A stretch of 52,970 bases of DNA, from assembly GCA_029261405.1 (NCBI GenBank), contig JAJDBK010000033.1:1-52970 (forward strand), read 5' to 3'. This stretch comes from Nitrospinaceae bacterium. Lineage in GTDB: Bacteria > Nitrospinota_A > UBA7883 > JAJDBK01. Below, piece after piece: positions 1-52,970 of this stretch; positions within the stretch are counted from its first letter, which is position 1; the number at the start of each line of letters is the position of its first letter. The notes beneath the pieces were generated by a model. The model was not told the DNA's origin. It searched no databases and saw only the letters and a program-made list of their open reading frames with translations. The translations under genes and the position numbers were made by a program.

Positions 1-10
1 CGCTAGGAGT

Positions 11-97
11 GGCTGGGCCACACCCTGTTACGCTAACGCTAGGAGCCGAATGATTGTTTACGTTTGTTCGCCGGGGCCTGTGGCCCGGGCTTCGGTG
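11..97 (+). repeat. Palindrome-rich repeat, copy 1
   Basis: These 87 bases match 51813-51899 with three mismatches, and parts recur at 5155-5398 and 6264-6450. The left half holds the core CGCTAACGCTAGGAG. The right half is bracketed by CCGAA and TTCGG (starting at 47 and ending near 95) around an inner GC-rich hairpin (GGGGCC, loop TGT, GGCCC). Sequence before position 11 (CGCTAGGAG) looks like the tail of a preceding unit cut by the window edge. The right side abuts sequence with no clear intact gene before the start at 220. A short frame ending at 213 may be a gene remnant, but this is weak. Confidence 0.85.
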
Positions 98-219
98 GCG
101 GTGATGGAGGAAACAGGGAAAGTTACCCCATTGTTTGGGTGGCAGTGGAACGCCATACGGTAAGGCTATTGCCGAAATTGCCAGATGTATTCGACGATAT
201 AGCAGAAGGTAGACAAAAT

Positions 220-1239
220 ATGCTGGTTAGAAAAGGAGCGGTGATCTTAAGCGATCTTCAGCGGATGAGCTACGCTATCACCGGCGACCTTTACCGACGC
301 GCGTTCGAGATTGCCGGTTACGAGCTTACGGAACGACAGACCCCGATGACCGTGGATGAACGGGAACGAGAGAAAAAACTTTGCGAGGGTAGGGTGGTTA
401 TCCATAACACCATCGGCCCCGATTTCGCCCCCCTCGAAAACTCGTATAACATCGCCCACCCGTTTCATGAGTGGAGCCGGTATCCTGCCAAGTGGGTTAC
501 GAACCTGAACCTTTTTGACGAGGTGTGGGTAACATCGGAGCATATCGCGGAGTTGCTCAAAGATAGTGGCGTTACAAAACCGGTCCACTGGTTACCACCT
601 GCGCTCGACCTGATCGCAACACCTCTCAAGGGTGGTTGTGAAATTTCAAACGGCCCGTTTCGGTTCCTCTCTATTGGTGAAGCTCATTTCCGTAAAGGGT
701 TTCACCTGTTGATGGAAGGTTTTCAACTCGCCTTCCCGGAGCGGGGCAGGGCGACCCTCGATATTTTTACGGCCCCCGATTGCCGATGGGAATCGCCACG
801 GCCCGGCATAACCATCCATAAAGAACGGATGACCCCCGAAAAGACCCGCACTCTTTATGCGCAATACGACGCATACGTCACCGCCAGTCTAGGGGAGGGT
901 CTCGGCCTGCCGGTTGCTGAGTCTATCCTTGCCGGTCTGCCGATGATCGCCAACTATTGGGGCGGCCACACAAGCCTGTTGTGTGATGGCGGTTTCTGGC
1001 CGATACCGCACAAAGAGATAGATCAACCCTTCTGTAGCGACCCGTCTTACTACGCGCAAGGCCAGCAGTGCGCCTTCTCCGACCCGGGCGATATCGCCGC
1101 CACACTCAAGGATGTGGCATCCTCCACAGCGTACAAACGCTCGACCCGCTCCGACATCGCCCGCGCCCACCTGCTGGCAAACTACGGAACAGAAATAACC
1201 GCAAAGAGGATCAGGGATCGCCTTTTGTCGATTGGCTGA
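220..1239 (+). CDS. GT4-family (GT-B) glycosyltransferase
   Basis: The product is 339 residues and resembles retaining GT-B glycosyltransferases of family 4, which move a sugar from an activated donor to a growing glycan at the inner membrane. The C-terminal half carries the donor-site block EGLGLPVAESILAG, with the paired glutamates typical of GT4 (E-x7-E), after the strand-turn segment FLSIGEAHFRKGF. The frame is open from 64, but 64-97 lies in a repeat. ATG 220 is preferred because it has AGAAGG about 10 bases upstream and lets the first beta strand (GAVILSDLQRM) begin near the N-terminus; ATG 265 is an alternative. It converges on a histidine kinase gene. Acceptor and sugar cannot be read from sequence. 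Confidence 0.82.
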   Translation: MLVRKGAVILSDLQRMSYAITGDLYRRAFEIAGYELTERQTPMTVDEREREKKLCEGRVVIHNTIGPDFAPLENSYNIAHPFHEWSRYPAKWVTNLNLFDEVWVTSEHIAELLKDSGVTKPVHWLPPALDLIATPLKGGCEISNGPFRFLSIGEAHFRKGFHLLMEGFQLAFPERGRATLDIFTAPDCRWESPRPGITIHKERMTPEKTRTLYAQYDAYVTASLGEGLGLPVAESILAGLPMIANYWGGHTSLLCDGGFWPIPHKEIDQPFCSDPSYYAQGQQCAFSDPGDIAATLKDVASSTAYKRSTRSDIARAHLLANYGTEITAKRIRDRLLSIG

Positions 1240-1264
1240 ACCCGGCTCTTTCGATAGAAAAGGT

Positions 1265-2623
1265 CTACTGATTGGCAAAAAGGTTGTAGCTGACCATTGT
1301 CTTTAACTTGTCGGGATCGACAGGTTGGGAGAGTCTCATAACCGTTCCGGTGGAACCTGGTTCGCCCGCCTCATCCTCCAGATCGGGATCGATATAGATC
1401 ATGGGGATTTGTCGAAGAGAGATCTCCTTCTCACGGAGCGCCATCAGCTCTCTGTAACTGTTCTGATTGCAGGTGACGAGAAGATGAAAGATATACTCGC
1501 TACTGAGGATGAAGGCGGAATCACTGTTTTCCACATCGGTGACCTCAATGTTGAAGGTATGCAGTATATCTACCACCTGATCTTCGCAGTCACAATCCGT
1601 TCGTCCCACCCACAAGGCGCGAGGTGTTTTGTGGGGAAGGGTCACATAAAAGACAGCCCCCTCGCCAAGGGTGGAGGTTACACGAAGTTCTCCTCCATGA
1701 GCTTTGACAATATCGAGGCAGAGAGGCAGGCCCAATCCCGTCCCCTTCTCTCCAAGCGTTCCGGTGTGGCTGGTTTTGATTTCAGCTTTGAACAGATCTG
1801 GAACAATGGCCTCGTCTATCCCCTGTCCGGTGTCGCGGACGGCCAGAGTTGAGGCTGTTTCGGAAGGCGAAAAGATGGTAATGGTGTCTCCCGAGGAGCA
1901 AAACTTTATCGCATTGCCAATAATATTGCGCATCACCTCAAAAAGCAGGTCGTAGTCGGCGTTTAGCAAAATACCATCGGGCACACTATTCAGGATGGTG
2001 ACTTTTTTCATGTTGGCCGAAGAACTCTCCGCATTCATCACCTGATCCGCCAAAACCCGCGCGTCTAAAAATCGGGGTACGATAGCAACCACGCCCGACT
2101 GAATTCTGTTGAGGCTGAGCAATTCTTCGATCATCTGCAAAAGACTTTCACTGCTATCGACCACGCGATCAATAATCTTCACCTGATTTTCGTTTAACGG
2201 GTTGGTATTGTCATTGCGTAATATTTTCAGTAAGCCGAGGATAGCGTTAAAGGGAGAACGAAGATCGTGCGCCACCAGGGAGACAAACTTGTCTTTTAAT
2301 TGTGTGGCCGATTCCGCCACCTCCTTGGCCCGTCTCAGATCCACCGCGATGGTTTTATGCACATTAATATGCTCAATCAGCGGCCTGTAGACGAAGATGA
2401 AAATAAGGGGAAATGTGATAACCGTGATCAAAGTCGCATCGGAAACCACTTCGACCCAGAGTGGAAGCTCCGGCATGAACTCGAAAGCCACCATGATTAT
2501 TCCTTCCGTGGAAAAGATGGTGACCAGCAGGATCAGCAACACATTTAACGGCTTGGGAAAGGTGGGCGCTACTCCACCACGGGTATCTCCGCTATCGGAT
2601 TCTCCTGTCTCCTTCTTGTTCAT
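1265..2623 (-). CDS. Membrane histidine kinase with degenerate receiver-like tail
   Basis: The product is 452 residues. Two hydrophobic segments (about 27-47 and 59-80) are followed by a HisKA domain with the phosphoacceptor in VAHDLRSPFNAI (His about 119). Then comes a HATPase domain with N-box (RNIIGNAIKF), G1 (DTGQGI) and G2 (GTGLGLPL). The last ~115 residues follow a receiver-like pattern but lack the acceptor Asp: the expected position reads LLVTCNQ and the usual KP motif is QPV, so this part probably does not accept phosphate. There is no periplasmic sensor domain between the membrane helices. ATG 2623 is chosen for GGGAG eight bases upstream; a GTG at 2662 is in frame. No response regulator gene is adjacent, so the partner is unknown. 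Confidence 0.85.
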   Translation of the reverse strand: MNKKETGESDSGDTRGGVAPTFPKPLNVLLILLVTIFSTEGIIMVAFEFMPELPLWVEVVSDATLITVITFPLIFIFVYRPLIEHINVHKTIAVDLRRAKEVAESATQLKDKFVSLVAHDLRSPFNAILGLLKILRNDNTNPLNENQVKIIDRVVDSSESLLQMIEELLSLNRIQSGVVAIVPRFLDARVLADQVMNAESSSANMKKVTILNSVPDGILLNADYDLLFEVMRNIIGNAIKFCSSGDTITIFSPSETASTLAVRDTGQGIDEAIVPDLFKAEIKTSHTGTLGEKGTGLGLPLCLDIVKAHGGELRVTSTLGEGAVFYVTLPHKTPRALWVGRTDCDCEDQVVDILHTFNIEVTDVENSDSAFILSSEYIFHLLVTCNQNSYRELMALREKEISLRQIPMIYIDPDLEDEAGEPGSTGTVMRLSQPVDPDKLKTMVSYNLFANQ

Positions 2624-2827
2624 ACCGATATCTCCCGGGTGAACATTTGTTTTATGTAACACTCCTAGTATAGGGCTGTTTCATCGGAAATATTCATCGT
2701 TTCTGGTCGAAAACGACCCGGTGACAAGCGCCTGCGAATTCGCCGTGGTTGCGCCACCTTCACGACGAATACTCCTGAATTATCGCGGTTAGCGGACCTT
2801 CCCGGCTGTTTCCGTTCTGATTTATCC

Positions 2828-2856
2828 TTGCAAATTGAAAGTGGCGCTTTTAATAT
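2828..2856 (+). promoter_or_regulatory. Possible sigma-70 promoter giving a leaderless mRNA
   Basis: TTGCAA at 2828 and TAATAT at 2851 are separated by 17 bases (4/6 matches each). Transcription would begin within a base or two of the ATG at 2863. That fits the absence of any Shine-Dalgarno sequence there. It is suggestive only. Confidence 0.3.
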
Positions 2857-2862
2857 GCAAGA

Positions 2863-4038
2863 ATGATTAAGCGAAGCATATACCTGAAAGTCGAGAAAGC
2901 CCTCGCTCGTCAAGCCGCCGTCGCACTGATCGGACCGCGTCAGGTTGGAAAAACAACGCTGGCTCTCGATATTGCGGAGAGTCGGTCAGCGGTTTATCTC
3001 GATCTCGAAGCCCGTGAAGATCGGGAAAAACTCAGGAACCCGGATCTCTTCCTTTCAAGGAACGAGGATCGGCTTGTTATCCTCGATGAAATCCATCGTG
3101 TACCCGAACTGTTCCAGACATTACGCGGTCTGATCGATCAGGGGCGACGCAAAGGATTGCGAACGGGGCGTTTTCTGATTCTCGGCTCGGCATCCATTGA
3201 TCTGCTGAATCAATCGGGCGAAACCCTCGCCGGACGGATTGAGTATATCGACATGGCGCCACTTAATATTCTGGAGACATACGCTGTAGATAAATCTGAT
3301 CCCGCAACGCTTTGGGTTCGTGGCGGATTCCCGGACAGTTATCTGGCTTCAGAAGATGAAGAGAGTTACGCTTGGTGCCGTAATTTTATCCGGACTTATC
3401 TTGAAAGGGACGTGCCGCAATTTGGCCCTCGCATCCCGGCGGAAACACTTGAGCGATTATGGATAATGTTGGCCCACAGTCAGGGACAACTCCTGAACGC
3501 TTCACGACTGGCCGGGAGCTTGTCGGTTTCGGCCCCGACGGTGACGAGCTACATCGATCTTCTGGTCGATCTTTTGCTTGTTCGCCGTCTGCAACCGTTG
3601 CACACTAATACCAAAAAACGGCTGGTAAAATCACCCCGTGTTTTTCTACGCGATAGTGGCATTGCCCATGCCCTGCTCGGAATTTCTGATTATAACCAGC
3701 TCTCCGGCCATCCGGTATTCGGGGCCAGTTGGGAAGGTTTTGTGATTGAGAATCTGCTTGTCGTTGCGCCGGAGCGAACAATGGCCAATTTCTATCGCAC
3801 ATCCGCCGGAGCGGAAATTGATCTGGTTCTGAAACTGCCGGGGGGCGAGGTATGGGCTATCGAGATCAAGAGCGGGCTTGCGCCAAAACCGGGAAAGGGT
3901 TTTTATAATGCCCTTGAGCATGTAAAACCTGACCGCAGTTTTGTTGTTTACTCCGGAGCGGCCCGTTACCCCGTCACGGAGAAGACCGACGCTATCGGTT
4001 TACCCGAATTGGCGCAGGAATTAAGAGACAGGGCATAG
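2863..4038 (+). CDS. AAA-type ATPase, AAA_14/DUF4143 family
   Basis: The product is 391 residues with the standard layout of this family. The N-terminal AAA_14 domain has Walker A (GPRQVGKTT, about 24-32), Walker B (LVILDEIHR) and sensor region FLILGSAS. The C-terminal DUF4143 domain carries the PD-(D/E)XK-like core AEIDLVLKLPGGEVWAIEIKSG. The family is common on mobile and accessory DNA and its cellular role is not established; nuclease-like activity of the C-terminal domain is only inferred from the fold. The gene lies alone between a divergent kinase and a convergent methyltransferase, ending four bases from the latter. No Shine-Dalgarno sequence is evident. Confidence 0.9.
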   Translation: MIKRSIYLKVEKALARQAAVALIGPRQVGKTTLALDIAESRSAVYLDLEAREDREKLRNPDLFLSRNEDRLVILDEIHRVPELFQTLRGLIDQGRRKGLRTGRFLILGSASIDLLNQSGETLAGRIEYIDMAPLNILETYAVDKSDPATLWVRGGFPDSYLASEDEESYAWCRNFIRTYLERDVPQFGPRIPAETLERLWIMLAHSQGQLLNASRLAGSLSVSAPTVTSYIDLLVDLLLVRRLQPLHTNTKKRLVKSPRVFLRDSGIAHALLGISDYNQLSGHPVFGASWEGFVIENLLVVAPERTMANFYRTSAGAEIDLVLKLPGGEVWAIEIKSGLAPKPGKGFYNALEHVKPDRSFVVYSGAARYPVTEKTDAIGLPELAQELRDRA

Positions 4039-4042
4039 GAGT

Positions 4043-4795
4043 TTATTTATAGGCGTGGTAGACCGCTCTGGCGTGGTTGATTCCGCCGTTTTCATGGGCG
4101 ACCCGATGCGCTGTGCCGGTCATGGTCTCTCCCGGCTCTATAAACAGCCATTCCCCGGGTCCTGAGTTCGGGGCGAAATAGAGTGAGACCGGTTCGAGTT
4201 TTGCGAACCCAGCGTCAAACATCATGGCTTCCAGCGCCAGAGGGTTAAATCCCCAAAAGTTGGTCGGATCGTTGTTCAGTTCCCGGTCAGGATAATATAC
4301 GCCCGCCGGTTTATCGAGATCGAGGGCGTCGATATAAGTCTCGATAATCATTATTCTACTGGTGACTTCGGCGACCTTGTCGAGGGCGAGTTGCGGATGG
4401 CGCAGGTGGTAGAGTACCCCCAGAAAAAGAGAGATATCAAACCGGCCAATCTTTTCCGGCGACATATCATATACGCTCATGTCACAGGTCGGCGCTCTCA
4501 TGCCCAGAGCATCGCGGGCAAGCTCAAAGTTTGGTAACGGCGAACAATCGGGTCCGGTCCACCGGTCGAGTGCGAGGGTTCTGGTGGCGTTGCGTCGAAT
4601 CGTCTCAAAGGTAAAAAATCCGTTATACGCGCCAATATCAAGAACAGCGTTACCGCTAAAATCATCAGGTAGCCGATACCTCGGAAGGTGCCTACCGGTG
4701 TTATTGGGGGATGGCGTAACAATCCCGTTACCCAGATCGATACGGTGATACCAGTTAAGCGCGTTGATTCGTTCCTGAAGGTTGCACACAGACAT
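4043..4795 (-). CDS. SAM-dependent methyltransferase, CmoB/DUF1698-like
   Basis: The product is 250 residues. It has a class I methyltransferase fold with motif I VLDIGAYNGFFTFE and post-motif acidic residue LALDRW. The N-terminal segment WYHRIDLGNGIVTP resembles that of CmoB-type enzymes, which act on wobble uridine, but many relatives sit in polysaccharide loci and modify sugars or lipids. The segment SLFLGVLYHLRHP is also family-typical. GGAAG lies just upstream of the ATG. Given the glycan-rich surroundings, a small-molecule or glycan substrate is as likely as tRNA. Confidence 0.78.
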   Translation of the reverse strand: MSVCNLQERINALNWYHRIDLGNGIVTPSPNNTGRHLPRYRLPDDFSGNAVLDIGAYNGFFTFETIRRNATRTLALDRWTGPDCSPLPNFELARDALGMRAPTCDMSVYDMSPEKIGRFDISLFLGVLYHLRHPQLALDKVAEVTSRIMIIETYIDALDLDKPAGVYYPDRELNNDPTNFWGFNPLALEAMMFDAGFAKLEPVSLYFAPNSGPGEWLFIEPGETMTGTAHRVAHENGGINHARAVYHAYK

Positions 4796-4961
4796 TTCTT
4801 CCGTTCTCTTGATTTTGTTTACCCATTGTAGATGGGATTAATCACCGCTCCAACTGATCTGTCGCAAAAGCGGACGGGTGTTTTAAAAATCTGCGGACAG
4901 TAGTGGTCATTATTTCGGGCCGAAACTTTTTAAACACTTGTAATATCAATGATTACGTAAA

Positions 4962-4977
4962 TGGCACAAGGGTTGCT
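4962..4977 (+). promoter_or_regulatory. Sigma-54 (RpoN) -24/-12 promoter
   Basis: TGGCACAAGGGTTGCT matches the -24/-12 consensus TGGCAC-N5-TTGCW with the exact GG-to-GC spacing. The predicted start is near 4988, giving a ~38-base leader to the ATG at 5026. Upstream, GCGGAC recurs (around 4871 and 4893), and CTGTC (4858) faces GACAG (4896). These could be activator sites. Transcription from such a promoter would need an NtrC-type activator, none of which is encoded in the window. Confidence 0.75.
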
Positions 4978-5025
4978 CTCTATAGAGGCATGAACACAAT
5001 AAACGATGTAACGGAGGGTAGCAGA

Positions 5026-5154
5026 ATGATGAACGACACAATGAATATCGATAGAAAAATCGCAATGATGCAGGCCTTCGGATTCGTTAGCTTCCTCGGT
5101 ATCGCCGTAAACGTCGCAATGGTCATGGAGACCCTGATCGCAAAATACATCTAG
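5026..5154 (+). CDS. Small single-span membrane protein (42 aa)
   Basis: The peptide is 42 residues: a Met- and Asp/Asn-rich start (MMNDTMNIDRKIAMM), one hydrophobic segment of about 18-20 residues (FGFVSFLGIAVNVAMVMET) and a short tail ending KYI. I do not recognise the family. It is supported as a real gene by a strong GGAGG eight bases before ATG 5026 (ATG 5029 follows at once) and by a textbook sigma-54 promoter just upstream. The stop codon TAG is immediately followed by a repeat unit beginning TGGC. A longer frame from 4903 exists but runs through the promoter, so it is rejected. Confidence 0.7.
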   Translation: MMNDTMNIDRKIAMMQAFGFVSFLGIAVNVAMVMETLIAKYI

Positions 5155-5398
5155 TGGCAGGGCCAGTGGCGCGGCCACAGCGAATAACGCTAACGCTAGG
5201 AGTGGCTGGGCCAGTGGCGCGGCCACAGCGAATAACGCTAACGCTAGGAGCCGAAAGTCTGATTACGTTTGTTCAGGCGGCCCCGCTGGGGCGGCCTTCG
5301 GGTGGCTGGGCCACAGCCTGTTTCGCTATCGCTGGGAATCGATGATCTGATTACGTTTGTTCAGGCGGCCCCGCTGGGGCGGCCTTCGGTGGTGAGTG
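5155..5398 (+). repeat. Cluster of three repeat units, plus orientation
   Basis: Two tandem copies of a ~48-bp unit (TGGC...GGCCACAGCG then AATAACGCTAACGCTAGGAG) are followed by the CCGAA...TTCGG-bracketed hairpin unit with GCCCC-GCT-GGGGC. A third, diverged copy with its own hairpin unit follows (about 5305-5398). The cluster begins at the stop codon of the 42-aa protein gene. A cluster of the same units in the opposite orientation lies at 6264-6450, so the toxin-antitoxin module between them is bracketed by inverted repeats. Confidence 0.88.
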
Positions 5399-5466
5399 GT
5401 CGCTTTGCTCCCTGCCGCCGATCTGTTTACAGGTGATTGTAATTTAGACAAGTTCCCTTCAAAAAG

Positions 5467-5511
5467 CCGTCTGCCGACACCCCCCCCCTCGGCGGGCGGT
5501 TTTTCCTTTTT
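5467..5511 (+). terminator. Rho-independent terminator
   Basis: CCGTCTGCCGA (5467-5477) pairs along its whole length with TCGGCGGGCGG (5489-5499), using two G-U pairs, across an 11-base C-rich loop. It is followed by TTTTTCCTTTTT (5500-5511). It would end rightward transcripts from the small sigma-54 gene before the convergent toxin gene. The rest of 5399-5617 holds no gene that I can support. Confidence 0.75.
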
Positions 5512-5617
5512 ACTCGTCCACATCCGGGCTGGTTCCACCATAGTCAGGCCGACCTTACCCCGACACGAGGGCATGAACAGGCTGGTAAAAGACCGGTTTT
5601 AATCATAAGTAATGAGG

Positions 5618-5956
5618 TCAGTTCAGCCCAAGGACAATTTTAAGAGCGGTCGAAATCTCTTCCCAATAATGGTTTTCCAACCGACCCTGTTTATTGGAAA
5701 TACGGGACACATCGACGGCGCGTAGTTGTTTTAAGTTAATGTGCCTTTCTTTATCACTGCCGTTTGATTTGGTGGGGACCACATTGACAACAAAAGGCCA
5801 GTTTTTGTGGCCGGGTAATAACGGGGCGACAATAACAGTTTTTGAACCCTGGTTAACAATATCGGCCTGCACTATGACACATGGACGTTTTTTCCGAGTT
5901 TCAGCCCCTTTTACGGGGTCGAGATCAACCCATCGGATTTCGAGTTGGCTATACAC
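5618..5956 (-). CDS. MazF/PemK-family toxin
   Basis: The product is 112 residues, the usual size for MazF-like endoribonuclease toxins. It starts with the family pattern EIRWVDLDPVKGAETRKKRP followed by the central strand CVIVQADIVN and the conserved TVIVAPLLP segment. Such toxins cleave mRNA at short motifs and are held inactive by their antitoxin. The gene follows its antitoxin by six bases in the same operon and reads leftward into the repeat cluster at 5155-5398. The location next to partition and replication genes fits plasmid stabilisation. Confidence 0.9.
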   Translation of the reverse strand: MYSQLEIRWVDLDPVKGAETRKKRPCVIVQADIVNQGSKTVIVAPLLPGHKNWPFVVNVVPTKSNGSDKERHINLKQLRAVDVSRISNKQGRLENHYWEEISTALKIVLGLN

Positions 5957-5962
5957 AAAACG

Positions 5963-6190
5963 TTACCCGGAAAGACCATCATCCAATGTATTGTCCCACG
6001 CAGAAAGCTCCCGCTGGTAAACGGAATCTTCCGCTTCTTCCCTGTTTGCCTCCAGAATAGCCCGCTCCAGAGAGTGGCGTTTCTCTTTTATTAACAGACG
6101 GTTGATATAAGCGCTTTTATTTTCCCCGCACGCCCCGGTCAAAAATACGTGCGCCTCATCGTCAAGTGTAATAGTGGCCCTATGTTTCAT
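5963..6190 (-). CDS. Antitoxin of the MazF-like toxin
   Basis: The product is 75 residues. The N-terminal half (HRATITLDDEAHVFL...NKSAYINRLL) has the strand-helix-helix pattern of ribbon-helix-helix DNA-binding proteins. The C-terminal half is acidic and likely disordered (EEAEDSVYQRELSAWDNTLDDG), as expected of a toxin-wrapping tail. It lies first in the operon, six bases before the toxin gene. A perfect dyad sits directly upstream over the promoter, which suggests autorepression by the antitoxin or the complex. Confidence 0.85.
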   Translation of the reverse strand: MKHRATITLDDEAHVFLTGACGENKSAYINRLLIKEKRHSLERAILEANREEAEDSVYQRELSAWDNTLDDGLSG

Positions 6191-6204
6191 ATGTCTTACT
6201 CCAT

Positions 6205-6224
6205 ATAAGATATATATGTCTTAT
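6205..6224 (-). promoter_or_regulatory. Operator dyad and promoter of the toxin-antitoxin operon
   Basis: ATAAGA (6205-6210) and TCTTAT (6219-6224) form a perfect inverted repeat around eight AT-rich bases. On the minus strand TTGGCC (rightward of the dyad) is followed about 18 bases later by TATATA, so the dyad overlaps the probable -10 element. A half site, GTCTTAC, also occurs next to the start codon. This is the usual layout for an autoregulated RHH antitoxin. Confidence 0.6.
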
Positions 6225-6263
6225 GATACAGTATGGCCAACAGCCTTGCAATTGAGACTCTCG

Positions 6264-6450
6264 ATTCCTAGCGTTAGCGTTATTCGCTGTGGCCGCGCCA
6301 CTGGCCCAGCCACCCCAGCGGGGCCGCCTGAACAAACGTAAACAGACTCTCGGCTTCTAGCGTTAGCGTTATTCGCTGTGGCCCAGCCACTCCTAGCGTT
6401 AGCGTTATTCGCTGTGGCCGCGCCACTGGCCCAGCCACCCCAGCCACCCC
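6264..6450 (-). repeat. Cluster of repeat units, minus orientation
   Basis: On the minus strand this reads as three copies of the GGCCACAGCG-AATAACGCTAACGCTAG unit and one copy of the hairpin unit (GCCCC-GCT-GGGGC). It is the mirror of the cluster at 5155-5398. It begins about nine bases after the stop codon of the tyrosine recombinase gene and ends next to the promoter of the antitoxin gene. Copies within the cluster are nearly identical, pointing to recent duplication or gene conversion. Confidence 0.88.
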
Positions 6451-6458
6451 AAACCCAC

Positions 6459-7394
6459 TTAATAATTGACGGCGAAGCTGGCGCTTTCTCTGTGTTTGAG
6501 CAGGCGTTTATCGTACATCTGGGTTGTTACTATTTTTGCGTGACCTACCGATCTTTGCACCGCTTCGATGGGGCAGTTGCGGTCGAGGGCCCGTGTTATG
6601 AAGGTTGCGCGGGCGGAGTGGGGTGTTACCCCTTTTGGTAACGCTACTATTTTTGCGTAGTGATGGAATATGTTGTTTAGCTGGCGCGGGTCGAGCGGTT
6701 TTTTGATCCATGGTCGGATGACCGAGAGGATGAGAGGGGCGGCTCTGTCGTTTTCGTGTCTTGTCTCGTCCAGATAATGGCGTAACGCTATGGTCAGTTC
6801 CTGATTAACCGCGAGCATGTTTCTTTTACCACCTTTAACGGTAAAATCGAGGACCTGATACCCGGCGTCTTCGTAGAAGTCCTTCACCTTTAAGGAAGAC
6901 ACCTCCGCTACGCGGCACCCTGTATAGAAGAGTACCGACAAGATAGCCTTGTCCCGGATACCTTTCAATCGACGTGTGTCGGGGGCGTCTAGCATCTTGC
7001 GTACCTGTTCGACTGTTATTACCGGAGTCTTTACCCGATCCATATCGACCTTCGGACGTTTCACACCGACGGTCGGGTTTCGTTTGGCGGCCTGTTTTTC
7101 GCACAGATGTTTAAAGAGTGAGGAGATGGCGGAGATTCTGGAATTGATGGTCTTCTCGCTGGCGTTGGCTTTTATGAGCGCGTCGCGCCACGCGATGACA
7201 TGCGCCTGATCGACGATGCGTAACTGGTTCGGATTGGTAATACCGTGAAACGCCGTGAACTCGGTAACGGCGTTTTTGTAAGCCCGTTTCGTCCGGTCAG
7301 ATATGAAATTCGCCAACCACACACTTTCGTGCGGCACACTTACCGTCGGCGCGCCCGGTCTGGTCCTGATGAGGCTTTTTGGTTTATTGTTCAT
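6459..7394 (-). CDS. Tyrosine recombinase (XerC/XerD-like integrase)
   Basis: The product is 311 residues and has the full catalytic set of a tyrosine recombinase: Arg161 (TGCRVAEV), Lys190 (KGGKR), His259-x-x-Arg262 (HSAR), His285 (GHAKI) and nucleophile Tyr294. The N-terminal SAM-like core-binding domain spans roughly residues 20-105. The length is Xer-like and there is no sign of the extra helix that marks integron integrases. Its 3' end is nine bases from a repeat cluster. It may resolve plasmid multimers, or act on the repeats; the second idea is inference from position only. Confidence 0.92.
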   Translation of the reverse strand: MNNKPKSLIRTRPGAPTVSVPHESVWLANFISDRTKRAYKNAVTEFTAFHGITNPNQLRIVDQAHVIAWRDALIKANASEKTINSRISAISSLFKHLCEKQAAKRNPTVGVKRPKVDMDRVKTPVITVEQVRKMLDAPDTRRLKGIRDKAILSVLFYTGCRVAEVSSLKVKDFYEDAGYQVLDFTVKGGKRNMLAVNQELTIALRHYLDETRHENDRAAPLILSVIRPWIKKPLDPRQLNNIFHHYAKIVALPKGVTPHSARATFITRALDRNCPIEAVQRSVGHAKIVTTQMYDKRLLKHRESASFAVNY

Positions 7395-7415
7395 CTGTTC
7401 CGCTCAATATTCGGG

Positions 7416-7760
7416 TTAACCAAAGAAACATGCGTATGGATCATCATCAATTTCGTCCAGCAATTCAGAGAGTTGTGGCGCCGACTCTTTTGGGTTGTAG
7501 GGATGAAACTTCAGATCCGCCCGGCGCCAGTAAAGTTTCCAGAGGTTTTTGCTCCTGACGTAAGTGATTTTCGCAAAGGGCATTTTATGAAAAATTTTCG
7601 GATCATTCCATTTGGGCCGGACTTCAAACAGGATTACGCTTTGCCCCTCAACCTTATACTCGGTTCGGATCTTATCTCGAAGGTGAGAGGGGGACCTTTT
7701 CTTGCACAGCCCGCTTACGTCACGTTTTATTCGTTGTAGCTCAATTTCTGAAAAAGCCAT
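7416..7760 (-). CDS. DUF3024 family protein
   Basis: The product is 114 residues from ATG 7760 (a GTG lies three codons upstream). It matches the DUF3024 pattern throughout: VILFEVRPKWNDP, AKITYVRSKNLWKLYWRRADLKFHPY and the C-terminal DDDPYACFFG. The family has no established function and is often found near integrases and mobile genes. It lies 21 bases upstream of the recombinase start in the same orientation and may share a transcript. No clear Shine-Dalgarno sequence precedes the start. Confidence 0.85.
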   Translation of the reverse strand: MAFSEIELQRIKRDVSGLCKKRSPSHLRDKIRTEYKVEGQSVILFEVRPKWNDPKIFHKMPFAKITYVRSKNLWKLYWRRADLKFHPYNPKESAPQLSELLDEIDDDPYACFFG

Positions 7761-8026
7761 TGGCGACACAATTGGAAAAATAATGAATGTATGAATTGTA
7801 ACAGAGTAGCATTACCCAAGCGACCCGCCCGCACATCACACACCCATGAGATTATCGAATACGAAACCTGACAAAACCTGAGATTTAAAACAATCGGCTT
7901 CAAAGCCAGGAACCTCGCTTTATTTCTGGCGCAACAAACTCCCGAATCTAAGAACTTAACAAAACTTAACTTTTTCCAGCCACGTTGTACGGTTTGCTGA
8001 CTAGGAGTCTGTCGGACTTGGGGTGT

Positions 8027-8596
8027 TCAATTTGCCTGTAATGTCGGGAGTGGTCGATAAATTTCAGAATAATTTATGGCGGCGATGCGGTAGTCTCTGA
8101 GCGTGACTGAGGGAACGAGGATTTCGCCTCTGGCAGGTTGAAGACGCATAATGCGGGACTCTTCGTCAGTGAGGTTGACCTGATCTTTGTCACGAGGTCC
8201 CGGTTGCGGTGGTTCCGGTTCTTTCCCGCGCGGTTTCTCGCCTTCTTCGCGTTGGGCTTGCCGCCTGGCTCGCTTCTCCTCAAAGGCGCGTTGCTCAGCT
8301 CTATACCGCTCTTCGGCCCTTGCCTCAATCGTAGCCTTAGCCTTGGCCAATGCCGCCAGACGTACTTCCCGGCGAGCGATTTCTGCGGGAACATCCATGC
8401 CGTCCGGCGCACTGTTCTGGTCAGCAACCTCGGCCATATCCGTCAGCGCCTTCACTTCTTCCTTGGGTTTCGCCTCTATCTTCTGCGCATGGGCATACGA
8501 GAGCGCCTTGTGCTTGCCTGCGTTCGCCTTGATCTTCGTGCCATCCAGAGCTATCCGCCCAAGCTTAACGAGATTCATCTCACGCGCCAGCATCAA
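8027..8596 (-). pseudogene. Transposase fragment
   Basis: The frame encodes the middle of an IS1182-type DDE transposase: VLMLAREM then VKLGRIALDGTKIKANAGKH, a charged coiled-coil insert rich in Ala, Arg and Glu, and PGPRDKDQVNLTDEESRIM. The N-terminal part is missing, although the frame stays open to the IS end with no normal start. After ESRIM (near 8155) the protein departs from the family and stops at 8027, so the catalytic C-terminal half is also gone. It cannot be active. Confidence 0.8.
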
Positions 8597-8634
8597 TACC
8601 TGAACAAAAAGCCGTTCGAGTTCCGGAAGAAAAC

Positions 8635-8658
8635 TTCCGATAATGTATTTTATCGGAA
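8635..8658. repeat. Perfect 9-bp hairpin beside the IS end
   Basis: TTCCGATAA (8635-8643) and TTATCGGAA (8650-8658) are exact inverted repeats around a six-base spacer. The hairpin touches the directly repeated IS end at 8658. Its function is unknown; it could be part of the IS terminus. Confidence 0.5.
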
Positions 8659-8736
8659 CTAGGAGCCTGTCGGACTTGGGATGATCCTGCTATAAAGTGG
8701 CGCGACCACAGCGAAAAAGTCAGGTTTTGTCAGGTT

Positions 8737-10878
8737 CTACAAAATCCGGCCCAGCCTCTGGCGTATCCGTTCCCAGATCGGTATGACCGACCGGATGAAC
8801 CTGCTCATCCCGTCAATTTTATCCCGCCACTTTTCATCAATGTCACCTGAGTGAATCAGGACGGGGTGCGTCAGAAAATCCCAATGTATATCTGTTGCGT
8901 GTTGTCTGTAAAAGTCCCCCAGCTTTTTACGATCAACAGCTCCTTTCCCCTCCATTCCGATTTTCTTTGATCCGTCGCTGATCTCCACGGTCATGAATTC
9001 ATCCGAATCTTTGACGATATGGTAATCGTTTATATCGGGACAGGCGGCGGCAAGCCATGACGTGTCGAAGTTGCCCTCCTTGAGAGGCGTATATTTGCGT
9101 GGGTGGATCATCAGCGGGTGCATATGCAGGTTGTGGCTGACGTAAGCGGTATCGTCCAGTTTGCAGAGAAGATGGGCCGGACCGGTAGTAAAAGGGTTTG
9201 CGTCGATCTGTTGAGCCTTTACTATCGGGTGCATGTTGTCAAACGCCATTTGCGCCAGGACTCGTGCCGGTACCGGAGAGCTTCCCTCTCTCGTTCCGAA
9301 ACGCCTGATGAATTCGGGGGCGAAACTTTCGCGGATAACCCTTATACCCTGTGTTACTACCACCCTCTTTCCCTCTTCGGCCTGTTCGATAACCCGTTGC
9401 ATAGCTCCTTCCGAATAGATCTGGTCGGGCGGCAGGATAACGAGTCGCGCATCCGCCCGACTTGCAGAGGCCACAGCTACCCTGTGCATGCTGGTCATCA
9501 GGAGTAGAGCGTTATCCTTCTCACGCCATCCATCCATGAAGAGATGATCAAGAGCGATAACTTCGGTTGGTATGAGTTCGTTTATCTTCCTGAAGAGCGG
9601 ATGTCGCCTTATCATCTCCGCATCGTCTGTTCTGGTGTAGACTTTATAGATGGCGTTGGTTCTTTCTGCGAAGGCGAAAAGATTTCCGTCGGTGCAATGG
9701 TTTGGAAGTATCACGTCGAGGAAGTTTCTGGTGAACGCCTCGCCCCAGAGGTAATTGACGATATGAAATTTCATCAAGGCTGATGAGGTGGGTAAAGTGT
9801 CGCAAGGAGGTAATTTCTTTTCGGTTATCGCTTCCGGAGTCAGTAGTAAAATATTTCCGATGAAGCTGGCATATGCTTGGGCGACCTTATCGGGTTGCTT
9901 TGACGGGTCGGTGTCAAGTTCCAGTAGCTGAATATCGTTTTCGTCGCTCAGCGATTTTAGAGCCTCTGTCGAAGACCCGAATGAAACCAGCGCCAGGCAT
10001 TCTCCTTTGTCTGAAAATTTGGCGATGATACTCTTAAGCGCGTCAACTCCCTCATCACCGATCATTGCAGGAGAAACCTCCAGAATCGTCAAGGCGTATT
10101 GAGCAGGGTCTCTTTTACTCAGGGAGATATCGATCCGTTTCAGATCGTACCCTTCCACACCCCGGTTAATGATGGTTACAGTCGGCAAACTTTCCTGTAA
10201 CCGCCAGGCAAAAGTCTCTTCGTCGGATAGACCGACACCGAAGGTATTATCGCCTCCCGAAAGAGTCACGACAGGTCGGTCCGCCGGTGTGGGTTCGTTC
10301 GCATCGATGGCCCGGTTTCCTTTCCTGTCGATTTTGAGCCTGTAGAAACGCTCCGTTCCCAAAGGTGAGGTGCGCCAGACAGAACAATCGACATGCGCCG
10401 ATATCCAACCGGTCAGCGGATCGGGCGCAAGGGAAGGGAGGCAGAGGGACCGCCACTGTTCCAGGTCGGGATTTCCTGACCGGGTCAAACGGTGACAGGG
10501 TAGGTGAGGTGCGCCTGCGTCCCCCCAATACTCCAGGTTTCCCGGATCGGATGAGAGGGAGGCGTAGATTTCGGCGTCCCCCAGCAAACCTGTTTTTTCC
10601 CAGAGACGCAGGGCGGCGGAGACACGCTCATGCTCGAACTGATCGCCCACCACGAAGACCACCTTGCCGGGTCCGAGCTTTCGTAATGTCTGTAGCAGTC
10701 CGATATTTTTCCAGGTAACCATTCCCTTAAAGTGGGCGATGAGTCCAGAAAGCTCTTTCTCACGACCGGAACGGGCCACCACCAGAACTTCGTAACCGGC
10801 CTTTCCTAGTTGTATGGCGGCGTTGCGAACATGGTCGCTACGGCTGGTTCCGATAAGGATAATACGCTCTGTTTTCAT
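8737..10878 (-). CDS. Three-domain protein: Rossmann-like, SGNH-like, glycosyltransferase-like
   Basis: The product is 713 residues. Residues ~1-130 form an alternating alpha/beta domain (IILIGTSRSDHVRNAA...VVFVVGDQ). A middle domain (~205-345) opens with LSGGDNTFGVGLSDEETFAWRL, close to block I of SGNH/GDSL hydrolases although the nucleophile Ser position reads Asn (GDNTFG). From ~370 to ~650 it is clearly homologous to the 20267-21658 protein: LPPDQIYSEG, GKRVVVTQGIRVIRESF, DNMHPIV, MHPLMIHPRK and DINDYHIVKDSDEF all align. I do not recognise this last domain by name; a GT-A-like role is inferred from the glycan context. It is divergent from the operon starting at 11033, 154 bases away, and lies next to IS debris. 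Confidence 0.75.
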   Translation of the reverse strand: MKTERIILIGTSRSDHVRNAAIQLGKAGYEVLVVARSGREKELSGLIAHFKGMVTWKNIGLLQTLRKLGPGKVVFVVGDQFEHERVSAALRLWEKTGLLGDAEIYASLSSDPGNLEYWGDAGAPHLPCHRLTRSGNPDLEQWRSLCLPSLAPDPLTGWISAHVDCSVWRTSPLGTERFYRLKIDRKGNRAIDANEPTPADRPVVTLSGGDNTFGVGLSDEETFAWRLQESLPTVTIINRGVEGYDLKRIDISLSKRDPAQYALTILEVSPAMIGDEGVDALKSIIAKFSDKGECLALVSFGSSTEALKSLSDENDIQLLELDTDPSKQPDKVAQAYASFIGNILLLTPEAITEKKLPPCDTLPTSSALMKFHIVNYLWGEAFTRNFLDVILPNHCTDGNLFAFAERTNAIYKVYTRTDDAEMIRRHPLFRKINELIPTEVIALDHLFMDGWREKDNALLLMTSMHRVAVASASRADARLVILPPDQIYSEGAMQRVIEQAEEGKRVVVTQGIRVIRESFAPEFIRRFGTREGSSPVPARVLAQMAFDNMHPIVKAQQIDANPFTTGPAHLLCKLDDTAYVSHNLHMHPLMIHPRKYTPLKEGNFDTSWLAAACPDINDYHIVKDSDEFMTVEISDGSKKIGMEGKGAVDRKKLGDFYRQHATDIHWDFLTHPVLIHSGDIDEKWRDKIDGMSRFIRSVIPIWERIRQRLGRIL

Positions 10879-11032
10879 CAGGTTCGACTATTGCTATGGC
10901 ACAACTATTTTTCCTCGCCAGCTATCAAGACCGCCGCTTATCTTCCGATAAATCATACATGTACGCTTTAATATCGGTGTCAGATTGTATGATAGACTGC
11001 CAAACAGGTAATGAGAAGTTAAACAGACAACC

Positions 11033-12019
11033 ATGACGAAAAGAACAACGGAAACCTCTCCTTCGTATCCCCTTTTTGACCGTTCCAGGCTTGAGATCGA
11101 TCCTTTGTCTGCCCGTGTTCACGATCTGACCCGTGACGTGGTGATGGATCTTTCTCCCGCTGAGACTGTAAGTGAGCCGCTTTCTGATACGGCGAAACGG
11201 ATTGTGAAAGCGCGGACGGAAGGGTCAGCGGTTGTCATGATGATCGGTGGTCATGTCATTCGGGCCGGTGTCCAGCGCTATCTTATTGATATGATGGAGC
11301 GTGGATTTATTTCCGCTCTATGTTGCAACGGCGCCTGCCTTATCCACGACTACGAGTTCGCCCTTATCGGCGCCACCACCGAGAGTGTCGCCACCTATAT
11401 AAAGGATGGCCGGTTCGGCCTTTGGCGGGAGACGGGTCATATCAACGATATCGTCACCGCCACCGCCTCTGACGGTCGGGGATTGGGGGAGGGCATCGGC
11501 GCCGATATAGCCACAGGCGACTATCCGCACCACGATATCAGCCTCTTTGCGGCGGCTTACCGGCTTGGAGTTCCGGTCACCGTCCATGTGGGGATCGGTT
11601 ACGACATCGTTTTTGAACATCCGAACTGCGACGGCGCCGCATGGGGCATGACCAGCTACACCGATTTCCTGAGTCTGGCCGCTATATTCGAAAACCTTGA
11701 GGGTGGTGTGGTGATGAATTTCGGTAGCGCCGTGATGGCCCCGGAGGTGTTTTTAAAGGCGCTAGCCATGGCGCGAAACGTAGCGAGACAGAAGGGGGAG
11801 GAGATAAATGACTTTACCACGCTTGTAGCGGACTTAAGGCCTCCCCCTTTCAGGGAAGGTAAAGAGCCGCCAAAAGGTAGCGCGGAATACTATTTCCGTC
11901 CGTTCAAGACGATGCTGGTCCGGACGGTGAGCGACGGGGGTAAAAGTTTCTACGCACAAGGGGATCACGCAGTCACCATTCCGCAACTCTGGACAGCCGT
12001 TACCGGGGAGAGCCGCTGA
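11033..12019 (+). CDS. Deoxyhypusine synthase-like protein
   Basis: The product is 328 residues. The central part (VVMMIGGHVIRAGVQRYLIDMMERG, then CCNGACLIHDYEFALIGATTESVATYI and FGLWRETG) follows the NAD-binding core of the deoxyhypusine synthase superfamily, whose members move an aminobutyl group from spermidine through a lysine imine. The C-terminal segment KSFYAQGDHAVTIPQLW aligns with that fold, and RPFK may hold the lysine. Bacteria lack eIF5A, so the substrate must differ; homospermidine-type or sugar chemistry are possibilities. It is the first gene of a ten-gene operon and overlaps the next gene by one base. Confidence 0.68.
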   Translation: MTKRTTETSPSYPLFDRSRLEIDPLSARVHDLTRDVVMDLSPAETVSEPLSDTAKRIVKARTEGSAVVMMIGGHVIRAGVQRYLIDMMERGFISALCCNGACLIHDYEFALIGATTESVATYIKDGRFGLWRETGHINDIVTATASDGRGLGEGIGADIATGDYPHHDISLFAAAYRLGVPVTVHVGIGYDIVFEHPNCDGAAWGMTSYTDFLSLAAIFENLEGGVVMNFGSAVMAPEVFLKALAMARNVARQKGEEINDFTTLVADLRPPPFREGKEPPKGSAEYYFRPFKTMLVRTVSDGGKSFYAQGDHAVTIPQLWTAVTGESR

Positions 12020-13086
12020 TGGACAGGTTCAGGATCGACAGCCACAAGCTTAACTATCATCCGGGCCGGGTGTCGGCTTGGAAGCGGGGAGAAAATGTCT
12101 ACCCGATCTATATGGAGATAAGCCCCATCGGCGCATGTAACCACCGCTGTACCTTCTGTGGTCTTGATTTCATGGAGTATAAGAACAGAAGCCTCGATAC
12201 AAGGCTTCTTGTGGAGCGTCTCGCCGAACTGGGGGAGCTGGGTCTTAAAAGTGTCATGTACGCGGGGGAGGGGGAGCCGCTGTTACACAAGGATATGCCG
12301 ACCATCGCGGAAAAGACGAAAGAGAGCGGAATCGACGTGGCTTTCACCACCAACGCCGTTCCGTTGACCGCCGAAAAGGCTGAACGGATCATCCCTGTGA
12401 GCCAATGGATCAAGGTGAGTCTCAACGCCGGGACAGCCGCCACCTACGCCACCATTCACAGAACAAAAGAGTCCGATTTTGAGCGGGTTTTTGCAAACCT
12501 CGCCACCGCCAGGATTATACGCGAAAAGACGAAGAGTGACTGTACCATGGGGGTTCAGATCATCCTGCTCGAAGAAAACCTTCACGAGGTGGTTACTCTG
12601 GCCGAAAGGGTCCGGGATATGGGGCTTGACTATCTGGTGGTGAAACCGTATTCGCAACATCCGCAGAGCGTTACAGAACGGAAATACGGGATAGACCACG
12701 GTTCTATGGAGAAACTGGCCGATAAGCTGAATCTCCTTGCCACCGATACTTTTCAGGCGATCTTCCGTACCCAGGCGATGGAAAAGGTGAACGAAGAGGT
12801 GAAACCGTACACCGAATGTCTGGCTCTTCCTTTCTGGTCTTATATAGATGCGGGTGGCGGCGTATGGGGTTGCTCTGTCTTTCTTGGTGATGACCGTTTT
12901 TATTACGGCTCCATCGTAGAAAACAGCTTCAGGGAGATATGGGAAGGGGAGAGGCGGCGTAAGTCGTTGGCCTTCGTTCGGGAGAAGCTCGACGCCTCCC
13001 AATGCCGCACCAACTGCCGTATGGACAAAGTGAACCTTTTTCTGCGCGATCTTTCAAATCCTCCCGACCATGTCAATTTCATCTGA
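12019..13086 (+). CDS. Radical SAM/SPASM protein A
   Basis: The product is 355 residues. The radical SAM cluster motif CNHRCTFC is at Cys40, Cys44 and Cys47. The GGE-like motif reads YAGEGEPLL. The C-terminal half has SPASM-like cysteines (TECLALPFW, WGCSVF, QCRTNCRMD) that may bind a second Fe-S cluster. The last residues NPPDHVNFI resemble the DPDHLGFV ending of the 17142-18212 protein, and both share a KLxYHPGRV-type start, so they are paralogues. The start codon overlaps the stop of the preceding gene. Substrate is unknown; it likely acts on a sugar or sugar-derived intermediate made by the operon. Confidence 0.85.
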   Translation: MDRFRIDSHKLNYHPGRVSAWKRGENVYPIYMEISPIGACNHRCTFCGLDFMEYKNRSLDTRLLVERLAELGELGLKSVMYAGEGEPLLHKDMPTIAEKTKESGIDVAFTTNAVPLTAEKAERIIPVSQWIKVSLNAGTAATYATIHRTKESDFERVFANLATARIIREKTKSDCTMGVQIILLEENLHEVVTLAERVRDMGLDYLVVKPYSQHPQSVTERKYGIDHGSMEKLADKLNLLATDTFQAIFRTQAMEKVNEEVKPYTECLALPFWSYIDAGGGVWGCSVFLGDDRFYYGSIVENSFREIWEGERRRKSLAFVREKLDASQCRTNCRMDKVNLFLRDLSNPPDHVNFI

Positions 13087-13095
13087 TTATCGTTA

Positions 13096-14721
13096 ATGAT
13101 TATCGGGGTAGATTTTGACAACACCATCGCCGGTTACGACGACCTTATGATTGGTTACGCCGTAAAGGCTGGTGTCGCGTCTCCGGGTGAGGATCTTACA
13201 AAACGAGAGATACGGGACCGTATCCGGGCTACGGAGAATGGTGAGACGGCGTGGCGCAGGTTGCAGGCGACGGTTTATGGCGACCGGATGGGTGAGGCTG
13301 TACTGATGGCGGGGGTGACAGATTTCTTCCGGGCCATGAGCGCCCGTTCCATACCCCTTTATATCATCAGCCACAAAACCGAAAGAGCGGCCGAAGGGGC
13401 CAGCGGGGTCAATCTGCGGGAAGTGGCCCTTTCGTGGATGAAGACGAAAGGTTTTTTCAGCGACGAGTCGTTGGGCCTCTCCCTCTCGTCCATATATTTC
13501 GAAGCGACCAGGGAGGAGAAGATAGCGCGGATACGCTCGCTCGGTTGCACCCATTTCATCGACGATCTCGTGGAAACGTTCGTGGATCCGTCGTTTCCGG
13601 AAGGAGTAATAAAAATCCTGTTTGCTCGGTCCGCCCCCGATCCGCTTCCCGTCGGCATCCGGCATCGCTCCAACTGGCGTGAGATTAAAGATGTTATTGA
13701 AAACGAAGGACTTGCAAAAACAATCGACAACCTAACAGGCGCCGCCCCGTCTGATATCGAGCTTGTGGCCGGTGGGCGCAACTCCAGAGTCTACAAGGTA
13801 TACGCAAGCGACGGTCGGCTCTACGCCGCCAAGTGGTACCACGGTAAAACGATGGAGGGGCGCGACCGACTCTCTGTCGAAACCAAAAGTGTCAGATTCC
13901 TTCGACGGCATGGGGAAACGTCGGTTCCTGAGCTATTCGCCGTCAACAGTGAAAATAGCGTCGCCCTCTTCGATTTTATCGATGGAGAGCCTGTTTCAGC
14001 CCTTTCCGCCGCTGACATCGATCAGCTTACCGATTTTTTATTACGGCTTGAACGGCTCGCCCGCCTGCCTGAAAGTGAAAGTCTGCCGACCGCCTCCGCC
14101 GCCTGTCTGCGTCTTGCCGATATTAACGATCAGATCAGGGCGCGGCTTGACCGGTTTTCCCTGACCGCTCCCGATTCGCCGGAGTTTACAGCCCTTGATG
14201 ATTTTCTGACAAACCGGTTCAAGCCGACTTTAGCCAGGTTTTCGACGCAGGTCGATGGTATTGATTATAAAAAACGGCTTGAACGGAAGGAAATGACATT
14301 AAGCCCGTCAGACACAGGGTTTCATAACGCCATGCGCCGTCCGGACGGCGGTCTGGTATTCTTCGATTTCGAATATTTCGGGTGGGACGATCCGGCAAAA
14401 ATGATTCTTGATGTTCTGCTACATCCCGGTATGGATCTGACATTGGCCAATAAAAAGCGGTTTATCGATAGAATGGTTCCCGCTTTTTCAGAGAGCCTGA
14501 AATACCGGTTATCGATTCTTTACCCGCTTGTAGGACTGAAGTGGATTACGATACTGCTCAACGAGTTTGTGGCCGCCGACCGAAAGCGGCGCGAGTTCGC
14601 CTCCGACGAATCGTGGGAGAATGAAAGCCGGATCTTGCGCCGCCAGCTTGAAAAGGCGGAGAGAGCGCTTGAAAAACTTTATGACAACAACAATGAAACC
14701 GCTGGTCTGTTACGAATATGA
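13096..14721 (+). CDS. HAD hydrolase fused to APH/choline-kinase-like phosphotransferase
   Basis: The product is 541 residues with two enzyme domains. Residues 1-~200 are HAD-like: motif I DFDNT near the start, motif II IISHKT and motif IV region HFIDDLVE. Residues ~215-510 resemble aminoglycoside phosphotransferase/choline kinases: nucleotide-loop region LVAGGRNSRVYKV, AAKWY, a hinge ALFDFIDGEP, a catalytic loop SPSDTGFHNAM in place of HxDxxxxN, and DFEYFGWDDP for the metal site. The fusion puts phosphate addition and removal on one chain, which suggests consecutive steps on one metabolite. It sits nine bases after the radical SAM gene and overlaps the transketolase gene by four. Confidence 0.8.
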   Translation: MIIGVDFDNTIAGYDDLMIGYAVKAGVASPGEDLTKREIRDRIRATENGETAWRRLQATVYGDRMGEAVLMAGVTDFFRAMSARSIPLYIISHKTERAAEGASGVNLREVALSWMKTKGFFSDESLGLSLSSIYFEATREEKIARIRSLGCTHFIDDLVETFVDPSFPEGVIKILFARSAPDPLPVGIRHRSNWREIKDVIENEGLAKTIDNLTGAAPSDIELVAGGRNSRVYKVYASDGRLYAAKWYHGKTMEGRDRLSVETKSVRFLRRHGETSVPELFAVNSENSVALFDFIDGEPVSALSAADIDQLTDFLLRLERLARLPESESLPTASAACLRLADINDQIRARLDRFSLTAPDSPEFTALDDFLTNRFKPTLARFSTQVDGIDYKKRLERKEMTLSPSDTGFHNAMRRPDGGLVFFDFEYFGWDDPAKMILDVLLHPGMDLTLANKKRFIDRMVPAFSESLKYRLSILYPLVGLKWITILLNEFVAADRKRREFASDESWENESRILRRQLEKAERALEKLYDNNNETAGLLRI

Positions 14722-15539
14722 CAAATCGATCTACCGCCACGCTCGATGAACGATCCCTCGCCCTGCGCCGCTCCATCGTAAATACGCTGGTAGCCGGGGG
14801 GCGCGGTCACCTCGGCGCCGCCTTCTCGCTGGTGGAGATCCTGCGGGTACTTTACGATGACTGGCTAAACTACAGGGCGGACGATCCCGGCTGGCCCGAC
14901 CGTGACCGCCTGATCTTAAGCAAGGGGCATGGATGTCTTGCGCTCTATGTTCTGCTGGCTGAAAAAGGATTTTTTCCCGTAGATGAATTAAAGACTTTTT
15001 GCGCCTTTAATTCCAGGCTGGGAGGCCATCCGGAGACCATTATTCCGGGTGTGGAGGCCTCCACCGGCAGTTTGGGGCATGGGCTTGCCATAGGAGTCGG
15101 CATGGCTATAGCCATCCGGGGCGCCTCTTCGAGGATCGCCGTCATTCTCGGAGACGGTGAGTGCGACGAAGGTTCGGTCTGGGAGGCGGCGATGCTGGCG
15201 GCGAAACACAGACTCGATAATCTGGTGGCTATCATCGACTACAACAAACATCAATCGTACGGCGCCACAGGTTCTGTTATGGAGCTTGAGCCTTTCACCG
15301 ACAAGTGGCGCAGTTTCGGGTTCGCCGTAGAGGAGGTGGACGGGCACGACGTGGCCGGCGTAAAGGAGGCGATCGAGTCATTGCCTTATGGGAAGGGGAA
15401 ACCGTCGGCCCTGATCTGTCATACGGTCAAGGGAAGGGGAATCCCCTTTACAGAGAACAATCTTTCGTGGCATCACAAGAGCGGCATGAAAGAGGAGGAG
15501 GTCGAAAGCCTGATGAGAGCGTTGGGGGACGGTTCATGA
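14718..15539 (+). CDS. Transketolase, N-terminal subunit
   Basis: The product is 273 residues and covers the thiamine-diphosphate pyrophosphate-binding half of transketolase. Diagnostic blocks are GHLGAAFSLVEIL, SKGHGCLALY, LGGHPE, STGSLGHGL and GDGECDEGSVWEAAM with NLVAIIDYNKHQSYG. The start overlaps the previous stop as ATGA, and its own stop overlaps the start of the C-terminal subunit gene the same way, so the two halves should be made in equal amounts. Split transketolases are common in dedicated sugar pathways, where they make or shorten an unusual ketose rather than serve the pentose phosphate cycle. Confidence 0.93.
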   Translation: MTNRSTATLDERSLALRRSIVNTLVAGGRGHLGAAFSLVEILRVLYDDWLNYRADDPGWPDRDRLILSKGHGCLALYVLLAEKGFFPVDELKTFCAFNSRLGGHPETIIPGVEASTGSLGHGLAIGVGMAIAIRGASSRIAVILGDGECDEGSVWEAAMLAAKHRLDNLVAIIDYNKHQSYGATGSVMELEPFTDKWRSFGFAVEEVDGHDVAGVKEAIESLPYGKGKPSALICHTVKGRGIPFTENNLSWHHKSGMKEEEVESLMRALGDGS

Positions 15540-16462
15540 GAAAAACATGCCTTGAGCAGGTGCACGAACTTGCCCGGACCGATGAGCGGGTGATATTCAT
15601 CGGTTCCGACCTTGGTGTCGGCACCCTGGACGCTATGGTCGAAGAGTTCCCGGACCGTTTTTATATGGAGGGGATCGCCGAGGCGGCTGTGATCGGCATG
15701 GCAAGCGGTATGGCGATGGAGGGGCTGATACCTTACGTCAACACCATAGCGACTTTCCTTACGCGGCGCTGTTTCGAGCAGGCGGTTGTGGATACGGCCC
15801 TGCACAACCTTCCGCTACGGCTCATCGGCAACGGTGGCGGCTATGTCTACGCTCCCCTCGGTCCAACCCATCAGGCGGTGGAGGATATGGCGATATTTCG
15901 CGCCATACCGAACATGGCGATAGTGGCTGTGGCGGACGCTGACGAAATGCGTCGGCTCATGCCGCTGACTCTTGACTGGCCCGGACCTCTTTATATCCGG
16001 CTCGGCAAGGGATACGATCCGATCGTGAGCGAGGAGAAGAACGGATTTACCATCGGCAAGGCTGTCACCATGCGGGAAGGGGATGACGCTTTGCTCGTCA
16101 CCACCGGCGTAAGCCTTAAACCGGCGCTCGAATCGGCCTCTCTTCTGGAACAAAAGGGAATCGGCGTTACTGTCCTGCATTGCCATACGGTCAAGCCGCT
16201 TGATACAGATAGTGTTATCAAACACGCCAGAGGTAAAAAAGTTATCCTCACCATTGAGGAGGGGACGATTGTCGGCGGACTGGGCGGCTCTGTGGCCGAA
16301 ACCCTGATGGAAGCTGGTGTCACACCCTCAAAACTGTTCCGGCGTGTCGGCATGGATGATCGATTCGCCCATAACTACGGGTCGCAGGCGCAGATAATGA
16401 GTTCCATAGGCATCGACGCGGAATCGCTTACGGCGCTGGTTGAAAAGGGGGTAAACGGATAG
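15536..16462 (+). CDS. Transketolase, C-terminal subunit
   Basis: The product is 308 residues from ATG 15536, which forms an ATGA overlap with the N-terminal subunit stop. It has the pyrimidine-binding domain with the cofactor-activating glutamate in GIAEAAVIGMASGMA, the block GGGYVYAPLGPTHQAVEDMA, and the C-terminal transketolase domain (VTTGVSLKPALE, VLHCHTVKPLD, IEEGTIVGGLGGSVAE). A longer open frame begins at 15305 inside the upstream gene and is rejected. It should pair with the 14718-15539 product to form a heterotetrameric transketolase. Confidence 0.93.
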   Translation: MRKTCLEQVHELARTDERVIFIGSDLGVGTLDAMVEEFPDRFYMEGIAEAAVIGMASGMAMEGLIPYVNTIATFLTRRCFEQAVVDTALHNLPLRLIGNGGGYVYAPLGPTHQAVEDMAIFRAIPNMAIVAVADADEMRRLMPLTLDWPGPLYIRLGKGYDPIVSEEKNGFTIGKAVTMREGDDALLVTTGVSLKPALESASLLEQKGIGVTVLHCHTVKPLDTDSVIKHARGKKVILTIEEGTIVGGLGGSVAETLMEAGVTPSKLFRRVGMDDRFAHNYGSQAQIMSSIGIDAESLTALVEKGVNG

Positions 16463-16463
16463 C

Positions 16464-17126
16464 ATGGGCAAGGAACTTTCCATTGTAACACCGCTACACA
16501 CTCGCACAAGCAGAGACTACGCCGGCAGAATGATGGATGAGAAGGTCGACTGCATGAAGGTGGCCCGGCGTTACGGCGCAGACTTCTGGGACGGTGACCG
16601 GCGCTACGGTTACGGCGGTTATAAATATGACGGGCGCTGGAGTGTGGTGGCCGAGGCGCTTATAAAAGAGTACGATCTTCCACAAAACGCCCGTATTCTT
16701 GATGTCGGTTGCGGCAAGGGGTTTTTGTTGCACGAGTTCGCAAAACTATTGCCAGAGGCTACCGTCGCAGGTTTTGATATTTCTGAATACGCCCTGACCA
16801 ACGCGAAGGGGGAAGTGGCCGATAAACTCTTTATTCATAGCGCAGACAAACCGTACCCTTACGCTGATAACGAGTTTGATCTGGTTATCTCCCTCACCAC
16901 ACTGCACAACCTGCCGCTACCGGGACTGACATCGGCCCTGGGGGAGATGGGGCGAGTAGCGAAAAACGGCTATCTGGTGGTGGAGAGCTACCGGAACGAA
17001 TCGGAGCTTTTCAACTTGCAGCGCTGGGCGCTCACCTGTGAGTCATTCTACAGCCCGGACGAGTGGCGGTGGCTTTTCGACCGGTTCGGTTACGGCGGCG
17101 ATTATGAATTCATCTTTTTCGAATAA
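16464..17126 (+). CDS. Class I SAM-dependent methyltransferase
   Basis: The product is 220 residues. Motif I is ILDVGCGKGFLLHEF, followed by VAGFDISEYAL and the motif IV region FDLVISLTTLHNLP. The N-terminal stretch ARRYGADFWDGDRRYGYGGYKYDGRW is typical of methyltransferases encoded in transketolase-bearing sugar loci. It starts two bases after the transketolase gene. The substrate is unknown; a sugar or nucleotide-sugar hydroxyl or carbon is likely from context. Confidence 0.85.
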   Translation: MGKELSIVTPLHTRTSRDYAGRMMDEKVDCMKVARRYGADFWDGDRRYGYGGYKYDGRWSVVAEALIKEYDLPQNARILDVGCGKGFLLHEFAKLLPEATVAGFDISEYALTNAKGEVADKLFIHSADKPYPYADNEFDLVISLTTLHNLPLPGLTSALGEMGRVAKNGYLVVESYRNESELFNLQRWALTCESFYSPDEWRWLFDRFGYGGDYEFIFFE

Positions 17127-17141
17127 TGGAGTTATAGATTA

Positions 17142-18212
17142 ATGGGGAGCCTCTATTCACGCCTGAAAATCTTTCACTATCCTGACAAGGTAGCTTCCCT
17201 GCCACCCTCGTCGAAGGAGACACTGGCGCCGCTCCATATCAGGATCAAACCGACCAACGTCTGCGCCCACAACTGCTACTACTGCGCCTACAAGGCGGAC
17301 GATCTGCAACTGGGGCGGGATATGAACAGCCGCGACTCCATCCCCCGCGACAAGATGATGGAGATCATCGACGATATCGAGGAGATGGGAGTCAAGGCTG
17401 TCACCTTCTCCGGTGGCGGCGACCCTTTCTACTACAAACATCTCGAAGAGACCGCCGCCCGTCTGGCGGAAGGCCCCGTAGCGTTCGCATCCCTTACCAA
17501 TGGCGCAAGACTACAGGGAAAGGTGGCGGAAATTTTCGCCCACCACGGGTCGTGGCTCCGTATATCCATCGACGGATGGGACGCTAAAAGCTACTCCGAG
17601 TATCGGGGCGTGAACGATAAGGAGTTTGGTACGGTCATTAACAACATGGAGGCGTTCAAACGTCTTGGGGGTAAATGTTATCTGGGGGTAAGTTTTATTA
17701 TAGACCGGAAGAACGCCGAACACGTTTACAGCTTTATCCGGCGGATGCGGGATACCGGGGTCGATAGCGTAAAGGTTAGCCCCTGTATCGTCAGCAACGA
17801 AGGGGCGGCCAATAACGATTATCACCGCCCGATCCATGACAGGGTGAAAGATGAGGTCGCGCGGGCTATCGAGGAGCTTGCAACAGACACATTCGAGATA
17901 TACGACACCTACCACCTGCTCGAAGAGCGGTTCGACAAGGAGTATACATGGTGTCCATACCTGCAGGCATTACATGTAATCGGCGCGGACCTTAACATCT
18001 ACTCCTGTCAGGATAAAGCCTACAACCTCGATTCCGGTCTGCTCGGAAGTATCGCCGACAGGCGTTTTCGTGATTTCTGGTTTGATGATCGTGAGAAGTT
18101 TTTTACTATTAATCCGGCCCGCGACTGCAACCATCATTGTGTCGCCAACGACAAGAACCGGCTGGTCATTGATTATCTGGAGTCAGACCCGGACCATCTC
18201 GGATTCGTATAG
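17142..18212 (+). CDS. Radical SAM/SPASM protein B
   Basis: The product is 356 residues. The Fe-S motif CAHNCYYC uses Cys41, Cys45 and Cys48, followed by TFSGGGDPF. Later cysteines (TWCPYL, YSCQDK, DCNHHC) form a SPASM-like set. The start (LKIFHYPDKV) and end (DPDHLGFV) match the 12019-13086 protein, marking the pair as paralogues within one operon. GGAG lies nine bases before the ATG. Two related enzymes in one pathway could act at two positions or in sequence on one substrate. Confidence 0.85.
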   Translation: MGSLYSRLKIFHYPDKVASLPPSSKETLAPLHIRIKPTNVCAHNCYYCAYKADDLQLGRDMNSRDSIPRDKMMEIIDDIEEMGVKAVTFSGGGDPFYYKHLEETAARLAEGPVAFASLTNGARLQGKVAEIFAHHGSWLRISIDGWDAKSYSEYRGVNDKEFGTVINNMEAFKRLGGKCYLGVSFIIDRKNAEHVYSFIRRMRDTGVDSVKVSPCIVSNEGAANNDYHRPIHDRVKDEVARAIEELATDTFEIYDTYHLLEERFDKEYTWCPYLQALHVIGADLNIYSCQDKAYNLDSGLLGSIADRRFRDFWFDDREKFFTINPARDCNHHCVANDKNRLVIDYLESDPDHLGFV

Positions 18213-19412
18213 ATGCCGCTCGACAAGAAATACGATTCGATGCTTGCCTATTATCAGGAGGCGAGTTTTAATCCGGTCCCCATTTCGGTGGAGGATGAGG
18301 GGGTATGGCGGGATCATCTGGCGAAGCGGGGCAATCTGTATACCGGGAGTCTCGGTATTCCGGTCGGTCTGCTGAAGGGCCGAAAGGTTCTCGAATTCGG
18401 CTGTAACTCCGGGGAGAACGCGCTTGCTCTGGCCCATCATGGTGCCGACCTCACGCTGGTGGAGCCGAACAAGCAGGTTCATCCGAGGTTACGCCAGCTC
18501 TTCGAGCGTTTCAATCTGTCTGATCAAATAATATCGCTCTCAAGCGAGTCGATCTCCGGTTTTACGAGCGATAAAAAGTTTGATCTGGTAATCGCCGAAG
18601 GCTTTTTGTTCTGCCTGCCGGACCGGAGGGAACTGATCGGGCGGCTTGCAGGTTTTCTTGATGAGGGCGGTTTTCTGGTTGTATCCTGGAATGATCGATA
18701 CGGAATGCTGATTGAACAGATCAAACGGCTTTTTCTCTGGCGCGGTTGCGCTTTGTTGCGCGAAGACCCACAGAGCGAAACGTCACTTAAAACGGCCCAG
18801 CTTCTTTTCGGGGAGGATTTCGACCGCCTTAACGCATCGCGCTCGTTACCTGTCTGGTGGAAAGATATGCTGGTGCAACCTTTCATCGTGGACGAGTGGC
18901 ACTGGAGTTATGACGAACTGCTCCGGCTGGTGGAGGAGGCCGGTTGTGAGCTTCATTCCACAAGCCCCCGCTGGCCTCTGGCGGATCATTACAGGTGGTA
19001 CAAGAATGTCCGTTCTACCTCCGAACGGCACGAGGCGATTTTCCATGAGTGGAACAGGAGTTTTCTCTTTTTCCTTACGGGACGTTCTTTTCCTCACCTT
19101 GCGCAGACGCCCGCATCAGAAGAAGTGGTTAAGGGGACAGCAAAACTCATCGCCGCTCTCTCACTCTACGGCTCCACCGATGGCGTTGAATCTGACCTTG
19201 TGGCTGTAAAATGGTCCGGAGAGCTTGATAGCTGGCTCCGGTCGTTTGGCGATTCTTTTATAGACGCTTTCGCCGACGATTTGCAGGAGCTTTTAAACGC
19301 AGTAAAAACAGACTCCTTTGACCAGCTGGTTGAAAGTTACAGCAAAGCGAAAACCTTTCGCAAGCTCTGGGGAACTCCCTATCATTATCTTTCGTGCCGC
19401 AAACTCGCATGA
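18213..19412 (+). CDS. SAM-dependent methyltransferase with long C-terminal extension
   Basis: The product is 399 residues. The methyltransferase domain (about 45-175) has VLEFGCNSGENALALA, the acidic LTLVEPN and FDLVIAEGFLFCLPD. The remaining ~220 residues include a WHWSYDELLRLVEEAGCEL block common in methyltransferases of this class and then a helical tail I do not recognise. The gene starts at the base after the previous stop and overlaps the next gene by four bases. Substrate unknown. Confidence 0.8.
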   Translation: MPLDKKYDSMLAYYQEASFNPVPISVEDEGVWRDHLAKRGNLYTGSLGIPVGLLKGRKVLEFGCNSGENALALAHHGADLTLVEPNKQVHPRLRQLFERFNLSDQIISLSSESISGFTSDKKFDLVIAEGFLFCLPDRRELIGRLAGFLDEGGFLVVSWNDRYGMLIEQIKRLFLWRGCALLREDPQSETSLKTAQLLFGEDFDRLNASRSLPVWWKDMLVQPFIVDEWHWSYDELLRLVEEAGCELHSTSPRWPLADHYRWYKNVRSTSERHEAIFHEWNRSFLFFLTGRSFPHLAQTPASEEVVKGTAKLIAALSLYGSTDGVESDLVAVKWSGELDSWLRSFGDSFIDAFADDLQELLNAVKTDSFDQLVESYSKAKTFRKLWGTPYHYLSCRKLA

Positions 19413-20257
19413 GCGAAAGGAAAAATATTCTCGTTATCGGGGGTGACAGCCTCATCGGAACAGCGGTGGCCCGGTCGCTTGTACGGGAGAGGGAATCGAT
19501 TATCACCACTACCCGCCGTAAGGGCCGGACCGATGCGATTTTTTTTGATCTGGCCGATCCACGGCTCGACAACAACCTTGTAGAGCGAACCAGAGGCGCT
19601 ATCGTCTGCGCCGGAATCGGAAATATGGCGATCTGTGAAAAAAAAAGGGTAAATACGAGGCGGATCAATGTCGATGGGGTTTGCGCCGTCGCCAAACAGC
19701 TTCTGGACGCTTCTGTCCCGGTATCCTATATCTCCACAAGCCAGGTGTTTGACGGCTCTGATCCGGCGCCCCTGCCAGACGATCCGGTGTCGCCCGTTAC
19801 AGAATATGGACGCCAGCGGGCGGCGGTGGAGTTTTTTTTTACAAAGTGGCGCAAGCTTGCCAGCGTCGTGCGCCTGACCAAGGTGATCGAGTCATGTGTT
19901 CCGCTCTTCACCCAATGGTTAGATGATTTGCAAGGTGGAAAGAAGATTCATCCCTATTCGGATTACCGCCTTTCACCCTTGCCGCTGACCGGTGTGGCCG
20001 ACTACCTCTCATCGATCATCAGGGGGGAAGGCGCAGGTATCACGCATCTGTCTTGCGAAGCTACCATAGGTTACGTCGATACAGCCCGGATTCTCGCAAA
20101 AGCTGTCGGCGCGGATCTTCATCTGGTCGAACCCCGCACCAGCCCGGCTCTACCTGTCGGCGCCGTGCATCTGGGGGGCGCTATACGAACTTTCAATCCG
20201 AAATCAGTGGTAGAGGAAACCATTGGCAGGATGGTCTTAAATTCGGTGAAAGGATAG
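19409..20257 (+). CDS. NAD(P)-dependent sugar-nucleotide reductase/epimerase, RmlD-like
   Basis: The product is 282 residues from ATG 19409, overlapping the previous stop as ATGA. The Rossmann start is ILVIGGDSLIGTAVARSL, and STSQVFDG is the RmlD-type SxSxxVFDG block. The usual YxxxK catalytic pair appears as Tyr-Gly-Arg-Gln-Arg, so Lys is replaced by Arg. That may lower or change activity. RmlD-type enzymes reduce a 4-keto sugar nucleotide; here the substrate is unknown. A start at 19394 is in frame but lies inside the upstream gene. Confidence 0.82.
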   Translation: MSERKNILVIGGDSLIGTAVARSLVRERESIITTTRRKGRTDAIFFDLADPRLDNNLVERTRGAIVCAGIGNMAICEKKRVNTRRINVDGVCAVAKQLLDASVPVSYISTSQVFDGSDPAPLPDDPVSPVTEYGRQRAAVEFFFTKWRKLASVVRLTKVIESCVPLFTQWLDDLQGGKKIHPYSDYRLSPLPLTGVADYLSSIIRGEGAGITHLSCEATIGYVDTARILAKAVGADLHLVEPRTSPALPVGAVHLGGAIRTFNPKSVVEETIGRMVLNSVKG

Positions 20258-20266
20258 AATGAAGCA

Positions 20267-21658
20267 ATGAATTATCGTTTTGTAACCGTCGTCTGGGGGG
20301 AGGAGTATACCGGCGTCTTTCTGGATGTCTGCCTGCCAAACCAACTGGCGCCAGGAGAGCTTGCAAGCTTCGCCGACCTTGAAATGTGTGAATACCAGGT
20401 CTATACCACCACAGCCGATAGCGCGCGTATAGCCGCTGACCCGCGGTTCGCCGCCATACAGGAGATAATGCCGACCCGTATCATTCACCTCAACAAGTCG
20501 CTTGAGGGGAACGAATACATGGACTCCATCGCCCTTATGAACCACGGTCACATCATGTCGATACGGAAAGCGGCCGGAACCGATACCGCCTTTGTCTTCC
20601 TCCCCCCGGACCAGGTCTATTCTGCGGGAACGTTTCGCCGGATCAGGGAGGTGGCCCAGTCGGGTAAACGGATCCTTCTTACCGCAGGCGTCCGGGTGGA
20701 GAAGGAGAGTTTTATTCCCGCCTTCGTAAGGACGTTCGCCGACGGATCCGGAAACTGCCCCGCCCCGTCCCGAAAGCTGGTGGGGCTTGCACTCGACCAC
20801 CTGCATCCGGTCATCCTGTCCTATTTTGTAGATTCACGGGAATATAACGACGGCCCCTGTCACTTCTACTGGCGTGTGGACGATACCGGTTTCGTGGCCC
20901 GGGCGCTCAGTATGCATCCCCTGATGGTGCGACCACGAAGGGAGGACGCCATCCCGGTGAGGAGCGTTGATGGTGACTATCTGCGCAGGGTCTCCTCCGA
21001 CATCCACGACTACCACATCGTTACCGACTCCGACGAACTGGTAGCCTTCGAGATGTCAAGCGGAGCCTGGAGCGCCGGAATAAACGGCCCCAACAGCTTC
21101 AACATATACCGTTGCGCCTTACACCTGAAGCATGGCGGCGACCATATGCACCGGAAGTTCCTCCGAAAAAAGGTGCGCATACACAGCAGTGGCTACAACG
21201 GTCCATGGGAGGAGGTGGAGGCGGAGTCGGACAGGGTAATCGAAACGGCCCGGTCGATCCTGGCGGTATCCTACAAGGCGCCGATGCATCGTTCCCTCTT
21301 CGATTATTATACGTCCCGCTGGCGCGCGTTCCTTGATCATGTGAAGGACGTTGTTATCTTCGGCACAGGCGCGGGAGGTGAAGTAACGCTGGAGCTTGCT
21401 GAGTGTTGTGGCTGGAATGTCTCCCGTTTTATCGATAACAATCCGGCAAAACAGGGGACCACCTTTCACGGCTACCCGGTGACCGGACCCGAGACTCTCG
21501 GCAGTCGTGACTACCAACTGGTAATAGTCGCGTCGCTACCCGGAAAGCGGGCTATCTTCCAACAACTAAAACAGGCGGGTCTGGTCCACCGGAAAGACTT
21601 CATCTATTATCTTGACACAGTAACGATAGGCAAACTGCAGATCACCCTCACCATATAA
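20267..21658 (+). CDS. Glycosyltransferase-like protein with C-terminal Rossmann domain
   Basis: The product is 463 residues. Residues ~1-300 are homologous to the C-terminal half of the 8737-10878 protein: LPPDQVYSAGTFRRI, GKRILLTAGVRVEKESF, LDHLHPVI, MHPLMVRPRRED and DIHDYHIVTDSDEL. I know no name for this domain; its start (RFVTVVWGEEYTGVFLDVCLPN) suggests a nucleotide-sugar-binding fold. Residues ~345-440 form a separate Rossmann-like domain (KDVVIFGTGAGGEVTLEL, FIDNNPAKQGTTFHG, LVIVASLPG) like those found in sugar-modifying proteins. It is the last gene of the operon and converges on a broken sulfotransferase gene. Confidence 0.72.
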   Translation: MNYRFVTVVWGEEYTGVFLDVCLPNQLAPGELASFADLEMCEYQVYTTTADSARIAADPRFAAIQEIMPTRIIHLNKSLEGNEYMDSIALMNHGHIMSIRKAAGTDTAFVFLPPDQVYSAGTFRRIREVAQSGKRILLTAGVRVEKESFIPAFVRTFADGSGNCPAPSRKLVGLALDHLHPVILSYFVDSREYNDGPCHFYWRVDDTGFVARALSMHPLMVRPRREDAIPVRSVDGDYLRRVSSDIHDYHIVTDSDELVAFEMSSGAWSAGINGPNSFNIYRCALHLKHGGDHMHRKFLRKKVRIHSSGYNGPWEEVEAESDRVIETARSILAVSYKAPMHRSLFDYYTSRWRAFLDHVKDVVIFGTGAGGEVTLELAECCGWNVSRFIDNNPAKQGTTFHGYPVTGPETLGSRDYQLVIVASLPGKRAIFQQLKQAGLVHRKDFIYYLDTVTIGKLQITLTI

Positions 21659-22532
21659 AGACTGTATCTGACCGAAGGCGTTAGCGGTATTGCAGGCTAT
21701 AACCAGAAGCTTTGCGGCGACCAGATCTTCAAACCGGACATTACATATCGGCACAGAGTACCTGAATGGACTCAAGACACGAAAAAACAGAGGCGCTATC
21801 GTCACTGTCCAGACAAAAACGTATTACATCATCGAATGTTTCCAGATGAAGATACTTTTCCTTGTTTCGCAAATATTCCTCATCACTGAACCGGACATTG
21901 TCGCTGGTGTAGAAGTTGGCCATCGACAACAGAGTGTCTCGCGGATCCCGATAATTGAAAATAACATTAACTTCGTTACGAGAAGCCCATTCCATCACAT
22001 CATACGGGCTGATGCCGCCTGTACCATGGCTTAATACATAACACTCATTCCCTGCCGACGCCGCCGCCAGGGAAAATTCCACTATTCCATCAGGTCGAGC
22101 GCCAGTTGCTTTCACGCCAAGCAAGGACAGAATCTTCATTACCAGGTGTGTTCCCGATTTTATAATCGATACAATAAGCGTTTTTCGAGGTTTTCTATCA
22201 GCGTACACCACATGCGGCGCATGGATATTGAGTTGGTCGAGAGTGTCACGAACAGAGAGCCATTCATTAACAACAAATACAAAAAGAGCGTCCGGTTTCG
22301 TTTCGAGCGCCGCCCGGGGCGAAAGGACTTCCGGATTATCAGCTCGAAGCGACTGATTCCTATCGCAGAGTATTATTTCCTGGTCAGGTATTGAACCTGA
22401 AAGCGCCCGGACACCGTCAGCAAAATCACGCCCGGTAAAATTATAACCCCATATGACAAACCGCCTTGCGCCATTACATTGTAACTTCGATTGGTCTGCA
22501 ATGTCAGAGAATCTTTCACAGCCATAGTGCAA
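21566..22532 (-). pseudogene. Frameshifted Rossmann-sulfotransferase fusion
   Basis: The upstream frame (21741-22532) encodes a small Rossmann-like domain (FVIWGYNFTGRDFAD, ILCDRN) and then the PAPS-binding loop of a sulfotransferase (LIVSIIKSGTHLVMKIL) and INFNYRDPRDTLLSM-like segment (NVIFNYRDPRD). It stops at 21741 just where the family continues. The next conserved block, VRFEDLV, appears in another frame at about 21710, so a frameshift has occurred, and the 3' part of the domain is absent. The only in-frame start is a TTG. It is most likely dead. Confidence 0.7.
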
Positions 22533-22534
22533 TC

Positions 22535-22669
22535 ATGACAGACGATCACACACCCGCTCTTCTCGAAGATGTTTCAGGAATTCGATCCGTTTGCGCTATT
22601 TTTTATTACGGAAGAAGCGGCGCATATCTTCTGGCCAGCCTGCTTGACGAACATCCGGAAAGCGGTCTA
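22535..22669 (+). pseudogene. 5' fragment of a second sulfotransferase gene
   Basis: From ATG 22535 the frame reads an N-terminal tail and then FYYGRSGAYLLASLLDEHPE, the PAPS-loop start of a sulfotransferase-type protein. Similarity ends at about 22660, where the sequence runs into the 3' end of the oppositely oriented GT2 gene. The rest of the gene is missing. It looks like a recombination junction that joined two loci tail to tail. Confidence 0.6.
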
Positions 22670-23809
22670 CCTTGTCCCGTAACCTCGAACATGCGAGACA
22701 AGCTCTGTTATCTGAGGTTCCGTGAGCCTTATTTCGCCGTTAAGACTCGCAGGCGAACTCTCTGTTCTGGCAATATCAAGGATCGTATTATGAATAGATA
22801 TACGAAAGGCGTTATTGTCATGCCCTCCACCGATTTCCATGAACATGATCGGGTCAGTCTCAAGATTATGATTTTCAGGCGGCGTGTTATCAAAATATGA
22901 TCGTCCCGGCTCCATTAGAATCTTGTGGAGCTCAGATTCCACAAATGATCCATCGAAATGACGCTCTACATAAAGCGCGTGGATGAGGTCGATTATGCGT
23001 CCTGCCTCATTACGCCCCATCGCCGACTCATCACAAAACCCGTCATCATACAGTGTATCGAGCAATTGGCTCCGATAACAGATGTAATCATCGGCCAGTT
23101 TCACCGGACTTTCTATCATTTGATGAACGGGATGAATGTGGCGGCGGTCAACATGGGATCCGGTGATTCGTCGCAACATGAATATTTCGGGGATACGGGC
23201 CACATTGCCCCTGAAAACCACTATTGACGCGTGGTATAACTCCTGGAACATTATGTTCGGTATCTCAAGCCTTGCGAGCCGTGAATGACTCCACTTTAAC
23301 GCATCCGCACGATAGACTGCGTAGAATATCGGCTGAAACCTTCTGGAGAGCTGTAACAACCGGGATAACGAATCATCGGCGATAAAGGATGGCACAAAAT
23401 CCTGCACCGAGTGTAGAGAAATCCCGCTATCATCTTCGGTAAAACCGAGTATGTAACCCTGGGCGGCGACATAATCGGGATGAGACGCAAGGTACCTTAC
23501 AGACGCTTCAACTCCGGGTATGTTCGGGATGTCGTCATCCGGGAATATCGAGGCGTACTCCGTGTCGACTCTTTGCAGGCCATCGCATAGAACCTCACGG
23601 AGATCGACATCATCAGAATATGATACATGCTCCATATTCAAAGCTGATTGCTCAACAAGCCGCCTGTTATGATCCCGGGATTGTTCGTCTCCATGATCCA
23701 GAAGCAGAATGCGAAACATGACATTTGACGACACCAGGCAATCGAGCAGTCGCCGGACAAGAAGCGGCCTGTTGAATGTCAGAATCACCATGGTATAGCT
23801 ATTCTTCAT
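22667..23809 (-). CDS. GT2-type glycosyltransferase (TIGR04440-like)
   Basis: The product is 380 residues. The N-terminal GT-A fold starts with MVILTFNRPLLVRRLLDCL, continues with ILLLDHGD and carries the metal-binding acidic motif FPDDD near residue 93. The C-terminal ~200 residues, with MFQELYHASIVVFRGNV and RRITGSHVD, resemble the extended GT2 group annotated TIGR04440. It is the last gene of the minus-strand array. Its 3' end cuts off a sulfotransferase fragment on the other strand, and its own C-terminus may therefore have been altered. Confidence 0.8.
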   Translation of the reverse strand: MKNSYTMVILTFNRPLLVRRLLDCLVSSNVMFRILLLDHGDEQSRDHNRRLVEQSALNMEHVSYSDDVDLREVLCDGLQRVDTEYASIFPDDDIPNIPGVEASVRYLASHPDYVAAQGYILGFTEDDSGISLHSVQDFVPSFIADDSLSRLLQLSRRFQPIFYAVYRADALKWSHSRLARLEIPNIMFQELYHASIVVFRGNVARIPEIFMLRRITGSHVDRRHIHPVHQMIESPVKLADDYICYRSQLLDTLYDDGFCDESAMGRNEAGRIIDLIHALYVERHFDGSFVESELHKILMEPGRSYFDNTPPENHNLETDPIMFMEIGGGHDNNAFRISIHNTILDIARTESSPASLNGEIRLTEPQITELVSHVRGYGTR

Positions 23810-23831
23810 GGATAATCCGGGGTGAATGTCA

Positions 23832-24182
23832 TTACCGCCCGATTTCCGCTATGTCGGCGGCCAGAAAAACAACCGGCTCTTTTCCACGGTTCTCGTGCCA
23901 GTGACTTACGTTGACATCCTCGATGAGAAACGCTCCTGGATTGTGGTCAATAATCCGACCATCATCGCTATGTTCGGTAAGGGTACCCTCTAATATATAC
24001 GCTATGGCCTGATGTGGCTCGTGGGTGTGCCAGCCGATTGTACCCCCCGGTTCGAGCCGGTAGATCCGCGTACGCAGGAAAAGTCCATTCATCCTCGGAA
24101 TTTCCAATCCCAGATCAAGCTCACCGGTATCATTCCATTCGAGCCGCTCATGTTCGGTGGGCGTGGTTTTCCTGTCAGACAT
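23832..24182 (-). CDS. Cupin-domain protein
   Basis: The product is 116 residues from ATG 24182 (AGGG about nine bases upstream). It is a single small cupin: the first metal motif is in IGWHTHEPHQAIAYILEG (His-x-His and a downstream Glu position) and the second is VSHWHENRG. Such proteins act as isomerases, dioxygenases or binding proteins. It lies between a methyltransferase gene and the GT2 gene in the same direction. An upstream in-frame extension to 24290 overlaps the methyltransferase gene and is not favoured. Confidence 0.78.
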   Translation of the reverse strand: MSDRKTTPTEHERLEWNDTGELDLGLEIPRMNGLFLRTRIYRLEPGGTIGWHTHEPHQAIAYILEGTLTEHSDDGRIIDHNPGAFLIEDVNVSHWHENRGKEPVVFLAADIAEIGR

Positions 24183-24225
24183 AACGAAACCCTGCAACCA
24201 GTTCCTTTGATAAACACATGATAAA

Positions 24226-25020
24226 TCAGCTACCTTGTTGTTTATTTCCCTGTCGCCGTTTCCTGAACAGGCCAGATTTCTGGGGCCCATATTCGCCTAT
24301 CGGGGGAGCCTTGGCCGCCAATTGATGCAACGGATGGTTATAATCGATTTTCTCGTTATTCTCCACCGCCAGCTTTGTATAGACAATCCGGGTTATCAGA
24401 TAGTATGACGAGGAGGGGCTTCCCCTCTCCACACACTCCATTACTTTGGCTACATGCTCGTCGAACTCCCCGGTAAGCAGTGTAAGATGCTCCTGAACAG
24501 GGAGCGGAGGTAATCCGAAATCAACGCGATCCTGATTGATCCGCTCGTAACCATCGACATAAGATTCAATAAAGAAAAAATGGCCATCCTTTGCCAGCGT
24601 GTCATGCAGGCGATCAAACACACTCAGTTGCATTCCAAGAGACTCAAGATTCTGAATCGCGCGGATGCAGATCACCAGATCATAATTTGAACCTATATCA
24701 TCCACAAACAGATCCCCGTGAATAAAGGAGAGGTTTGCAGGCAAGGGGGGCGCATTGGCCGCTTTAATCATCTCTTCGTTAATGTCGATACCAACAAACG
24801 ATATAGCAGGGTAGTCGAAAGCCAGTTTCCGGGTTGTATATCCATTGGCGCAGGCAAAATCGAGAACACGTCCCGGCTGTAGACGGTTTAACATCTCTTT
24901 TACGGCCCTGATTTCAACGGGACGTATCCATACATCCGGGGTATTCGATTCAGGATCGGAGCCATGTTCGCGTACCCGCCTGGACCAGAAATCGATCATG
25001 CTCCCCTGCTTATCCATCAT
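24226..25020 (-). CDS. Class I SAM-dependent methyltransferase
   Basis: The product is 264 residues. Motif I is VLDFACANGYTTRKLA, followed by FVGIDINEEMI and LVICIRAIQNLES. The start overlaps the stop of the aminotransferase gene as ATGA. Coming right after a DegT-type aminotransferase, it could N-methylate the new amino sugar, a common pairing in deoxysugar pathways; this is inference. The basic C-terminal tail (LFRKRRQGNKQ) is an oddity. Confidence 0.82.
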   Translation of the reverse strand: MMDKQGSMIDFWSRRVREHGSDPESNTPDVWIRPVEIRAVKEMLNRLQPGRVLDFACANGYTTRKLAFDYPAISFVGIDINEEMIKAANAPPLPANLSFIHGDLFVDDIGSNYDLVICIRAIQNLESLGMQLSVFDRLHDTLAKDGHFFFIESYVDGYERINQDRVDFGLPPLPVQEHLTLLTGEFDEHVAKVMECVERGSPSSSYYLITRIVYTKLAVENNEKIDYNHPLHQLAAKAPPIGEYGPQKSGLFRKRRQGNKQQGS

Positions 25021-26177
25021 GAATAAAACTCCTGTATCCCTTTTATCACACGCTGTTGCGCCTTTTCATCCATGTCCGAGTGGAGGGGTAATGTTAATAT
25101 TTCATGACCTGTTTTTTCAGTTACAGACATGTCACCTCGCCTGCAATCCTTGAGCAGGGAGAACCAGTGGCCTGGTTGCCAATGTACGCCTGTATCGACT
25201 CCCCGCTTGCTCAGATGGTCTCTTAACGCCTGACGTTTGCCATTAGCGACAATAATGTAGTAAATAAAGGGCGGCGTATCCTCAAAATCGGTCCGGGGGA
25301 TTCTGATTCCTTCAATTGGATCGAACGCTTCGCTGTAAAGTCTGCCGGCGGTTTGTCTGGATGAGGTTATAAGTGGCATTTTGGCAAGTTGCGACAAACC
25401 TATCGCCGCGTGAAGATTCGCCATGTGATAACGGAATCCCTGCCTTTTTACATCGTAGGTCCAGGCGCGTTTGTTGTCGTACATCACGCTTGCGCGTTGT
25501 CCCATTCCGACCAGCCGCATTTCATGTAACGCCTCAACTTCATCTTGCGACCTGACCACCAGAGCGCCACCATCAATACAGCTGATGGTCTTCACAGGGT
25601 CAAAGCTGAACATGAGGATATCAGAAAAAGAGCCAACTTTTTTCCCGTTATATATCGAACCAAAAGAGTGCGCCGCGTCATGGATCACACGCAGGTTGTG
25701 ACGTTTGGCAAAATCAGCCACTGTGTCATGGTCAACCATACAACACCCGTAATCCATTACGATAACCGCCCTGGTCCGTGGCCCCACAAGCTCCTCGGCC
25801 TTGTCAATATCAATGCAAAGTGTATCTTCGCGTATATCGCATAAAACCGGTCTTGCGCCGACCGCCAGAATCGCCTGAAAATCGGCGATATTGTTGAAAG
25901 ATGGCGTTATGACTTCATCCCCCTCCTTGATGCCGATTAACATCATCGCAAGATGCAAGGCCGCGTGACCTGTACTGACGGCCACAACATGCCTCTCCCC
26001 GGCGTCAATAAAAGCGCCCAGCGCCTCCTCAAATTCGCCTACATAGCTACCCATGCCAAGCCAGCCAAGCTCCAGTGACTCGACGGCGGCCTGAATGTCA
26101 TCCTGCTCGATCAACGGTTTAAATACCGGAACCAGGTCCACTTTACGCGCCCTTTCCCATGTTATGCGTGCGCTCAT
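25017..26177 (-). CDS. DegT/DnrJ/EryC1/StrS sugar aminotransferase
   Basis: The product is 386 residues, normal for this PLP-dependent family. Visible marks are STGHAALHLAM (cofactor phosphate), VIVMDYGCCMVDHD, IHDAAHSFGS, and the Schiff-base lysine in FSFDPVKTISCIDGG. The lysine rules out the RfbH-type dehydrases, which have His there. It should transfer an amino group to a keto sugar nucleotide, here probably a CDP-4-keto sugar made by the upstream rfbFG genes. It follows the C-methyltransferase gene by 21 bases and overlaps the next methyltransferase gene. Confidence 0.92.
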   Translation of the reverse strand: MSARITWERARKVDLVPVFKPLIEQDDIQAAVESLELGWLGMGSYVGEFEEALGAFIDAGERHVVAVSTGHAALHLAMMLIGIKEGDEVITPSFNNIADFQAILAVGARPVLCDIREDTLCIDIDKAEELVGPRTRAVIVMDYGCCMVDHDTVADFAKRHNLRVIHDAAHSFGSIYNGKKVGSFSDILMFSFDPVKTISCIDGGALVVRSQDEVEALHEMRLVGMGQRASVMYDNKRAWTYDVKRQGFRYHMANLHAAIGLSQLAKMPLITSSRQTAGRLYSEAFDPIEGIRIPRTDFEDTPPFIYYIIVANGKRQALRDHLSKRGVDTGVHWQPGHWFSLLKDCRRGDMSVTEKTGHEILTLPLHSDMDEKAQQRVIKGIQEFYS

Positions 26178-26198
26178 TCACGTCACGGTCGTTTATAA

Positions 26199-27425
26199 TC
26201 ATAAAATCGTAAGCTCCGGGACCGCCAGCGCGAATTTGCCGCCCCATGCGCGGGCGTAGTCTAGTTGTCCCATGATTTCCTCTCGTAAATTCCAGGGCAG
26301 TATCAGAATGTAGTCCGGCTTCTCTTCCTTAAGTCGCGACTCTTCAACAATCGGAATCCGGCTTCCCGGCGTGAATTTACCCTGCTTGGCCCGACTCCTG
26401 TCCACAACATACGGTATCATCTCCACCCCTGCCCCGGAGACATTCAGTAGCGTGTTACCTTTGGCGGCGGCCCCGTACGCCGCCACCCGCTTTCCATCCT
26501 GCTTCGCATTTTCCAGAAAATCGAGCAATCCTTCCCGGACCCGCGCAACCTTTCGCTGGAACCCGGCGTAATACGCTTTCCCGCCAACACCAAGTCTGGC
26601 CTCCTCTTCCAGAAGAAGATCCACGCTACTACTCCGGCGCAGAAGAGCGGAATCGGCCCGTTGAGCGAATACTCGCAAACTGCCGCCATGAGTCGGTAAT
26701 CGCTCCACATCGAATATACGCAAACCGTTGCTCTCGAAAATGGAATCTACCGATGTCATGGAAAGATATGAATAGTGTTCGTGGTAAATGGTGTCGAACT
26801 GGCTCTCTTCCACCAGTCTCACCAGGTGAGGAAACTCGAATGTCGCGACACCGGAAGATTTTAACAAAGTCGCAAAACCGCTCACAAAATCGTTGATATC
26901 GGGAACATGGGCCACTACGTTGTTCGCCACCATCAGATCCGCGCTACGCCCTTGCGCCGCCAGCTGTATGGCGACGGCGTTTCCAAAAAACCGGCCCAAT
27001 ATTTCGATTCCCCTGGCGCGAGCTGTGTCCGCTGTACTCCTTGTCGGTTCGATCCCCATGAGCGGGATCGCGTGTGACCTGAATCTCTCCAGCAGACAAC
27101 CATCATTGGCGGCGATTTCAATTACAAAAGAATCTTCGTTCAATGCAAAACGGCCTACCATCTTTTCGACATAATCAGCCACATGCTCTAGCCAGATGGC
27201 CGAATATGAACTGAAATAGGCGTATTCATCGTCGAACAACTTGTCAGCGCTCACGCAATCCTCAGTCTGTACAAGCCAGCATTTATGGCACACCATAACC
27301 TTGAGGGGAAAACGTTTTTCAGGCCGGGCAAGTTTCTCTTTTGTCAGATAGGCGTTCGAGGGGGGCGTCTTCCCAAGATCAACAAAAGGAATCAAAAGCT
27401 CCGCATGGCAGTGACGGCATTTCAT
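26199..27425 (-). CDS. Sugar-nucleotide C-methyltransferase
   Basis: The product is 408 residues with the three-part layout of NDP-hexose C-methyltransferases. An N-terminal zinc-binding part (CRHCH...CHKC) is followed by a SAM domain (VIEIAANDGCLLERF, LMGIEPT, ADLMVANNVVAHVPD) with the family block FDTIYHEHYSYLS, and by a C-terminal domain (YGAAAKGNTLLN, YVVDRS, ILILPWN). These enzymes add a methyl branch, usually at C3 of a 4-keto-6-deoxyhexose. The start overlaps the stop of the epimerase gene as ATGA, so the pathway order matches gene order. Confidence 0.92.
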   Translation of the reverse strand: MKCRHCHAELLIPFVDLGKTPPSNAYLTKEKLARPEKRFPLKVMVCHKCWLVQTEDCVSADKLFDDEYAYFSSYSAIWLEHVADYVEKMVGRFALNEDSFVIEIAANDGCLLERFRSHAIPLMGIEPTRSTADTARARGIEILGRFFGNAVAIQLAAQGRSADLMVANNVVAHVPDINDFVSGFATLLKSSGVATFEFPHLVRLVEESQFDTIYHEHYSYLSMTSVDSIFESNGLRIFDVERLPTHGGSLRVFAQRADSALLRRSSSVDLLLEEEARLGVGGKAYYAGFQRKVARVREGLLDFLENAKQDGKRVAAYGAAAKGNTLLNVSGAGVEMIPYVVDRSRAKQGKFTPGSRIPIVEESRLKEEKPDYILILPWNLREEIMGQLDYARAWGGKFALAVPELTIL

Positions 27426-27988
27426 GGTTTAAGCCTGGCGAAATCAGGGTCGATGGGGGGAAATGATCTATCACGGTCCGAAAGCGTGGTTATGTCAAGG
27501 GGCCAGGAAATGGAGAGACTATTATCCATGATGTTAACGCCCCCCTCCGCCTGGGGCGTAAAGGTGACCGAGTGCAAGTATAACAACTCACATTCGTCGG
27601 TAAGCGCCTGAAAACCGTGTGCAAAGCCTTCAGGAATATAAAAACTTCGGGCGTTATCCTCAGAGAGTGTTTCGGCGTGCCATTGAAGAAATGTTGGAGA
27701 GTCCGCTCGAAGATCAACCGCAACATCAAAAACCTCCCCTTTCAGACAGCTGACGAGCTTTACCTCACTATGGGGGGAGCGCTGAAAATGGAGGCCACGC
27801 ACCGTACCCCTCCGTTCCGTCATGGAGTGATTGATCTGCGCTATCGGCAGTTCATAACCAGCGTCACGAAATTCGTTCGCGCAGTAAAATCGGCTGAAAT
27901 ATCCCCTGGTATCATCATTCCGCTTTCTTTGAGCGATAACCGCGCCTGGCAACTTGGTTTTAATGAAATCAAACCGGCTAGTCATCAT
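27422..27988 (-). CDS. RmlC-type 3,5-epimerase
   Basis: The product is 188 residues, the normal size for dTDP-4-keto-6-deoxyglucose 3,5-epimerases and their CDP-sugar relatives. Conserved segments are DTRGYFSRFYCANEF, INHSMTERRGTVRGLHFQ (catalytic His), GEVFDVAVDLRADSPTF and IPEGFAHGFQAL. It lies four bases after rfbG and overlaps the C-methyltransferase gene, so its substrate is probably CDP-4-keto-6-deoxyglucose rather than the dTDP form. Confidence 0.92.
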   Translation of the reverse strand: MMTSRFDFIKTKLPGAVIAQRKRNDDTRGYFSRFYCANEFRDAGYELPIAQINHSMTERRGTVRGLHFQRSPHSEVKLVSCLKGEVFDVAVDLRADSPTFLQWHAETLSEDNARSFYIPEGFAHGFQALTDECELLYLHSVTFTPQAEGGVNIMDNSLSISWPLDITTLSDRDRSFPPIDPDFARLKP

Positions 27989-27992
27989 GATG

Positions 27993-29048
27993 TCATTCAG
28001 ATTTTTCGTAATCGTCTATCTGCAGGAGGGTGAACGCAAGCATGTCGTCACCGTTTAGCCACTTTTCACGCCACTCAATGGTTTTGTCAAGAGCGCGATC
28101 CAGGGACCAGCGTGGCCGCCATGCGAGCTTCTCTCTGGCCTTGCCGCTATCCAGTCCCAGATACCGGGATTCGTGCGGATGATCCCCCGTATCGGTTCTC
28201 CAGCCTGCGCCCCGACACCTTTCATCCATCCAGTCGGCGATCCAGCCGACTGTCATAGCCTCTTCGTCGGGAGGTCCGAAATTCCAGGCGCCGGTATACT
28301 CCTCTCCGGCCTCATAAAGCCTCTCGGCCAGTAAGAGATAGCCATGCAACGGCTCAAGGGCGTGTTGCCACGGTCTTATCGCTCCGGGCGAACGGAGGTA
28401 AGGAGACTCGCCCGATTCGATGGCGCGGAAAATATCGGGGATCAGCCGGTGACTCGCCCAGTCGCCTCCCCCGATCACGTTCCCGGCGCGAGCGGTAGCC
28501 ACGGCGGCGCCCTTCTTTGAATAAAACGATTTCCGGTACGCCACTGTCACAAGCTCCGAACAAGCCTTGCTACAGGAATATGGGTCCACACCGCCCAACG
28601 GGTCATCCTCACTGCAGGGGCGGTCCGTCAGATCCTCGTAACATTTGTCCGTTGTAACGTTCACCATGGCGCGAACGGAGTTTGAATGGCGTACAGCCTC
28701 CAGGAGATTGACCGTTCCCAATATATTCACCGCCAAGGTCGAGGCCGGGTCAGCGTATCCCTGACGGACCAGAGGCTGTGCGGCCAGATGAAACACTATT
28801 TCCGCCGATGATTCCGAAAGAGCCTCGCTCATGCGCCCGTAATCCCTGATATCCGCGATTACGCTATTGGTCATTCCCTTTGCCACCTTCGCCACCGTAT
28901 ACATGTTCGGCGATGTGGGTGGTGAGAGTGAGTATCCGTATACTCTCGCACCTGACCGTTGTAGCCACAAAGAGAGCCAGCTCCCCTTAAAACCGGTATG
29001 ACCTGTTATGAATACCCTCCTGTCGCGCCAGAAAGTGGTGTTCATCAC
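27993..29048 (-). CDS. rfbG: CDP-glucose 4,6-dehydratase
   Basis: The product is 351 residues. It is an extended short-chain dehydrogenase with the NAD loop FITGHTGFKGSWLSLWL, catalytic YxxxK in DPYSCSKACSE, and the RfbG-typical RAGNVIGGGDWA and RPWQHALEPLHGYL. It converts CDP-glucose to CDP-4-keto-6-deoxyglucose. The start (GTG 29048 or ATG 29045) overlaps the stop of rfbF. Sequence and order with rfbF make this call firm. Confidence 0.95.
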   Translation of the reverse strand: MMNTTFWRDRRVFITGHTGFKGSWLSLWLQRSGARVYGYSLSPPTSPNMYTVAKVAKGMTNSVIADIRDYGRMSEALSESSAEIVFHLAAQPLVRQGYADPASTLAVNILGTVNLLEAVRHSNSVRAMVNVTTDKCYEDLTDRPCSEDDPLGGVDPYSCSKACSELVTVAYRKSFYSKKGAAVATARAGNVIGGGDWASHRLIPDIFRAIESGESPYLRSPGAIRPWQHALEPLHGYLLLAERLYEAGEEYTGAWNFGPPDEEAMTVGWIADWMDERCRGAGWRTDTGDHPHESRYLGLDSGKAREKLAWRPRWSLDRALDKTIEWREKWLNGDDMLAFTLLQIDDYEKSE

Positions 29049-29815
29049 CAGATTTTCCAGGGCGCCTGACCGGTGGACCAGAACCTTTCCAGGATGTTCT
29101 TCTCCCTTAACGTATCCATCGCCTGCCAGAACCCTGTATGTTTGTAGGCTTGCAACTCCCCCCCGGCGGCCAGACTCGCCAGAGGCTCTCCCTCCCAGAT
29201 CGAATGATCCCCAGAGATATAATCAAGACACGACGGGGAGAGTACGAAAAAACCACCATTGATCCAGCCTCCGTCACCGGTCGGTTTCTCCACAAACCCG
29301 TTAACGGTGGTCTCTTCCATCTTTAACGCGCCATAACGACCGGGCGGCTGAACGGCGGTTACAGTCGCCTTTTTCCCGTGTCGACGGTGAAACGCCATAA
29401 GCTCTGAAACGTTTATATCGGCCAGACCGTCACCATAGGTCAGGCAAAACGCCTCTTCATCTTTCAGGTAGGGTTCAATTCGTTTGAGCCGTCCGCCGGT
29501 CATGGTCTCTTCTCCGGTATTGACCAGCGTAACCTTCCACGGCTCTGCATTTTGCTGATGCACACGCATGGAGTTATTCTCCATATCGAACGTCACATCC
29601 GACATGTGCAGGAAATAGTTGGAGAAATACTCCTTGATAAGATAACCCTTGTAACCGAGACAGATAATGAAATCGTTCAGGCCGTGGGACGAGTATATTT
29701 TCATGAGGTGCCAGAGAATCGGTTTGCCCCCGATCTCAATCATCGGCTTTGGCTTCAGGTGTGACTCCTCACTGAGTCTCGCGCCAATTCCACCAGCCAA
29801 TATAACAACCCTCAT
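29045..29815 (-). CDS. rfbF: Glucose-1-phosphate cytidylyltransferase
   Basis: The product is 256 residues. It is a sugar-phosphate nucleotidyltransferase with ILAGGIGARLSEESHLKPKPM at the N-terminus (broken signature G-G-x-G-x-R-L and K-P-K-P), GYKGYLIKEYF, and the RfbF-specific TYGDGLADINV, GFVEKP and HTGFWQAMDTLREK. It makes CDP-glucose from CTP and glucose-1-phosphate. Its start overlaps the stop of the radical SAM gene as ATGA. It opens the CDP-deoxysugar block. Confidence 0.95.
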   Translation of the reverse strand: MRVVILAGGIGARLSEESHLKPKPMIEIGGKPILWHLMKIYSSHGLNDFIICLGYKGYLIKEYFSNYFLHMSDVTFDMENNSMRVHQQNAEPWKVTLVNTGEETMTGGRLKRIEPYLKDEEAFCLTYGDGLADINVSELMAFHRRHGKKATVTAVQPPGRYGALKMEETTVNGFVEKPTGDGGWINGGFFVLSPSCLDYISGDHSIWEGEPLASLAAGGELQAYKHTGFWQAMDTLREKNILERFWSTGQAPWKIW

Positions 29816-31353
29816 TTTTTATATTGCACAGCTTCGAGTCTTTTCTCCATCTCTTTAAACTCATCCGTCTCCTTTATCAGGGTATGAAAGTGGATAAGAT
29901 GGTCATCGAAGGGCAAGTAGGGTACACAGACCTTGCAGGCATCCAGGTAACGGGATCTCCGTAATTTCCTATAAGCCTCCCCGAACCACAGGTTTTCGAA
30001 TCCTTCATTGTAAACGAACCCGACAACATAGCTACCTGCATAACAGCAGATAGTCATCTCCCCATCGATAGCTATATGGGTTTCGTTAAAAGGGCTACTG
30101 CAATTTTCCTTATCGAAGTTTTGAGGTTTTTCACTAAAGAATGTGCGCGCCAGGACCGTCACGCCAAGCTCTTTTCCGACCTTTTGGGCTCGTTTCACCG
30201 CTTCGTTATACTCCTCCTTGACGTTAAGAAGGCTCAACTCAATATGCTCCTTGAAAAAGACCTGGAGATGATGAAAGCTCACGGTGTATATTCCGATATC
30301 CGCCGCGAGTTTAACAAAATCCTCCATCTCTCCCAAGTTGTCACGATGGGTAACGAAGTGCAGTTGCAACTTGCCCGACTCTTCGGCTCCAAGCTCGTTG
30401 ACAAATTCCCGAATTCTGGCCTCCGTTTTGTGAAAATCGTATTTCATCCACTCACGGTATGTAACAGGGTCGGCGGAGTTAAGAGAGATGACCATGGTTT
30501 TCAGACGGCCGCGCAGTCTTCTGGCCCATTTGGCGGAAAGCGCCGACCCGTTGGTTGTGACCTGTATCAGCTCCTGACGTGGGTTGAGTGAATATATATA
30601 GTCAAGAACCTCATCAAGCCTGGAGTAAATAAAGACCTCGGCGTAACCTGAGATATCGATGGTGGACGCATGGGTCAGGGGGTTTTTGAGAATTTTCAGG
30701 TTTTCAAAATCAAAATCCTTACCTTCGCCCCAATAATGATCCTTGGTGCAAAACGAGCAACGCAGGTTGCATTTTTGCGTCAGGCAGAGAAGCATTCGCT
30801 TCGGATAGAGGTAGCCTGGAAATATTTTCGCAAATACTCCAGGGCGCCTATGCATAAAAGGAAGCGCTTTTTCCATCAGGCTATTGACCATAAGGGTGGC
30901 CGTTTTCGCAGGTAAATAGTCAGAAGATCCTGCCCGGGTGATCTCGGTCCTGTCGTTGACCCCGATCACGTCGCCAGCGCCTGACAAGAGGCCCAGCGTC
31001 TCGATAAGAGCGTATCCGGTCCGGTCCGGCGTGTTGAAGGGAATAATAAACGCGTCAGCGTCAAACTTCCTCAGGCGCCAAATCAGCAGGGGAGTCAGGG
31101 AGGTGAGTTTAAAGGGTCCATTTCCGATCCTTATGATTTGAGCGTTGTTAAACCGCTCATGGATCTGATCTTCGGGCACCTCCTCTTGCGCCACAACCAT
31201 GACTTGCGGATTGCTCCTGTCACGCAATATGGAGCGGTCAAGCGCCTTTGAAATGGCGTTTACCGCCAGGCCGTCCATTCTGGCCGAGCGAAAAACAACC
31301 ACCCGTTTCAAGTCATCAATGTTGAGATCCGCTAACACCGGTGACCGACTCAA
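29812..31353 (-). CDS. Radical SAM/SPASM enzyme with N-terminal array-shared domain, copy 1
   Basis: The product is 513 residues, starting at TTG 31353 with AGGAG five bases upstream and a TTGA overlap with the previous gene. Residues ~15-140 are a Rossmann-like domain shared with three other proteins here; its signature is DADAFIIPFNTPDRTGY (about 98-114). The radical SAM motif CNLRCSFC uses Cys195, Cys199 and Cys202, at the same residue numbers as in the next gene upstream. The C-terminus has SPASM-type cysteines (ENCSSPFN, ICCYAG, ACKVC). Function unknown; it directly precedes rfbF in the transcript. Confidence 0.85.
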   Translation of the reverse strand: MSRSPVLADLNIDDLKRVVVFRSARMDGLAVNAISKALDRSILRDRSNPQVMVVAQEEVPEDQIHERFNNAQIIRIGNGPFKLTSLTPLLIWRLRKFDADAFIIPFNTPDRTGYALIETLGLLSGAGDVIGVNDRTEITRAGSSDYLPAKTATLMVNSLMEKALPFMHRRPGVFAKIFPGYLYPKRMLLCLTQKCNLRCSFCTKDHYWGEGKDFDFENLKILKNPLTHASTIDISGYAEVFIYSRLDEVLDYIYSLNPRQELIQVTTNGSALSAKWARRLRGRLKTMVISLNSADPVTYREWMKYDFHKTEARIREFVNELGAEESGKLQLHFVTHRDNLGEMEDFVKLAADIGIYTVSFHHLQVFFKEHIELSLLNVKEEYNEAVKRAQKVGKELGVTVLARTFFSEKPQNFDKENCSSPFNETHIAIDGEMTICCYAGSYVVGFVYNEGFENLWFGEAYRKLRRSRYLDACKVCVPYLPFDDHLIHFHTLIKETDEFKEMEKRLEAVQYKK

Positions 31354-32894
31354 ACGTTCTCCTTTTGTCCTGTCGAAAGGTTGACACCTCTTAATGAACC
31401 GGGGGGAGGCTCCATCAGAAAACGACGGTCAGACGGGCTCAGAAGATCACCCGAAAGAAGAAAATGTATGATCTGTCTCTCGAAGCTGTCGAAAATCGAG
31501 TTCCACTCGTTTCTTCCCGATACCGAACATCCATCGCAGATTATCTTGTGACGGGCCTGGCTATATTCATCGTTGCAGTATGCATCGGAAAATGCGCCAC
31601 CGATATCTCCTGTAAATTCCCGCTGAAGTTCGCAACAGGGGGAGAGGCTCATATTGTGATTCAGCGCCGCTCCGCCATGCAACCAACCGCACCGGACCGA
31701 CATGTCCGCCATCAAGGGTTTGTCGCCATATTCAGGCCGCCACAGACCTGTATCCTCGGGAAGGAGTTCAAGAGCGTCCCTCCCCTCGCCGACCCGTTGC
31801 ACCTGCGGACGCACCAGTTGCAACTCTACACCTATATCAACGGCAATGCGCCGCGCCTCGTCTACCTCATGTTCGTTATAACTGAAAACTATGAAACGCC
31901 AGCGAATGTGACAGTTGGAATCGGGACTCTCCGCCAGACGCGCAAGTTTCATCAGGTTGGCGAAAGCCAGATCAAAATTGCCACGAACACGATACTCCCC
32001 ATAAGTTTTCGGGGTCAGTCCGTCTATGGTAACGTCCACCAGGTCACAATATTGAACGATCCGCTCAAGGTCGCTATAAGCCAGACGGTGTGACATGTTT
32101 GAAGACAGGATAAGTTGTGCGCCGCTTTTTTTGTATGCGTACTCAAGCATTTCAAAAAAACGCTTGTTGATAAGTGACTCACCCCCCCGATAGAGAACCA
32201 TCTGGTAAAGGTAAGGCCCCACATCATCAATAAAACGGGCAAATCCGGCCAAAGGCATATCGGTAAAAGCTGTTGCCTCGTCCGGGCGACACCCGGGGCA
32301 ACGCAGGTTGCAATTGCGTGACAGCTCCACGTACATATACCAGGGGAAGGTTTTTGACACCTCTTCACTCGCCCCTCTGAAATTGCGCAGGTACGAAAGA
32401 AAATTGTCGGCGGCGCTCCGCGCATCGGGGCTGGAGCGCCAGCGAAGCAGGGGATCGTATCTTTTCCGGGCGCCGCTTTCCGCCATTACCTGTGTCAGCC
32501 GGTTGTCAGGACCAATTCCCTTTGCCACTGACGCGCCGGAAAGAAGAGCCAGCGTTTCAATATCACCGTATCCCTGACGGTCAGTATTATTGTAAAAGAT
32601 GATAAAAGCGTCTGCGTCAAGTTCCCGCAACCGGGTCAAAAGGTTCGCGGGCGCCTTGTCAAGGGAGAACGGTCCGGGCGGTATGGTGATTATCCTTACC
32701 CGCTCGCCGAAAAGTTTTTGAACCTCATCGTTTACCGCGTCCTCCTGTACAACAAGAGTAACATCGTCAAAAAGAGCCTCGGCAAGGAGTGAGTCGGCGA
32801 GAATCTTTTCGATAACGTCATAGGGGGCTGAACGAAAAAACAGGACCCGCCGCCAGGAGGACGCTTCGTCTGATACAGTTGATTGTGCGATCAT
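31350..32894 (-). CDS. Radical SAM/SPASM enzyme with N-terminal array-shared domain, copy 2
   Basis: The product is 514 residues and is a paralogue of the 29812-31353 protein. The shared N-terminal domain runs from about 13 to 135, with DADAFIIFYNNTDRQGYG. The cluster motif CNLRCPGC is at Cys195, Cys199 and Cys202, and YRGGESL stands in the GGE position. SPASM-type cysteines are VRCGWLHGG, SPCCELQ and ICDGCSV. Both ends overlap neighbours by four bases, so it is translationally coupled to a B12-type radical SAM gene upstream and copy 1 downstream. Confidence 0.85.
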   Translation of the reverse strand: MIAQSTVSDEASSWRRVLFFRSAPYDVIEKILADSLLAEALFDDVTLVVQEDAVNDEVQKLFGERVRIITIPPGPFSLDKAPANLLTRLRELDADAFIIFYNNTDRQGYGDIETLALLSGASVAKGIGPDNRLTQVMAESGARKRYDPLLRWRSSPDARSAADNFLSYLRNFRGASEEVSKTFPWYMYVELSRNCNLRCPGCRPDEATAFTDMPLAGFARFIDDVGPYLYQMVLYRGGESLINKRFFEMLEYAYKKSGAQLILSSNMSHRLAYSDLERIVQYCDLVDVTIDGLTPKTYGEYRVRGNFDLAFANLMKLARLAESPDSNCHIRWRFIVFSYNEHEVDEARRIAVDIGVELQLVRPQVQRVGEGRDALELLPEDTGLWRPEYGDKPLMADMSVRCGWLHGGAALNHNMSLSPCCELQREFTGDIGGAFSDAYCNDEYSQARHKIICDGCSVSGRNEWNSIFDSFERQIIHFLLSGDLLSPSDRRFLMEPPPGSLRGVNLSTGQKENV

Positions 32895-34792
32895 GGGTTG
32901 GTCTTGATCGGCTCTGGAGCCGTCTTCTCATGAGCCGAACGTTTTGCATGATCGATAGCGTCGGTAAAATGCTGCTCAAGGTTGGGGGTGAAATAATGAA
33001 AATCAGCATTCCTGGCCAGGGGAGAGTTCATGAGGGCCATCTTGTCCGCCGGGGGGATGTCGCTTATCACTATGACGTTATCCGGTTCAAGAGCCTGAAA
33101 TTCATCGAGCTGTAATACCGGGTAGTTCAGGGCGTATCCGGGCTGAAAAGCGGAATGAGCCATGATCCCGACCAGTTGGTCGTAGTTGAATCCGAAGTAA
33201 TTGTACATGAAAAAGAGACGAACCTCTTCAAAACCGCCGACCAGCGCCATCCTCTCAAGCGTCGGCGCCAGCTCACGCAGTGGCGCCGACCAGGTATCAT
33301 ATTCCTTCACCGAAAAAGGATCGAAATAGATATCCCGGTCGCCACAACGGACACACTGGGTCCGCAGGTCTGTCGGAAGGTAGTTCTCCATTTCGATGGT
33401 TCTCGTGACTCTCCCTCCGCAGAAGGGGCAATCGCCGGCAAAGTCGAGACGCCATTCTTTTTCGCCTGCATCAAGGGTGGGGTTTTCTATCCTGAATCCG
33501 TTGGTGAAATAACGGCGCATCTCACGCTCCACCGTCCTGAAGAGAAGATCGTCATCCATCGCCGAAAGATTCAGATAGTTAAGCCGCCCCGAGCGATGGC
33601 CGGAAATAACCTGGTAGTAGTTGCGGGAATAAAGATCGTCGAGGGAGTCGATATACTTCCCTTCGTCGCCAACAAGTCCCCTCTTTTTCGCCAGAGCGTA
33701 GTTACGCGTACCCGGATAATTGATAGTCATGGCCATCGGCCCGGAGATCTTCAGTTCTAAAAGCAGATCGATGGTGGCGGCAACATCTTCTGCCCGCTCG
33801 TCGTAATGGGCGGTGAGAAAAGAGGCTAATACCGGTATATTGGCTTCTTTCACTGCGCCGATAAAACTGCGGGTCTCAGAAATAGTCAGATCTTTTTGCA
33901 CAGTCTTTAGCAACCGGTCGCTACCACTCTCCACGCCGACATTCATCAGGGAGCACCCGGCGTCACGCATATGAGAAAGCACCCCCGGATCGACATCCAT
34001 CCGCATCAGACAGTGCCACTGTTTGAAAGGCTCTACTTTTTTATACTCAGCACAAAATCGGATTATGCTTTCGTCATCGGGAAAAATGATCTCGTTCATA
34101 AAAATAAAGTGAGCGAAATCGTAGTTAGCATTGATGTTGTTTATCTCCCCGATTATGTGATCGAGCGGGCGGCCACGAAACGAACCGTTTGTGGGAGAGC
34201 AGAAGGTGCATCGACCAGAACATCCCCTGCCAGTCATGACCGGCATCGTCTGAAAACCGTACGCCTTTATGTCGAAAAACGACCAATCGGGTATCCAGTT
34301 ATAACTCTTAAGATCGAGTTGCCGACGTCTGCTGGTTTTCAGAACACCACCATCCTCCTTGCGCAGGGCGACACCATCCACTTTTTCGACCGGCGTTCCC
34401 TTATCAATGGCGATCAACAACTCCGGGAAAGTCTCTTCCCCCTCGCCTATCACCAGATAGTCGGCCCTGGTCAGTGAAAAGAGGAGCGGCGCCTTGACAT
34501 CAACGGTGATATTGCCTCCCATGATGCAAGGCATATAGGGATCGACCGCTTTTACACTCTCAAAAGTGTTTTTCAGCCAGGTGTAGCTACCGATAAGGCC
34601 GCCGCAGGCCACCGCCAGATAATCGTTCTCCTTGAGGCGGCGTTCCATATCAAGATCGGTCTCTATGAAACCATCAACGAAATCAAAGTCGATATCAAAC
34701 CGTTTAAGGGCGGTTACAATGTATCCGTAACCAATAGGGAAAAACTGGTAATCAGGTTTTATTAAAAGAACTCTTTTTGACAAAAAGCTCAT
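32891..34792 (-). CDS. B12-binding radical SAM enzyme with zinc-ribbon tail
   Basis: The product is 633 residues. Residues ~1-140 form a cobalamin-binding Rossmann domain (VLLIKPDYQFFPIGYGYIV, YLVIGEGEETFPEL). The radical SAM core has CSGRCTFC at Cys191, Cys195 and Cys198 and the family segment LMNVGVESGSDRLL. A zinc ribbon (CPFCGGR ... CVRCGD, about 463-492) and a ~110-residue tail follow. Class B enzymes of this type methylate unreactive carbons or rearrange substrates. A GGAG nine bases before ATG 34792 and a ~120-base gap upstream suggest it could start its own transcript. Confidence 0.88.
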   Translation of the reverse strand: MSFLSKRVLLIKPDYQFFPIGYGYIVTALKRFDIDFDFVDGFIETDLDMERRLKENDYLAVACGGLIGSYTWLKNTFESVKAVDPYMPCIMGGNITVDVKAPLLFSLTRADYLVIGEGEETFPELLIAIDKGTPVEKVDGVALRKEDGGVLKTSRRRQLDLKSYNWIPDWSFFDIKAYGFQTMPVMTGRGCSGRCTFCSPTNGSFRGRPLDHIIGEINNINANYDFAHFIFMNEIIFPDDESIIRFCAEYKKVEPFKQWHCLMRMDVDPGVLSHMRDAGCSLMNVGVESGSDRLLKTVQKDLTISETRSFIGAVKEANIPVLASFLTAHYDERAEDVAATIDLLLELKISGPMAMTINYPGTRNYALAKKRGLVGDEGKYIDSLDDLYSRNYYQVISGHRSGRLNYLNLSAMDDDLLFRTVEREMRRYFTNGFRIENPTLDAGEKEWRLDFAGDCPFCGGRVTRTIEMENYLPTDLRTQCVRCGDRDIYFDPFSVKEYDTWSAPLRELAPTLERMALVGGFEEVRLFFMYNYFGFNYDQLVGIMAHSAFQPGYALNYPVLQLDEFQALEPDNVIVISDIPPADKMALMNSPLARNADFHYFTPNLEQHFTDAIDHAKRSAHEKTAPEPIKTNP

Positions 34793-34913
34793 AAGGCTAA
34801 AACTCCTTCGTAATGTCGTATAACGTAAGCCTCTATATTACTTATCGGAAATAACGGGAAAACTTGAATAGAAATCAACCCCGGAGCGCCGTTTCCGGTT
34901 CTACCAGAGTCCC

Positions 34914-37793
34914 TCACCCACTCTTTCCTGTCGAAACCCTGAAGAGGTGAATACGACGATTATACCAGTCTGAAAGCGCTATTTCCGCGCCACCTTCCAG
35001 ATCCGGATTAACGTAAAGATGGGTCTGGGGAAAGGAAAAGAGGCGCCCTTCCTCCAAAACACCGACGATTCGCACGCTTCGCTCACCCTCGGAAGTGTGA
35101 CCGTAAAGACCAAAACTGAGAGCGCAGGAAACAAAAAAGGAACCATCAGGGCAAAATTCCAGCCCTAAAGGGGCGTAAAAAGACTCTTCCGAACCGTGTC
35201 GCCCCTTCTCAAGCGGGATATCCTGATAGACCCTGTTGTCAAGAAAGTCTGAGACGAACAGGCGATCCCCATGGACGGCGCCCATACCGATTCTTCCGGT
35301 TACAGGAAGCTCTCCGACCTCCCCGCCATCCTCGCCACCGGGCATGATACAGTGAACCTTGTAACGTTTGGCTGATTCACCCCGCCCCAAGGCAAGAATC
35401 GAACCGTCTGACATAACGGTCAGACGTTGCGGCGCCATTTCCCGCAAAAAATCGAATCGGCTTGTGGCCTCCTGGCACTCCCCTCCCCGCTTATCAATCA
35501 GATAAAACCGGTGAGAGCCGAAAGGGGGCGTTTTTTCCATGGTGAGAAGCAACAGGCGGTCATTATCAAATGGAGCCATTCCAGCCGCCATCCGGCCCGG
35601 ATCGCTTAGAAGAAGGGTTGTAACGCCATCGGCGCCCATACGAAGAATCTCCCCCTCCACAGAACCGATCAGCATGGCGCCATCGGCAAGCGAACTGACC
35701 ATGAAAGGAGAAACGAACTCCGATGTGACCGGATGTTGCGCCACCAGGCTTCCCTTATACTGGATAACGCTGTCGCCAAAAGGTATATTTTGACCTTTCC
35801 CGGCCACTAACGGGGGGAGACTCTCTTTTTCCATCATCTTTTTCTGGATTATCCAGCGTCTCCGGACCTCCTCCTCCTCTTCCGGTATCTCAGACTCACA
35901 GGCGTTATAGACCTCTTCCCCCTCCGCGATTTTGCCACACCAGAACAACCGGTTGGCAAGCTCCACTTTTTCATCCCAGGTACTGCTCTCGCGGCGCATA
36001 ATTTCAAGCAGGCTCACGGTCTCGTCATGATTTGCGCCCGCCATTTCGGCAAGGTTGTGCAACTTCAGAAAGGCGCTTAGACGCTTTTTGGGGGTAACAA
36101 GATCAACAATAATACGCTGGGCGGTTATGGCGGTCTCGCAAAACTCCCATTCGACCGCCTGGGCGACAATCAGGCTCATGAGCGAAAGATGGATATTTTC
36201 AAGCGTAATGGCCGGCTCGGCGAGCAAGGCTTTTAATCTGGTTTCCCGAATCACTCCGGCCTTCTTCTGTTGTGAGGTTAGATTATTCCAAATCTCTTCT
36301 TCCATCTCACACAAAAGGAGAGTCGAAAAAGCAGATGAAACAGCGGCAAGGTCAACATTTTGCGGGGTCGCAAGTAGAGTTCTGAGCCGGTCAAGGGCTC
36401 TCTTGTATCCCTCCTTGCGCGTCTTGAGGCGAGAGGATATATAATCCTCAAAGGCTTGCTTCGCCCCGCTCTCCGGAATGCGGGCCAGAGCGGTGACTCC
36501 ATTTTCGAGCCATTCGAGCATTTCATTCCATGTCACGCTGTGTATGCGCCATTGAGCGCGCCAGTTAACGGTATTTTCGGTCGTGGCGTAAATTACGGCC
36601 CGATCTTCTGAGTAATTCTCCCCGTCAGGATCTGTTTTCCTTTTCTCCTCAATTTCCGTCCGTACACCGATGATTTCGGCAAGCCGTTTTTCTGTTTCGC
36701 CCAGGGAGTTAGCCAGAGATAAGGCTTGTTTTGCGCAATTTTTTATAAATGAGACAATATCCCCTTCCTCAATGGACTTCCCCTCGTCGCTTGCAAGATA
36801 AAGGCTGAAACGTCGGGCGGCCCGGATATCGTTTCTTCCGGCGTTCTGGACGGATTGAACCGTATGAGCCTGCAGGGAGCGCAGGGATTCCGGGGTAATG
36901 CGAAGGCGAAGCAGGGCGTTGCCCTCCGCGTTGAATCCGTAAAGCTCTCTTTGCGCATCAAGCCCGGGGAGAAGGGCAAAAACGCTCCCCAATCTGGCTG
37001 TATCAAGGTTTACCGAAACCTCGCTCCACTTGCAGGAGAGATCGAAAACCAGAGCTGATCGATCTGCCATGATCACCATAACTCTCTCTTCCCCCAGCCA
37101 GAAGAGACGTTCCGGGTATCTGTAAGGAGGGTGACCTTCGACATCGAGCAAAATCCGGTCAAGCTCTTTGCCATTATTGTCTGTCACAACAAGCAACCTG
37201 TTACCCGTATCGGCAATCACCATTCTTTCCCCCGGAAAGGTAATGGCGGCCATCGGATAAAAGAAAGAGCATTTATTCGTGTCGGTTACATCAGAAGATA
37301 TCGACCGATTCGCCCGCCGACCCCATGCCGCCTCCATCTCCCCGGTCACGGCGTGTTGTTTAATGCGATGATTCCCCCGGTCCACCACCGTTATCCCGCC
37401 AGGTCCACCAAAAAGAGCGCATGGTTCGTTAAAATCATCGTCGCCATCCCCGATACCGCCAAAATTTCCGCGCGGATTTCCATCAAGGTCAAACAGGAGG
37501 ATGCGGTGATTCCAGGAGTCGCATACCGCAAGCGTGGGACCCTGCGCTGTATCTGTAACGTCCAGACCGCGCGGATACCAGAACTCACCCCGACCCGACC
37601 CCCTCTTTCCGAAGGAACCGACCACCTTACCCGTAATCTCCATCATCACGATGCGATGATTGAATTCGTCACTCAGGTAAAGTAGCCCGTTTGGCGCATG
37701 GAGAAGCGAATGAGGAGAAAAAGGGGCGTCGCCTGGCGTAAGTCCGGAGAGAGGAAATGATTCCACAACCGTGAAAAATGATTCTTTTGCCAT
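34914..37793 (-). CDS. NHL-repeat beta-propeller protein with helical middle
   Basis: The product is 959 residues from ATG 37793 (a TTG five codons upstream is in frame). About four NHL repeats occupy residues ~20-225, for example GLLYLSDEFNHRIVMME, TLAVCDSWNHRILLFD and ITVVDRGNHRIKQH. Residues ~330-690 are mostly helical and charged. The last ~260 residues form a second propeller-like region (LADGAMLIGSVEGEILRM, DRLFVSDFLDNRVY, FCPDGSFFVS). No signal peptide or membrane segment is seen. NHL propellers usually bind proteins or glycans, so a scaffold for the neighbouring radical SAM enzymes is possible, but this is inference. Confidence 0.8.
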   Translation of the reverse strand: MAKESFFTVVESFPLSGLTPGDAPFSPHSLLHAPNGLLYLSDEFNHRIVMMEITGKVVGSFGKRGSGRGEFWYPRGLDVTDTAQGPTLAVCDSWNHRILLFDLDGNPRGNFGGIGDGDDDFNEPCALFGGPGGITVVDRGNHRIKQHAVTGEMEAAWGRRANRSISSDVTDTNKCSFFYPMAAITFPGERMVIADTGNRLLVVTDNNGKELDRILLDVEGHPPYRYPERLFWLGEERVMVIMADRSALVFDLSCKWSEVSVNLDTARLGSVFALLPGLDAQRELYGFNAEGNALLRLRITPESLRSLQAHTVQSVQNAGRNDIRAARRFSLYLASDEGKSIEEGDIVSFIKNCAKQALSLANSLGETEKRLAEIIGVRTEIEEKRKTDPDGENYSEDRAVIYATTENTVNWRAQWRIHSVTWNEMLEWLENGVTALARIPESGAKQAFEDYISSRLKTRKEGYKRALDRLRTLLATPQNVDLAAVSSAFSTLLLCEMEEEIWNNLTSQQKKAGVIRETRLKALLAEPAITLENIHLSLMSLIVAQAVEWEFCETAITAQRIIVDLVTPKKRLSAFLKLHNLAEMAGANHDETVSLLEIMRRESSTWDEKVELANRLFWCGKIAEGEEVYNACESEIPEEEEEVRRRWIIQKKMMEKESLPPLVAGKGQNIPFGDSVIQYKGSLVAQHPVTSEFVSPFMVSSLADGAMLIGSVEGEILRMGADGVTTLLLSDPGRMAAGMAPFDNDRLLLLTMEKTPPFGSHRFYLIDKRGGECQEATSRFDFLREMAPQRLTVMSDGSILALGRGESAKRYKVHCIMPGGEDGGEVGELPVTGRIGMGAVHGDRLFVSDFLDNRVYQDIPLEKGRHGSEESFYAPLGLEFCPDGSFFVSCALSFGLYGHTSEGERSVRIVGVLEEGRLFSFPQTHLYVNPDLEGGAEIALSDWYNRRIHLFRVSTGKSG

Positions 37794-37947
37794 ATTTGTC
37801 AAAAACAACCCTGAACTCTTAAATTTATTACCAATAGGGGCCTTTGCGCTCCAACAGCCAAACTGCTAACCGCAGATTTTACACTAATAAACCGACCCGG
37901 ACAATTTCCACCCATTTGCGATGACGCGTATCAGTTTCCCGGGCCGA

Positions 37948-38496
37948 TTATCTGTTGTCCTGAAAAAAGTGGAAAATCAACGCATCGGCCACTACGTAAA
38001 CGACAAAAAAGATCGCTACAAGAAAAGCGCAGACTGACATAGCGGACTCGATTAAAGGGGAATGCCCGTTAATTATCAATGCGGATGGATTACGTGGCGC
38101 ATCAAGATAATGATCTACACAAATCCCTATCAGACAAAACGAACCGATGCGACGGACAGCGCTATGGAGAGGGCCATAACCGAAGCCGGTCGGATTGTTG
38201 CAGGGAAGAAACAGAAGATCCGGCGCCAAAGACCTGACAGCGGAGTAATCGATTTTAAACAGCCCCGGATAATCAATGGCGCCGGGAGGAAGGGCTTCAA
38301 TAATCCTCCACCCGGCAAGGTGAGATTCCAGCTCACGGCCACGTCCCCTTTGACATACAACAAAAAGCCCGGAGTCAGGATACAGTTTTTCAACGCTCTG
38401 CATAAACAGTTTGATCCTGGCGGTCGGCGCTGTGGCGAACACTGCGACGCTGGCCACTTCGGGTCGGTTGGGTAACAAGCGATATAGCTCTTTCAC
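37948..38496 (-). CDS. Stand-alone array-shared domain with C-terminal membrane helix
   Basis: The product is 182 residues from GTG 38496. Residues ~12-130 match the domain fused to radical SAM enzymes at 29812, 31350 and 41247; the signature is PDLLFLPCNNPTGFGYG (about 92-108). Residues ~148-172 form one hydrophobic helix (MSVCAFLVAIFFVVYVVADAL), which the fused versions lack. A membrane-anchored free copy could act as a docking partner or could be an enzyme in its own right. It follows the CysC-like gene by 27 bases and the NHL gene follows 155 bases further on. Confidence 0.7.
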   Translation of the reverse strand: MKELYRLLPNRPEVASVAVFATAPTARIKLFMQSVEKLYPDSGLFVVCQRGRGRELESHLAGWRIIEALPPGAIDYPGLFKIDYSAVRSLAPDLLFLPCNNPTGFGYGPLHSAVRRIGSFCLIGICVDHYLDAPRNPSALIINGHSPLIESAMSVCAFLVAIFFVVYVVADALIFHFFQDNR

Positions 38497-38523
38497 AAGC
38501 TCCCTCCCCCCGATGGCTCCCCA

Positions 38524-39006
38524 TCAATTGTCTGCTGCAAAACCGGGTGACTGCGGCTCTTCGCCGACAATATCGATCCCGACCATATTCGGTTTCTCCA
38601 GGCTTTCGGCCTGTCTGCAGAGTCCTTTCGGATCGCGAAGTCGCCTGGTTTCAAGAGGCGCGCGAAGATATATCTCCCGGTACCGCGTCATGTTTGCATG
38701 GTTCCAGAGGCGCACCTTGTGAAACATTGAAATGGTTGCGCAAATAACGTCGATACCCTGCTCTGATATCTCGTGGCAAAGACGGGAGTAGAGCATGGCG
38801 ATATCAAAACGACTCGCCCTGTCATGCCCACCTTCGACGCTCATGATATGCCGCATCACATCGCCATCAAGCAAAAAGGGTTTTCCTCCCTCCTTGCAAA
38901 GGCGATTAACCAGCAACCGGGCAATTGTGGTTTTTCCGGCGCCTGAATAGCCGGTGATCCATCAGACAGTACCGGGAGCGGGCGGTTCACCTGATTTATG
39001 AGTCAT
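38524..39006 (-). pseudogene. CysC-like kinase interrupted by an in-frame TGA
   Basis: From ATG 39006, in ATGA overlap with gmhA, the frame reads 14 codons ending PAPGTV, a TGA at 38964-38962, then WITGYSGAGKTTIARLLV, FLLDGDVMRHIM, ISMFHKVR and RDPKGLCRQA to a stop at 38524. This is an APS-kinase-type protein of normal length (160 positions), intact apart from the TGA just before the Walker A loop. No start between the TGA and Walker A would keep the P-loop. CysC relatives in capsule loci can phosphorylate other nucleotides, so sulfation is not certain. It may be a recent nonsense mutation, a sequencing error or recoding. Confidence 0.75.
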
Positions 39007-39596
39007 CTGTTCACATCATCGACCGACGAGTTGCCAATCATATCCATCCAGAAATGGAGGATCGCCGCGTGGCACGTCTCGGCGTGGCCATACGCTCCGG
39101 CTGACACATGGATATTAAGATCCCCCGCTCCCCGTAACGGATTATTCTCCGACATCGCCGAAAGGGTAACTCTCCTCATACCGAGACTTTCCGCTGTATC
39201 AACGGCGTTTAAAATGTTTTGCGACCGACCGGAGCTTGATATGGCAACGAGCATGTCACCTTTTACGCCGCGCATCCTGAGCGGTTCCGAATAGACCGAC
39301 TCGTAACCGATATCGTTACCCATGGCTGTCAGCAACGACGGGTCGGTGAAAACCTGAGTATGCATCCCGGCGTTCTTGGCGAGGTCTGCGGCCATATGGC
39401 TCGCTATGGATGCGCTGGCGCCGTTTCCGACCAGATAGACTGCCCTCCCCTCTTTCCGGGTCTCTAAAGTCCAGTCGCGCCACAGATCAAAACCAGCCCC
39501 GATCTGAAGACCGGAGGAGTCGCGCCGGGTGAATACCATGCCGGAAAGAATCCGGGAAAGCGCCGCTACCTCTTCCTGCCATTTAGCTCTTCCCAT
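39003..39596 (-). CDS. gmhA: Sedoheptulose-7-phosphate isomerase
   Basis: The product is 197 residues, standard for GmhA. It is a single SIS domain: VYLVGNGASASIASHMAADLAKNAG, the phosphate-binding ISSSGRSQNILNA, and the C-terminal GHAETCHAAILHFWMDMIG with the catalytic His region. It converts sedoheptulose 7-phosphate to D-glycero-D-manno-heptose 7-phosphate, the first step to activated heptose. It lies 12 bases after the HldE-like gene and overlaps the CysC-like frame. The split transketolase in the other operon could in principle feed it. Confidence 0.92.
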   Translation of the reverse strand: MGRAKWQEEVAALSRILSGMVFTRRDSSGLQIGAGFDLWRDWTLETRKEGRAVYLVGNGASASIASHMAADLAKNAGMHTQVFTDPSLLTAMGNDIGYESVYSEPLRMRGVKGDMLVAISSSGRSQNILNAVDTAESLGMRRVTLSAMSENNPLRGAGDLNIHVSAGAYGHAETCHAAILHFWMDMIGNSSVDDVNR

Positions 39597-39608
39597 AATA
39601 TCTCCAAG

Positions 39609-41138
39609 TCAGCTCAAAAGCGACGTGATATGCCTGAAAAGGCTCGATGATTCGACGGAGGACTTGTTGCCCATAGTAAGGCAGGCTTCCGCCCCGGCCA
39701 CGTTGCCAACGAATCCGGCCACCTCTATCGGAACACCGGCGGCGACACAAGGGGCTGTAAGCGAAAGCAGAGCGTCACCCGCGCCTATCCTGTCCACTAC
39801 TTTCACAGAAAACGCAGGGACCTTGATAAATCCGGTATCAGAGTCGTAACAAAGAGAGCCTTTTTTTCCGCTCGTAACGATAATCTTGCCGCATTGTGTC
39901 TTTTCGGCAGTGCGAAGAACCAGGCCCGAAAGGTCAGAGTCAATCTTCCTGTTGTCTAGGCGCAACTCCGGCTCCGCCACAGAGATATAGTCCACCCTCG
40001 AATATTTGGAGATCATGTTGTAACCCATGTTCCCAGCGTTGGTCTGTGTGTTCACCGCAAGAAACTTCGCTTTTTCGCACAGTAGCTCTATGGGGCCATC
40101 CGTCAGAAGACCGTGTCCGTAATCGGTGACCACAACAACGTCATAGTCGTCAAGACGCTCCTCCAGGGTATCCATAAAATCGCGCTCAAGAGCGGGGCAG
40201 AACTGATCGTTGTTCATTTCATAAACCTCAAACAGTTTTACGCCGAGATACTCCTCTACAAAACGACGCTTTACAATGGTCGGGCTATCAGGTTTGTTAA
40301 TAAAAAACGGATCAACGTTTGATGAAAGATTTGAGATGACAAAAGACTCTTGTGAATCTGATTCGCCAAGAAAGCTTATGAGCCCCACTTCGTCACAAAA
40401 GTTGGCAGTGTGGTTAGCCACCGCAAGAATGCCACCGGCGTATTTCTCCTCATACATCGAACGCACAGCAAGCACCGGCTCTTTACTCGCTTTCCCGAGT
40501 GCATGGCAAAACCGGTATTCGTCTATTATCGTCTCCCCGATTGTAAGTACTTTCAGGGGACGGATGCTCTCGATATGACCTATGAGTGATTCCGGAGTAT
40601 ATTTTTCACGGAACATCTCAAGGTAACTTTTAGCCTCAGGGGTGAATACGTCTATAAACCGGTTAATGAGCGTTGATGCGCTAAAAGTATCCTCGTTCGT
40701 TAAAACAAGCTCTCCACCTACACCCTTGACCGCCCGCTCCTCAAGCGCAAAGGCATCGGAATGATCCCGTTTCCCGTCCGTATGTACCACCCCTTTTACA
40801 TATACATCCGGCTTTAACATCTCAATGGTATTTACAGCGCTGGGCCATTCGTTGATGGAAACGTAATCGACATGTGAAAGAGCGGCAAGAGCTTCGGCCC
40901 GCAGAAGATCGGGAAACGCTGGACGATGCGGACCCTTGTTTACATATTTATCCTGTGTGACCGTCACCACAAGCAGGTCGCCAAGTTTCCGGGCCGCCTC
41001 CAGATGTTTTATATGCCCTATATGCAGAAGATCGAATACCCCATGGCAATGAACGACCCTCTTTTTCTGCAACTTGTTCAGGCGAATAATCTCTTCAAGG
41101 CCACTTAAGGTCTTGATCTTCTCCTGCCACTTATACAT
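39609..41138 (-). CDS. HldE-like bifunctional protein with reversed domain order
   Basis: The product is 509 residues. Residues ~1-165 form a cytidylyltransferase-fold domain with HGVFDLLHIGHIKHLEAAR (HxGH) and DVYVKGVVH. Residues ~190-509 form a PfkB-family sugar kinase with the C-terminal signature DRIGAGDALLSLTAPCVAAG. E. coli HldE has kinase first and adenylyltransferase second; here the order is reversed. With gmhA next to it, the likely task is to phosphorylate heptose 7-phosphate and couple heptose 1-phosphate to a nucleotide. No GmhB-type phosphatase lies beside them; the host chromosome may supply it. Confidence 0.87.
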   Translation of the reverse strand: MYKWQEKIKTLSGLEEIIRLNKLQKKRVVHCHGVFDLLHIGHIKHLEAARKLGDLLVVTVTQDKYVNKGPHRPAFPDLLRAEALAALSHVDYVSINEWPSAVNTIEMLKPDVYVKGVVHTDGKRDHSDAFALEERAVKGVGGELVLTNEDTFSASTLINRFIDVFTPEAKSYLEMFREKYTPESLIGHIESIRPLKVLTIGETIIDEYRFCHALGKASKEPVLAVRSMYEEKYAGGILAVANHTANFCDEVGLISFLGESDSQESFVISNLSSNVDPFFINKPDSPTIVKRRFVEEYLGVKLFEVYEMNNDQFCPALERDFMDTLEERLDDYDVVVVTDYGHGLLTDGPIELLCEKAKFLAVNTQTNAGNMGYNMISKYSRVDYISVAEPELRLDNRKIDSDLSGLVLRTAEKTQCGKIIVTSGKKGSLCYDSDTGFIKVPAFSVKVVDRIGAGDALLSLTAPCVAAGVPIEVAGFVGNVAGAEACLTMGNKSSVESSSLFRHITSLLS

Positions 41139-41246
41139 AAATCATGGAACCTCTTAAAATTCGTTTCCAACACAAACAGCTACGATCACAAGAGCCGCCA
41201 TGCTGTCGCCCATAGTCTCCGTCTATCCACTACTCTTTTGTTATTA

Positions 41247-43010
41247 TCATCTGATTGTAACCCCTTCGCAGGTGACGTACCGGATCGGCGTATCACTTCC
41301 ACCTGCAACCTCATACGCTATTTCACGAACATTACCGTAACCACGGCAGTGATTTGTGTTGCAAGGGATCAGGATAAGGTCGGCGTTATAACTTTTCAGT
41401 TCAGTCGCCCTCCCCTCCCCCAGATCGCGCCGGGAGAGAAAACCCTCACTGACAACAGGGTAGATTTTCGCGTCGGGCCATTTACCGGCCCACTGATCCA
41501 CAAATTTTTCCGGAACAACCACAGCGACCAGGGTTTCTGGCCAGGTTTTCTTAATCGAATCGATGAGCAGGGAAGTGTGCCAATCACGGCTCGACCGGAA
41601 CAGCAATACCCGCTCCGGTACAAAACCGATCCCGCTTACAGCCTCCGGCCAGTTCTCCGCAAATATGGCGCGGTCCCGCTCCCCCCGCCCTTTATCAAAC
41701 GCCTCCAGCGCCTCAAGCCTCATCCCTTTTATCCGTTCCGCCGGGTAACCGGGCAGGGACAATACCGCCTCCTCGCCACCATCAAAACTCTTCCACTCCA
41801 CCGATTCGAGCAGGCCTTCGCTTTTCGCCCAGTCGTAATAAGGGGCGCCCGGCTGGGGTGTGCAGATCGAGACCTGGCAATCGTAGATCAAGTCATCTTT
41901 CATCAGCTCGTAGATCAACCTTACCGTTTTACGATCCTCCCCCTCCGTCGCGCCACGGCCTCCGATGGTAAACGTGCCATACACCTTTATGCCGACCCGC
42001 CTGGCCTCCTCCAGAAACCAGCGAAGTTTTTTCGGGCGGTGTTTCCCTTTCAGGTCAAGACCTTCGGCCACCACGTCGCTTGCCGTTTCGATACCGACAC
42101 GAACCTTGTAATAACCCGCCTCTTTCATCAGCTGTAACGATTCTGTATCGAAAGTTCCATAGGCGCACATCGCGTCATATTTGTACCGGTTAAGACCCCG
42201 GGCGATAATCTCCCGGCACAGATCTTTTACATATTTTATTTTTGCGTTGTGGATCTCGTCGTCAAAAAAGAAACCCTCCACCTCCGGATACCTTTTTGCC
42301 AACAGCTCTATCTCGTCCACCACATTTTTGACTGGTCGGTGTCGCCACTTGGGCGAATCGTAATAGGCGTGACGGGCCACACAATAGACACAACAGAAAG
42401 GGCAACCACGCGAGGCGTAGATCTGTATTTCACGGTATTCGCAGATATTGTCGGCTTTCAGGGCGTAGGCGTAACGGCTGACATCCTCATCTTCAGGAAA
42501 TGGCAACGACGCGAAATCGATCATTCGTTGGTTATCAAACGGAATTACGCCGGTCTGAACAGAACCTTTGATGAAAAAATCGAGGACCGGCCCCAGATAT
42601 TCCCCCTGAAAAACCACGTCCGCGATTTCAGACGCTTCTTCCGGAAAGGCGGTGGCGTGTTGACCTGTCAGGATAATTTTTGCGCCGGTTTTGGCCTTCA
42701 CCATAGCGATAAGCCGGGCGTCGTCGGTAAAAGTCCGGGTCGAGTTCTCTATCAGTAACCAGTCTGGTTTCTCAGCTATTATGCGCTCGGCGTACCGCTC
42801 CGCATTCATCCGGTCAAGACAACCGTCCAGAAGTTTTATCTCGTGATCCGTATCCCTTTTGAGTAACGACGAAAGATATCCGAGATCGCGGGGATAGTAG
42901 GTGAAAGCGTCGTCATGCCCCAGAGACGCGGTGGTCCATCGGCTGTGGTACGGGATGATCGACCAACCTTCGGAGTCGATACCCACCGTGTTTGCGACTA
43001 TTATCTTCAC
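41247..43010 (-). CDS. B12-binding radical SAM enzyme with C-terminal array-shared domain
   Basis: The product is 587 residues from GTG 43010, overlapping the GT2-TPR stop as GTGA. A cobalamin-binding-like domain (IILTGQHATAFPEE, VVFQGEYLGPVLDF) precedes the radical SAM core with CPFCCVYC at Cys203, Cys207 and Cys210, and FFFDDEIHNAK and YYKVRVGIETASD. From about 466 to the end is the array-shared domain (ERVLLFRSSRDWHTSLL, NADLILIPCNTNHCRGYG). In the two SPASM enzymes this domain is N-terminal, so it has moved between ends. Substrate unknown. Confidence 0.87.
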   Translation of the reverse strand: MKIIVANTVGIDSEGWSIIPYHSRWTTASLGHDDAFTYYPRDLGYLSSLLKRDTDHEIKLLDGCLDRMNAERYAERIIAEKPDWLLIENSTRTFTDDARLIAMVKAKTGAKIILTGQHATAFPEEASEIADVVFQGEYLGPVLDFFIKGSVQTGVIPFDNQRMIDFASLPFPEDEDVSRYAYALKADNICEYREIQIYASRGCPFCCVYCVARHAYYDSPKWRHRPVKNVVDEIELLAKRYPEVEGFFFDDEIHNAKIKYVKDLCREIIARGLNRYKYDAMCAYGTFDTESLQLMKEAGYYKVRVGIETASDVVAEGLDLKGKHRPKKLRWFLEEARRVGIKVYGTFTIGGRGATEGEDRKTVRLIYELMKDDLIYDCQVSICTPQPGAPYYDWAKSEGLLESVEWKSFDGGEEAVLSLPGYPAERIKGMRLEALEAFDKGRGERDRAIFAENWPEAVSGIGFVPERVLLFRSSRDWHTSLLIDSIKKTWPETLVAVVVPEKFVDQWAGKWPDAKIYPVVSEGFLSRRDLGEGRATELKSYNADLILIPCNTNHCRGYGNVREIAYEVAGGSDTPIRYVTCEGVTIR

Positions 43011-44008
43011 GAGGTCACCCGCTCAAGACCGAGAGCCGCCATCTTGTGTTCAGGAAAACCGGTTAGAGTTGTACGGTAATGATTTAAAGCGCCAGCAAAA
43101 TCCCCTCCCCTCTCGGCAATTGTACCGAGATGAAAATGGGCGGTGTGGAAAATCCGGCGATCCGTAACAGAATCGGCTGTCCCTATCACTCTGCAAAAGA
43201 CCGGGAGAGCCTCATTGAACTTTCCAAGCTCCATTAATGAAAGCCCCTTATGGTAGAGCGCGTTTAGACCCTCCATCGTGTCGAAAATATCGAGCGCCTT
43301 CTGATACTCGCCAAGCCTGTAAAGATTTACACCCTCACTAAAGCGTGTGGAGCCTGACGCGGGGTCTTTGTCCGATCGGCCAGCCGGGTCGAGATGGTGA
43401 ATCAGAGTAGCCTCCGGAATCATGCCGATGGAAAAACCGGCGTCGATGGAGCGATGACAAAAATCGACATCGTCCCGCTGGTGGTTGACCAGCTCTTCGT
43501 TGAATTTCACACTGTCGAAAACGGCCTTTTTTACCATCATGAAACAGCCCGATATATAAGCGTTGTCACTCTTCTCCTCGTAATTTGTCATCCTCGTCGG
43601 GCATTCCGGGTCGGTTCTGCTGGCCCAGTTCCAGTCGTACCATCTTTCACCCGACGGGGTGACAACCCTACATCCTGTGATATCAAAAAGATCGATTTTA
43701 TCCCTGATCGATTCGTACCAACCATCGGTAAAACTTGCGTCGTCATCGAGAAATATAACGGAGTCACCCTTAGCCGATCTTGCGCCGAGGTTGCGCATAT
43801 GACAGATCGCCGCCCGTTTTGCATCCTCTTCCGCCTTTATCAGAAGAGCGCCTTCAGGCGTATCACCATCGTGACGGCCCACTATCAGAATTTCGTATGA
43901 CGGCATATTCTGGTTATGGATGCTTTTAACCAGCCTCAATATCGATGATGGCCTACTACCTCCACTTATAACCAGAAATGAAATCAAACTTTTCTCCTCA
44001 ACATTCAC
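43007..44008 (-). CDS. GT2 glycosyltransferase with C-terminal TPR repeats
   Basis: The product is 333 residues from GTG 44008. The GT-A domain starts SFLVISGGSRPSSILRLVKSI, has the DxD-type VIFLDDDASFTDGWYE and the acceptor-side block YISGCFMMVKKAVFD ... QRDDVDFCHR. From ~228 on there are about three TPR-like repeats (FSEGVNLYRLGEYQKALDIF, LYHKGLSLMELGKFNEALPVF, HFHLGTIAERGGDFAGALNHY). The TPR part suggests docking to another protein of the array. It is the first gene of the minus-strand array, 57 bases from the divergent larA homologue. Confidence 0.87.
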   Translation of the reverse strand: MNVEEKSLISFLVISGGSRPSSILRLVKSIHNQNMPSYEILIVGRHDGDTPEGALLIKAEEDAKRAAICHMRNLGARSAKGDSVIFLDDDASFTDGWYESIRDKIDLFDITGCRVVTPSGERWYDWNWASRTDPECPTRMTNYEEKSDNAYISGCFMMVKKAVFDSVKFNEELVNHQRDDVDFCHRSIDAGFSIGMIPEATLIHHLDPAGRSDKDPASGSTRFSEGVNLYRLGEYQKALDIFDTMEGLNALYHKGLSLMELGKFNEALPVFCRVIGTADSVTDRRIFHTAHFHLGTIAERGGDFAGALNHYRTTLTGFPEHKMAALGLERVTS

Positions 44009-44065
44009 GCATTATCTATTTCGGTTGTACTCCCGTTTTCTTTACAGAAACGGTAATATGACTCC

Positions 44066-45325
44066 ATGAAAGTCTCCCTCGGTTACGGTCACGATACCAT
44101 CGACATCGACGTTCCACCCGAAACGAAAATCCTGACGGTCACCGACTCGATAAAAGGCCGCCTCACATACGAACGGGTGGCCCACGCCATCGACAATCCG
44201 ACAGACTCAAAACCGCTGGCCGCGAATTTCCAGGCTGGCGATAAAGTGACCATCGTAACATCCGACATAACAAGGCCGTGCGGCGCCGACATCTTTTTGC
44301 CGGTTATGGTGGATCGACTACAGGACGCGGGGGTTTTTGACATAAAAATCCTCTTCGCCACAGGCGCACACCGGGGACATACAAAAAACGAGTGGAAAAA
44401 GATCACTGGCGAAAAGGTTTATGGCAAAGTCAGCCTTGTCGATCACGACGCGTCGGGACCCGACCTTGCGCGGATCGTCGTGGATGACCAGACAGTAAAA
44501 CTGAACCGGCTCGTTACCGGTACCCGGAAAGTTATTATTACAGGTTCCATACAACCCCACTACCTCGCCGGGTTTGGCGGCGGAAGAAAAGCGATTATGC
44601 CGGGGGTTGCGAGCCTCGACGACGCTAAACGGTTTCACGCCTTGAGCCTTCATCCACACAAACCGGGCAGAGCGGAAAATATCGGGCCCGGTATCATCGA
44701 AAACAACCAGATGAGCATTTTTGCCGAAAAGGTGATGAAAGCCGTAAATCCGGTTTTTCTCCTTAACACCATCACCGACTCTCACGGCGTTCCGGTCGAT
44801 CTTGTCGCTGGCGACCCGGTTACAGCCTGGCGTAGAGGAACAGCTATTGCGGGTCGAATGGTAACAGTTAAAATCGACGAACCGGCTGATCTGGTAATCG
44901 CCTCATGTGGAGGGTACCCGAAAGATATTAATTTCATCCAGGCTCACAAAACTTTCGACAACGCCGTAAAAGCTCTTAGACCGGAAGGGAAACTCATAAT
45001 GGTGGCCAAATGCCCGGATGGAATCGGTAACGCCAGTTTTATGAAACGGATTGAATGCGGGTCGGTGGAGAGTATATGGAATGGTCTGCGCGAAAATTTC
45101 GAGATTAACGGTCAGACCGCCATGGCGACCCTCGAAAAAAGTAGCAACCATGACACCCGCCTACTCTCGGATCTCGATCACGCTATGGTGGAGTCGATGG
45201 GGATTCATCCGTTACGCAACGTCGAGGAGTTTATGAGAGTGACAAAAAAATCGATAAAAAATGAAAACAGCGCCATTGTCATTCCGGAAGGGGCGTATAT
45301 AACCCCGGTAATTCCTGAAAGGTAA
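44066..45325 (+). CDS. larA: LarA-family nickel-pincer racemase homologue
   Basis: The product is 419 residues, normal for LarA. Key residues of the Lactobacillus enzyme are matched in order and spacing: Asp67 and Arg70 (SDITR), His102 (ATGAHR), His165 and Lys175 (PHYLAGFGGGRK; the Lys tethers the nickel-pincer nucleotide), and His191 (nickel ligand). GGYPKDINFIQAHKT is also typical. LarA racemises lactate, but relatives racemise or epimerise other 2-hydroxyacids. The cofactor genes larB, larC and larE are not in the window, so the cofactor must come from elsewhere. Its place beside a glycan array hints at a sugar-acid substrate, as inference. Confidence 0.88.
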   Translation: MKVSLGYGHDTIDIDVPPETKILTVTDSIKGRLTYERVAHAIDNPTDSKPLAANFQAGDKVTIVTSDITRPCGADIFLPVMVDRLQDAGVFDIKILFATGAHRGHTKNEWKKITGEKVYGKVSLVDHDASGPDLARIVVDDQTVKLNRLVTGTRKVIITGSIQPHYLAGFGGGRKAIMPGVASLDDAKRFHALSLHPHKPGRAENIGPGIIENNQMSIFAEKVMKAVNPVFLLNTITDSHGVPVDLVAGDPVTAWRRGTAIAGRMVTVKIDEPADLVIASCGGYPKDINFIQAHKTFDNAVKALRPEGKLIMVAKCPDGIGNASFMKRIECGSVESIWNGLRENFEINGQTAMATLEKSSNHDTRLLSDLDHAMVESMGIHPLRNVEEFMRVTKKSIKNENSAIVIPEGAYITPVIPER

Positions 45326-45646
45326 AGATTGGAGGTTTTCGACAAGCGATGAGTTTATATCGCCTCAGAGCCGCTTTACGGCCCACCGTTCACTAAGGTA
45401 GTGTCAGTATAGGCCGGAAGGTCCGATGGCCTTTAAGGGCGCATGAGGGGCCTGGAGGTGTCTTCCACGGTTCATTCTTCCCCTTCTTCTCCATTTATGG
45501 AAAAAACGACGACGAAAAGTCGGGCGCTCACTGTTCCATACAGATAAATATCTACATACATTCGTCGTTGTTCTTCTCTTTAACGAATTTATATTAATTT
45601 AAGAGCCTCTATAACTTCAATTATTACATATATTTACGAGAGGTAA

Positions 45647-45862
45647 GGTACCCGTAATTGGGATTATAGGTACCCGTAATTGGGATTTACAAGCCCGTAA
45701 GGTACCTGTAATTGGGAAATTTAGGCCTGTAAGGTACCCGTAATTGGGATTATGGGCGATTCTTCTGAAAACATGAAAAATTTCGCCAGTCAAGTCCGGA
45801 ATGGGCTCTCGATTGGACGTTGTATTTACTCCTTATTCGGGTAAGGTACCCGTAATTGGGAT
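45647..45862 (+). repeat. Plasmid iterons
   Basis: Five direct copies of GGTACCCGTAATTGGGAT start at 45647, 45669, 45701 (CCC to CCT, last T to A), 45733 and 45845. The first two starts are 22 bases apart, and the next three are at 32-base steps, so near-helical phasing applies to the first four. A degenerate copy (GGTATCCGTGAAACTG) lies near 45878. These should be binding sites for the Rep_3 protein encoded next door, used for initiation and copy-number control. Confidence 0.92.
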
Positions 45863-45892
45863 AACCCAAGGCTGAAGGTATCCGTGAAACTG

Positions 45893-45920
45893 TTGACTGC
45901 GGGTACCTGAATGGTACCAT
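45893..45920 (+). promoter_or_regulatory. Promoter and operator of rep
   Basis: TTGACT (45893-45898) is followed 16 bases later by TACCAT (45915-45920). The -10 lies inside the perfect palindrome ATGGTACCAT (45911-45920), and another GGTACC is nine bases upstream (45902). GGTACC is also the start of each iteron, so Rep dimers probably bind here to repress their own gene, as in other Rep_3 plasmids. Confidence 0.5.
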
Positions 45921-45957
45921 CTGGTACAGGTAATAACCGACCGGGAGCGATATCGAA

Positions 45958-47292
45958 TTGACTGATCACGAGGTAATAAAACATACAGCGGCCATACACA
46001 TCTCGAACACACTCACGAGAACCCAGCGGATAGCCTCCAACGTCCTTCTGAAAAACGCGTATGGCGAACTTCAAACAAAAAACACCCATTCGATCCAGAT
46101 AAACGATCTGGCGTTGGCTATCGGTTTTGACAGCAACAACACCGATGTTTTAAAAGAGGCTCTCACAGTGCTCAACAGCACCCAGCTTGAGTGGAACATT
46201 TTAGAGCGGGACAAGAAACATAAGAACGAATGGGGGGTTTCCACGATCCTCGCCCACGCGAAGATTAAAAAGGGGGTCTGTGAATATTCGTACAGCCCGG
46301 TGATGCGCGACCTTCTCTCAAGCCCCAACGTCTACGCCCGGTTAAACCTCCTGGTGCAACGGCAGTTCCGAAGCAAACACGCCCTGGCCATCTGGGAGTA
46401 TCTGGTGGAGCAACTCTGCTCAAACAGGTTTAGGAGCGGGTTTACAGAGTGGCTTACCGTTGGTGATTTCAAAAAGATGCTCGGTGTCCAGAACGATCCT
46501 TACTACTCCACCGGGTTTAAACATATCGGCCAAAAACTTTTAAAAGAGCCGTTAAAAGAGATAAACGACGTTTCGGATATAACCTCGGATGTCGAATATG
46601 AACGGGAACAGAGAAGGGTTGTGCGGCTCAGGTTCAGGATCGCCAGAAAGGATGGTTACCAGGTTCCTCTCGACCTTGCCCTCCCCTCAGCTATCGTCGA
46701 TGAAGATGAGCCGGATGGCGATCCATTAATAAAACGCCTCCTCTCATACGGCCTGACCGATAGCCAGGCGCGCTCCATACTCGAGCGTCACGACCAGGAG
46801 TATATAACCGGGAATCTGGACGCTGTCGAAAAGAATCTGAAGGCCGGAAATATAAAGAATGTGCCAGCTTACACCCTCACCGCCATGAAAGAGGATTATC
46901 GTCCCCGCAAAAAAGCTCCGGCCAGCGAGAGGATAAAAGAACCGGCGAAGAACAAAAAGGAATCGGTCGAACGAAAGGCGATTTTCGAAAATCTGAAAAC
47001 CCGGTTCGACGGTGAACGGTTCGAAAAGTTCTTAAAATCCCTCGGCGCGGAAAAAACAGAATCGCTGAAAACCCGGTTTCTGAAAAAGAGCAGGGCGGAA
47101 AAGGGTGGATTCGTATACCGCTACTATCAGGAGAACGGGTTTGATAATCTGGTGGTCAAGGGAGCGTTTCACGCTTTTATCAAAGAGACCCTGCCCGCCG
47201 AAATATTTCCGGTATCGCGGTTCAAGGCGTTCATGAAATCTGAAGGCCACAAGGTAGGTGATTTCAGGGAGGAGTTAAAGGGGCTTAATTAA
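45958..47292 (+). CDS. Rep_3-family plasmid replication initiator
   Basis: The product is 444 residues, starting at TTG 45958 with GGGAG ten bases upstream. Residues ~5-225 carry the two winged-helix domains of Rep_3 initiators: LTRTQRIASNVLLKNAY, AIGFDSNNTDVLKEAL, then YARLNLLVQRQFRSKHALAIWEYLVEQ and WLTVGDFKKMLGV ... FKHIGQKLLKEPLKEIN. The family binds iterons and recruits host DnaB. The ~200-residue C-terminal extension (LLSYGLTDSQARSILERH, then a basic linker and a last helical block) is longer than in classic initiators such as RepE. It follows the iterons directly and converges on the SulP gene. Confidence 0.92.
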   Translation: MTDHEVIKHTAAIHISNTLTRTQRIASNVLLKNAYGELQTKNTHSIQINDLALAIGFDSNNTDVLKEALTVLNSTQLEWNILERDKKHKNEWGVSTILAHAKIKKGVCEYSYSPVMRDLLSSPNVYARLNLLVQRQFRSKHALAIWEYLVEQLCSNRFRSGFTEWLTVGDFKKMLGVQNDPYYSTGFKHIGQKLLKEPLKEINDVSDITSDVEYEREQRRVVRLRFRIARKDGYQVPLDLALPSAIVDEDEPDGDPLIKRLLSYGLTDSQARSILERHDQEYITGNLDAVEKNLKAGNIKNVPAYTLTAMKEDYRPRKKAPASERIKEPAKNKKESVERKAIFENLKTRFDGERFEKFLKSLGAEKTESLKTRFLKKSRAEKGGFVYRYYQENGFDNLVVKGAFHAFIKETLPAEIFPVSRFKAFMKSEGHKVGDFREELKGLN

Positions 47293-47374
47293 CCCGGTTC
47301 TATTATAAATATGTGTAAATAGATATAAAACATTAACAATAAATACAGTTTATTGCCAGGAGTCGGCGGTTCAC

Positions 47375-49159
47375 TTATGAAACATCCGGGGTGACATGCG
47401 GATCGGTGGCGCCCGGATGTTTATCGCACTCCAGGAATATTCGCTCCTCGCACAGCTTGCACCTGTTCTGGTTCAGTCGCTCCGTTAAGGCTGTGATAGC
47501 GTCGCTCTTGGAGCAGAATATATTCTCCCGGCCGATCTTGTCCAGATAACCACCCTGTCGCAGGATCCTGTTTACCCCCTCCTTCACCCCGCAAAGGTAG
47601 AGTCCGCCCCCCATCTCCCGCCGTCTGGTCGCTTCGTTTGTCAGTGTCTCGGCTCCGGCGATGTCGATAAAATTTACTCCGGAGCAGACCAGGAGCGCGT
47701 GCGCGTGTTCCGGCTCCTCTTTGTCGATATGCTGTAACGCTATCTCCACATGATTAACCGAGCCAAAATATATGGAGCCGTCGATCCGTATGATTTTTAG
47801 CTGGGGACATTCGAGCAGGTCGGGATCGGTATAAAAGGAGCGGTGGGGAAGATCGGGATGGGGAACCCGTGTGACGATGCGCGGTTTGGATGTCTGGTTC
47901 AGGTAAAGAATGAGCGAGAGCATTACCCCGACGTAGATAGCGAACTCAAGCTCCACAAAGAGTGTAGCGAAAAAGGTGACTATCAGGGTGGCGGACTCGG
48001 GCCGGCTCACCTTGAGGATGGCTTTTATATGGTGAAAATCGATCAGGTTATAAGCGACCAGCAGGACGATTCCACCCATGGCCGGTATGGGCAGATAAGC
48101 CGCCAGAGGGGCGATGGCCAGAAGGATTACAGCTAACGAGAGGGCGGCGAAGATGGCGGCCATCGGTGTGCGGGCCCCGGATGAGTAGTTTAGGCCACTC
48201 CTGGTAAAGGAGCCTGAGGAGGCGTAGCAGGAGAAGAAACCTCCGACCATATTGGCAAGCCCCTGCCCTATAAACTCCTGATTGCCATCTATTCTCTGAT
48301 GCGTTTTAGTGGCGATGGAGCGCGCTATGGAGACAGCCTCGATAAGACCTAGCATGGCAATGGCAAGGGCGCCCGATGTCAGGGCGCGGATGGTTTCGAT
48401 GGAGAAATCGGGGACCGAAAAGGGGGGCAGGCTCGCGGGAAGGGAGCCTACCAGCTTTATGCCGTTCTCCTCCGCGCCGATCATGCCCGCCACCAGAGCG
48501 CCTGTTACCATTCCGAAGAACATACCAGGCGCCTTGGGCCAGATCTTTTTCAAAACGATCACTGTAAGAAGTGTTAACAGCGCCGTTGCCATTACCGCCG
48601 GGTTGATCTGGTCAATACTGCGGGCGATATCGATCATGGTGTGTAAAAACGACTCTCCAGCGGGAATCGTAACGCCCAGAACATGTTTAAGCTGGCTTGT
48701 GCCGATTAGGATAGCGGCCCCGGCTGTGAATCCGATCACCACCGAGTGGGAAATAAAATTTACCAAAGCCCCAAGTCTTGCCAGACCGAGGGCAAACTGG
48801 ATCAGGCCTGTGAGCAGGGTGAGGGTAAGGGCCATCGATATGAAACCTGCGCTTCCCGGTTCGGCCAGGGGGCTGACCGCGGCGAAGACCACTATGGAGA
48901 TGGCGGTGGTGGGGCCGGAGATCAGATGGTGTGAGGAGCCGAACAGCCCCGCTATTATCGGCGGGATAATGGCGGTGTAGAGACCATACTGGGGGGGTAA
49001 TCCCGCGATCATGGCAAAGGCGACCCCCTGGGGCAATACGATGACGGCGTTGGTGGCCCCCGCTATAAGGTCGGCTTTGAGCGTGTTGCTGTCAACCAGA
49101 CGCAACCACGACATAAACGGAAAAAGTCTGCGGGCGAAGGATGGTTTGTCTAACGGCAT
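47375..49159 (-). CDS. SulP-family anion transporter with STAS domain
   Basis: The product is 594 residues from ATG 49159. About a dozen membrane segments include the SulP signature region around AGATNAVIVLPQGVAFAMIAGLPPQYGLY and SGPTTAISIVVFAA, plus GGFFSCYASSGSFTRSGLNY. The cytosolic STAS domain (about 465-575) contains LLVCSGVNFIDIAGAETL. The tail has four extra cysteines (NRCKLCEERIFLECDKHP). SulP proteins carry sulfate, bicarbonate or related anions. Sulfate would fit the sulfotransferase remnants and the CysC-like gene, but bicarbonate is equally possible. Confidence 0.93.
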   Translation of the reverse strand: MPLDKPSFARRLFPFMSWLRLVDSNTLKADLIAGATNAVIVLPQGVAFAMIAGLPPQYGLYTAIIPPIIAGLFGSSHHLISGPTTAISIVVFAAVSPLAEPGSAGFISMALTLTLLTGLIQFALGLARLGALVNFISHSVVIGFTAGAAILIGTSQLKHVLGVTIPAGESFLHTMIDIARSIDQINPAVMATALLTLLTVIVLKKIWPKAPGMFFGMVTGALVAGMIGAEENGIKLVGSLPASLPPFSVPDFSIETIRALTSGALAIAMLGLIEAVSIARSIATKTHQRIDGNQEFIGQGLANMVGGFFSCYASSGSFTRSGLNYSSGARTPMAAIFAALSLAVILLAIAPLAAYLPIPAMGGIVLLVAYNLIDFHHIKAILKVSRPESATLIVTFFATLFVELEFAIYVGVMLSLILYLNQTSKPRIVTRVPHPDLPHRSFYTDPDLLECPQLKIIRIDGSIYFGSVNHVEIALQHIDKEEPEHAHALLVCSGVNFIDIAGAETLTNEATRRREMGGGLYLCGVKEGVNRILRQGGYLDKIGRENIFCSKSDAITALTERLNQNRCKLCEERIFLECDKHPGATDPHVTPDVS

Positions 49160-49332
49160 CGTAACTTTCGCTGATGTTGCGCCCCACTCTGATCGGCGCA
49201 GGATAAAGGGGCGATTATATACGATTCGTTTGGAAAAATCCTGGCCCGCCCCGCGGCGGCGCCCCAATGGGGTTTTATTAAAGGATATAAAACCGTAAAT
49301 GCAATTAATACGGCAAAATAGTAAATACGGGT

Positions 49333-50031
49333 TTATGGTCTTCTGTGACGCGATCTATCCTGATCCTTTCCATCGCCTGCCGCCTCCTCTATCCGCTCGA
49401 CCCATAATGGGTAGCGATCCCGCGCCCACGCCCGTTTTACCTCTCCTGTGAACAGCACAGCGAGGCCGGGGCTGGAGACAGAATTGAAGGCCGCCATGTA
49501 GATATGCCCCAATAACATCGGCAGGAGCATAATTGCGTTGGCGGCGTGAATGACAAGGGCGATTATATGGTCGTGATTTATAAGCAAAACAAAACCCGAG
49601 GCAAGCTGTAGCGTCACCCAGACGCATGCAATAATGACCCACAGTTTCTGACCTGGGTTGAATTTGTCAGCGGGTGGAAGCTCTTTTTCTTTCATGATAG
49701 CGGTAAGGGGCATTCTGGTCAGCCAGATAAAATCGGCCCGTTTCCAGCTCAATACCACACTGAGGCTCTCTCGCCACACCCCGGCCAACCCGGCCACGAA
49801 AATCAGGATAGCCGTGAAAGCCAGAATAAAGAAGATCATCTGGTGAAAATTCAGGATAGTGTTGTCCGCATCCCTCGCTATGTCGGTGTTAATCCCGGTC
49901 ACGTTGAACAGAAACATGGTCATACCGGATGCAACCTGGAGCAGAACGCAGAGGGCCACCATATTGTGCGCCAGACGTTCCTGAACGGAGAACCGGGTTA
50001 TGGTTTCGTTATTGTCAGCCTGTCTTTCCAT
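49333..50031 (-). CDS. Cytochrome b561/FdnI-type membrane haem protein
   Basis: The product is 232 residues from ATG 50031 with AGGTAAGG just upstream. Four membrane helices carry His positions expected for two b haems: RFSVQERLAHNMVALCVLLQ (helix 1), ILNFHQMIFFILAF (helix 2), ALVIHAANAIMLL and LLGHIYMAAFNS (helix 4 region). The layout resembles the gamma subunit of formate dehydrogenase and related quinone-linked enzymes, which pass electrons across the membrane. No catalytic partner subunit is adjacent. It is divergent from the haem protein at 50121, with 89 bases between them. Confidence 0.88.
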   Translation of the reverse strand: MERQADNNETITRFSVQERLAHNMVALCVLLQVASGMTMFLFNVTGINTDIARDADNTILNFHQMIFFILAFTAILIFVAGLAGVWRESLSVVLSWKRADFIWLTRMPLTAIMKEKELPPADKFNPGQKLWVIIACVWVTLQLASGFVLLINHDHIIALVIHAANAIMLLPMLLGHIYMAAFNSVSSPGLAVLFTGEVKRAWARDRYPLWVERIEEAAGDGKDQDRSRHRRP

Positions 50032-50120
50032 GGCCTTACCTGTGTATCCTGAATCTTTCCTGGCGTTTACGCATCTGAACCACTCAATCAATAAGACCAG
50101 ATTATTACAAGAGGCGCCTG

Positions 50121-50687
50121 ATGAAAAGGTTGTTGTTATTTATTCTGTTGCTCATGTTCCCCGCCATCTCCTCTGCGCAAATCGATAAAGAGACCGCTAC
50201 AGGCAAGGCGAAGGCCATGGTTAAAGAGCTTGGCTATGGGCTAAAAGGCGAGTTGGTAAAGGCCATGAAAGAGGGTGGCCCCGCTCAGGCTATTGCCGTC
50301 TGCAAATCTGTGGGACAGGCCAAGGCAGAGGAAGTATCCGAAAAACACGCCGCCATGATCCACCGGGTTAGCCTGAAACTGCGCAACCCGGAAAACAGGC
50401 CGGATGAATATGAAACTTATATTTTGGAGAAAATGGAGACCGATCACGCGGGTGGCGGTCTTAAACCGGCGTACAGCGCAGTGATCCTGGTTGAAGGGAA
50501 AAAACATCTGCGCTTTATGAAACCGATAGTCACGAACCAGGTGTGTATGAACTGCCACGGTTCGACCGATTCTATCAAACCTTCTGTTATGGAGGTTCTG
50601 AAAAGGGAGTACCCGGATGACAAGGCCACGGGATACACGCCTGATCAGGTGCGGGGCGCTTTTTCGATCACATATCCGATGGAGTAG
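50121..50687 (+). CDS. Periplasmic DUF3365-type c-haem protein
   Basis: The product is 188 residues. A signal peptide covers about 1-19 (MKRLLLFILLLMFPAISSA). The body matches the DUF3365/Tll0287-like domain: AIAVCKSVGQAKAEEVS, VSLKLRNPENRPDEYE, and a single c-type haem site CMNCH near residue 146 within KPIVTNQVCMNCHG, ending with RGAFSITYPME. The domain binds haem in a PAS-like fold and is thought to sense redox or ligand. It faces a cytochrome b gene, so the two may exchange electrons. Confidence 0.9.
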   Translation: MKRLLLFILLLMFPAISSAQIDKETATGKAKAMVKELGYGLKGELVKAMKEGGPAQAIAVCKSVGQAKAEEVSEKHAAMIHRVSLKLRNPENRPDEYETYILEKMETDHAGGGLKPAYSAVILVEGKKHLRFMKPIVTNQVCMNCHGSTDSIKPSVMEVLKREYPDDKATGYTPDQVRGAFSITYPME

Positions 50688-50768
50688 TCAGCCTTTTGTT
50701 CAGGGTTTGTTTGCATAAGGCAATATTATGTATTAAACCATATTAATTAATAGATTCATTTATCCACC

Positions 50769-50797
50769 TTGACAGTTAATACGGAATATCCATAATG
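50769..50797 (+). promoter_or_regulatory. Sigma-70 promoter of the partition operon
   Basis: A perfect TTGACA (50769-50774) is followed 16 bases later by CATAAT (50791-50796), five of six matches. The start codon of parA is at 50840. The AT-rich stretch before it (50725-50768) contains TTATCCACC, one base from a DnaA box, and repeated TTAAT motifs. These could be the site bound by the RHH partner protein. Confidence 0.65.
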
Positions 50798-50839
50798 AGC
50801 GTACAATAAACGCGAATAAAACAAGCGGCGGATACTCTC

Positions 50840-51484
50840 ATGAAAACTGTCTCGATAGTCAATCAGAAGGGGGGATGCGGGAAAACCACAGTGGCCGTCA
50901 ACCTTGCCATCAACCTTGCCTATGAAAATAATAGTGTGGTCCTCCTCGACACCGACCCCCAGCTCTCCGCCACAGAGACTGTAGAGAGCGGAAACGAAAC
51001 CGTAATCAGCGTTGTACCGGTTAAAAACAACGTACACCGCATAATCGGGGAGTACGCAGATTACGATTACGTTGTCATCGACTCACCACCCCACGACAGC
51101 AAAGTGGCCCGATCCGTGGTTATCTGTTCCGATCTTGTCATTATCCCGGTGCAGGACTCACCCCTGGACATCAGAAGCGCAGGAAAAACCGTCAGCCTCG
51201 TAAGTGAGGCGCAATCCGCCAACCCGGCTATCAAAGTCTGTTTCCTTGCCAGCCGTATCCAGAAAAACACCATCCTGGCCCGTGACCTGAAAAAACATCT
51301 GCGAAAGATATACCGGGGAATTCCCATATTAAAAACCTGCATCGATAACCGGGTCTGTTACAAACAGTCGTTCATCTACGGTCTTGCAGTCACCGAATAC
51401 GACAAGTTAGGGGCGGCCTCGGCGGAGGTAAACGAACTGACGGCGGAAGTTGTGAAGTTGTTAAAAAACCCTGAAAAACATTAA
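50840..51484 (+). CDS. parA: ParA/ParF-type partition ATPase
   Basis: The product is 214 residues, the short ParF type that lacks an N-terminal DNA-binding domain. The deviant Walker A KGGCGKTT covers residues 10-17 with the signature lysine at 10. Further marks are VVLLDTDPQLSATE, VVIDSPPHDSKVARS (Walker B region) and LVIIPVQDSPLDI. It should move or position the plasmid by ATP-driven patterning on the nucleoid. The RHH gene at 51529 follows in the same operon. Confidence 0.93.
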   Translation: MKTVSIVNQKGGCGKTTVAVNLAINLAYENNSVVLLDTDPQLSATETVESGNETVISVVPVKNNVHRIIGEYADYDYVVIDSPPHDSKVARSVVICSDLVIIPVQDSPLDIRSAGKTVSLVSEAQSANPAIKVCFLASRIQKNTILARDLKKHLRKIYRGIPILKTCIDNRVCYKQSFIYGLAVTEYDKLGAASAEVNELTAEVVKLLKNPEKH

Positions 51485-51528
51485 TATGGCATAATAGTAA
51501 AAAAGTATTAATTGTTAAAGAGGGAGTC

Positions 51529-51801
51529 ATGGCGAAAAAACCGACCTTCGACGATATGGATAGTTTCGTCAAGAACAAGAAAATCGCAACAAAAAGCGTA
51601 CCCGCTAAAAAGAGCGTAAAACCCAAACAGACCCAAAAAAAAGCGGGCCGACCAAAAGTCAACATCTACCCTACAGAAACAAAACTGACCGTTTCTCTCC
51701 CAAAAGATATCCACAAAAACCTGAAACTAAAAGCCGTGGAAATGGAACGCCCCATGGCCGAAGTAATAGTAACAGCCCTAAAACAATACCTCAAAATATA
51801 G
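51529..51801 (+). CDS. ParG-like RHH centromere-binding protein
   Basis: The product is 90 residues with GGGAG seven bases or less before ATG 51529. The first ~48 residues are basic and low-complexity (KSVPAKKSVKPKQTQKKAGR), fitting the flexible tail that stimulates ParF ATPase in ParG-type partners. Residues ~50-90 form the ribbon-helix-helix domain (TKLTVSLPKDIHKNLKLKAVE, AEVIVTALKQYL). It should bind the partition site and repress the operon. Its TAG stop is followed at once by a repeat copy. Confidence 0.82.
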   Translation: MAKKPTFDDMDSFVKNKKIATKSVPAKKSVKPKQTQKKAGRPKVNIYPTETKLTVSLPKDIHKNLKLKAVEMERPMAEVIVTALKQYLKI

Positions 51802-51899
51802 TGGCTGGGAGTGGCAGGGCCACACCCTGTTACGCTAACGCTAGGAACCGGATGATTGTTTACGTTTGTTCGCCGGGGCCTGTGGCCCGGGCTTCGGTG
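51802..51899 (+). repeat. Palindrome-rich repeat, copy near the partition operon
   Basis: 51813-51899 matches 11-97 with three mismatches. It contains CGCTAACGCTAGGA and the hairpin with GGGGCC-TGT-GGCCC between CCGGA/CCGAA- and TTCGG-type ends. It begins at the stop codon of the ParG-like gene (TAGTGGCTGGG) and ends with TTCGGTG fused to the inside of a yoeB toxin gene. Confidence 0.9.
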
Positions 51900-52095
51900 A
51901 TATTACGGAAGATGCAGAATCTCATGGCTAATCAAAGATATTAAACGCCAACCATTTGAAGGTCTGGGCGACCCGGAACCACTGAAATATAACTGGACCG
52001 GATACTGGTCCAGGCGAGTCAACCGAGAACATCGATTGGTATACAAGGTCACCGGCGCCACCATCACCATAGTTCAATGCCGCTACCACTATTGA
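51900..52095 (+). pseudogene. 5'-truncated, frameshifted yoeB toxin remnant
   Basis: From about 51928 the frame reads LIKDIKRQPFEGLGDPEPLK, YNWTGYWSRRVNREHRLVYKV and ends QCRYHY, a near-complete match to the last two thirds of YoeB, including the Glu, Arg and C-terminal His region. Just before it, another frame gives ILRKMQN, the preceding YoeB helix, so four extra bases have shifted the frame around 51921-51929. The first ~21 codons and the whole yefM-type antitoxin gene are missing, replaced by the repeat ending at 51899. It cannot make an active toxin. Confidence 0.85.
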
Positions 52096-52113
52096 CCCGT
52101 GAATAAGCCGGAT

Positions 52114-52629
52114 TCACTCTATCGGCAACAGCAACTCGGTTCTAAGCTCTTTTTCCGGAGTTATGCACGGGTCGTTCAGGTAGAATTCTACGGAATAATC
52201 TTTTAACGTCAGGTTTTCAGTGGCGGCAAAAGCCAGCGCCTTGTTGTAGGTATCACCAAGTTTTTTGTAGGGGCCATGGTGAATTGTCCTTATGAATTTC
52301 CCCGCTTCGATCTTCTTTTTTTCGATCCTTCCGCTTGCCACAGCCGAGTCGGGGCAGGGGATTCCCATCTCCAGATTCAGTTTTGTGAAGAACAACATTT
52401 TTATCATCTGAATAAACCCTCCTTTCGCAAAACAGCTCCAGTCAACCTGACGGTAGAGGGTGAACGGAATGTCACTCTCCTGTGGAGTGATTCCCTGTTT
52501 TTTGAGCGATTCCAGAATTTCTGTATACGCTGGCCCCGCGATCTTGGCGATTTTCATCACACCAACCCGATCAGAAATGCAAAGAGCGGTACGCTCCTCT
52601 TTCTGTACAACGGAGATTTCATCAGACAT
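52114..52629 (-). CDS. GyrI-like/AraC effector-binding domain protein
   Basis: The product is 171 residues from ATG 52629, with GGGG eight bases upstream (GTG 52638 and ATG 52635 are in frame). It consists of one GyrI-like small-molecule-binding domain: RVGVMKIAKIAGPAYTEILESL, FTLYRQVDWSCFAKGGFIQM, and the closing block GKFIRTIHHGPYKKLGDTYNKALAF with FYLNDPCITPEKELRTELLLPI. No DNA-binding domain is present, so it is not a transcription factor by itself; such proteins bind drugs or hydrophobic cations, or inhibit gyrase. Confidence 0.82.
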   Translation of the reverse strand: MSDEISVVQKEERTALCISDRVGVMKIAKIAGPAYTEILESLKKQGITPQESDIPFTLYRQVDWSCFAKGGFIQMIKMLFFTKLNLEMGIPCPDSAVASGRIEKKKIEAGKFIRTIHHGPYKKLGDTYNKALAFAATENLTLKDYSVEFYLNDPCITPEKELRTELLLPIE

Positions 52630-52970
52630 TTTCATCACCCCTTCTGGTCGTTTATTCGGTCACCAATATTTTACCCCTGCCTGCCGGGAAGGAAAAGGGA
52701 GTTGAGGTATAGCGGCGATTTTATGCGGGTATGGATTGTCGCCTATGATGAATATGAGCGGATGATTAACAAGTAACAAAAAACGGGCGCCCCTTTTACA
52801 GGACGCCCGCCATGGGAGATACCGCAATAACTTAGTCGCCCCTGAAAAAGCAGAAATAGCCCTATAAACGTTGGTTATTCTCAACTTGAGCAGTGTATAA
52901 TATTGCCATGTAATCACCAATACCTCTCAAAACCTGGAGATTATTCATTGAAATCCAAACCTGAATCTGA
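52630..52970. other. Right-edge region without a firm gene
   Basis: This 341-base stretch holds one terminator on the minus strand and no complete gene that I can support. TATAAT occurs at 52896-52901 (TTGGTT 19 bases upstream, so a weak promoter). GGAGA at 52936 stands seven bases before a TTG at 52948 that could open a gene running off the edge (seven codons visible). That start is only a possibility. Confidence 0.3.
52778..52809 (-). terminator. Rho-independent terminator, minus strand
   Basis: On the minus strand CGGGCGTCC (52809-52801) pairs with GGGCGCCCG (52792-52784) through nine pairs including one G-U, with an eight-base loop, and is followed by six T residues (52783-52778). It would stop leftward transcription entering from beyond the right edge, insulating the GyrI-like gene. 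Confidence 0.75.

Follow-up and report, generated by a model that had tools for sequence, protein, structure and literature searches.

The micro-protein locus in the window (the whole stretch of DNA that was analysed, 52,970 nt from a Nitrospinaceae bacterium) is probably a member of a sigma-54 regulon of its order, in which one NtrC-type activator would control peptides, RNAs and cytochromes; the micro-protein would tune a membrane complex and C-rich loops would repress mRNAs. We put the probability of this reading at roughly 70%. At the level of sequence, the members have in common an upstream site joined to a sigma-54 promoter and comprise micro-proteins under selection, RNAs without an ORF, C/U-rich terminator loops and b561-type cytochromes. 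The sequence evidence for this regulon of tiny membrane proteins, regulatory-type RNAs and cytochromes in a little-known order is strong, and it has not been described before.

Promoter and upstream activator site

In the promoter TGGCACAAGGGTTGCT the GG and GC elements are 12 nt apart in the context TGGCAC-N5-TTGCW, and a putative AAA+ activator site lies upstream at -102, both of which are features of sigma-54-dependent promoters. It is the sole match to TGGCAC-N5-TTGCW in the window with zero or one mismatches. Since about one match with a single mismatch is expected per window by chance, the motif counts for little by itself. In the whole genome (G000) we found 5 exact matches versus 1 for the reversed pattern, located upstream of two peptide genes, flgB, a fliO-like operon and a 58-aa ORF. 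The combination of promoter and ORF in the window stands far above chance because the same spacing (62–74 nt from promoter to ORF) and a related peptide recur at five further places: contigs C18 and C76 of G000, two loci in G001 and one in G003. The distance from promoter to start codon is 64 nt in the window copy (contig C33), 63 nt in C18 (TGGCACGGGTGTTGCT) and 68 nt in C76 (TGGCGCGAGTATTGCA). The expected frequency of one-mismatch motifs would favor a reading of promoter and ORF as chance matches. Against this, their arrangement is conserved at six places and the site recurs specifically across the order, and on these comparative sequence data we regard that reading as already refuted. The preliminary description had proposed a sigma-54 promoter with exact -24/-12 spacing, which agrees with the canonical site found here and retained in the homologues.

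Coordinates of the features at the micro-protein locus in the window
Feature	Position	Strand	Basis
Putative upstream activator site TGTCGCAAAAGCGGACG (TGTC-N9-GACR)	4860..4876	+	102 nt before the -24 element; recurs at other peptide promoters
Putative second activator half site GGACA	4895..4899	+	spacing as in C18 (-67 vs -65)
Sigma-54 -24/-12 promoter TGGCACAAGGGTTGCT	4962..4977	+	consensus match with exact spacing; kept in all paralogues and homologues
Shine-Dalgarno sequence GGAGG	5013..5017	+	sequence; 8 nt before ATG 5026
42-aa membrane micro-protein MMNDTMNIDRKIAMMQAFGFVSFLGIAVNVAMVMETLIAKYI	5026..5154	+	paralogues, codon-position divergence, one predicted helix
Repeat-rich stretch in the 3' UTR, from ORF to terminator	5155..5410 (right end approximate)	+	absent from C18
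Terminator hairpin aagccgtctgccga-CACCCCCCCCC-tcggcgggcggttt followed by a T run	5464..5502	+	highest-scoring terminator-like hairpin in the window

Repeated and inverted motifs upstream of the promoter had been suggested as activator sites, namely GCGGAC (at 4870 and 4893) and CTGTC (4859) facing GACAG (4896). These motifs are real, and they are probably better read as the site TGTCGCAAAAGCGGACG followed by the half site GGACA. The site has the form TGTC-N9-GACR with the consensus TGTCCTGAWAYCGGACA. Of the six peptide promoters, five carry it: four exactly at -101/-102 (window, C18, G001a, G001b), and the one of G003 at -60. C76 carries the sigma-54 promoter and lacks the activator site. When the sequences were dinucleotide-shuffled 500 times, no palindromic motif reached more than three of the six promoters, versus five in the real sequences. 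The genome has exactly two places where the GGACA half site follows the first site, each at a peptide promoter, and the composite of activator site and sigma-54 promoter is found once in the window and not at all in 300 dinucleotide shuffles. Recurrence of the upstream site next to the sigma-54 promoter supports the earlier idea that the promoter would be dedicated and activator-dependent.

The 42-aa peptide and its homologues

A second ATG at 5029 is an equally possible start of the peptide. Hydropathy fits one membrane span, and the predicted structure is one helix comprising residues 2–41 (AlphaFold, mean pLDDT 90.8). A six-frame search revealed paralogues in the same genome with 57% (C18) and 48% (C76) identity to the window peptide, as well as a distant homologue in G003 of the same order (37%); two copies in G001 (29%) were recognized by profile searches and promoter context. 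Between C33 and C18, changes at the three codon positions number 12, 11 and 23 over 42 codons. Because third-position changes dominate among the copies of this genome, the peptide is under selection at the protein level. The C18 copy adjoins a TsaD gene, whose product has its best named match in Nitrospinaceae bacterium UBA7883 (60%); this one protein points to a probable place in Nitrospinota.

The window peptide had no match in Pfam and no credible one in NCBIfam; its relatives gave Pfam matches at chance level alone, and an NCBIfam lpxC match to one relative (E 0.0026) is implausible given a length of 42 aa. Scans with a profile of the peptide alignment yielded no relative in genome contigs and none in viral contigs. 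Weak profile matches (E 0.05–1) within long frames of other genomes were judged to be chance, except for G001 C4:336384, which we consider real since it has the promoter. A search for the promoter combined with an F-G codon motif returned mostly chance matches and was discarded.

The single-helix membrane protein of 42 residues with a strong Shine-Dalgarno sequence that the preliminary description had predicted is thus confirmed by GGAGG, homologues, selection and the predicted helix. It had also made its interpretation depend on the peptide being conserved wherever relatives keep the promoter. This holds at C18, C76, G003 and both G001 loci; at one orthologous-looking locus of G006 the promoter is kept without the peptide, which is the outcome that had been named as refuting.

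A regulon across the order

We searched for a composite pattern, a site of the TGTC-N9-GACR type joined to a sigma-54 promoter, and used the reversed pattern as control. The composite pattern gave 25 matches in 12 genomes of the order versus 4 for the control, and these include false matches, several of them within coding sequence; in 11 genomes of the sister class there were 0 matches versus 2 for the control. Behind the plausible matches we found three kinds of product: tiny transmembrane peptides, RNAs without an ORF, and b561-type cytochromes. The peptides of the regulon have 27–42 residues, those behind these matches (G001, G003, G004, G006, G009) 27–40 and one hydrophobic stretch, with one to three per locus, in some relatives in tandem and differing from each other. 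Further small hydrophobic peptides were found at G001 C4:484458, G003 C24, G004 C42, G006 C237, G009 C25 and G009 C54. At six loci (G000 C80, G006 C45, G008 C123, G009 C51, G010 C173 and G011 C30) no credible ORF is present and the unit ends in a strong terminator. Prokaryotic cytochrome b561 follows the site in G003 and G009, which represent two families of the order. G006 C45, an orthologous-looking locus, retains activator site, promoter and hairpin terminator without the peptide, so the peptide is one output of the regulon and not its sole purpose.

The micro-proteins at G009 C25 and G004 C42 (L302 and L303) have the motif LFxMDGAI in common and lie just upstream of similar-looking membrane proteins of 326–336 aa; the next ORF in G004 C42 has an iron-sulphur-like motif at its end. 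Both loci are possible electron-transfer operons. About a dozen composite matches outside the phylum were inspected, and most are in coding regions. At one of these loci (L297, G065) TGTC-N8-GGACA precedes by 83 nt a sigma-54 promoter and a secreted protein of 262 aa; possibly this is the same type of operator in a distant lineage.

C-rich terminator loops and two-hairpin RNAs

RNAs with two hairpins were identified at 5 loci in 7 copies (G000 C80, G009, G010 and, as tandem pairs, G008 and G011) and are about 105–130 nt long. In the tandem arrays (L305 in G011 C30, L312 in G008 C123) each copy has its own sigma-54 promoter, and the second copies carry TGTC-N10-GACA, which is the GlrR spacing. 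In six aligned RNAs the stems vary; the first loop contains CCCUCC and, after it, CCCC, and the second loop is rich in CCC(U/C)C. The C/U-rich loops of all six are complementary to Shine-Dalgarno sequences, with which they may pair. Compensatory double changes were found in 10 of 31 consensus pairs, and since the six sequences include two closely similar pairs, the number of independent events is smaller than 10. Rfam gave no family above threshold; nearest were ErsA (34 bits, cut-off 50) and ar14 (32–34 bits, cut-off 58.8). These sub-threshold ar14 matches (RF02344) lie in the 3' UTRs of two peptide genes, those of C18 and G003.

Several peptide mRNAs, including that of the window, end in a hairpin with a C-rich loop like those of the RNAs. 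The window loop (5478–5488) comprises 11 nt, ten of them C, and the hairpin is missed by a terminator search restricted to loops of at most 8 nt. A covariance model built from six RNA copies, leaving out G000 C80 and the peptide genes, matched G000 C80 with E 1.5e-5 and, independently, the 3' UTR belonging to the peptide gene of G003 with E 5.9e-7. For the hairpin of the window E was 0.29, by itself not significant and no better than chance matches on the reverse strand. In 287 kb of G000 we found 11 strong terminators, of which 3 have C-rich loops, all located downstream of units with activator site and sigma-54 promoter, in a sample that is biased to these loci. A clear C-rich hairpin is absent from the peptide transcripts at G001 C4:484458, G003 C24, G004 C42 and G006 C237.

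In C18 only about 90 nt separate stop codon and hairpin, and C33 has a repeat-rich insertion at this position. The repeat GAATAACGCTAACGCTAGGA lies at 5182 and 5230 (+), with inverted copies at 6266, 6355 and 6391 (-). Within 5618–6190 and 6459–7394 of the window are a PemK/MazF-like toxin gene, its upstream partner of 75 aa and an adjoining tyrosine recombinase. Inverted repeat copies flank the toxin pair on both sides, an arrangement that suggests a mobile cassette.

Candidate activators and known systems

G000 encodes 19 NtrC-type proteins. None of the ten that were scanned reaches any known family cut-off, and GlrR, the PEP-CTERM response regulator, AtoC, NtrC and NifA were therefore rejected as activator among these ten. 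The best GlrR candidate in G000 is 44% identical and scores 385 bits against a GlrR cut-off of 763. The site of Myxococcus NmpR, GCGCA-N5-TGCGC (PMC11841059), is unlike ours, and no site of our type was found in the study of the PEP-CTERM regulon (PMC9850573).

Several known systems are close parallels. In Enterobacteriaceae the short RNA GlmY is transcribed from a sigma-54 promoter under GlrR (QseF) with upstream palindromes TGTC-N10-GACA (PMC8745638). Our RNA genes resemble it in promoter and TGTC palindromes. However, most sites have N9, with N10 limited to the second copy in each RNA tandem (G008 and G011), no GlrR equivalog was found among the ten proteins scanned, the site also drives micro-proteins and cytochromes, and the RNAs have C-rich loops without an Rfam match to GlmY. 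The ar14 RNAs (NfeR1 in Sinorhizobium) are anti-Shine-Dalgarno sRNAs of about 120 nt with CCUCC-type motifs in unpaired hairpin loops (PMC10746234). A C/U-rich, putatively anti-Shine-Dalgarno loop is also present here; in contrast, the hairpins of ar14 number three and carry CCUCCUCCC, and its promoter is without a sigma-54 signature, whereas our RNAs have two hairpins and a sigma-54 promoter and remain below the RF02344 gathering score. Co-transcription of a small protein with sRNAs from one alternative-sigma promoter, ending at a Rho-independent terminator, is known from CcaF1-CcsR1-4 of Rhodobacter sphaeroides (PMC10253847). CcaF1 is an RNA-binding DUF1127 protein of 71 aa under RpoH, unlike the single-helix membrane peptides under sigma-54 described here; in the regulon peptides, which are hydrophobic helices, DUF1127 (the CcaF1-CcsR/CIN1 feature) had no match. 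Each of these three memberships thus fails on at least one defining feature tested.

Two further systems are functional analogies. RepG of Helicobacter pylori pairs with its targets through the C/U-rich loop of its own terminator hairpin (PMC8295292). The C/U-rich terminator-hairpin loops described here may be likened to it. To our knowledge RepG involves no peptide and no tandem copies, and its sequence and promoter are unrelated to the regulon RNAs. The Qrr sRNAs of Vibrio, several per genome, depend on sigma-54 and an NtrC-type activator. They differ from our regulon in activator site and RNA structure and come without micro-proteins.

Alternative explanations

The other good sigma-54 promoters of G000 are those of flagellar genes (flgB, flgF, one hook-related gene, fliO), and the peptide gene might accordingly belong to a flagellar sigma-54 regulon. 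We reject this as highly improbable: the TGTC-N9-GAC site is absent from all of these promoters, as it is from that of glnA, and the peptide genes are located at unlinked isolated loci. Independent of this question, the promoters before flgF, the hook-related gene, flgB, fliO and glutamine synthetase (L060, L068, L069, L076 and L079) outline the predicted flagellar and nitrogen part of the G000 RpoN regulon. Another promoter of this genome, TGGCACACTAGTTGCT (L012, C43, 5407–5656), precedes a cytosolic-looking ORF of 58 aa divergent from an O6-methylguanine methyltransferase-like gene. In a sister family (L112 in G022, L113 in G013) a conserved sigma-54 promoter and a strong Shine-Dalgarno sequence precede a secreted protein beginning with MQKTLTIVAAALAFGIAGTAYA, which is unrelated to the peptide.

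Tiny single-helix peptides present in multiple copies in isolated transcription units also recall small hydrophobic toxins, of type I toxin-antitoxin systems or holin-like. This is improbable in our view, as a common positive activator site and co-regulated cytochromes are ill-suited to a repressed toxin and some relatives have two to three different peptides in tandem. Moreover, an unsystematic look recognized no antisense RNA partner, and the scan of viral contigs no viral relatives. The micro-protein could instead be the sole product of the window locus, with C-rich loops being a neutral property of terminators in this lineage. Selection on the protein, the regulon peptide transcripts that have no C-rich hairpin and the weak match of the window hairpin to the RNA model are in keeping with this. 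We nevertheless find it unlikely, given that in the biased terminator sample such loops are confined to the regulon, that members without an ORF have two such hairpins with compensatory changes, and that G006 C45 retains the hairpin without the peptide.

Proposed mechanism and implications

In the regulon reading that we prefer, a single NtrC-type activator would bind TGTCC-N7-GGACA about 100 bp upstream of the promoter and switch on short, mostly isolated, terminator-ended transcripts in response to one signal. Located in the inner membrane, the micro-protein would tune a membrane complex, perhaps a respiratory one, given that the operator is also found at cytochrome genes. Loops rich in C (CCCUCC, CCCCCU) would mimic anti-Shine-Dalgarno sequences, pair with the G-rich Shine-Dalgarno sequences of their targets and repress these mRNAs. 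Transcripts of the window type would then be dual-function, acting as mRNA and as carrier of a regulatory 3' hairpin. The preliminary description had expected a function in stress or at the cell surface. The sequence data do not show this; the sole functional neighbors in the regulon are b-type cytochromes. Its promoter, activator sites and translated single-helix peptide with homologues are supported by sequence; it did not foresee the RNAs without an ORF, the cytochromes and the C-rich terminator.

A further step, which we advance tentatively and rate as less likely than not, is that activator and sigma-54 control a dual-function family of micro-protein plus 3' anti-Shine-Dalgarno hairpin with RNA-only versions, in which membrane tuning and translational repression are switched together and which evolved by gain or loss of either half. 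If true, one promoter would present an evolutionary series from peptide mRNA through mixed transcript to pure regulatory RNA, and this series would bear on the origin of sRNAs derived from 3' UTRs.

Regulons of uncultivated lineages can rarely be read from sequence, and here an operator at a fixed position reveals a whole one. It includes types of gene that ordinary annotation misses, namely tiny peptides and RNAs of about 120 nt, and any metatranscriptome that contains these bacteria could serve as a test of both the RNA family and the operator pattern.
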